Of a DNA stretch of 27,554 nt, positions 1-27,554 are shown in pieces. The notes under the pieces are model-generated. The model searched no databases, had not been told where the DNA came from, and was given only the letters and a program-made list of their open reading frames with translations. The stretch is taken from positions 1 to 27,554 of IMG/VR virus record IMGVR_UViG_3300029899_000001. The stretch is one strand, 5' to 3'. The position numbers were made by a program, and so were the translations under genes. This stretch comes from a virus. The stretch's first letter is position 1; each line of letters begins with the position of its first letter.

Positions 1-221
1 TTCCACTCTGCCCATGAAAGGTAATGGACATACATCTTCATGCCTACAGGATAGTCCTCTGAGTACGTTCCTACAACGGTACATACTTCTGGGTCACGTG
101 TTCTTTTGTTCTCTTGAAAGCGTGTCTCTAGCTGAATAGTAATATTTGTATTTGCTAGTGTTACCTGCTGTTTATGGGTATCATCTCTTGATACTATCAG
201 GTATGGCTTAATTGATTTCAT
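1..221 (-). CDS. hypothetical protein, 3' end outside window
   Basis: Partial minus-strand gene; 73 complete codons are visible before the window edge. It starts at ATG 221-219, 14 bases inside the end of the gene at 208-465, which fits an operon with translational coupling. The product begins MKSIKPYLIVSRDD and shows no signal peptide or membrane segment. The stretch VVGTYSEDYPVGMKMYVHY resembles the beta-barrel of GroES-type co-chaperonins (VVAVG, then VGDxV), which some phages encode, but this is weak pattern similarity and not an identification. The missing C-terminal part would decide it. Confidence 0.6.
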   Translation of the reverse strand, partial: MKSIKPYLIVSRDDTHKQQVTLANTNITIQLETRFQENKRTRDPEVCTVVGTYSEDYPVGMKMYVHYLSWAEW

Positions 222-465
222 CTGTCTCTATGTATGTTATCTGACTTTCTTTAACTTTTGGCAATCCGAATATTACAGCGTAGTTATTAAGAGTTAATAT
301 GGAAATTTCTTTAGCTAACTCAGCTGAATGGTAACCATCTTGCCATGTATTTAAACCATTAGTTTTATAATAGAACATGCTACATCCATCATCTTCATAT
401 TGAAGTATTTCAATTACATACTTTTGTTCTTCCTGTGGTTTTTTAATATCTCGTTTGTCACTCAT
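208..465 (-). CDS. hypothetical protein (85 aa)
   Basis: Not recognised. An 85-residue soluble protein with a charged start (MSDKRDIKKPQEEQKYVIE), aromatic residues in the middle (MFYYK, WQDGYHS) and no signal peptide or membrane segment. It lies 15 bases downstream of the methyltransferase and overlaps the next gene by 14 bases, so it is almost certainly co-transcribed with both. The segment WQDGYHSAELAKEISI looks like a small alpha-beta fold, but no family can be named. Confidence 0.6.
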   Translation of the reverse strand: MSDKRDIKKPQEEQKYVIEILQYEDDGCSMFYYKTNGLNTWQDGYHSAELAKEISILTLNNYAVIFGLPKVKESQITYIETDEIN

Positions 466-480
466 TGTTTTGGGTTTTCT

Positions 481-1305
481 TTATGCTACGAATAGCATAT
501 TTTGTGTATCGTTAATTCTTTTAGTTGCTACTTTAAAATACTCCTCATTCATTTCCATACCTATAAAGCGTCTGTTTAAGTTCTTGCAGGCGACGCCAGT
601 TGTTCCTGAACCCATAAAACAGTCTATAACTAAATCACTTTCTTTTGTAAATAACTTTATAAACCACTCTGGTAATTCTTCAGGAAAAGCAGCACTGTGG
701 CTTTTATTATTACACTCAGTAGCTAAATGGAGAACATTTGTTGGAAATGCCTTATCCCTAGCAACCCAATTAGAAATGTTCTTACCAAAACCGCTTCCAA
801 CTTTAGAATTATCTCGAATTTTGTCTGTTTCACTTAGATTTTTCAATCGAGATTTAGCCCAATCTCCTGTCGAAACCATAACTTCTTCTTGATACATATT
901 AAACTTTTTTTGTTTATTAAATTGAAGCAATCTTTCCCAAGAATCCCTAAATCTATTTGGCCATTTACCAGGAAATGAATTTTTCTTATGCCAGATAAAT
1001 TCCTCCGTCCATAGCCAACTTTGTTTACGCATTGCAATAATCAGTTCCATTACATATATGTCTCGCTCACCATTTGTCACCTTCTCTTTTATATTCAAAA
1101 TAAATGTTCCTGAAGGTTTTATTATTCTAAACAGTTGCTCGGAAATAGGCAAAAACCATTCGTTATATTTTTCAGGTTTAACACCCCCATAAGTTGATTT
1201 TCTTCTATCCCCGTACGGTGGTGATGTCATTATTAAGTCAATACTACCAGTAGGTATTTCCTTCATTAGTTCCAAGCAGTCACCGTTGTATAATCCTTCA
1301 CTCAT
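481..1305 (-). CDS. orphan DNA methyltransferase, beta class (N6_N4_Mtase family)
   Basis: Transfers a methyl group from S-adenosylmethionine to an exocyclic amino group in DNA. The catalytic motif IV is TSPPYG (S28-P-P-Y31) near the N terminus. The SAM-binding motif I is FMGSGTTG (residues 230-237) near the C terminus, followed by FIGMEMNEEYF. The order IV, target-recognition region, then I defines the beta class. SPPY instead of DPPY or NPPY is more usual for N4-cytosine enzymes, so N4mC is slightly favoured over N6mA. The length of 274 residues is typical. No restriction nuclease lies nearby, so it is an orphan, probably protecting phage DNA from host restriction. The product starts MSEGLYNGDCLELM, the usual motif context (NGDCLE) at the N terminus of this family, which supports the start. 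Confidence 0.93.
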   Translation of the reverse strand: MSEGLYNGDCLELMKEIPTGSIDLIMTSPPYGDRRKSTYGGVKPEKYNEWFLPISEQLFRIIKPSGTFILNIKEKVTNGERDIYVMELIIAMRKQSWLWTEEFIWHKKNSFPGKWPNRFRDSWERLLQFNKQKKFNMYQEEVMVSTGDWAKSRLKNLSETDKIRDNSKVGSGFGKNISNWVARDKAFPTNVLHLATECNNKSHSAAFPEELPEWFIKLFTKESDLVIDCFMGSGTTGVACKNLNRRFIGMEMNEEYFKVATKRINDTQNMLFVA

Positions 1306-1371
1306 ATTTTGTTTATCTTTAAAAAAGGCGTTTTCAAGGGTTTAAAGGGCTATTCTCATTAATCAGTTTGA

Positions 1372-2118
1372 TCATAGTAAGGGGGGAGCAATGGTGAATA
1401 AACGAATGTGCAATTCATCATGAAGGCGTTGTATTATACTTCCTGTATTCCTGAAATAGTAAAGACTATTAGAAGAATTGTAAACGCCATTTTTATAATT
1501 GTAAAAACCCTCTATATTGACCCCTGTAAATAGGACCAATCTTTTAGTCTTAGCAACCATATAGCCTAGACTAGTAGCTGACTTCTTATATACCTGTGCG
1601 GTACATCTTGATATGTTTAGCAATCGGGATATACCCGTTATTGAAAGACCTGTGTACTTCCTGGTGTTGTCGTATCTTTTCTCAAAGGTTTTGTAGACTT
1701 TATTCTTCTTACTATACTTTTCAGATACTGACTTATCAATATGGTACTGTTGATCTTTTAAGTTCAGCCCTATTATGGCTGTCTGCAATATTAGCTGTTG
1801 ATTCTCATTGTCTATTGGAATAGGTAAACTGAAAGACCCCTTTTCATAACGGCTTTTAATCTTATCATTACCTAGGCAGCATAGGTTACCACTGTGCTTA
1901 GATAGGAGTCCTTTGGCCTTAAGAAAGATTATGTATCGTGAAAGAGTAGGTACTGGTATATGTAGGATTTTAGACAGCTTTTTTAGGCTGTGATTATAAT
2001 ATACGGAGTTGGTATAGATAGATTTTAGACGCAAAAATACTGACAACTGAGCCATCCACTTATCATCTCTAGCTTCTTTGAGAAGCATAATAGGAAGATT
2101 CAGAGTGTTTTGTGCCAT
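1372..2118 (-). CDS. DNA-binding protein with two helix-turn-helix regions (replication initiator or regulator-like)
   Basis: A 248-residue basic protein. An N-terminal winged-helix-like segment at residues 41-75 contains LSKILHIPVPTLSRYIIFLK. A second HTH-like segment at about 155-185 contains ISRLLNISRCTAQVYKKSA. The duplicated HTH layout and the basic middle (KYSKKNKVYKTFEKRYDN) recall phage and plasmid initiator or regulatory proteins; no exact family is recognised. It is the first gene of the minus-strand group reading into the methyltransferase, and it faces the repressor gene at 2527 across a palindrome-rich 408-base gap. A TATATTTG -7 element at 2130-2137 lies just upstream. Role in replication control or transcription is inferred. 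Confidence 0.75.
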   Translation of the reverse strand: MAQNTLNLPIMLLKEARDDKWMAQLSVFLRLKSIYTNSVYYNHSLKKLSKILHIPVPTLSRYIIFLKAKGLLSKHSGNLCCLGNDKIKSRYEKGSFSLPIPIDNENQQLILQTAIIGLNLKDQQYHIDKSVSEKYSKKNKVYKTFEKRYDNTRKYTGLSITGISRLLNISRCTAQVYKKSATSLGYMVAKTKRLVLFTGVNIEGFYNYKNGVYNSSNSLYYFRNTGSIIQRLHDELHIRLFTIAPPLL

Positions 2119-2129
2119 AAATTATAAGA

Positions 2130-2137
2130 CAAATATA
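2130..2137 (-). promoter_or_regulatory. Bacteroidetes -7 promoter element for the HTH/methyltransferase operon
   Basis: On the minus strand this reads TATATTTG, a perfect TAnnTTTG. It would start RNA about six bases before the ATG at 2118, a nearly leaderless transcript. A TTTG is not visible at the ideal -33 distance, so the call rests on the -7 match and its position. Confidence 0.4.
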
Positions 2138-2482
2138 CATTATAATTACTATTTTAGGTATACTTTTGAAATTTATTTATAAATTATTATCATTTTTTGG
2201 CGTGATTGTTGTATAACTAATGATACGTACAGCTACCATGATGTGCTATTAATGGTTAAGTAACCCTAAATACAAATTTTTTTATTTTACGAGTATATGA
2301 ACTGTAGAGACTTTTCTACGGTATTGTGGAAATATTTCCCACTATTTTAAAATGGTATAATATAAATACCACTTTAAACATCTGTAAACAACTTTTAATA
2401 ATTATTTTTTTGGGAATGATTATTGATTAGTGTAATACATATTGAAGTACTAAAAATTTTATTTTAATTAAAACAATACAAA

Positions 2483-2514
2483 TACTATAATCCTTTATAT
2501 AGTATTGTACTATA
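2483..2514. promoter_or_regulatory. candidate repressor operator: three TACTATA half-sites
   Basis: TACTATA occurs at 2483-2489 and 2508-2514, and inverted as TATAGTA at 2498-2504. The last two form a perfect 7-base inverted repeat with a TTG centre. The cluster ends 12 bases before the start codon of the HigA/XRE-like repressor, exactly where an autoregulatory operator is expected. That the neighbouring repressor binds here is inferred. Confidence 0.5.
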
Positions 2515-2526
2515 GAAACTATTATT

Positions 2527-2847
2527 ATGTCAAGAAGAGAAGTTATTATTAGACGAATGAAATCCATTGATGACACACCAATTCATCCTGGGGACTTATT
2601 GAAAGAATATGCTATGCGAAACGGCCTTACACAGGCACAGATAGCCAGCATGTGTGACTTTAACAGTAGCAATTTTGGACATTATATAACACAGCTAAGA
2701 CGGTGGCCTGAGAAGCTGTTTATAACAGCAGGAAACGTTATTGATTACGACCCAGAAGATTTGATGATACTTGAATACAGGTACTGGAAATTTCAGCGTA
2801 ATAAAACTTCATCAGAAGAATACCGTAAGTCAAATTCAAAAAGATAG
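2527..2847 (+). CDS. HigA/XRE-family HTH repressor
   Basis: A 106-residue DNA-binding protein. The segment at residues 19-41, IHPGDLLKEYAMRNGLTQAQ followed by IAS, matches the HigA-type XRE pattern (HPGE-L-E-F---GLTQ--LA). The recognition helix falls around NSSNFGHYITQLRR (46-59). No HigB-like toxin lies next to it, so a phage transcriptional repressor or immunity-type regulator is more likely than a toxin-antitoxin antidote. It faces the HTH/methyltransferase operon, and the TACTATA operator cluster lies just upstream, consistent with negative autoregulation. The C-terminal 20 residues are basic and probably disordered. Confidence 0.8.
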   Translation: MSRREVIIRRMKSIDDTPIHPGDLLKEYAMRNGLTQAQIASMCDFNSSNFGHYITQLRRWPEKLFITAGNVIDYDPEDLMILEYRYWKFQRNKTSSEEYRKSNSKR

Positions 2848-2857
2848 GCTTGTAACA

Positions 2858-2890
2858 ATACTGAAACATTTAAACATTTGTGTTCAGTAT
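2858..2890. repeat. inverted repeat ATACTGAA/TTCAGTAT
   Basis: Eight-base arms at 2858-2865 and 2883-2890 pair perfectly, and inner ACA/TGT can extend the stem with one bulge. It lies between the repressor gene and the promoter of the next small gene. There is no T-run after it, so an operator is more likely than an intrinsic terminator. Confidence 0.5.
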
Positions 2891-2905
2891 CAATTCTGAT
2901 ATGAT

Positions 2906-2913
2906 TATATTTG
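2906..2913 (+). promoter_or_regulatory. -7 element (TATATTTG) for the gene at 2939
   Basis: A perfect TAnnTTTG match 26 bases upstream of ATG 2939, implying a leader of about 20 bases. The -33 region falls inside the ATACTGAA/TTCAGTAT inverted repeat, so a protein bound there could block transcription. No TTTG is found at the ideal spacing. Confidence 0.4.
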
Positions 2914-2938
2914 ATATGTAATTTAACCCCATAGAAAT

Positions 2939-3148
2939 ATGTATCAGGACGAGCAGGATAGGCAGGACAGTTTAGATTTTAGTAGGTGTCAACGTGAACT
3001 GGCACTAGAGTTAGCAGTAGTTTTATTAAAAGACTCTGGTGAGAAATCCGCACTTAAGGTACTCGGAGTAGCATTAGATTTTGAGAACTACTTAAATGGT
3101 TCTATTCCTAAAGATGCTACTGAAGAAATTAAAAGATTGAATAGGTGA
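2939..3148 (+). CDS. small protein of a local FENYLN paralogue family (69 aa)
   Basis: Not a known family. The product has a polar N terminus (MYQDEQDRQDSLDFSRCQ) and then a mostly helical part ending FENYLNGSIP. The C-terminal half resembles that of the 85-residue protein at 4465-4722 (ALxxAxxxxL, then FENYLNxxI), so the two are probable paralogues on opposite strands. It has its own -7 element and is followed by a good terminator, so it looks like a single-gene unit. Function unknown. Confidence 0.6.
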   Translation: MYQDEQDRQDSLDFSRCQRELALELAVVLLKDSGEKSALKVLGVALDFENYLNGSIPKDATEEIKRLNR

Positions 3149-3176
3149 ACTACTATCCTATCTGATTTAAAACAAG

Positions 3177-3206
3177 AATAGCCCCACTGATAGTAGGGCT
3201 ATTTTA
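3177..3206. terminator. bidirectional intrinsic terminator
   Basis: AATAGCCC (3177-3184) pairs perfectly with GGGCTATT (3196-3203) around an 11-base loop, followed by TTTTAG on the plus strand and CTTGTTTT on the minus strand. It closes the plus-strand gene at 2939-3148 and the minus-strand operon that ends at 3245. Confidence 0.8.
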
Positions 3207-3244
3207 GTTTAGTACTATGGCGAACTTGCCATAATTAAAACTAG

Positions 3245-3529
3245 TTAATTTTCTTTCAACCCCTCGATAACGGTCTTAGTAATACGGGCAGTTTCAAGGT
3301 TCAGAAAACCTATAATTTCATATAGTGAGAACCCACCCTCTTGCTTGCCTATCTCTAGCGTGCCTTCACCTGTTTCCTTTACCTGGTAAACAAATGTTCT
3401 TAACTGTGGCTCAGGGCTTGCGATTGGTGACTCTCCTAAGATGTGTGCTTCTTCTACGTTTTTCATAACTTTTTTCATTTTTTTAATGCTCATTTTATTT
3501 TTAAGGATTTGATATTCAATTTCTGTCAT
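3245..3529 (-). CDS. hypothetical protein (94 aa)
   Basis: Not recognised. The N terminus is lysine-rich (KNKMSIKKMKKVMKNVEE). The middle, ESPIASPEPQLRTFVYQVKE, is proline-containing, and a short alpha-beta tail follows (FSLYEIIGFLNLETARI). No membrane segment. It is the last gene of the minus-strand operon, one base after the stop codon of the glycosyltransferase. The start at 3529 is chosen for this close coupling; internal methionines at residues 13, 18 and 22 are possible alternatives. Confidence 0.6.
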   Translation of the reverse strand: MTEIEYQILKNKMSIKKMKKVMKNVEEAHILGESPIASPEPQLRTFVYQVKETGEGTLEIGKQEGGFSLYEIIGFLNLETARITKTVIEGLKEN

Positions 3530-3530
3530 A

Positions 3531-4475
3531 CTAGTATTTTACAAAGGCTGTGCTATCTTCATCACGAGATGATAAAGACCTGCGTATATCCTGTTCTAGT
3601 TTTATTTTATTACCTGCCCACTGATAAAGGCCATTTAAACCAAGGACAAGATCGGTTGTAGGGTCATACTCATTAAAATTTGCAATATCTCCACGTGTAT
3701 CATACCCCCTTAATTCAGAAGGGCCATGCCAAAAATGCTGAACAGCACCCATGACGTAGCCAATGTTTTCACGTATAACTTCATGTGCATTGTCACCCCA
3801 ATTTTTAATATACTTTGCAAAACCCGGTGTCATACCCTCTTTAATATGTAAAAATGCATCTCCCTTAAAAGAATTTATCATATAGGTATCTCCTGAGCCT
3901 GCAATGCAAACATCTAGCAAACCGCCAATAGCCAGGTAATCTTCTTTCTTAATTGCCCATGCTAAACCTGGATGCCCTGTCTTAATATCTTTAAGTTCAA
4001 TCTCAGGGTCTTGATGAAAGCCACGTTGGTCAAACATATAACATTCTGACTGGCACTTCCAGTTTGACTCATAGGTAGGCAGAATAAACTGTGCCTCTGA
4101 GAACGGCTGTATTACACTATAATGATGTAGGGCATAAACAGTTTCTTCAACCCATCCTTTACGAGTAAAAGAAATATCTGAATCTATCCAAGCACAGTAT
4201 CTTGCTGTAGGTATTTGTTTGAATAGCTGCTCAAAACCTAAATTAAGACCCCGTTCCTTATGCCACAGCTCTGTGTTTGTATGCAACTGCAAATTCATAG
4301 GGTCATTGGGGCTTGTTACCTCAAAAGGTCTTTCTCCAAAGGATATTTCTACAGTAAATAGTTTAGCCCCTGATGCTTCCATGTGTGTTTTAAAATCGCG
4401 ATATAGATTATACCTAGACTTAAATCTTCGGGGGTTAAAAATTACAGTTATTACATAAAGATTGTTATTGCCCAT
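3531..4475 (-). CDS. GT-A fold glycosyltransferase
   Basis: Predicted cytoplasmic sugar transferase of 314 residues. The N terminus LYVITVIFNPRRFKSRYN is the first strand of a GT-A Rossmann-like fold. The metal- and nucleotide-sugar-binding DxD is D98-S-D100 in YCAWIDSDISF. The stretch GHPGLAWAIKKEDYLAIGG, then AGSGDTYM (192-199), resembles the C-terminal acceptor-side motif of galactosyltransferase-like enzymes (GGxDE position). HFWHG (248-252) may complete the metal site. Phage enzymes of this kind glucosylate modified DNA bases, decorate virion proteins or alter host surface glycans; the sequence does not show which. It overlaps the preceding gene by 11 bases and sits fifth after the promoter-proximal small genes. 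Confidence 0.82.
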   Translation of the reverse strand: MGNNNLYVITVIFNPRRFKSRYNLYRDFKTHMEASGAKLFTVEISFGERPFEVTSPNDPMNLQLHTNTELWHKERGLNLGFEQLFKQIPTARYCAWIDSDISFTRKGWVEETVYALHHYSVIQPFSEAQFILPTYESNWKCQSECYMFDQRGFHQDPEIELKDIKTGHPGLAWAIKKEDYLAIGGLLDVCIAGSGDTYMINSFKGDAFLHIKEGMTPGFAKYIKNWGDNAHEVIRENIGYVMGAVQHFWHGPSELRGYDTRGDIANFNEYDPTTDLVLGLNGLYQWAGNKIKLEQDIRRSLSSRDEDSTAFVKY

Positions 4476-4722
4476 CGGCTATTGGTTCGTTTAGGTAGTT
4501 TTCAAAAGCTCTTGATGCAAGGACTATCTGATCAAAAGATCGGGCTGAAAGAACTATCTGATCAAAGGTTACACTTGAATCTAGTTTCAATGCAAATTTA
4601 AGTGCAAAGTTAAGTGCAATTATTCTGTTTTTTGTTCTGTTAAATAGTTCGCTGTTCTCGTCTAAATCTTCCATAATGTAGTTACTTTTTTTTTGGTCCA
4701 TTTGATAATACTGATATGACAA
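4465..4722 (-). CDS. FENYLN-family small protein with internal tandem repeat (85 aa)
   Basis: Paralogue of the protein at 2939-3148 by its C-terminal half (FENYLNEPI). It carries a 10-residue tandem duplication, FDQIVLSARS then FDQIVLASRA, from a 30-bp repeat in the DNA. The following FENYL continues the same periodicity, as if the family grows by adding helical decads. It overlaps the glycosyltransferase start by 11 bases and the miniprotein at 4682-4771 by 41 bases. A start at the internal Met8 (ATG 4701) is possible. Function unknown. Confidence 0.6.
   Translation of the reverse strand: MSYQYYQMDQKKSNYIMEDLDENSELFNRTKNRIIALNFALKFALKLDSSVTFDQIVLSARSFDQIVLASRAFENYLNEPIADGQ
4523..4566. repeat. 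30-bp-period tandem duplication inside a gene
   Basis: ACTATCTGATCAAA occurs at 4523-4536 and again at 4553-4566, exactly 30 bases apart and in frame. It gives the duplicated FDQIVL decad of the protein encoded at 4465-4722. Confidence 0.75.
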
Positions 4723-4771
4723 CTATAATAGATACTATAAGTAGTAGTATGTATATAGCATCTATGGTCAT
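4682..4771 (-). CDS. 29-aa single-pass membrane miniprotein
   Basis: The short frame begins at ATG 4771-4769, overlapping the stop of the upstream gene by 4 bases (ATGA), the hallmark of coupled phage genes. The product is MTIDAIYILLLIVSIIVV followed by ISVLSNGPKKK: a strongly hydrophobic helix of about 18-20 residues and a lysine tail, so N-out/C-in insertion is likely. It overlaps the beginning of the next gene by 41 bases, which weakens the call. Holin-like or regulatory membrane peptides have this form, but no function is assigned. Confidence 0.4.
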   Translation of the reverse strand: MTIDAIYILLLIVSIIVVISVLSNGPKKK

Positions 4772-4968
4772 ATCACTTTGATTGATTTAAATAGTAGCCG
4801 TTCTGGTCCTGATGACATTAAGTTTATTCCTAGTGCTGTTTTTAATGCTTTGACAATAGTTTTCTGTATTTGCTCGTCTGATTCATTAGCGTCAACTTCT
4901 ATCTCTCCTTCTATGTTTGAAAGAGCAGTGTTTGGTATGTTCTTTATTATGAACCTAACGGTAGGCAT
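4768..4968 (-). CDS. hypothetical protein (66 aa)
   Basis: A small soluble alpha-beta protein. It starts MPTVRFIIKNIPNTALSN, followed by an acidic strand (GEIEVDANESDEQ) and a helix (TIVKALKTALGI). Not recognised. It lies 8 bases after the coiled-coil gene at 4977-5195 and overlaps the next miniprotein by 4 bases, so it is part of the minus-strand operon. Confidence 0.6.
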   Translation of the reverse strand: MPTVRFIIKNIPNTALSNIEGEIEVDANESDEQIQKTIVKALKTALGINLMSSGPERLLFKSIKVI

Positions 4969-4976
4969 TGTAGTAG

Positions 4977-5195
4977 TTAATTATGGGCATTGAGAACATC
5001 TAAGTACATGGTGTAAAGCATATCGTAACTATCCATTGATGACCTTGCCATTTTTGTATATTGCTGAAGAAGGTCTTTGTGAAAGTCTAGTTCACTTTCT
5101 AGGTGCTGGATGTCAATTTTTAGTTCTGATACTTCTTCTGTTAGTTCAAGGATTATTTCATCCTTTTCATACGTTGTTACCACTAGCTCTATCAT
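4977..5195 (-). CDS. coiled-coil protein (72 aa)
   Basis: MIELVVTTYEKDEIILELTE opens a heptad-like run (VSELKIDIQHLESELDFHKD, then LLQQYTKM) with hydrophobic residues spaced 3-4 apart, so most of the protein should be one coiled coil, probably a dimer. No catalytic motif and no membrane segment. It lies 6 bases downstream of the first gene of this operon. Phage coiled-coil miniproteins often act as adaptors, but no role can be assigned. Confidence 0.6.
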   Translation of the reverse strand: MIELVVTTYEKDEIILELTEEVSELKIDIQHLESELDFHKDLLQQYTKMARSSMDSYDMLYTMYLDVLNAHN

Positions 5196-5201
5196 ATATA
5201 G

Positions 5202-5417
5202 TTATATTCCCTGACTTGTTAGAAACTCTCCAAAAGGCATAAATTCACGTACTAGTTCATGTCTATACCACTCTTCGAACATTCTAATAATAGTAGCCCT
5301 TACGACTACCTTTAGAATATCTTCTTTGTCAGTCTCTGGCAAATCACCAAGAAGTGTATTCAAAAAATCCTCACTTAATGCGACTGCTTCCTCTTTTGTA
5401 TAATTGATCATATACAT
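5202..5417 (-). CDS. hypothetical helical protein (71 aa), first gene of operon
   Basis: Begins MYMINYTKEEAVALSEDF and is mostly helical and acidic, with an aromatic segment (MFEEWYRHELVREFMPFGEF). Not recognised. A TATATTTG -7 element at 5429-5436 would start RNA about five bases before this ATG, so it is the promoter-proximal gene of the 3245-5417 operon. Met3 (5411) is an alternative start. Confidence 0.6.
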   Translation of the reverse strand: MYMINYTKEEAVALSEDFLNTLLGDLPETDKEDILKVVVRATIIRMFEEWYRHELVREFMPFGEFLTSQGI

Positions 5418-5428
5418 TTATTTATATA

Positions 5429-5436
5429 CAAATATA
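5429..5436 (-). promoter_or_regulatory. -7 promoter element for the glycosyltransferase operon
   Basis: Reads TATATTTG on the minus strand, 11 bases upstream of ATG 5417, predicting a nearly leaderless RNA. No clear TTTG at -33. A GTTAC/GTAAC inverted repeat at 5461-5474 lies a little upstream and could be an operator. Confidence 0.45.
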
Positions 5437-5492
5437 CATAAATATAAGTTTAAATTGTACGTTACTAGTGTAACATTTGTGGTATGTACAAA

Positions 5493-5524
5493 CAAAAAAA
5501 ACCCCGTAGCCGAGACTAAGGGGT
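5493..5524 (-). terminator. intrinsic terminator ending the tRNA-like transcript
   Basis: On the minus strand CCCC-T-TAG pairs with CTA-C-GGGG around a TCTCGG loop, with one T-C mismatch. It is followed by an uninterrupted run of eight T. Good stem plus U-tract; it is the second and stronger of two terminators after the tRNA-like element. Confidence 0.75.
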
Positions 5525-5528
5525 AATA

Positions 5529-5559
5529 TATCCATCAGGATAGCGGAAGTCTAGCTTCC
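5529..5559 (-). ncRNA. two small hairpins between the terminators of the tRNA-like unit
   Basis: TATCC/GGATA with a 4-base loop (5529-5542) and GGAAG/CTTCC with a 5-base loop (5545-5559) follow each other directly. Together with the flanking terminator stems they make four consecutive hairpins downstream of the tRNA-like sequence, more structure than a simple trailer needs. They may be part of one longer structured RNA. Confidence 0.4.
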
Positions 5560-5567
5560 TTTCACCT

Positions 5568-5594
5568 AAAAAGCCCGCCACAAAGGGGCAGGCT
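5568..5594 (-). terminator. first intrinsic terminator downstream of the tRNA-like element
   Basis: On the minus strand AGCCTGCC pairs with GGCGGGCT (8 base pairs, one T-G wobble) around a 7-base loop, then TTTTT if the closing T is counted. It lies 32 bases after the CCA end. Linker bases in between repeat TTTGGTTTG. Confidence 0.7.
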
Positions 5595-5625
5595 AATTAG
5601 AATAAACAAACCAAACAAACCAAAC

Positions 5626-5690
5626 TGGTGGCGTGGACAGTACTCGAACCTATGACCTAACGCTGTAACCAACTTAGGTACCACGCCACC
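5626..5690 (-). tRNA. tRNA-like gene lacking an anticodon arm
   Basis: Read on the minus strand: a 7-bp acceptor stem GGCGTGG (5687-5681) with CCACGCC (5636-5630), positions 8-9 TA, a D-loop-like AGTTGGTTA with G18G19, a variable-loop-like AGGTC, a T-loop TTCGAGT, then discriminator A and an encoded CCA (5628-5626). Between the D-loop and the variable loop the usual 17-base anticodon stem-loop is absent, so the RNA is about 62 bases. Instead CCTAA pairs with TTAGG around a 13-base loop. The T-stem ATAGG/ACTGT has a G-A mismatch at the normally invariant pair next to the loop. Three more upstream bases (5688-5690) can pair with the CCA, making a 10-bp perfect stem. It has its own promoter and terminators, so it is probably expressed. 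It cannot decode a codon. A decayed tRNA or an attachment-site fragment is the alternative. Confidence 0.55.
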
Positions 5691-5741
5691 TAGTATTCGA
5701 TAAACACTAGGTACTCCCATTCACTTACCTTATTGACATAA

Positions 5742-5773
5742 CAAATATACAATACTTATTAATACAATACAAA
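5742..5773 (-). promoter_or_regulatory. promoter of the tRNA-like transcript (TTTG-N20-TATATTTG)
   Basis: On the minus strand TTTG (5773-5770), a 20-base spacer, and TATATTTG (5749-5742): a full match to the Bacteroidetes -33/-7 promoter. RNA should begin near 5735, about 45 bases before the tRNA-like fold. The same spacing and elements occur at 6214-6245. Confidence 0.75.
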
Positions 5774-5813
5774 TATTTGTAGTAATAAATAATTTATTTC
5801 ACTAATAATGAAA

Positions 5814-6182
5814 CTATGCCGATAATTTCACTTTTTTTGAAACATTCCTACTATTCTTAAAGCAGGCATTGCTACAGTGCTGCCTGGCATTGAATCTGGA
5901 AGTACACTCCTTGCGTATCGGGTATTTGCCTTCAACCCTGATAATGTTTTTGGTAAAATACTTATTGCAGGCTATGCACAGCTTATATTCAGAAGCAAAG
6001 ATTACCTTTTCAGTTTTTGCTTCTTTCAGGTATCGCTTCTTATCCCTGCACTGAGCTGAGCAGTATTTGCGCCTTTTAAAATCCCCCCAGTTTTCAATAT
6101 TGCCTGTATTGGTTAACTGTCTGGTATATTCTTTGCCACATACCAGGCATTCTTTAAATGGCTGTTCTATAAGATCAATCAT
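5814..6182 (-). CDS. duplicated four-cysteine zinc-finger protein
   Basis: Two similar zinc-binding units, numbered from an upstream methionine at 6197: C17-x2-C20 with C46-x3-C50 (ECLVCGKEY, KYCSAQCRDKKR) and C74-x2-C77 with C108-x3-C112 (KLCIACNKYF, QHCSNACFKN). Both have the form CxxC, then CSxxC followed by basic residues, like treble-clef fingers of many phage proteins; an internal duplication is likely. Nucleic-acid binding is inferred. The start is set at ATG 6182 (Met6 of the longer frame to 6197) because a TACATTTG -7 element at 6187-6194 would start RNA at about that base. It is divergent from the exported-protein gene at 6251. Confidence 0.7.
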   Translation of the reverse strand: MIDLIEQPFKECLVCGKEYTRQLTNTGNIENWGDFKRRKYCSAQCRDKKRYLKEAKTEKVIFASEYKLCIACNKYFTKNIIRVEGKYPIRKECTSRFNARQHCSNACFKNSRNVSKKVKLSA

Positions 6183-6186
6183 ATCG

Positions 6187-6194
6187 CAAATGTA
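6187..6194 (-). promoter_or_regulatory. -7 element (TACATTTG) for the zinc-finger gene
   Basis: A TAnnTTTG match on the minus strand that would start RNA at or next to ATG 6182, a leaderless transcript. The -33 position overlaps the divergent promoter and has no TTTG. Confidence 0.4.
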
Positions 6195-6213
6195 CATATT
6201 TACGGTAATACTC

Positions 6214-6245
6214 TTTGTATATGGACGATAATTTAAGTATATTTG
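6214..6245 (+). promoter_or_regulatory. promoter of the exported protein gene (TTTG-N20-TATATTTG)
   Basis: TTTG at 6214-6217, a 20-base spacer and TATATTTG at 6238-6245. The expected RNA start, 5-7 bases further on, coincides with ATG 6251, so the messenger is predicted to be leaderless. It also excludes the in-frame ATG at 6215 as the start, since that lies within the -33 element. Confidence 0.7.
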
Positions 6246-6250
6246 TTACA

Positions 6251-8596
6251 ATGAAACAAGCCCTTAAACTATTGCTAAGCCTGGTATTAATACTATCTAC
6301 AGGCTCACTATTAGCACAGACAACATTCACATTTACCCTAAGTAATTCTTTTCGCACATCGGCAGGTGTGTTCAAAACAGACGGCACACTGATAAGGGCT
6401 TTATGGAAAGATGTTACTTACCCACAGGGAACATTCACCTCTACCTGGGATAACAAAGATGATATTGGCGCAGTTGCTCCCGCAGGGAACTATCAGATAA
6501 AAGTACTCTACCATAACATGCAGTATGTATGGGACGGCTCAATAGGTCAAACATCAACATTACCAATGGGTCCTCATACTTATAAAGGCTATATAACATT
6601 TCAAAGTTTTGCTGCTTGTGATACAGCCATATTTTTTAGTAACGGATATAATGAGATGGTTTATGACCTTCATTGGTTTCCAAAATCAAATACTGGTAAC
6701 CCTACAGGTTTTTTTAATTCAGATAATTTTACGGCAATAGGTCTGGTAGCAACAGACGGTATACTTTTATATGCTGCCGATAATCAAGGAGGGTATGGTT
6801 CAACTGGTTTAAAAACATCTTTTATATTTGCTACAAAAGTAATAGATAAAAGCCTTAACATATTTCCTACAGGCACAGTAATGAAACTTAATGGTTTTAG
6901 AAGTATTATTTATAATGGTATAGACGTAGATACTACTTCATCAACAACAGTACCTATGGGGCCTTCAAACCCGCATGTATTTAATCAGAACGGTGCATCA
7001 GGACTGGCTGTACAGGTAACAGGAAATTTGCTTGCCGTAAGCCATTTTACAGCAAACCAAATACGGTTATTTAATAAGACCACTGGCGCACTGCTATCAA
7101 CAATAACAGCTACAGCACCAGGTCATATATCTTTTTCATCAGAAGGTGACCTGTGGGCAATCGTAAACGGTAACGTAGTAAGATATACTAACCCTGGCAC
7201 AGCACCTGTAATAGCTACAACCATAGCAAGCCTTCAAAGACCATTATCAGTATGCGTAGACCCTGTAAATCCAAACGTTGTTATGGTAGCAGACGGTGGA
7301 ACAAGCCAGCAAGTAAAAGCCTTTGACAAACTTGGAAACACTCTATGGACATTAGGAGAATACAATGCTTATCCTTTAGGAGGTACACAAGTACGTAATG
7401 ATAAGTTCTGGTTCTATGATGGTGGTATGGGTGAAAAAGCATTTGTCTGTATAGTTAAAGATCATACTTTCTGGGTATCTGACCCATTTAATCATAGGGT
7501 ATTACATTTTAGCGGTGGCATACCTACTTATATTGATCAGATTATAACACAACCTGCAAATTATGGTATGGGTATAGATGCTAATGACCCAACTAGAATA
7601 TTTAATGGCTATCAAGAATTTTCAGTAGACTATACTAAGCCACTAGCACAAAGCTGGACGTATGTAAAAAACTGGTCTGCTAATTTAGATAAAATTCAAA
7701 GTACAGTATTTACAGCAGGTATCAGACAAATGGTAACAGATGCTGCGTCAGGAAAAACATTTGGCATATCTAAAGTAAATAGTACTAGTTCACTTATTGT
7801 TTTACCTAATGACAGAACATCAAACATTAAATTTACAGGAGAATTATTAGGCAATATTCCAAATTATTTGACAACATTAAATAAAGATTTATCTATAACG
7901 CTTGCTCCTAACTATGGTGCAAATGGTACAACTGTAACATGGCTAAAATATCCAATACCTACTATTGATACATCAGGTAAATTTACTTATGGAACTTCAT
8001 CAGTTATTGCATCAGCAGTAGAGATAGGCTCAGACCCACTACCAAATGCACCTGCTTTTACAGATGATCATGCTTATATATCAAGCAGTAATATTCTTGT
8101 CAGCTATAACACAGCAAATTCTAATAAAATGTGGCATGTAGGAGGAATAAGTATTGGTGGCACACAGTGGTTATGGAAGTCAGGACGTGTAGGAGCATTA
8201 AACCGTAAGGGTGCTTATGATTTAGATCATGGTTCAAGTTATCAGGGAGATGTTGTAAATGTTCAGGGAAGGAATATAGTATGTGGTTTTCATGGTGAGT
8301 TCTGGATGCAGGCACAGGCAGGACAATTTATGCACTACTATGATGACGGGCTATTTGTTGGCGAATTTGGCAACAGTAGCTATGGTTATTATTTTTCAAC
8401 TGGCGATATTCCTGGGTTTGCAGGTAATGGGTTTTCTGCTGTTATGTGTACTGTAAATGGTGAAGTATACCTATGGGTGAATGATGAAAGCTGTAATGGA
8501 CCTCAGCGGTGGCATCTGGTGGGAGCAAACAATATCCACGAACAGGCAGCAACAATTACACTTAATGGTAGTGGCACATTATCTTTTTTGAATTAA
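6251..8596 (+). CDS. exported beta-propeller / FlgD-Ig-like surface protein (781 aa)
   Basis: The product starts MKQALKLLLSLVLILSTGSL then LAQ, a textbook Sec signal peptide cut after Ala-Gln or just before TTF, so it leaves the cytoplasm. The N-terminal 80 mature residues have the FlgD-like Ig pattern (DGTLIRALW, then GTFTSTWDNKDDIG, then PAGNYQIKVLY). The middle has NHL-like beta-propeller strands (PLSVCVDPVNPNVVMVADGG, then VKAFDKLGNTLWTLGEYNAY, then WVSDPFNHRVLHF). No type IX secretion C-terminal domain is evident. Phage virion proteins normally lack signal peptides, so this is probably cargo that changes the host surface, for example an adhesin, glycan binder or exclusion factor. It is a plus-strand gene between minus-strand neighbours with its own promoter, as expected for a moron. 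Start chosen from signal peptide and promoter. Confidence 0.8.
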   Translation: MKQALKLLLSLVLILSTGSLLAQTTFTFTLSNSFRTSAGVFKTDGTLIRALWKDVTYPQGTFTSTWDNKDDIGAVAPAGNYQIKVLYHNMQYVWDGSIGQTSTLPMGPHTYKGYITFQSFAACDTAIFFSNGYNEMVYDLHWFPKSNTGNPTGFFNSDNFTAIGLVATDGILLYAADNQGGYGSTGLKTSFIFATKVIDKSLNIFPTGTVMKLNGFRSIIYNGIDVDTTSSTTVPMGPSNPHVFNQNGASGLAVQVTGNLLAVSHFTANQIRLFNKTTGALLSTITATAPGHISFSSEGDLWAIVNGNVVRYTNPGTAPVIATTIASLQRPLSVCVDPVNPNVVMVADGGTSQQVKAFDKLGNTLWTLGEYNAYPLGGTQVRNDKFWFYDGGMGEKAFVCIVKDHTFWVSDPFNHRVLHFSGGIPTYIDQIITQPANYGMGIDANDPTRIFNGYQEFSVDYTKPLAQSWTYVKNWSANLDKIQSTVFTAGIRQMVTDAASGKTFGISKVNSTSSLIVLPNDRTSNIKFTGELLGNIPNYLTTLNKDLSITLAPNYGANGTTVTWLKYPIPTIDTSGKFTYGTSSVIASAVEIGSDPLPNAPAFTDDHAYISSSNILVSYNTANSNKMWHVGGISIGGTQWLWKSGRVGALNRKGAYDLDHGSSYQGDVVNVQGRNIVCGFHGEFWMQAQAGQFMHYYDDGLFVGEFGNSSYGYYFSTGDIPGFAGNGFSAVMCTVNGEVYLWVNDESCNGPQRWHLVGANNIHEQAATITLNGSGTLSFLN

Positions 8597-8615
8597 ACAC
8601 AAGTAGAATATTACT

Positions 8616-8849
8616 ATGAAACGAATTTCAGAAGTAAGTACATTTAAAGATATTGAGAAACTAGAAAAGGCTATAAGCGTACTATTAGAATATAGTGTTA
8701 TAGCTGATAATGATATTAAACTTATCTGGGCTAAAGAACAGATTGCCTATATAAAAAATAAGTTATGTGATAAATATTGGAATAGGTGTATAGATATTAT
8801 GGAAAAAAACGAACCTAAAAATGATCTTAAGGATGATTCACAGGAGTAG
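8616..8849 (+). CDS. hypothetical helical protein (77 aa)
   Basis: Lies 19 bases after the exported protein and is probably co-transcribed. The product starts MKRISEVSTFKDIEKLEKAI and is predicted helical, with a charged tail (MEKNEPKNDLKDDSQE). No signal peptide, so it stays in the cytoplasm. Its last 23 bases overlap the convergent gene at 8827-9222. Not recognised. Confidence 0.6.
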   Translation: MKRISEVSTFKDIEKLEKAISVLLEYSVIADNDIKLIWAKEQIAYIKNKLCDKYWNRCIDIMEKNEPKNDLKDDSQE

Positions 8850-9222
8850 CTCTTAGTGCCAAAATATTTGCCAGCAGTGTAGGGAAGTCTAGCCCCAAGA
8901 AGTCTGATGAAGCTGATTCTGTCCAATATCCTGTAGGATTAGTGTCATGGATATTTACAGGCTTAAATGAAATGGTATCATTGTAACAGCGGTAGGTGAT
9001 ATATCGGTCTATGTAAACAGGCACTCCTGCAACAACGTTATCTCTTATATGCTCCTTTAAGTCGAAGGTAACAACATACCCGAACCCTTGCTGAACAGAT
9101 GCAGGGTTAGCATATATCTGCACTCCATTGCCGTTGTCACCAACAAGTGACCAGGTCTGCGATTTTATATGTGCCGAAATAAAAAATAGGGATATAAGTG
9201 GTAGGAATTTAAAGTATCTCAT
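8827..9222 (-). CDS. exported surface-adhesin-E-like protein (131 aa)
   Basis: A Sec signal peptide (MRYFKFLPLISLFFISAHIK, cut near S-QTW) is followed by a small beta-sandwich-like domain. Its pattern, W-xx-VGDNGNGVQIYANPAS, a strand of alternating hydrophobics (YVVTFDL), a CYN turn and a W near the end, is like the surface-adhesin protein E family (periplasmic or outer-surface, about 110-130 residues). Similarity is by pattern only. It has its own -7 element and may be leaderless. With the 781-residue exported protein it forms a small host-surface cargo pair, encoded convergently. Confidence 0.7.
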   Translation of the reverse strand: MRYFKFLPLISLFFISAHIKSQTWSLVGDNGNGVQIYANPASVQQGFGYVVTFDLKEHIRDNVVAGVPVYIDRYITYRCYNDTISFKPVNIHDTNPTGYWTESASSDFLGLDFPTLLANILALRATPVNHP

Positions 9223-9227
9223 AATTA

Positions 9228-9235
9228 CAAATATA
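9228..9235 (-). promoter_or_regulatory. -7 element (TATATTTG) for the adhesin-E-like gene
   Basis: A perfect TAnnTTTG on the minus strand whose expected RNA start falls at ATG 9222. The -33 area is occupied by the first of two 32-bp tandem repeats, so these repeats may be regulatory sites. Confidence 0.5.
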
Positions 9236-9251
9236 CTAAACTAGAAATGCA

Positions 9252-9315
9252 CAATAAAGTTGTTAGGTTTATTGTGCATAATCCAATAAAGTTGTTAGGT
9301 TTATTGTAGATAATC
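9252..9315. repeat. two tandem 32-bp repeats, each with an internal palindrome
   Basis: Units 9252-9283 and 9284-9315 are directly adjacent and differ at only two positions (bases 25-26 of the unit). Each contains AATAAA and TTTATT as an inverted repeat around GTTGTTAGG. The first unit extends to 11-base arms, TGCACAATAAA/TTTATTGTGCA. They lie just upstream of the adhesin-E-like gene promoter and just downstream of the gene at 9324, so they may be operators or a terminator pair. No poly-T follows directly. Confidence 0.8.
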
Positions 9316-9323
9316 GGTTTAAG

Positions 9324-9593
9324 TTAAAATGGCAGGCCGTCTACTGCTTCTTTCTTGACGTATGTGTTGAGAACTATACTATGGGTATCACCATAGGTTC
9401 CTACTTCTTTGCGCTTGGTAATATCGAAGTTGATATAGCCTTTCTCATTGGTATTCTCGGCAATGAAGTCATAAAAATCTTCGGCTTTAAAGCTGATAGC
9501 AATCACTGATACTAATTCACCGTCTGTACCTTTAAATGTGCGCTCTTTAGCTGTACTCTTGGGTACATAAATTACTTTCTTTTTTTCTTCCAT
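9324..9593 (-). CDS. hypothetical protein (89 aa)
   Basis: Not recognised. It begins MEEKKKVIYVPKSTAKER and has alternating hydrophobic strands (LVSVIAISFKAEDFYDFIAE, then INFDITKRKEV, then SIVLNTYVKKEAV). This is a compact beta-rich pattern that would fit a small nucleic-acid-binding (OB-like) fold, but no signature residues prove it. It is the last gene of the minus-strand small-gene operon, followed by the 32-bp repeats. Confidence 0.6.
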   Translation of the reverse strand: MEEKKKVIYVPKSTAKERTFKGTDGELVSVIAISFKAEDFYDFIAENTNEKGYINFDITKRKEVGTYGDTHSIVLNTYVKKEAVDGLPF

Positions 9594-9604
9594 GTTATTT
9601 GTTG

Positions 9605-9763
9605 TTAATCTTCTAAAACTTCTTTTTCTTCAATCGTATAATCCCAACAATGATAAGAAGTATATTTTGTCCTATAATAATCTAAAACCTTTTCTGCACT
9701 TTCTATATTCTTGTGTAAACTATCAACAAATCCCTCTTCATCCAAAACTGCGTAGACTATCAT
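9605..9763 (-). CDS. 52-aa protein, tandem paralogue A
   Basis: Short frame from ATG 9763 to TAA 9605. The product starts MIVYAVLDEEGFVDSLHKNI and ends EEKEVLED. It aligns with the neighbouring 53-residue protein at 9777-9938 along its whole length: MIVYxVxD at the start, HK near residue 18, YxIxExExLED at the end. Shared beginning and end across tandem genes argue that both are real. Function unknown; small alpha-beta fold. Confidence 0.65.
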   Translation of the reverse strand: MIVYAVLDEEGFVDSLHKNIESAEKVLDYYRTKYTSYHCWDYTIEEKEVLED

Positions 9764-9776
9764 TTTATATTTGTTG

Positions 9777-9938
9777 TTAATCTTCTAAAATTTCTTCTTC
9801 TCCGATTACATAATTATCATAACAATCTAATTTACGTATTGCCAGTAAATTAGCTATTGCCTTTAATGCTTCATCTTGGGTCTTATGTATACTTATAGTT
9901 TCATATTTTAAATCATCACAAACTACGTATACTATCAT
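9777..9938 (-). CDS. 53-aa protein, tandem paralogue B
   Basis: Short frame from ATG 9938 to TAA 9777. The product starts MIVYVVCDDLKYETISIHKT and ends IGEEEILED, clearly related to the protein at 9605-9763, so the pair arose by tandem duplication. Both are followed by the same bases (GTTGTTAATCTTCTAAAA on the plus strand at 9601 and 9773). Function unknown. Confidence 0.65.
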   Translation of the reverse strand: MIVYVVCDDLKYETISIHKTQDEALKAIANLLAIRKLDCYDNYVIGEEEILED

Positions 9939-10033
9939 TTTCTATTATTTTCTTGACTAAAGGTACTGAATATCAGTGATATTATGAAATTTAATTACAT
10001 ATTTAAGCGTATAGCTTTAATTTATTTCAACTT

Positions 10034-10086
10034 TTTAAAGTCATAGCTTTATAAATATTACTGCGAGTTCTGCAAAAAACCAAATT
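10034..10086. repeat. 53-bp direct repeat, copy A
   Basis: 51 of 53 bases match 10755-10807. Here the repeat covers the last codons and the trailer of the gene at 10058-10558 and is read there as QFGFLQNSQ. In copy B it is read in another frame as the C terminus of a membrane protein. A gene fragment has therefore been pasted onto an unrelated gene. Confidence 0.85.
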
Positions 10087-10558
10087 GGTGGTTCCTGCGA
10101 TATTTATAATATTCATAACTATCAGTTGGGTCTTGCTGCAATAAGTCAAACCTATTTTTAAATTGTTTTGCATATTCAAAACCTGAATTAAATGCTGAAT
10201 GTTCAACATCTTCTACATCATCAGGACCAATTTCTAAAAAGTTATTTGGAAATTGTGATAAATCAATCATTCTTCCCCTAATTTTAAATTCACCATTATT
10301 ATATGTAAGACCTACATTTCTTTGATCTTGATCACCCATTTCAGGTGGTAGCAATCTAATACATATATATTTTTTATGGTTTGCCTTTTTTTCCATAAAA
10401 TTCTTATTTACACGATTTTCTTCAAATTGAACGGCATAGTTAAGTACCCAAAGTAATTGCATAGTATAAGGGCTTTTATAATCATCTTCTAGGTTAATTT
10501 CTCTTTCTAAAGAATTACGAACTTGATCTCTTTGATATTCAATATCTGTTAGTTTCAT
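10058..10558 (-). CDS. hypothetical protein (166 aa) with borrowed C terminus
   Basis: Soluble, charged, 166 residues. It starts MKLTDIEYQRDQVRNSLERE, has a basic stretch (NKNFMEKKANHKKYICIRLL) and a helical C-terminal part (SAFNSGFEYAKQFKNRFDLL). No known family. The last nine codons come from a repeat shared with the membrane-protein gene at 10762 but in a different frame, so the original 3' end was replaced. It starts with a 4-base ATGA overlap after the 56-residue gene at 10555-10725. Confidence 0.65.
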   Translation of the reverse strand: MKLTDIEYQRDQVRNSLEREINLEDDYKSPYTMQLLWVLNYAVQFEENRVNKNFMEKKANHKKYICIRLLPPEMGDQDQRNVGLTYNNGEFKIRGRMIDLSQFPNNFLEIGPDDVEDVEHSAFNSGFEYAKQFKNRFDLLQQDPTDSYEYYKYRRNHQFGFLQNSQ

Positions 10559-10725
10559 TTATTTTTTATTATGTTAGTATTTAAATTTTGATTTTCCAAG
10601 TATTCTTTTATCATACTTTGTATTTCATTATATTCTGGTGCTGCATTTTCGTACATAAAATCTTCAGCAAGATAATTCTTGCGCTTTAAATAAAATTTGT
10701 ATTGCTCTTCTGATGTTATTTTCAT
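10555..10725 (-). CDS. hypothetical 56-aa protein
   Basis: Short frame from ATG 10725 to TGA 10555, overlapping the next start by 4 bases. The product starts MKITSEEQYKFYLKRKNYLA and is charged and helical. The beginning (ITSEEQYKFYLKR) is like the short helical N-terminal part of some HigA-type antitoxin proteins, but the HTH is absent. The ATGA coupling is the main reason for calling it. Confidence 0.55.
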   Translation of the reverse strand: MKITSEEQYKFYLKRKNYLAEDFMYENAAPEYNEIQSMIKEYLENQNLNTNIIKNK

Positions 10726-10754
10726 GGTCTATTTTTTATAATCATAATTTGTTA

Positions 10755-10807
10755 TTTAAAATCATAGTTTTATAAATATTACTGCGAGTTCTGCAAAAAA
10801 CCAAATT
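10755..10807. repeat. 53-bp direct repeat, copy B
   Basis: Partner of 10034-10086, lying over the 3' end of the membrane-protein gene at 10762-11007 (C terminus WFFAELAVIFIKL). The first 25 bases of the same neighbourhood (10751-10775) also recur at 11013-11037 with one mismatch, so this part of the operon has been shuffled more than once. Confidence 0.85.
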
Positions 10808-11007
10808 ATTGATTCTAGTATAATTACATGAATTAATATATATACTATACCTGGAAGTTCCATTATAAAATCTATCCTTCTACTATGATCTTTTAGAGTC
10901 CAGTATATATTATGAAATATGTATAATATGGCAATACATAAACTTATTAATCCTATAACACCAATAGGGCTAATAAGAAAATTTAATAATTTTACATTAC
11001 TGATCAT
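10762..11007 (-). CDS. two-helix membrane protein (81 aa), paralogue of 12176-12418
   Basis: Two hydrophobic segments: one in the first 35 residues (SPIGVIGLISLCIAILYIFH), and one near the C terminus (IVYILIHVIILESIIWFFAE). They are joined by a loop with IYWTLKDHSRR. It shares SPIGxIGLxSL, IYWxLKDxS and LESII with the protein at 12176-12418, so they are paralogues in the same operon. It starts with a 4-base overlap after 11004-11411. Inner-membrane location is predicted; function unknown. Confidence 0.65.
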   Translation of the reverse strand: MISNVKLLNFLISPIGVIGLISLCIAILYIFHNIYWTLKDHSRRIDFIMELPGIVYILIHVIILESIIWFFAELAVIFIKL

Positions 11008-11411
11008 AATTCGTTATTTAAAATCATAGCTTTATAATTCTCATACAGGTCATCTATACTTGTGAACCTACAAGTATTACATAGTCCAGTTGTAAAAGCT
11101 TTCTTTTCAATAGCGTTTACTTCTTCCTGTGTGTAGGTACGTTCAGTAGGCTGAGATACTTTAATCTGTTCTTCTACTCTTTTTAACATTTTTACATATT
11201 TGTCAATATTTTTTTGTTGAAATTCAAATGAATTATTTGCTAAACCCATTCCATTCCACATAGCATCTATTATATCTTTTTCAGTGTATAATTTGTCGCT
11301 TATTTCCATTGTTTGGTTTTTTATATTTGTGTGATTAAAAATAGGTTCAGTAGGCTGAGATACTTTCATGCGCTCTATGCCGTCAACTATTATGTTAGCC
11401 ATTGTTTTCAT
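11004..11411 (-). CDS. composite hypothetical protein (135 aa)
   Basis: Looks assembled from pieces of its neighbours. Residues 4-22 (MANIIVDGIERMKVSQPTE) copy the N terminus of the gene at 11408-11848. Residues 35-80 (MEISDKLYTEKDIIDAMWNG onward) match the whole 52-residue protein at 11830-11988. KVSQPTE occurs twice (16-22 and 84-90). The C-terminal part has a single CNTC. A second start at Met35 is plausible because the bases before it have the A-rich leader typical of this genome. Function unknown. Confidence 0.6.
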   Translation of the reverse strand: MKTMANIIVDGIERMKVSQPTEPIFNHTNIKNQTMEISDKLYTEKDIIDAMWNGMGLANNSFEFQQKNIDKYVKMLKRVEEQIKVSQPTERTYTQEEVNAIEKKAFTTGLCNTCRFTSIDDLYENYKAMILNNEL

Positions 11412-11848
11412 TTAAATAATAAGTAAAGTCTTTCTTTAAACTTTTCAATACAAATTTTTATTAATTCTCTGTTGTTAAAAATTATTAGATCTGGAAGCTT
11501 ATAATCTTGTGATAAATAATAATCTGTCCATTCATTTTTTTTTCTGTCATAACATAAATGGCAAGGGTCATTTTCAACTGCCTTCATGTTAAGTTCAAAA
11601 ACAAGGTCTTTAATTTCTACTATTAATAATCTTTTATCTAGTTCAATTTTAGCTTGTTCTTCTTCCTTATAAACATTTCCAAATTTGTAATTTAAGTTAT
11701 CAAGTTCGCTATCAGTCCATATTACATGATAAACTCTATAATTTGCTTCAATAAGACAATATGTATCATCCATCTTTGGTTTCCACCTAGAATAAAGATC
11801 ACTTACACGCATATACTCTATGCCGTCAACTATGATTGTGTTAGCCAT
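11408..11848 (-). CDS. hypothetical protein (146 aa)
   Basis: Starts MANTIIVDGIEYMRVSDLYS, a short leader element also found at the beginning of the next gene. The body is mixed alpha-beta with aromatics (NYRVYHVIWTDSELD) and a CxxC at residues 96-99 (DPCHLCYDRK). A single CxxC is not enough to claim zinc binding. It overlaps both neighbours (4 and 19 bases). Not recognised. Confidence 0.6.
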   Translation of the reverse strand: MANTIIVDGIEYMRVSDLYSRWKPKMDDTYCLIEANYRVYHVIWTDSELDNLNYKFGNVYKEEEQAKIELDKRLLIVEIKDLVFELNMKAVENDPCHLCYDRKKNEWTDYYLSQDYKLPDLIIFNNRELIKICIEKFKERLYLLFK

Positions 11849-11988
11849 TTATTCTGTGCTTTTAACTGCTGTATATATTCTTCAATCTTCTCTTTCTGAT
11901 ATGCAAATGATTTATCTGCAAAGTTCAGTGCATTCCACATAGCATCTATCAGCTGCTGTTCGGTGTATATCTTGTCGTTTACTTCCAT
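11830..11988 (-). CDS. 52-aa protein, paralogue of a segment of 11004-11411
   Basis: Short frame from ATG 11988 to TAG 11830. The product starts MEVNDKIYTEQQLIDAMWNA and is a helix-rich protein. It matches residues 35-80 of the protein at 11004-11411 (MExxDKxYTExxxIDAMWNxxxxAxxSFxxQ), which is good evidence that it is translated. It overlaps the following gene by 19 bases and the preceding one by 10. Confidence 0.6.
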   Translation of the reverse strand: MEVNDKIYTEQQLIDAMWNALNFADKSFAYQKEKIEEYIQQLKAQNKWLTQS

Positions 11989-12179
11989 ACTTTCTTTATT
12001 CTATATACTAAGCAAAGTATTGATATAAAACACACAATAGTAGGTATACACCATATAATAAACAATTTAAATGTTGTTGCTGCTGTATAATTTCCAATTT
12101 TCATTATTAATACCATAACCTGCATTATTATACAAGTTGTTATCATTGTTGAAAATAATTTATCATCAAGTTTATTCAT
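11979..12179 (-). CDS. two-helix membrane protein (66 aa)
   Basis: Residues 11-26 (MITTCIIMQVMVLIMK) and 41-59 (IIWCIPTIVCFISILCLVY) are membrane helices; the ends are charged (MNKLDDK, RIKKVWK). The basic C terminus suggests a cytoplasmic tail. It begins with a 4-base overlap after the membrane protein at 12176-12418, so two small membrane proteins are co-translated. Function unknown. Confidence 0.6.
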   Translation of the reverse strand: MNKLDDKLFSTMITTCIIMQVMVLIMKIGNYTAATTFKLFIIWCIPTIVCFISILCLVYRIKKVWK

Positions 12180-12418
12180 TTTACAAGTATTGTTACGATT
12201 GATGCAAATAAAACTATTATTGACTCTAGCATGGCTATACCACTCAGTACAATCATTATAATCAGGAGTCTGGTCATAACGTTTCCCTTGTTACTAGGGT
12301 CTTTTAGATTCCAGTATATAGCGTAAGATATAAATCCTACGACAATACCCAGACTTACTAATCCTATAATCCCAATAGGACTACGTACTAAGTTTACTAA
12401 TTCTACATGTTTGCTCAT
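12176..12418 (-). CDS. membrane protein (80 aa), paralogue of 10762-11007
   Basis: Hydrophobic segments around residues 10-35 (RSPIGIIGLVSLGIVVGFIS) and 48-79 (VMTRLLIIMIVLSGIAMLES then IIVLFASIVTILV), with IYWNLKDPSN between. Shares SPIGxIGLVSL, IYWNLKD and LESII with the protein at 10762-11007. Short phage membrane proteins can act in superinfection exclusion or lysis; nothing here decides the role. Confidence 0.65.
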   Translation of the reverse strand: MSKHVELVNLVRSPIGIIGLVSLGIVVGFISYAIYWNLKDPSNKGNVMTRLLIIMIVLSGIAMLESIIVLFASIVTILVK

Positions 12419-12451
12419 AGTCTATTTTTTAGGTTCGGCTTAATAGCCTAA

Positions 12452-12670
12452 TTAAATGTTCTCATAACAAAATCCTGGTGTACTACCATCTTCCCATTCT
12501 TCTATTTCTGCTAAAACTAACTGACGAGACCATTCTATAATTAATGTCTCATAGCAACCATTAATATATTCCTCTTTTGAAAAATCACACTCAGCCTTAC
12601 TAGCAATTCTAGTATAATCATCATTTATTTTATGAATCTTATCTCTAATGAAATCTGTCTTTGCGCTCAT
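12452..12670 (-). CDS. hypothetical protein (72 aa)
   Basis: Helical, acidic, soluble. It starts MSAKTDFIRDKIHKINDDYT and contains CDFSKEEYINGCYETLIIEW. No known motif. It starts with a 4-base overlap after the DUF551-like gene at 12667-12888, so it belongs to the same coupled series. Confidence 0.55.
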   Translation of the reverse strand: MSAKTDFIRDKIHKINDDYTRIASKAECDFSKEEYINGCYETLIIEWSRQLVLAEIEEWEDGSTPGFCYENI

Positions 12671-12888
12671 ATCGTTTGGAGTTCAGGTAATAGCATCCAA
12701 TGGGTAATTTCTTTGTTTGTAAATAAAAGATATAATCTGCTTTGCCAGGAATATGTTACTGAATGATTTTCAGGATATACAACATAGGTATCACCTTTAC
12801 AAACTATCAATATATCCCTTCCATCCCTGGGGGCGTTTTCAATATCGGTTCGCCAGGGTAAATGAATAGATTTAGCTAGCTTGCTCAT
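12667..12888 (-). CDS. DUF551-like protein, paralogue 1 (73 aa)
   Basis: One of three copies here of a small domain with the order WRTDIENAPRDGRDILI, variable middle, then ITHWMLLPELQTI. This is the DUF551 layout (tryptophan start, DG turn, closing HWMPLPxxP), common in phages and of unknown function. In this copy the last motif has drifted (HWMLLPELQ). 4-base overlaps on both sides. Confidence 0.7.
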   Translation of the reverse strand: MSKLAKSIHLPWRTDIENAPRDGRDILIVCKGDTYVVYPENHSVTYSWQSRLYLLFTNKEITHWMLLPELQTI

Positions 12889-13130
12889 GTCGTTGGGAGT
12901 TCAGGTATTGGCATCCAGTACGCTATGTCATTGTTTCCAAATATTCCATATTCCACACTTCCCCATGTATAATAGTCTAACCCATCTAAGGGGTATACAA
13001 CATAATAATATCCATTGCAATCACTAATAAATATCTTTCTACCATCCCTCAGGGCATTCTCAATATCAGTTCGCCATGGGGAAACGGGTTTGGGCTGTTC
13101 GTTTAGCAACACTGTTTTTATTTTGCTCAT
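12885..13130 (-). CDS. DUF551-like protein, paralogue 2 (81 aa)
   Basis: Same domain as its neighbours: PVSPWRTDIENALRDGRKIF, a YYYVVYPLDG strand, and IAYWMPIPELPTT at the end. It has a 15-residue N-terminal extension (MSKIKTVLLNEQPKP). It overlaps 12667-12888 by 4 bases and begins one base from the stop of 13130-13402. Function of the DUF551 domain is unknown. Confidence 0.7.
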   Translation of the reverse strand: MSKIKTVLLNEQPKPVSPWRTDIENALRDGRKIFISDCNGYYYVVYPLDGLDYYTWGSVEYGIFGNNDIAYWMPIPELPTT

Positions 13131-13402
13131 TATGATAGGTGATCGATTTTGATTTGTTCAAGTATTTTTTTTAGTTCTATGTAAAACGCCTGTGGTAAAA
13201 AGGTTTTGCGTTTAAAACCTTCAATTAGAGTAACAACTTCATCCCACGTAATCTTTTCCGGCTCTGGCTCAGGCTTTTCAAGTTCAGCAATTATTTTTTC
13301 CAAATATCCTATAAAAAGTAGTACACTATCACCGTTACGATAGCTTAACCATATTTCTAAAGCGTTCTGGTAATCTTGTAATGTTAGTTTTATTTCTTTC
13401 AT
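13130..13402 (-). CDS. hypothetical protein (90 aa)
   Basis: Helical and acidic. It starts MKEIKLTLQDYQNALEIWLS, has a Pro-Glu linker (LEKPEPEPEKITWDEVV) and a C-terminal helical part (FYIELKKILEQIKIDHLS). The opening (KxTLxxYxxAL) is similar to that of its upstream neighbour MSELKLTLTEEHYRQLV, so they may share an N-terminal module. Not recognised. Confidence 0.55.
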   Translation of the reverse strand: MKEIKLTLQDYQNALEIWLSYRNGDSVLLFIGYLEKIIAELEKPEPEPEKITWDEVVTLIEGFKRKTFLPQAFYIELKKILEQIKIDHLS

Positions 13403-13776
13403 ATCGTTGGGAGTTCAGGTATTGGCATCCAGTGTGTTATTTCTCCATTTTTAAAGTAATATTTTTTGTTCTGCCAATCATTATTTTCTAAACCGATTGC
13501 AGGAAATACAACATAACAAAATTTATGGCAATCAATAATCAATATATCCCTTCCATCCCTCAGGGCATTCTCAATGTCTGTTCGCCATGGGGAAACGGGT
13601 TCGGTTTTCGTATCAGGCACATTAAAAGTTAAGGTCTGATAATTATTGTACGTATACTTATGAAATTTTCCTTGTTGATCAAATAAATTAACAAGGTTTT
13701 CAATTTCCCATTTAGAGAAACTGTTAACTAATTGTCGATAATGCTCTTCTGTCAATGTTAATTTTAACTCGCTCAT
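13399..13776 (-). CDS. DUF551-like protein with 60-residue N-terminal domain (125 aa)
   Basis: The C-terminal 65 residues repeat the local DUF551-like domain (WRTDIENALRDGRDILI, then ITHWMPIPELPTI). The N-terminal 60 residues (MSELKLTLTEEHYRQLVNSF onward) are an extra helical domain absent from the other two copies, so this is a fusion or the parent from which the shorter copies were trimmed. It is second in the operon, 4-base overlaps on both sides. Confidence 0.7.
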   Translation of the reverse strand: MSELKLTLTEEHYRQLVNSFSKWEIENLVNLFDQQGKFHKYTYNNYQTLTFNVPDTKTEPVSPWRTDIENALRDGRDILIIDCHKFCYVVFPAIGLENNDWQNKKYYFKNGEITHWMPIPELPTI

Positions 13777-13883
13777 AGGTTATAAGTTGAATGTATAATG
13801 ATTTTAATTATGATCAGAAGCAAAAATGCAAATGCCAAGTACCTCAATATGGTTATTTCCCGTTTAAGATCGTGGTTGCTCAT
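13773..13883 (-). CDS. 36-aa membrane miniprotein, first gene of operon
   Basis: Short frame from ATG 13883 to TGA 13773, overlapping the next start by 4 bases. The product is MSNHDLKREITILRYLAFAF then LLLIIIKIIIHSTYNL: a polar head and one hydrophobic helix of about 20 residues. It is the first gene after the -7 element at 13927-13934. Function unknown. Confidence 0.55.
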   Translation of the reverse strand: MSNHDLKREITILRYLAFAFLLLIIIKIIIHSTYNL

Positions 13884-13926
13884 AGGGTGTTTACTACTCT
13901 AGCTTTATAACTAACTATACAGTAAA

Positions 13927-13934
13927 CAAATATA
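13927..13934 (-). promoter_or_regulatory. -7 element (TATATTTG) for the 9324-13883 operon
   Basis: A perfect TAnnTTTG on the minus strand, 44 bases upstream of the first gene of the operon (ATG 13883). RNA would start near 13920, leaving a leader of about 37 bases. No TTTG at ideal spacing. Confidence 0.45.
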
Positions 13935-14354
13935 CACATATAAGTACAGAATCAGCCATAAATCATAGCTCATTGTGTAATAATTTTATAGTATAATTAG
14001 TACAAATTGAGCCATAAATAGGTATGTATTGAGCCAATTCCCCAGTTTTTTCGGCTTACAAACATTGTGCCACTAATATAGGTTACAAACAACCAGTAGT
14101 AACAGTAGTTTTACACAAATAGTTTACGGCTTATTTTAAAGCGATCTAACGAACGATAATATCCTGACCACATAAGTATATGGATTTAGTATTTTGATGG
14201 CTTAGACGTAAGATAAATAGGCAAGGCTTGAAAGCTACAGCCCTGATACGATAGTAATACGATAGTGTGACTACCAGGATAAGGAAGTAAGACTGTAATA
14301 TGACTAGGATGTACTGTATATTGGTTGGAAGGGCAAAAAAAAATTGTAAAAATT

Positions 14355-14403
14355 TTAACATGAGTGCCTAAACATGTTAAGGGAATGGGAAAAGGTTAAC
14401 ATG
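14355..14403. repeat. three TTAACATG half-sites
   Basis: TTAACATG at 14355-14362 and 14396-14403, and its complement CATGTTAA at 14373-14380. Spacing and mixed orientation resemble a multi-site operator at the edge of the G-rich island. Confidence 0.45.
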
Positions 14404-14414
14404 AAGAAAAAGTT

Positions 14415-14436
14415 GGGTGGGTAGGAGGTGAGAGGG
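14415..14436 (+). other. potential G-quadruplex motif
   Basis: The plus strand reads GGGTGGGTAGGAGG then TGAGAGGG: five G-tracts of 2-3 with short loops, enough for a two-tetrad quadruplex (four GGG tracts are not present). It is next to a GC hairpin in an otherwise AT-rich genome. Formation in vivo is not shown. Confidence 0.45.
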
Positions 14437-14438
14437 TT

Positions 14439-14474
14439 ACCCCGGCCGGCTGCGACTGCCGGGTGGCGTGGGGT
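14439..14474. other. GC-rich hairpin
   Basis: Outer ACCCC (14439-14443) and GGGGT (14470-14474) enclose CCCGGC (14441-14446) pairing with GCCGGG (14458-14463), or alternatively CCGGC/GCCGG with a 7-base loop. TTTT follows on the plus strand, so it could act as a terminator, but no plus-strand gene precedes it. It includes the 10-mer GGTGGCGTGG (14462-14471) that also forms the stem of the tRNA-like element. Confidence 0.5.
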
Positions 14475-14739
14475 TTTGAACTTTACAACCGGGTGGTCTG
14501 AATTGCGGACTGCAAGGGGAGAATGAGATGGTTCAAAGGTTTAGGGTTATTTATGGGTTGATTGGGCAAATGGAGAAACGAATGATGGTTGTTAGGGTTG
14601 TGGTATGGTCATGGGTTGATTGATGTTTGAAAACAAATAATGCCCACAGCACCATATAAACGAAAATATATATATGAGTTTTAATCTAATCGCTGAGAAT
14701 CGGCTGTACGAAAGTGAACCGCATAATTATCCGTACGAT

Positions 14740-14973
14740 CTATTCTCGCATCAACCTCAGCTTAGTTATATGATATTCCTGTTCGAGTTTAGCAAGTTTG
14801 GCCTCCTTTGTGGCCTGCTTCTTTGCCCTTGTTGTAACGGCTTTTGTTGCTGCAGTTCTAGCCTTGATACATAGCAGGCAGTTCTTACTGTACCCGCAAG
14901 TATTGGTAAGGTTGTAGTGTTTAAACTGATCAAGTTCTTTGAACTTTGCGCAGGTGTTACATTTTTTAGTCAT
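14740..14973 (-). CDS. small zinc-ribbon-like protein (77 aa)
   Basis: Four cysteines in pairs, CNTC (5-8) and CLLC (32-35), with the frequent phage spacing CxxCxxFKxLxxFxxH, then a second CxxC. The C-terminal half is Ala/Lys-rich helix (TKAVTTRAKKQATKEAKLAK). The N-terminal layout is shared with many short HNH-associated and phage zinc-finger proteins; there is no HNH motif, so DNA or RNA binding is the safest inference. It is the only gene inside the gene-poor 13.9-15.5 kb region. The start at 14973 agrees with a promoter whose RNA start falls at that base. Confidence 0.75.
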   Translation of the reverse strand: MTKKCNTCAKFKELDQFKHYNLTNTCGYSKNCLLCIKARTAATKAVTTRAKKQATKEAKLAKLEQEYHITKLRLMRE

Positions 14974-15526
14974 GCTGCAAAGGTAACATTCTCGATATAT
15001 TAATACAAGTTGTTGTCATAATACGGTTTTTAACCGCATATTATTCGATTTAGGCCGTAATCCAGACGGCTTTATCTTTGGCACGATGATTGATATGGGA
15101 TTTATTTCTACAGTATGGGTAATATCGGGATAATGGGGTATTGCTTCAGGACTGCATTACATTCGATTTAAGACACGTTGTACCTTTTTGATGTATTGGT
15201 ATGACTTTTTAATTTAGATTCGTTAGAAGTAGGCTGAGGCGGTCACCTAGCCTATCCCTTGTTGTTTTCTATTCCTATCCCATTTCAACCCCCTTAGAAT
15301 CGGCTGTAGCATAATATTAAGCCCTTAGTACGGTATATATTAATCTCACAATACTTAATTCCGTCTATAATATTTATTTACGGCCTATACCTATCGTTTT
15401 GGCTTATTACATCTTTGGGTATCTAGTTACTACCTGACTATTATAATTATTCGTTGTTTCTGTACGCCTTTGGCATGGTTATAGATATATACATAGCATA
15501 TCTGTTTAACCTTTAATCTTATTCTT
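14974..15526. other. 553-base intergenic region with hairpins, upstream of the plus-strand operon
   Basis: No gene seen. It contains CGGTT/AACCG around TTT (about 15024-15036), GCCGT/ACGGC around a 7-base loop (15053-15069), a longer hairpin TAGGCT with AGG/CCT inside and AGCCTA (about 15230-15254), and AGAATCGGCTGTA at 15296-15308, an exact copy of 14696-14708. The words CGGCC, CGGCT and ATTCGATTTA recur. A TATCTTTG at 15073-15080 is a possible plus-strand -7 element far upstream. The region presumably drives the operon that starts at 15527. Confidence 0.45.
14978..15008 (-). promoter_or_regulatory. promoter of the zinc-ribbon gene (TTG-N20-TACCTTTG)
   Basis: On the minus strand TTG (15008-15006), 20 bases, TACCTTTG (14985-14978), then GCAGC and ATG 14973. 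RNA start is predicted at or next to the start codon: leaderless. Confidence 0.6.
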
Positions 15527-15760
15527 ATGACTACTTTTATCTTTCACCAATATCCACCAATAGACCTTTTTAAATGCCATGAATTATCAGATGGTGCTTT
15601 TAAAGTAGCTCTTAAAATCTATAAGAGACTTCATTTTAATTCTAAATTCACTAAAAATACAATAGTTATGGATAGAATGATCTCAAATGGCTGTAGCTAC
15701 GATATTAACGGTAGTCATGTAGTTATTAATAATGGTGATCTAATAATTATATCTCAGTAG
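15527..15760 (+). CDS. hypothetical protein (77 aa), first gene of the early operon
   Basis: Starts MTTFIFHQYPPIDLFKCHEL, then a basic helix (FKVALKIYKRLHFNSKFTKN) and a beta-rich tail ending LIIISQ. Not recognised. The AACCTTTAA leader ends 10 bases before the ATG, as in three other genes of the operon, which fixes the start. Confidence 0.6.
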   Translation: MTTFIFHQYPPIDLFKCHELSDGAFKVALKIYKRLHFNSKFTKNTIVMDRMISNGCSYDINGSHVVINNGDLIIISQ

Positions 15761-15822
15761 GCAAGTAAACTAATTTAGGCTATCAAGCCCCTCCAAAATT
15801 TTCAACCTTTAATCTTAAACTC

Positions 15823-16137
15823 ATGACAACTAAAAAACCTGTTTTCTTTGCAAATTGGAATAACAAAGAACATACGAACGATATTTATTCTTGTACAATG
15901 TTAGGTATATATGAGCATGTAGATACTTACTTTAGAATTACTGACCTTGAATTTGATGAATTAAGTTTAGAGTTAAAAAAAGATTATCAATACTATAACG
16001 AAGCAGAGATTTATTCAGCAATACCTGAAAAAAATGATATTGTTTATTTTGAAACTGAAATAGATGCGCTTTATTATTTAAACATACAAATAAATAGAAC
16101 AGACTTTTCAACTATTAAGCCCCTCCCAAAATTTTAA
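15823..16137 (+). CDS. hypothetical acidic protein (104 aa)
   Basis: Soluble, acidic (LEFDELSLELKKDYQYYNEA) with many aromatics. It starts MTTKKPVFFANWNNKEHTND. The last eight residues TIKPLPKF are encoded by the dispersed intergenic element, so the reading frame has run into it or captured it. Acidic early phage proteins are often inhibitors of host enzymes, but no family is recognised. Confidence 0.6.
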   Translation: MTTKKPVFFANWNNKEHTNDIYSCTMLGIYEHVDTYFRITDLEFDELSLELKKDYQYYNEAEIYSAIPEKNDIVYFETEIDALYYLNIQINRTDFSTIKPLPKF

Positions 16138-16155
16138 CCTTTAAACCTTACTAAA

Positions 16156-16392
16156 ATGACAAAAAAAGAAGTTATCGTAAACAACAAAGCTGAACTTCAA
16201 AATACTTTATCTAAAATTGTAACTGTTGCTAAAAGCATGGAAAGTTCAATGGAATCACTAAATATTGATAGTAGCAAAAACGATATAGAAAGCACTATCG
16301 AATATATGGTAAGTATGGTATCAATATTAAATAAATGGTCTGAGTTTACAAAAATTGATGTTCAGAGATTATCCGAAGCATTTGACTTTTAA
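16156..16392 (+). CDS. hypothetical helical protein (78 aa)
   Basis: Almost all helix. It starts MTKKEVIVNNKAELQNTLSK, then ESSMESLNIDSSKNDIESTI, and ends VQRLSEAFDF. It has the same length and plan as the protein at 17310-17549 (long helix, short Ser/Asn-rich turn, helix, closing DIKTLSD/DVQRLSE motif), so they are probable paralogues. The AACCTTTAA leader ends 11 bases before the start. Confidence 0.6.
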   Translation: MTKKEVIVNNKAELQNTLSKIVTVAKSMESSMESLNIDSSKNDIESTIEYMVSMVSILNKWSEFTKIDVQRLSEAFDF

Positions 16393-16417
16393 ACTAATTT
16401 AAGCTATTAAGCCCCTC

Positions 16418-16447
16418 CCAAAATTGCCCTTTAAATAGGGATTTTGG
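16418..16447 (+). ncRNA. intergenic hairpin, copy 1
   Basis: CCAAAAT pairs with ATTTTGG, and inside it CCCT pairs with AGGG around TTAAAT, with a TG bulge. The second copy at 19731-19764 keeps the inner stem and changes both outer arms together. It follows the gene at 16156-16392 and precedes that at 16468. Confidence 0.6.
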
Positions 16448-16467
16448 CAGTATAAACCAAACCTATT

Positions 16468-16668
16468 ATGACTACTCCTAAAACACTTAAATCGGCAATT
16501 TCAAACGGTTATATTATCGAAAAAATCCAATATGCTAATACTCCTAAATGTAGGGTTGACTTAAAACCGCGTTTTTATAGTCCTGGAATGGCAGCCTATT
16601 TATCTTTTTGGATTAATACAAAGTTTGTGGCTAGGAATTACCCTAATACATTTAATAGGTATAAATAA
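16468..16668 (+). CDS. hypothetical basic protein (66 aa)
   Basis: Starts MTTPKTLKSAISNGYIIEKI; basic and aromatic towards the end (ARNYPNTFNRYK). Not recognised. It follows the first covarying hairpin and precedes the first 45-bp promoter copy, so it is probably the last gene of its transcription unit. Confidence 0.55.
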   Translation: MTTPKTLKSAISNGYIIEKIQYANTPKCRVDLKPRFYSPGMAAYLSFWINTKFVARNYPNTFNRYK

Positions 16669-16686
16669 TTAACTTATATCCGTACT

Positions 16687-16731
16687 AATTGGCACTATAT
16701 TTGCTTTTATAATAGTAATATATTACTACAC
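16687..16731 (+). promoter_or_regulatory. 45-bp promoter/operator, copy 1, with perfect 16-bp palindrome
   Basis: Contains AATTGGCA, TATATTTG (-7 type, 16696-16703) and the perfect palindrome TAGTAATATATTACTA (16713-16728). The palindrome starts about where RNA would start, so a bound protein would block initiation. 39 of 45 bases match the copy at 18756-18800. It drives the gene at 16765 with a leader of about 55 bases. Confidence 0.65.
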
Positions 16732-16764
16732 AAACACAAACATTTAACTCTAAAAACTAAGAAC

Positions 16765-17124
16765 ATGAAACTTTCAAAATTAGGCCAAAAACTAAGTGAT
16801 GCAGGTATTGAAATAGTATTTGATGCACTACAGGAAGAACAATCTTTAATATTCGATATGTACTCAGAGCAGGAAGCTATCGATTATGTAACTGAGCAAT
16901 ATAACGACGGCAATGAAGCTGCATGGTTCTGCGCAAGCGTAAAACTTGAATTTGACGGGATTGAATCAGATACCGAATATTTAGGTTGCTGTTCTTACAC
17001 TTCATTTGATGAGTTTACAGGTAGTAATAACGATTCCTTTGATAGTATGCTTCTTACCTGTTACAAGAGCCTAAAAGCAACCTTTGCAGTACCTAGACTA
17101 GAACTTCCATTAATTACATTTTAA
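16765..17124 (+). CDS. strongly acidic protein (119 aa), possible DNA mimic
   Basis: About 22 Asp/Glu against 7 Lys/Arg, spread along the chain (EEQSLIFDMYSEQEAIDYVT, then LEFDGIESDTEYLG, then FDEFTGSNNDSFDSM). Such charge is typical of phage proteins that mimic DNA. It lies in the same operon as ArdA, two genes upstream, and has its own promoter/operator copy. No known anti-defence family is recognised, so DNA mimicry is inference. A CC pair in the middle (LGCCSY) could be structural. Confidence 0.65.
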   Translation: MKLSKLGQKLSDAGIEIVFDALQEEQSLIFDMYSEQEAIDYVTEQYNDGNEAAWFCASVKLEFDGIESDTEYLGCCSYTSFDEFTGSNNDSFDSMLLTCYKSLKATFAVPRLELPLITF

Positions 17125-17148
17125 CCTTTAACTCTAAAATCTATAACC

Positions 17149-17265
17149 ATGAAAACATTAAACTTTATTCGTACATTACTAATAGGAGTATCAGCAATAG
17201 CAAGTATTATATTTATTGTTGATGTTATTCTGTTTGTTGCAAAACATTGGACTAACTCTATTTAA
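17149..17265 (+). CDS. 38-aa membrane miniprotein
   Basis: Short frame from ATG 17149 to TAA 17263-17265. The product starts MKTLNFIRTLLIGVSAIASI and continues IFIVDVILFVAKHWTNSI: one or two hydrophobic segments and short polar ends. It has the AACCTTTAA leader and is followed by the dispersed intergenic element, which marks it as a normal gene of the operon. Confidence 0.6.
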   Translation: MKTLNFIRTLLIGVSAIASIIFIVDVILFVAKHWTNSI

Positions 17266-17309
17266 GCTATTAAGCCGAATTAAAAAACTAACCTTTAAAA
17301 CTTAAAAAC

Positions 17310-17549
17310 ATGGAAACTACAAAAGTTAAAAAATTCGATTATAAAGATGCCAAAGATAATATTTCTAAGGGATTGGATTATTTGTCAATGATAATATCTG
17401 CTATTAACTACACTAATGATAATATTGATAATTGTAGCTCTCAATCATATATCAATACTTTACTTAGTAATACAGATGATATTATAAAGTATGCTGCATT
17501 TCTTAAATACGATATTAAAACGCTATCTGATTCAGTCAGAAATAAATAA
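17310..17549 (+). CDS. hypothetical helical protein (79 aa)
   Basis: Starts METTKVKKFDYKDAKDNISK; helical, with an Asn/Ser-rich turn (DNIDNCSSQSYINTLL) and DIKTLSDSVRNK at the end. Same plan as the 78-residue protein at 16156-16392. The AACCTTTAA leader ends 11 bases before the start. Function unknown. Confidence 0.6.
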   Translation: METTKVKKFDYKDAKDNISKGLDYLSMIISAINYTNDNIDNCSSQSYINTLLSNTDDIIKYAAFLKYDIKTLSDSVRNK

Positions 17550-17604
17550 TTTAAACTATTAAGCCGAATCAAAAAATCTCAAACAATACTAAAAACCAAA
17601 TATC

Positions 17605-18111
17605 ATGACAAACACTGAAACAGTACCCGCAATCTACGTAGGAACCTACGCAAAGTATAACAACGGTTCAATAAATGGTGCTTGGCTAAAACTTACTGAC
17701 TATGCTGATTCAAAAGAATTTTATGAAGCATGTAAAGAACTTCATGAAGATGAAATAGACCCTGAGTATATGTTTCAGGACTATGAGGGTTTTCCGGAAT
17801 CATTATATAGCGAATCAGGAAACATAGATGAAATATACCAATACTTAGATTTTATAAATGATAACAGTATTGATGCAGCTGCTTTTGAATCGTATATGAG
17901 TTTGGGTAATGATTTAGAATATGCAATCAAAAATTTTGATGAAGCATATCAGGGCAAATGGGATAGCGAACGTATATTTTGTGAATATTTATTTGATGAA
18001 ACTAATGAAATTCCCTCTCATTTAACTAGTTATATCGATTACGAAAGAGTATCAAGAGATTATATGTATGATCATACTTTTGTAGACGGTTATATGTTTA
18101 GAGATGTATAA
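17605..18111 (+). CDS. ardA: antirestriction protein ArdA
   Basis: A DNA-mimic protein that occupies the DNA-binding cleft of type I restriction-modification enzymes and so protects incoming phage DNA. The 168-residue length is normal. Family landmarks in order: PAIYVGTYAKYNNGSINGAW (8-27), DYEGFP (59-64), FDEAYQGKWDS (111-121), YIDYERVSRDYM (143-154), closing FRDV. The protein is very acidic throughout, as needed for a double-stranded DNA mimic. It is part of the plus-strand operon of small genes and follows a dispersed intergenic element. ArdA does not act on type II enzymes; the orphan methyltransferase at 481-1305 may cover that side. Confidence 0.93.
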   Translation: MTNTETVPAIYVGTYAKYNNGSINGAWLKLTDYADSKEFYEACKELHEDEIDPEYMFQDYEGFPESLYSESGNIDEIYQYLDFINDNSIDAAAFESYMSLGNDLEYAIKNFDEAYQGKWDSERIFCEYLFDETNEIPSHLTSYIDYERVSRDYMYDHTFVDGYMFRDV

Positions 18112-18170
18112 ACCTTTTTAACTTACCTATTACGGCCAGAAAGGGCATTTTAGGGTAAAAACCAAATATT

Positions 18171-18353
18171 ATGACAAATCAACAAAATGAAATTTTATTA
18201 CGATCGGCAATAATTATTGCGGATAGGCATTTAAGATGTAACAGCGAAACGGCTAAAACTGCGAGTAAACGTGCCTTACAAACTTTATGTAACGGCAATA
18301 TGCTAATGTTTGCATCTGCAATGAGTATAGCACAATCAAAATATAAATTATAA
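18171..18353 (+). CDS. hypothetical protein (60 aa)
   Basis: Helical, mildly basic. It starts MTNQQNEILLRSAIIIADRH and contains TAKTASKRALQTLC. Not recognised. It lies 59 bases after ArdA and 4 bases before the next gene. The leader AAAAACCAAATATT before the ATG resembles that of ArdA. Confidence 0.55.
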   Translation: MTNQQNEILLRSAIIIADRHLRCNSETAKTASKRALQTLCNGNMLMFASAMSIAQSKYKL

Positions 18354-18357
18354 GATC

Positions 18358-18570
18358 ATGGATATTAAATTTACGGATTATAGTAAAAATCCCAAACCGT
18401 CTAAAATTCAAGTAGTACGAAATTCAATAGAAGCAGTTGCTCAGCAATTAGAATTGTTGTATAACTCAGGTCAACTTTCAGATGAAAGAATCAGATCAGA
18501 AAAATTAATGGAACAAATTAAAGAATTAGAATTGGCAGCCAAATCATACATTAAATATTTAAAAAACTAA
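18358..18570 (+). CDS. hypothetical coiled-coil protein (70 aa)
   Basis: Starts MDIKFTDYSKNPKPSKIQVV, then a long charged helix (EAVAQQLELLYNSGQ, then SEKLMEQIKELELAAKSYIK) likely to form a coiled coil. It begins 4 bases after the previous stop and ends 4 bases before the next start. Function unknown. Confidence 0.55.
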   Translation: MDIKFTDYSKNPKPSKIQVVRNSIEAVAQQLELLYNSGQLSDERIRSEKLMEQIKELELAAKSYIKYLKN

Positions 18571-18574
18571 GAAC

Positions 18575-18757
18575 ATGAAAAATATAGAAATATTAAACAA
18601 CCAGGCCAAAAGTAAAAGGCTAAACAAGTACAAAAGTAGCAGATCAACGCAATCAACTAAGTACCCTATCAATAGGATATACGATTTTAACGTATGGATG
18701 GCATACATAAATGAACAGGTTATAATTAATTCATTTAATCATTCTGGTTCGTTATAA
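18575..18757 (+). CDS. hypothetical basic protein (60 aa)
   Basis: Lys/Arg-rich first half (NNQAKSKRLNKYKSSRSTQS), then a hydrophobic, aromatic half (IYDFNVWMAYINEQVIINSF). Nucleic-acid binding is possible from charge alone. It is the last gene before the second 45-bp promoter copy. Not recognised. Confidence 0.5.
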   Translation: MKNIEILNNQAKSKRLNKYKSSRSTQSTKYPINRIYDFNVWMAYINEQVIINSFNHSGSL

Positions 18758-18800
18758 TTGGCATAACTTTTGCTACTATAATAGTAATATATTACTACAC
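18756..18800 (+). promoter_or_regulatory. 45-bp promoter/operator, copy 2, with perfect 16-bp palindrome
   Basis: Matches 16687-16731 at 39 of 45 bases without gaps: AATTGGCA, a TTTGCT core and the identical palindrome TAGTAATATATTACTA (18782-18797). All differences lie outside the palindrome. It drives the gene at 18836. Two promoters with one operator imply a shared regulator. Confidence 0.65.
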
Positions 18801-18835
18801 TAAAACTAAACTAAAAATATACTAACTTTAATATT

Positions 18836-19108
18836 ATGGAAAATGAAATAACAAATGTTTGGGGAAAAGGCTTAAAGCCATATGAGATTAATAACGTTTC
18901 ACACTTTGAAACGGAACTTGCTACGTATGATATTCAAAAATTACGTTTAAAGCCTGTTTATGTCATAGAAGCAAAAAAGAAGCAGGGAGTACTTAAGAAA
19001 GAGGTTCAACTTGAAGCATCACAAATAATGTTTGATCACTCAAAAATGTTTACTCATTGCTACGATTACTACCATATAGGTATAAAGAATGCACGTAAAA
19101 CTAATTAA
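18836..19108 (+). CDS. hypothetical protein (90 aa)
   Basis: Starts MENEITNVWGKGLKPYEINN; basic middle (VIEAKKKQGVLKKEVQLEAS) and an aromatic and histidine-rich end (FTHCYDYYHIGIKNARK). Not recognised. It is the first gene after promoter copy 2 and is followed by the clamp-like gene, so early expression with replication genes is likely. Confidence 0.6.
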   Translation: MENEITNVWGKGLKPYEINNVSHFETELATYDIQKLRLKPVYVIEAKKKQGVLKKEVQLEASQIMFDHSKMFTHCYDYYHIGIKNARKTN

Positions 19109-19144
19109 TAAACGAAACTATAAACTAAACTAAAAACTAAGATT

Positions 19145-19717
19145 ATGAAACGTACAAAATTCCCTATTGAACTAATTTGTAGTAAAGATGAATTAAGACT
19201 TTCAATGACAGGCGTATTAATAGACAATGGATATGCTATTGCAACTGATGGGACTATACTTGTAATTATGAATTTAGAAGATATGCAAATGGAATGTTTA
19301 TCAGAATTTAACGGTAAAATTATTAAAGCAGACGTTTTTAAAAGAATTAATAACTCAAAATTATACGTAAACGTATTTGATGGGAAAATAGATATTGATG
19401 GTGATATTATAGGCAATCCGTTTATATCAGATGTAAATTTTCCAAATTATAGATGTATTTTATCAACTAAAAATGGTGAAATAGGCATAATTGGCATTGA
19501 TGCTGAAAAATTAGCTACTATTCAAAAGGCTTTTAACTGTAAAACACTACGCGTAAGTTTTGGGGAAAACAATAATAGGGCAATGAACATCAAACCTGCT
19601 TTTTTGGTGGATTATGACTTTCAAGCGATTTGTATGCCTATTTGCATTGATGAACCTGATAACAGTCCGTCTAAGCCATTTACTTTGGAAGCACCAAACC
19701 AATTAGAAAAGGCTTAA
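19145..19717 (+). CDS. truncated DNA polymerase III beta-clamp-like protein (190 aa)
   Basis: Shows sliding-clamp landmarks: GYAIATDGTILVIMN (29-43), like the clamp ATDGxRLA strand; FPNYRCIL (99-106), like FPDYRRVLP; and AFLVDYDFQAICMPI (152-166), like the final strand ending YVLMPM. A bacterial clamp has three domains in about 370 residues. This protein has about half, so it would need to form a trimer of two-domain subunits, or a different ring, or act as a decoy for clamp-binding proteins. The last 20 residues are a disordered tail (DNSPSKPFTLEAPNQLEKA). It lies between a small unknown gene and a hairpin at 19731-19764. Family assignment is by motif pattern. Confidence 0.7.
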   Translation: MKRTKFPIELICSKDELRLSMTGVLIDNGYAIATDGTILVIMNLEDMQMECLSEFNGKIIKADVFKRINNSKLYVNVFDGKIDIDGDIIGNPFISDVNFPNYRCILSTKNGEIGIIGIDAEKLATIQKAFNCKTLRVSFGENNNRAMNIKPAFLVDYDFQAICMPICIDEPDNSPSKPFTLEAPNQLEKA

Positions 19718-19730
19718 TAACCCTATACTC

Positions 19731-19764
19731 CTGCAAAATTGCCCTTTAGATAGGGTTTTTGCAG
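19731..19764 (+). ncRNA. intergenic hairpin, copy 2
   Basis: CTGCAAAA pairs with TTTTGCAG (8 base pairs) enclosing CCCT/AGGG around TTAGAT, with TTG and T unpaired. The inner part equals copy 1 at 16418-16447 while both outer arms differ together, which supports a structured RNA. It follows the clamp-like gene. Confidence 0.65.
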
Positions 19765-19791
19765 TAAAACTAAAACCCTAAAACTAAAATT

Positions 19792-20088
19792 ATGGAAACT
19801 GATTTCAACTGGTTCACCGAACTTGATAAGGCTATCATGAAAGAGCCGTCTGATGAACAGTGCATGTATTTATCTGATAGGGCTGAAGATTGGCCTACCT
19901 GCGCATGTGGGCAATTATGCAAGGCGCTTCCTAGATGGCAAGGCGGAGAGCCTAAAGATTTGCAGTTATTCAAAGCTGGGTGTGAATTTGCGTATTGTAT
20001 AGATGATAATAATTGGCGCAAGGCCATTAAAGTTTTAAACCAGATCGAATCAAGAACCGCTGAACTTTTAAACGAACTAAAACCCTAA
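19792..20088 (+). CDS. hypothetical cysteine-containing protein (98 aa)
   Basis: Starts METDFNWFTELDKAIMKEPS; the middle has CACGQLC (residues 43-49), then LPRWQGGEPKDLQLFKAGCE and a helical end (KAIKVLNQIESRTAELLNEL). The four to five cysteines could bind metal but do not make a standard finger. Conserved-looking WPTCACGQLCKALPRW suggests a specific small family. Not named. 5 bases upstream of the next gene. Confidence 0.6.
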   Translation: METDFNWFTELDKAIMKEPSDEQCMYLSDRAEDWPTCACGQLCKALPRWQGGEPKDLQLFKAGCEFAYCIDDNNWRKAIKVLNQIESRTAELLNELKP

Positions 20089-20093
20089 AATAT

Positions 20094-20282
20094 ATGACAG
20101 CATTAGACGCATTTAACAACCCGATTAAACCAGGAGACAAAGTAGGTTTATTTGATGGAAACAAATTAGTAGATACAACCGTACACAGAGTAATTAGAAT
20201 TAGTAAGTTAGAACATAACAGTATAATTATTGAATCAAATAACATAGGGCTATTTCCGGCAAAACATTTTTTAAAACTATAA
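20094..20282 (+). CDS. KOW/SH3-like small protein (62 aa)
   Basis: MTALDAFNNPIKPGDKVGLF has the NPIKPGDKV turn common in SH3-like barrels of the KOW type, followed by alternating strands (TVHRVIRISKLE, SIIIESNNIGLF). A similar opening (AILKIGDKIKKI) is in the protein at 20671-21012. Binding to RNA or protein is possible; no function assigned. It ends 2 bases before the next gene. Confidence 0.6.
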   Translation: MTALDAFNNPIKPGDKVGLFDGNKLVDTTVHRVIRISKLEHNSIIIESNNIGLFPAKHFLKL

Positions 20283-20284
20283 CC

Positions 20285-20668
20285 ATGGCATACATAACAG
20301 CAGATGAAGTAAAGGAAATGCGTAAACAAATAAAAGAACTATACCCTAACATAAAGGTATCAGTTACTAAAAATCCGCATAGTAGTACAGTAACCTGTTA
20401 CTTACTTGAATCGGATATTGATTTTGGTGTAACTTATCAACAAGTAAACCAATATTATATTGACAGACATTACACAGGTGCAGCTAGATCAATGTTAGAA
20501 GCTATCAATACAATATTACATCAAGGTCACTATGATAAATCAGATACTATGACAGATTATTTCGATTGTTCTTGGTATGTAGATATTCAGATAGGTAAAT
20601 ACGATCATCCCTACGTTTACAAACAGTCAGATTTACATCAAGAAATAACAGAACTTTTAAAACTATAA
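20285..20668 (+). CDS. LPD29-like domain protein (127 aa)
   Basis: Fits the LPD29 pattern of phage and mobile-element polyvalent proteins: an N-terminal helix (ITADEVKEMRKQIKELYPNI), KVSVTKNPHSSTVTCYLLES as central strands, then an aromatic region (DYFDCSWYVDIQIGKYDHPY). LPD29 domains accompany anti-defence and DNA-metabolism enzymes in large phage polyproteins; here the domain stands alone. Its biochemical role is unknown. Tightly packed: 2 bases from each neighbour. Confidence 0.65.
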   Translation: MAYITADEVKEMRKQIKELYPNIKVSVTKNPHSSTVTCYLLESDIDFGVTYQQVNQYYIDRHYTGAARSMLEAINTILHQGHYDKSDTMTDYFDCSWYVDIQIGKYDHPYVYKQSDLHQEITELLKL

Positions 20669-20670
20669 CC

Positions 20671-21012
20671 ATGGCAGACCAGGAAAATTTACCAAAGGAC
20701 AAAAACGGTGCAATATTAAAGATCGGTGACAAAATAAAGAAAATAGTTTGTTCAGACCCCGAATTTTTATTTACAGTCACAGATATACAGGAGGGTTTTA
20801 TTTGTATAGATAATCAAATATTAATGTACGATTCACATGGTTTTTGTTTATCAGAACGAACATTTACAGAATCAGAAATTAGAGCAGCATTTTTTGAAAC
20901 GGGATATGCTATTAATTTTCCTAATTACGGTATTAATGTTAGAGAGATTGATATTAAAGAATTAATTGATTGTATGGAGTATTTTAAACTTAACCCAGAC
21001 CAGAAATACTAG
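20671..21012 (+). CDS. hypothetical protein with KOW/SH3-like N terminus (113 aa)
   Basis: KDKNGAILKIGDKIKKIVCS opens a small barrel like that of the protein at 20094-20282; a FLFTVTDIQEGFICI strand pair follows. The C-terminal half is helical and acidic (FTESEIRAAFFETGY, then IDIKELIDCMEYFKL). It is the last gene before a 121-base gap with an inverted repeat. Function unknown. Confidence 0.6.
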   Translation: MADQENLPKDKNGAILKIGDKIKKIVCSDPEFLFTVTDIQEGFICIDNQILMYDSHGFCLSERTFTESEIRAAFFETGYAINFPNYGINVREIDIKELIDCMEYFKLNPDQKY

Positions 21013-21028
21013 TAACACAAATGTTACT
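21011..21028. repeat. inverted repeat AGTAACA/TGTTACT
   Basis: Perfect 7-base arms with a CAAA centre, overlapping the stop of the gene at 20671-21012. The word CACAAATGTTAC in it is the complement of GTAACATTTGTG at 5470-5481, which also lies next to a TTACTAGT word. No T-run follows, so an operator is more likely than a terminator. Confidence 0.5.
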
Positions 21029-21133
21029 GATATACTTAAAAATACATTCAAATATATAATAGAATAGTTATTCATTACTAATATATTTACAAGACTAAAC
21101 AACAAAAAACAATTAACCTAAAAACAAACAAAC

Positions 21134-21409
21134 ATGAAAACAGAAAATGATTTATCAGAATTAGGCATTGCGCCTGTTGACAAAAGTCCGGGCAGTGATG
21201 ATTGGCTAATAGCTTATAGGTCAACTCCTAGCTATATTGAACGTGAACGGCTGCATGAAATTTATAAGCAGATGCCTATCGACAGTGAATTAACAAAAAA
21301 ACTAGGTGAAATTATTACGTATAATTCTACTAATGATTATTACTTTATGAGCATGGTATTAAGACAGATTACTGCAAGAATTAACTATTTAACGGGACTA
21401 ACATTATGA
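21134..21409 (+). CDS. hypothetical protein (91 aa)
   Basis: Starts MKTENDLSELGIAPVDKSPG, then DDWLIAYRSTPSYIERERLH and a helical C terminus. Acidic N-terminal third. Not recognised. A 121-base AT-rich gap precedes it and has a TATATTTA promoter-like word, so it likely begins a new transcript. It overlaps the next gene by 4 bases. Confidence 0.55.
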   Translation: MKTENDLSELGIAPVDKSPGSDDWLIAYRSTPSYIERERLHEIYKQMPIDSELTKKLGEIITYNSTNDYYFMSMVLRQITARINYLTGLTL

Positions 21410-21762
21410 ATAGCAGACAAGAACAGGCAGTGACCAGATTAATAAGTAGCTATTTCAAAGATACATTAAGACACATGGGAGTTACGCGTAATTGTGGCTG
21501 TGCAGTAATGCAAATTACAAAAGCTGAACACCTAACAGATTTGATGGAGCATGATTTACCAAAAATTAAATTTATAGATGCTGCTGGATATTCAAGCACA
21601 GAATTATATAATATTGAAGCAACTTTTGAAGATTTTGGCATTCGTTTATCAGAAAATGGGAGAGATTCATTCATTGGCCTTACAGCCGTATTTGACCTAT
21701 TATACATACTTGACCCCGAAAATATTACAGTTGACCTTAACAACCTAACCTACGCAATATGA
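21406..21762 (+). CDS. hypothetical protein (118 aa)
   Basis: Starts MNSRQEQAVTRLISSYFKDT; contains NCGCAVMQI and an acidic middle (HLTDLMEHDLPKIKFIDAAG), ending DPENITVDLNNLTYAI. Mixed alpha-beta, soluble. No family recognised. ATGA-type overlaps on both sides place it in a three-gene coupled set (21134-21935). Confidence 0.55.
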   Translation: MNSRQEQAVTRLISSYFKDTLRHMGVTRNCGCAVMQITKAEHLTDLMEHDLPKIKFIDAAGYSSTELYNIEATFEDFGIRLSENGRDSFIGLTAVFDLLYILDPENITVDLNNLTYAI

Positions 21763-21935
21763 GAATACACAAATCAATGGAAGAAATAGATAAGGCATAT
21801 AACGAACTTATTTATGAGAGTAATAAACGTTCAGCCTTAAGCATATTTTTTGAAAAATACGTTTCACCTGTATTTCACTTAGTATTGATAGGACTATTGT
21901 TTTTCAGTATTTACGTAGCTTTTTTTGGCCTTTAA
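21759..21935 (+). CDS. 58-aa single-pass membrane protein
   Basis: Short frame from ATG 21759, overlapping the previous stop by 4 bases, to TAA 21935. A charged N-terminal helix (MRIHKSMEEIDKAYNELIYE) is followed by one membrane segment (FHLVLIGLLFFSIYVAFFGL) at the very C terminus, so it is a tail-anchored type protein facing the cytoplasm. Function unknown. Confidence 0.6.
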   Translation: MRIHKSMEEIDKAYNELIYESNKRSALSIFFEKYVSPVFHLVLIGLLFFSIYVAFFGL

Positions 21936-21949
21936 CTAATTAAATTATT

Positions 21950-22453
21950 TTGAAAAAAACAATCGAACAAATTAGAATAGAAAAGGGATTCGAAACGGCT
22001 GGTGAATTTGCCAATTATATTGGTATGGCTGGCCCGAATTATTCACAGGTAGCTACGGGTAAAAAACCTGTAACTAGGCACATGATTTTCAAGTTGAAAA
22101 AATGTTATCCCGATGAAGATTTTGAATATCTTATTGACAATGATATTACACAAGTAGCACAGTCGATAAAAAAAATTATAGATTATAGTTTACTATGCCC
22201 AAATTGTGAATTTAATAAAAGTGGTGAAGAGTTTATAAAGGCTATTTGTTATAGACTAGGTTTTCTAGGCAAAGAATTAAGAGATCACAATATTGTATAT
22301 CTTATTAGACAGATGGATAATAGAGAATTAAACCAACTAATTAGTTTAGGTTATGTATCAAAATGGCATAATCAAGAAATAACAGAAGGTTATGTATCAA
22401 AATGGCATGATCAAGAAATATTGCAAAATCTTAATACCCCAAAACCATGGTAA
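21950..22453 (+). CDS. XRE-like HTH regulator with tandem-repeated C terminus (167 aa)
   Basis: N-terminal HTH of cI/XRE type: TIEQIRIEKGFETAGEFANY, IGMAGPNYSQVATGKKPVTR, with the recognition helix near GPNYSQVAT. The middle has one CPNC pair (83-86). The C-terminal part has a 13-residue tandem repeat beginning GYVSKWHNQE and GYVSKWHDQE, from a 39-bp duplication. The start is TTG at 21950, as no ATG precedes the HTH. It may control the recombination module that follows, possibly through the 16-bp palindromes; target unknown. Confidence 0.7.
   Translation: MKKTIEQIRIEKGFETAGEFANYIGMAGPNYSQVATGKKPVTRHMIFKLKKCYPDEDFEYLIDNDITQVAQSIKKIIDYSLLCPNCEFNKSGEEFIKAICYRLGFLGKELRDHNIVYLIRQMDNRELNQLISLGYVSKWHNQEITEGYVSKWHDQEILQNLNTPKPW
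22349..22426. repeat. 39-bp in-frame tandem duplication
   Basis: Units 22349-22387 and 22388-22426 are adjacent and nearly identical in their first 33 bases. They encode the GYVSKWHxQEI repeat at the C terminus of the HTH protein. Confidence 0.8.
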
Positions 22454-22593
22454 GATCATCAAGTTACAAGCGGTATTTTCCCGTAATTAGTAAGACCACA
22501 AAGGAAGATTTGAAGTACGAAGGTTACGCATATCTCGCTATAATAGCTATTGGCGTTACGTTGTGGCTTATAATTTGTTACCCACTAATATAA
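22447..22593 (+). CDS. 48-aa membrane miniprotein
   Basis: Short frame from ATG 22447 (7 bases inside the end of the HTH gene) to TAA 22593. A basic N-terminal part (MVRSSSYKRYFPVISKTTKE) is followed by a C-terminal membrane helix (YLAIIAIGVTLWLIICYPLI). Positive-inside rule puts the N terminus in the cytoplasm. Similar plan to the 58-residue protein at 21759. Function unknown. Confidence 0.55.
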   Translation: MVRSSSYKRYFPVISKTTKEDLKYEGYAYLAIIAIGVTLWLIICYPLI

Positions 22594-22607
22594 AATGATT
22601 AAATTTG
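22574..22607 (+). promoter_or_regulatory. promoter TTTG-N22-TAAATTTG
   Basis: TTTG at 22574-22577 and TAAATTTG at 22600-22607, then CAGCT and ATG 22613. The spacer is two bases longer than at the two best promoters. RNA is predicted to begin at ATG 22613, giving a leaderless transcript and fixing that start. Confidence 0.5.
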
Positions 22608-22612
22608 CAGCT

Positions 22613-22885
22613 ATGATAGATAAGAAAGCATTAGATAAAATTAACCAATTTAACAAAGAACATCCTAGACAGGCGGCAATATTTTCCCTGTTAAAAAAAT
22701 GGGATTTAAAGAAAACTCCGTTCTCAAAGATTATGAGAATGGCTCAAAGTTCTTTCATCAACAAATCTGACCCTAAGCAAGACCGTTTTAATTTTAGCGA
22801 ACTAGAGCTTGACAGGATAACAGATATAATTCACATGCTTTCAGACGATTTGAAGGCTAATTGTCCACCTAAACCCAAATTATGA
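22613..22885 (+). CDS. hypothetical protein (90 aa)
   Basis: MIDKKALDKINQFNKEHPRQ, then LLKKWDLKKTPFSKI and an acidic, helical C terminus (ELELDRITDIIHMLSDDLKA). Basic first half. Not recognised. An in-frame ATG at 22595 exists, but it lies before the predicted RNA start, so Met at 22613 is chosen. It overlaps the muramidase-like gene by 4 bases. Confidence 0.6.
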   Translation: MIDKKALDKINQFNKEHPRQAAIFSLLKKWDLKKTPFSKIMRMAQSSFINKSDPKQDRFNFSELELDRITDIIHMLSDDLKANCPPKPKL

Positions 22886-23280
22886 AGAGTTTGCTGTTAT
22901 TAAGCATAGCATTACATCCATTATCTGACAGCGTATATAATTACGCTAAATCTATAGGAATATGCTATCCTGAAATATGCACATCACAGGCTGTACATGA
23001 ATCAGCTAATTTTACAAGCTATTGTTATCGTACCCGTAACAACTGCTTAGGAATGAAGGGGAAAGATGGTAAGTACAAGGTTTTTGCATCCTGGAAGGAA
23101 TGTATAGACTTTTATAAAGCCTGGCAGGTACGTAAAGGTCATTGCAGTAGTTATAGTTGTTACCTAAAATACGTATCACATAATTACGCCAGTGACCGAA
23201 AGTATGGCAGGAAGTTAAGAGGTATTATCAATAGAACTTCGTATCGTGAACCAGATGTAGCTTATATTTACCACCTTTAA
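22882..23280 (+). CDS. glucosaminidase / muramidase-like (GH73-type) protein (132 aa)
   Basis: Predicted to cut peptidoglycan glycan strands. It has the GH73-like order QAVHESANFTSYCYRTRNN (37-54, Glu40 as likely catalytic acid), CLGMKGKDGKYKVFASWKE (55-73), FYKAWQ (78-82 region) and YASDRKYGRKL (102-112). These correspond to the LxESG, NNLFGMK, F-SW-ES---Y and YA-DP-Y--K motifs of the family. The hydrophobic N terminus MKSLLLLSIALHPLSDS may be a signal or signal-arrest sequence. Eight cysteines suggest disulfides, hence an exported enzyme. A lysin inside the recombination module is unexpected; entry or host-wall remodelling are alternatives to lysis. Confidence 0.7.
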   Translation: MKSLLLLSIALHPLSDSVYNYAKSIGICYPEICTSQAVHESANFTSYCYRTRNNCLGMKGKDGKYKVFASWKECIDFYKAWQVRKGHCSSYSCYLKYVSHNYASDRKYGRKLRGIINRTSYREPDVAYIYHL

Positions 23281-23337
23281 TAGTTGTTACATATTCTTAT
23301 ATTGTGTATATTTACATACACGATATAAGAGTACAAA

Positions 23338-23724
23338 TTGAAAGAATGGGAATTACAGAAGGCATTAGTGTCATTTGTTCGATTACAATATCCGAATGTT
23401 TTCCTTTTGACAGTACAATCAGAAGGCAAACGAACCCCAAAGAATGCAGCAATCGCAAAAGCAATGGGGCTTACAGCAGGCATACCAGATTTAATTTTTG
23501 CAGAACCAGTAGGTGAATGGGTTGGCCTTGCCTTAGAATTAAAGGTTGAAAAGAATAAACTATCTCAGGTGCAGGTAGAATTTATGCGAAAACTACAGGC
23601 AAAGGGCTGGATGGTTGTTGAAATAAGAGATTTAAACTCAGGTATAAGCACAATTAACTATTATTTTAAAAAAATTGGAAATGTTAAAAAACCACCAGAA
23701 CAAACCGCACTATTCCCGCTATGA
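23338..23724 (+). CDS. VRR-NUC domain nuclease
   Basis: PD-(D/E)XK-type nuclease of the stand-alone VRR-NUC family found in many phages. The core is GIPDLIF with D51, then LALELKVEKN with E67-x-K69, then LSQVQVEFMRKLQAKGW (75-91) with the family's glutamine helix. KRTPKNAAIAKAMGL is the usual preceding segment. Such enzymes resolve or nick branched DNA during replication and recombination, consistent with ERF and YqaJ downstream. TTG 23338 is the start: an in-frame stop lies four codons upstream and no ATG precedes the conserved region. Confidence 0.9.
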   Translation: MKEWELQKALVSFVRLQYPNVFLLTVQSEGKRTPKNAAIAKAMGLTAGIPDLIFAEPVGEWVGLALELKVEKNKLSQVQVEFMRKLQAKGWMVVEIRDLNSGISTINYYFKKIGNVKKPPEQTALFPL

Positions 23725-23896
23725 GGGGCCGTTAAAAGTATCACATACAGCATACCATACTCCGCATACAAATAGCGCAGATGCTAAGGCAGATAGGGAT
23801 GCCTATCAATTAAAGAAGCAACGCGAGAATGAGTTTTTGCAGGAGTATGACTATAAGAATGTCAAATTGCCCATATTATCTAAATTTGATAAGTAA
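23681..23896 (+). CDS. hypothetical protein (71 aa)
   Basis: Starts at ATG 23681, overlapping VRR-NUC by 44 bases in another frame (a TTG two codons earlier is possible). Hydrophilic and His/Lys-rich: MLKNHQNKPHYSRYEGPLKV, then DAKADRDAYQLKKQRENEFL. Probably partly disordered. Not recognised. The long overlap means the first 15 residues are constrained by the nuclease C terminus. Confidence 0.55.
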   Translation: MLKNHQNKPHYSRYEGPLKVSHTAYHTPHTNSADAKADRDAYQLKKQRENEFLQEYDYKNVKLPILSKFDK

Positions 23897-23926
23897 CATA
23901 TTTTTTACATACAAATAGTAATATGT
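23896..23926. repeat. inverted repeat ACATATT/AATATGT
   Basis: Seven-base perfect arms with a 17-base centre in the gap before the ERF transcript; it begins at the stop codon of the preceding gene. It may be an operator for the TACATTTG promoter at 23941. Confidence 0.4.
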
Positions 23927-23940
23927 AACTCACTTAAATA

Positions 23941-23948
23941 TACATTTG
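23941..23948 (+). promoter_or_regulatory. -7 element (TACATTTG) for the ERF/exonuclease transcript
   Basis: TAnnTTTG match; RNA would start near 23954, so the TTG at 23946 cannot be used as a start and ATG 23970 is preferred for the next gene. No TTTG at the ideal -33 position. Confidence 0.45.
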
Positions 23949-23969
23949 ATAAACAAACTAAACGATAAT

Positions 23970-24395
23970 ATGCAGCCACGAATGAGTAAAGAAAAAAAAG
24001 CCCTTAAGATAAGTTTTGAGGGATTGCGAAAAGTAAGACCTGTAGCCCGGTTAGGTAGAGACCCAAAGATACTGCTCTTAAATGCAGTAGCTACGGAGCT
24101 TGTAAAGCCAGCTTTTGCACAATACTATGATGTAGCTATAGACCCAGGAGGGGTATATAAAGGAAGAGTATTCTTAGTGCCATCTGAAAAGCCTACCCTA
24201 TCAGCAGTACGCTTTCATGGGGGAGATAAGGAAACTAGGCCAAATAGATTATATATCGCAAACTTGATTTACAATGTACCGGGATTTAATATGGGTGAAA
24301 CCTGCACGTTCACAGTAGATGTACAGGTAATAGACCCCGAAACTGATACACGTAAAATGATAGTACTTACAGAATTAAAATACCAACAATCTTAA
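23970..24395 (+). CDS. conserved-looking hypothetical protein upstream of ERF (141 aa)
   Basis: MQPRMSKEKKALKISFEGLR, then ARLGRDPKILLLNAVATELV, AIDPGGVYKGRVFLVPSEK and a beta-rich C terminus (CTFTVDVQVIDPETDTRKMI). Basic N terminus and beta strands ending in a regular pattern could fit a small DNA-binding barrel, and its place immediately before the annealing protein suggests a recombination accessory such as a single-strand binder; this is inference. Not identified. ATG 23982 is another possible start. Confidence 0.6.
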   Translation: MQPRMSKEKKALKISFEGLRKVRPVARLGRDPKILLLNAVATELVKPAFAQYYDVAIDPGGVYKGRVFLVPSEKPTLSAVRFHGGDKETRPNRLYIANLIYNVPGFNMGETCTFTVDVQVIDPETDTRKMIVLTELKYQQS

Positions 24396-24409
24396 ACAAA
24401 CTAAACAAA

Positions 24410-25192
24410 ATGGAAACTACAAAAAACATTTACCAGACCCTGAATGCAATTATGAAGGAAGTTGGGGCTATTGAAAAGAATCAGGAAAATAAGGCACAAG
24501 GCTTTAAGTTCAGGGGTATTGACCAGTTCATGAACGAATTGCACCCGTTAATGGGTAAACATGGACTTATAGCTATACCAACCTTTATCAGCTCTACTGT
24601 CACTCCCTGCCAGTCAAAAAACGGTGCTTCACAGTTCAGGGTAACACAGCAGATTAAGTATACGTTCTATGCACTAGACGGTACATTCCTAGAAGCAGTC
24701 ATTGAAGGAGAAGCAATAGACACAGCAGACAAAGGTTCCACCAAAGCAATGTCATCCGCTTTAAAGTACTTACTAATGCAGGTATTTATGATTCCTACAA
24801 AAGATTTGGAGGATGCTGACTCTTTCAGCCCAGAGATAGGTGCTGAACGTAAGCCAATGGTTATTCCTACTGTAGAATTTACTGACCTTATAAGCGACGA
24901 AATATACGCTACTACCAATACCATTGACCTAGCTGATATATGGCGTAAATATGCCTCGCTAAAGACAGATGCAGGCTTTAAAGGTGCTGTTACAGCACAT
25001 GGTGAAATGCTTAACAAGCCACAACAGGTAGCATCAGCATTCCTAACCCCTGATGATTTTTATGCAGGTGACGAGGAAGCACCCGTTAAGCCAGTAGCAG
25101 TAAAGAACGTAGCACCAGCAGCGAAACCAGTAGAAACATTCGCACAGCGTAAAGAAAGGGCTGCAACAGCTATAGGAGGGAACAGAAGATGA
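24410..25192 (+). CDS. erf: ERF-family single-strand DNA annealing protein
   Basis: Recombinase that coats and anneals single-stranded DNA, used for phage genome circularisation and recombination-dependent replication. Diagnostic ERF stretch: EGEAIDTADKGSTKAMSSAL (99-118) then KYLLMQVFMIPTKDLEDADS (119-138), preceded by GFKFRGIDQFMNELHPLMGK. The 260-residue length is normal, with a flexible Ala/Pro/Val-rich C-terminal linker (VKPVAVKNVAPAAKPVE) before a basic tail. The gene overlaps the exonuclease start by 4 bases, the classical annealase-exonuclease pair. Confidence 0.93.
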   Translation: METTKNIYQTLNAIMKEVGAIEKNQENKAQGFKFRGIDQFMNELHPLMGKHGLIAIPTFISSTVTPCQSKNGASQFRVTQQIKYTFYALDGTFLEAVIEGEAIDTADKGSTKAMSSALKYLLMQVFMIPTKDLEDADSFSPEIGAERKPMVIPTVEFTDLISDEIYATTNTIDLADIWRKYASLKTDAGFKGAVTAHGEMLNKPQQVASAFLTPDDFYAGDEEAPVKPVAVKNVAPAAKPVETFAQRKERAATAIGGNRR

Positions 25193-26094
25193 ATAGAGAA
25201 ACTTGGCTGTCTGCCAGAGCATTGGGTATTGGAGGGAGTGACGCAAGTAGCATCATTGGACTGAACAAATTTAGCACTCCCTTTCAGGTATGGCTAGAAA
25301 AAACAGGACAGGTTGCTCCTATCGAAGATAATATGTACATGAAAGCAGGTAGGAAACTAGAACCAGTTGTATCTGATTGGTTCTTTGAAGAGAACCCTGA
25401 AAGCATGGTTATTACGACAGAAGAAAACTGTCTGGCATACCACCCTATTTACTCCTATATTCTTGGTAGCCCTGACAGGCAGTTTATCGACGAACAGGGT
25501 AGACTACAGGTCTTGGAGATTAAGACGACACAGAATAAAATTGACCTTGATTTTCCGCCTGAATCATGGTTTACACAGGCAGGGTATTATGCCTATATCT
25601 TAGGATATTCTCACTTCACAATCTGCGTTCTTGAAAGAGGTCTTGAACTTAAGCATAAGACCTATGCTGTAGATGTAGACTACTGCGAATGGGTTGTACA
25701 GGAGTGTGTAGCGTTCTGGAATAACCATGTGCTTACAGGCATACCACCAGAACCAGTCAATGCAGATGATGTCGTTAAGCGATACCCTACAGATTCAGGT
25801 GAATATATGGAAGCAGACTTTGAAGTGGTAGCACAGCATTCTGAGATTATAAAACTTACCGAGCAGGAGAAGCAGATTTCTGATGCCATTGATACCATTA
25901 AGACTGAACTAAAGATCAGGTTAGGCAATAGCAGTGGTTATGTACTTGAAAACAAAGCACTGTTTACCTATAAAACTAGTAAAGATGGTGTATCACTAGA
26001 TACGGCAAAGCTGAAAGATGAACAGCCAGCAGTTTATAATGCCTATTTAAAGCCTAAGAAAGGTAACAGATCATTCTTAGTTAAACCACTATAA
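25189..26094 (+). CDS. YqaJ-type viral exonuclease
   Basis: Lambda-exonuclease-like enzyme that resects one strand of double-stranded ends for the ERF partner. Motifs: ALGIGGSDASSIIGLNKFST (11-30), KAGRKLEP with E58, LGSPDRQF with D96, LEIKTT with E110 and K112 (the PD-(D/E)XK core), QAGYYAYILG (130-139). The last 90 residues are helical and end KPKKGNRSFLV. 301 residues is typical. Overlaps ERF by 4 bases. No broken motif seen. Confidence 0.93.
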   Translation: MNRETWLSARALGIGGSDASSIIGLNKFSTPFQVWLEKTGQVAPIEDNMYMKAGRKLEPVVSDWFFEENPESMVITTEENCLAYHPIYSYILGSPDRQFIDEQGRLQVLEIKTTQNKIDLDFPPESWFTQAGYYAYILGYSHFTICVLERGLELKHKTYAVDVDYCEWVVQECVAFWNNHVLTGIPPEPVNADDVVKRYPTDSGEYMEADFEVVAQHSEIIKLTEQEKQISDAIDTIKTELKIRLGNSSGYVLENKALFTYKTSKDGVSLDTAKLKDEQPAVYNAYLKPKKGNRSFLVKPL

Positions 26095-26095
26095 G

Positions 26096-26344
26096 ATGAA
26101 ACCAGGAGTAAAACCTAAGCCCAAAATATTTACAGTTGTCATTGAACCAGACTTTCAGGCAATGGAGCGTAAGAAAGAGTTTTACTTTCAGGCATATCTG
26201 TGTAAGGATTTTAAACCTAGAGAACATCTAGCATCCGACAATACCTACTTAGGGTTACGGCAAAAGGTGCTGGATGTTCTTAACACTGACAAGTTACCAA
26301 GAGATAGAATCAACAATAATCAGTTACAGTTCAAAATTTACTAG
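26096..26344 (+). CDS. hypothetical protein (82 aa)
   Basis: Starts one base after the exonuclease stop. Basic: MKPGVKPKPKIFTVVIEPDF, ERKKEFYFQAYLCKDFKPRE, then YLGLRQKVLDVLNTDKLPRD. Not recognised. Position between exonuclease and a HTH-like protein suggests an accessory to recombination or replication. Ends with TAG abutting the next ATG. Confidence 0.6.
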   Translation: MKPGVKPKPKIFTVVIEPDFQAMERKKEFYFQAYLCKDFKPREHLASDNTYLGLRQKVLDVLNTDKLPRDRINNNQLQFKIY

Positions 26345-26692
26345 ATGTACGATTTGCCTTTAATGAATCATAAGCCAGAAAGTTTAGAATGCCAGGTTAT
26401 CGCAAACCTGATGGACAGCTGGCGTAGGAACCCTCTAATTATGGTTGAAATAATCGAAGAGGGCAAGGCAGATAAACATAACGGCAAGAATCTAAAGGCT
26501 GTTACGAACAGCATTATAGATTTTAGGCTTACCAGATCAAGAGCAAGAAAGGAGACCATAAAAAGAAAACAGAAAGCACTAAGACTACTGGATAATTTTT
26601 CAGTTCAGGAGACTTCAATAATCACAGGGTTGGCAATTAAAACACTAAACATCTACCTAAATGACCAAAACACAACTGCAATCGCTGTATGA
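26345..26692 (+). CDS. hypothetical HTH-like protein (115 aa)
   Basis: Basic C-terminal half. FSVQETSIITGLAIKTLNIY (85-104) resembles a sigma-factor-type or resolvase-type HTH, and TRSRARKETIKRKQKALRLL before it is strongly basic. The N terminus MYDLPLMNHKPESLECQVIA is less clear. DNA binding is likely; target unknown. It begins immediately after the previous stop and overlaps the next gene by 32 bases. Confidence 0.55.
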   Translation: MYDLPLMNHKPESLECQVIANLMDSWRRNPLIMVEIIEEGKADKHNGKNLKAVTNSIIDFRLTRSRARKETIKRKQKALRLLDNFSVQETSIITGLAIKTLNIYLNDQNTTAIAV

Positions 26693-27131
26693 CCTTGCTG
26701 AAATTGCTGTAAAAGAAGCTTACGAAGCAGGCATAGATAACCAGAGCTTACCACTGCAAAGGCTAGAAGCAATCAAACGCATACTTCTACCGAGCCAGGT
26801 TGAAAACGGACCACAGACAGAATACCAACGCTTTCAATTATACCTAGAAGCAAATGCACCCTCATTACTTAAGATGAAATACCCTATCAGTGAAGCACAG
26901 CATGTAAAACTATCTGAACTTACTGATAAGGCACTAATTCTTAAGACTATTCAAAGCATGGATAATTGGCTACCACTTGTTAAGAAAAACTCTAGTGCCT
27001 ATTCAACACTCCTTGCATGGTATCACAAAGATAAAAACTCCCCCAACTATGGAAAACAAAGTACAGGTAACAAAGAAGCAGGAACTATCACTGATAGAGC
27101 CAAGTCAATTATTGAACGAGCCATTGCCTAA
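26661..27131 (+). CDS. hypothetical protein (156 aa), replication-module
   Basis: Starts MTKTQLQSLYDLAEIAVKEA, mostly helical, with LQRLEAIKRILLPSQV and an inter-domain stretch (YPISEAQHVKLSELTDKALI). Ends DRAKSIIERAIA. The plan (helical domain, linker, basic tail) is that of phage replisome-organiser or helicase-loader proteins but no signature is recognised. Overlaps the next gene by 83 bases if ATG 27049 is its start. Confidence 0.6.
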   Translation: MTKTQLQSLYDLAEIAVKEAYEAGIDNQSLPLQRLEAIKRILLPSQVENGPQTEYQRFQLYLEANAPSLLKMKYPISEAQHVKLSELTDKALILKTIQSMDNWLPLVKKNSSAYSTLLAWYHKDKNSPNYGKQSTGNKEAGTITDRAKSIIERAIA

Positions 27132-27554
27132 GAATGTGATGGTAATTGTTGACAACCCTGATGCCAAGTCACTGGCATTCTATAAAAAGGAAGATCAACA
27201 TTACGGCTACAAGTTTCTGGTACTTGCCTTACTTGAAGTCAATGAGCAGTTGAATATTGACAATAAAATGAGTGATGCCCAGATTAATTCTGCTGCCAGA
27301 ATCTTAGATACTAAATATTTCTTCTTTACGCCTGATGATTTCAGGCTGGCATTTATCGAGGGTATCACTGGCAAGTATGGAAAGGTTTATAATAGGCTGG
27401 ATATAGGTGTTATCTGTGGGTGGCTTGATGAGTACAATATGTCGAGAACTGAGTATGCTATCAGCAGGCATTCCAAATACAAAGAGAACTATGAGAGTAG
27501 AACGGGAAAGGTGAACAGCGAGGAGGTCTACAAAGAAGTATTTGCAAAGAACTA
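27049..27554 (+). CDS. DUF6633-like phage replication protein, 3' end outside window
   Basis: Partial; 168 codons are visible, from ATG 27049. The pattern SDAQINSAARILDTKYFFFT, DDFRLAFIEGITGKYGKVYN, RLDIGVICGWLDEYN matches the DUF6633 type of protein common in Bacteroidetes phages and mobile elements (F-LCF---KSGKYGK-YDR-D---I--WL--Y). It is usually found with replication or recombination genes; a role as replisome organiser or initiator partner is inferred. Overlap with the upstream gene is 83 bases; Met31 at 27139 (GTG-ATG) is an alternative start that removes the overlap. Confidence 0.7.
   Translation, partial: MENKVQVTKKQELSLIEPSQLLNEPLPKNVMVIVDNPDAKSLAFYKKEDQHYGYKFLVLALLEVNEQLNIDNKMSDAQINSAARILDTKYFFFTPDDFRLAFIEGITGKYGKVYNRLDIGVICGWLDEYNMSRTEYAISRHSKYKENYESRTGKVNSEEVYKEVFAKN

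Follow-up and report, generated by a model that had tools for sequence, protein, structure and literature searches.

Armless tRNA-like RNAs in phages: a recurrent, structurally conserved class that appears to arise by loss of the anticodon arm

Comparison of phage genomes found here a recurrent and structurally conserved class of tRNA-like RNAs without an anticodon arm, carried by dozens of unrelated phages. One copy lies in the stretch of DNA analysed in this study, a complete IMG/VR record of 27,554 bases (hereafter the window). The explanation that best accounts for the data as a whole, to which we give a probability of about one half, is that the class derives from tRNA genes that lost this arm, and that its likeliest use is that of a decoy.

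The armless RNA of the window

The RNA is read directly on the minus strand at 5687-5626 and comprises 62 nt including CCA, in the order GGCGTGG TA CCTA AGTTGGTTA CAGC GTTA GGTC ATAGG TTCGAGT ACTGT CCACGCC A CCA. All tRNA landmarks are in register, the anticodon arm excepted, which is replaced by the four nucleotides GTTA. The first-pass annotation had described a 62-base RNA with tRNA landmarks and no anticodon arm, and this description is borne out by direct reading, by the fold and by a covariance model of armless elements (47 bits). The 5' acceptor strand GGCGTGG (5681-5687) forms seven of seven pairs with CCACGCC (5630-5636), followed by the discriminator A and the encoded CCA, both read directly (5626-5629). 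The D-arm, CCTA-AGTTGGTTA-CAGC (5662-5678), forms two of the four canonical stem pairs, and there is an alternative helix between CCTAA (5674-5678) and TTAGG (5656-5660). Reading and model agree on a variable-loop remnant, GGTC (5654-5657), and the T-arm ATAGG-TTCGAGT-ACTGT (5637-5653) has four of five pairs, with a G-A mismatch adjoining the loop. The earlier statement that nearly all landmarks are present stands for the 7-bp acceptor, the loops, the discriminator and CCA, and needs correction at the D- and T-stems. In total, 13 of the 16 model pairs are standard and three are not; the window copy thus lacks full canonical D- and T-stem pairing, a feature that the search pattern partly imposes on the class.

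The linker GTTA (5658-5661) has 4 nt where a tRNA has a 17-nt arm, so that the anticodon stem-loop is missing and the RNA cannot read codons. The leader GGT pairs with ACC of the CCA end and extends the acceptor helix from 7 to 10 bp (GGTGGCGTGG/CCACGCCACC); the previously proposed limit at 5690 takes in this extension, the RNA itself being 5687-5626. The 72-nt fold has an energy of -30.8 kcal/mol (z -4.7), equalled by none of 200 shuffles. The Rfam tRNA model (RF00005) aligns along its whole length, the anticodon arm being absent, at 24.7 bits (E 0.007, 501 bases searched), which is under its gathering cut-off of 29 bits; several other members of the class are above it. ARAGORN calls neither a tRNA gene nor a tmRNA at the window locus.

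An exact match to the Bacteroidota-type promoter-like sequence TTTG-N20-TATATTTG lies at 5773-5742 on the minus strand, about 55 nt upstream of the acceptor. The promoter claimed by the first-pass annotation is thus present as a sequence, but with so much A+T in the window such matches are about as frequent as chance would give (two found, 1.2 expected), so that it is weak evidence alone. Its claim of two intrinsic terminators holds better, since two are found where 0.4 are expected: AGCCTGCCCCTTTGTGGCGGGCT followed by TTTT (5572-5594, minus strand), about 32 nt downstream of the RNA, and a second one given by the terminator scan (5500-5517, minus strand) with a run of T after it. In the transcript fold a 5' hairpin, CCTAGTGTTTATCGAATACTAGG (5689-5711, minus strand), abuts the acceptor. 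Upstream strands of class members are more structured on average than controls (p about 0.005). Over the 45 nt upstream, stable structure ends a few bases from the acceptor in 38 of 57 members, a modest excess over the control regions (p about 0.005).

A covariance search, which the first-pass annotation had proposed, was made with a model built from the armless elements of other phages, the window left out. It returns a single match in the window, at 5687-5626 on the minus strand (47 bits, E 1.3e-14). For intact tRNAs of the same phage loci this model gives about 17-43 bits, and for some elsewhere about 53, so that the score alone cannot tell the window RNA from a tRNA; what sets it apart is the missing arm. 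We regard the window RNA as a member of the class with high confidence, and its copy as probably still functional, although here we are clearly less sure. With three mismatched stem pairs it is a diverged member, and may be decaying; pairing at 13 of 16 positions, together with the absence of the element from the one related contig, leaves membership likely and present function less certain.

This contig (L003) is the only relative found, through the neighbour gene at 3531-4475. No relatives were found for the neighbouring zinc-finger and 793-aa proteins, a BLAST search with the 421-base region found only chance-level matches in phages, and the exact window pattern occurs nowhere in the viral contigs. 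The acceptor GGCGTGG is also present in the elongator tRNA-Met(CAT) of 2 of 198 Bacteroidota genomes, which is only a lead to a possible source of the window copy. Elsewhere in the window (12667-13776, minus strand), a motif, PWRTDIENA.RDGR..I...WM.IPEL, is common to several small paralogous ORFs, and the repeats are found in L003 as well.

Recurrence and covariation among phages

A first pattern, a tRNA with a shortened middle, matched five other phage contigs. A wider pattern matched 116 stretches in viral contigs and 36 in 84,980 genomes. Twenty of these 36 (e.g. L135 and L150) were rejected as assembly gaps, with N inside the linker of ordinary tRNAs; public assemblies in which NN replaces the anticodon arm of ordinary tRNA genes are an artefact that mimics armless tRNAs. 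Also discarded were a candidate that looked armless by BLAST and is an intact tRNA-Leu (L169), and four sequences of the last, looser scan that are unrelated (L299, L300, L303 and L304). The looser scan did recover an element (L302) with a covarying D-stem, GTTC/GAAC, and a linker identical to that of the window copy, GTTA.

The class elements have 57 distinct acceptor stems. The distance from the D-stem to the variable loop peaks at 4, 5 and 6 nt (29, 14 and 10 distinct elements), against 19 nt in intact tRNAs. The linker measures about 4-9 nt, usually with one closing Watson-Crick pair, as in C-UU-G, and CTTG is the commonest; with linkers of 10-14 nt, acceptors are often poorly paired. Acceptors are very diverse in sequence, yet 7/7 paired in most members, and in a set of 44 elements pairing extends to 97.7% of cells. 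Both-sided, compensatory changes affect every one of the seven acceptor pairs, three pairs of the T-stem and the pair that closes the linker (0 of 500 shuffles), and the covariation score of the 44 elements is 0.737, against 0.150 when shuffled and no more than 0.151 after sliding. The pattern itself fixes the D-stem and two of the T-stem pairs, which bring no information. The first and last linker bases are Watson-Crick in 38 of 49 cases, where 21.9 are expected (0 of 10,000 shuffles). The closing pair is CG in 29, UA in 7 and AU in 1. Compensatory changes, with differing linkers, are also found within groups that share homologous neighbour genes (e.g. L066 versus L099/L114, and an 18-member group), unlike what is seen in decaying copies. 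We therefore consider it very probable that the class is under selection as RNA. The earlier view that the window RNA is not just debris gains from this recurrence: the same architecture, with compensatory changes, is present in many phages, so that the window RNA is not isolated debris. Chance was considered as its source and set aside.

Of the 57 armless elements, 8 encode CCA, as against 80 of 144 intact phage tRNAs (p 4e-8, host not matched), and this, together with the diverse acceptors, argues against a single amino-acid identity. Discriminators are diverse as well, and G3-U70 is found in 6 of 57 members. A C-N-A trailer motif was dropped as a mark of the class, being common in intact tRNAs without CCA as well.

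Members are found in isolate genomes (Acinetobacter, Corynebacterium flavescens, Lacticaseibacillus porcinae and Microbacterium enclense, with further carriers in 2 of 119 Acinetobacter genomes) and in cultured phages, and are thus not assembly errors. They are annotated tRNA-OTHER Undet(NNN) in Polaribacter Danklef_1-5 and "tRNA" without product in seven Vibrio phages of the K476 type, and are unannotated in Bacteroides BF1-TP2; Alteromonas PT15-A5 (Schitoviridae) and Lactococcus P335-type phages are also carriers. The neighbours are tailed-phage genes (terminase, portal, head, repressor, exonuclease, endolysin), many members sit between structural genes, and no single neighbour gene is common across the groups. 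Other odd sequences occur nearby. In BF1-TP2 (L156, about 3810-3880), the armless gene is preceded at a distance of about 120 nt by a second tRNA-like sequence, which has a 7-bp GGTAGCT/GGCTACC helix and a GGGGG-TCGAGTT-CCCCC T-arm, without a normal D-arm. A 125-nt tRNA-like sequence (L025:135-259) is intact at its ends and has, after the anticodon arm, a long insertion, possibly an intron or a long variable arm; it adjoins an armless gene with a 2-nt linker (TA). A tRNA-Leu-like sequence, uncalled by ARAGORN, lies just downstream of an armless gene at 1899-1958 on the minus strand (L006).

Origin and possible use

The origin can be followed in Vibrio phages. D507 and K471 have a tRNA-Met followed by an intact tRNA-Arg(CCT), GCTTCCT...AGGGAGC. 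In K476, a 157-kb phage whose member sits within the tRNA cluster, tRNA-Met is followed by an armless gene, GCTCCCT...AGGGAGC, with the same T-arm, and then by a different tRNA-Arg(CCT). The K476 gene is the positional counterpart of the D507 tRNA-Arg(CCT), which indicates a phage tRNA as the source of the armless form, with acceptor pairing maintained after arm loss. Bacteroides phages with an armless GCTCCCT also have a separate tRNA-Arg(CCT). As far as sequences can tell, the class arises by arm loss, an origin shown in these Vibrio phages, and is then kept under selection. An intact arm in related phages had been named in the first-pass annotation as a point against the RNA: the Vibrio phages do have such an intact counterpart, but no close relative of the window phage carries the locus, and the counterpart shows origin and does not refute function.

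In the proposed mechanism, phage tRNA genes would lose the anticodon arm and retain the acceptor, D and T arms. The armless RNA would be transcribed, trimmed by tRNA-processing enzymes, supplied with CCA, and would work as a non-decoding tRNA body. As an uncleavable decoy, it might occupy tRNases of the host or further defence proteins that act on tRNA, and many of these make their cut within the anticodon arm; a tRNA-cutting enzyme could be occupied by an RNA that it binds and cannot cut, or that resembles its product, and the diversity of acceptors would be in keeping with enemies specific to one isotype or another. AriB of PARIS, for instance, cleaves in the anticodon stem, between positions 40 and 41 (PMC12409363). 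Against the decoy stands retron-Eco7, where an anticodon change in the phage tRNA-Tyr abolished rescue (PMC11555353); since the anticodon was needed, that case is one of supply. We tentatively take the decoy as the most likely use. Phages might even repeatedly turn tRNA genes into armless RNA inhibitors of tRNA-cutting immunity, mimicking uncleavable substrates or cleavage products, a broader proposal that we rate well short of even odds.

An alternative use is that of a dead-end mimic: the armless tRNA, charged or uncharged, would bind EF-Tu, an aminoacyl-tRNA synthetase or SmpB, and slow host translation or compete with tmRNA. The best-kept parts, acceptor and T-arm, are indeed the face for EF-Tu, and the members with G3-U70, the alanine determinant, as well as the resemblance of L006 to tRNA-Ala, would suit it; the diversity of acceptors and discriminators, the rarity of encoded CCA relative to intact phage tRNAs and the lack of G3-U70 in most members make it unlikely. 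Quite unlikely, in our view, is that the elements are recurrent tRNA pseudogenes, decaying after frequent deletion of the arm. Arm loss in the Vibrio phages, the window mismatches and the poorly paired acceptors next to 10-14 nt linkers would follow from such decay, but short linkers (4-6 nt) whose closing pair covaries, the well-paired acceptors, compensatory changes between phages with homologous neighbours and the near-constant sequence of the Lactococcus phage element would not.

RNase P, RNase Z and CCA-adding enzymes act on tRNA bodies, and the armless element might serve to have a phage transcript cut or capped by these activities. The frequent upstream hairpins and the many positions between structural genes are compatible with such a processing or stability element, which we nevertheless hold to be very unlikely given the promoter-like and terminator-like signals proper to the window RNA and to several members, and given the K476 gene in its tRNA cluster. 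Least credible, to the point of being nearly negligible, is a copy of a host tRNA used as attachment site by an integrase, which the first-pass annotation had offered as the plain alternative. The Lactococcus P335-type element does lie between lysin and integrase. Attachment-site copies, however, retain the 3' half only (PMC10865867), whereas members of the class retain a covarying 5' acceptor strand and D-arm, and both acceptor strands and the D-arm are present in the window; members occur in a Schitoviridae phage and in the Vibrio tRNA cluster, and no integrase was recognised among the scanned window proteins. The decoy remains the use that we prefer.

Relation to known tRNA-derived RNAs

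Our results suggest that phages make tRNA bodies for a purpose other than decoding. A non-decoding tRNA gene fits neither the codon-supply nor the cleavage-resistant-tRNA explanation of phage tRNAs, and the class exposes a blind spot of tRNA finders. Its presence in cultured phages (Lactococcus P335 group, Danklef, BF1-TP2, K476) makes a direct test possible. The open-access literature yielded no account of phage tRNAs that lack the anticodon or its arm, subscription papers and preprints being mostly outside this scope. As the class lacks the defining feature of tRNA and that of tmRNA, we call it a new RNA class on a known scaffold; a form of phage tRNA is the more cautious label.

Phage tRNA genes such as the Vibrio D507 tRNA-Arg(CCT) share with it the acceptor, D and T arms, the position in tRNA clusters and the origin, but the armless RNA does not decode, is uncalled by ARAGORN and is at best annotated as tRNA-OTHER or undetermined, as in Danklef. 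The tRNA-like domain of tmRNA is also a tRNA body without anticodon arm. The armless class differs from it by a full D-stem, by having no mRNA-like domain or tag and mostly no G3-U70, and the likeness to tmRNA drawn earlier for the window RNA fails, as ARAGORN finds no tmRNA and its pair 3-70 is C-G. mascRNA and other short tRNA-like RNAs resemble the class in their length of about 60 nt and in likely tRNA processing; mascRNA is an animal RNA, cut from a long RNA, that keeps a small anticodon-like arm. The anti-defence phage tRNAs, T5 tRNA-Lys and phage tRNA-Tyr, are likewise phage tRNA bodies, with which the class may share an anti-defence use, but they are functional tRNAs, cleavage-resistant or over-supplied. 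Finally, to judge from the title of a 2025 study by Govande et al., the products of an OLD nuclease are reportedly tRNAs without the anticodon arm; the RNAs described here differ from such products in being encoded as such.
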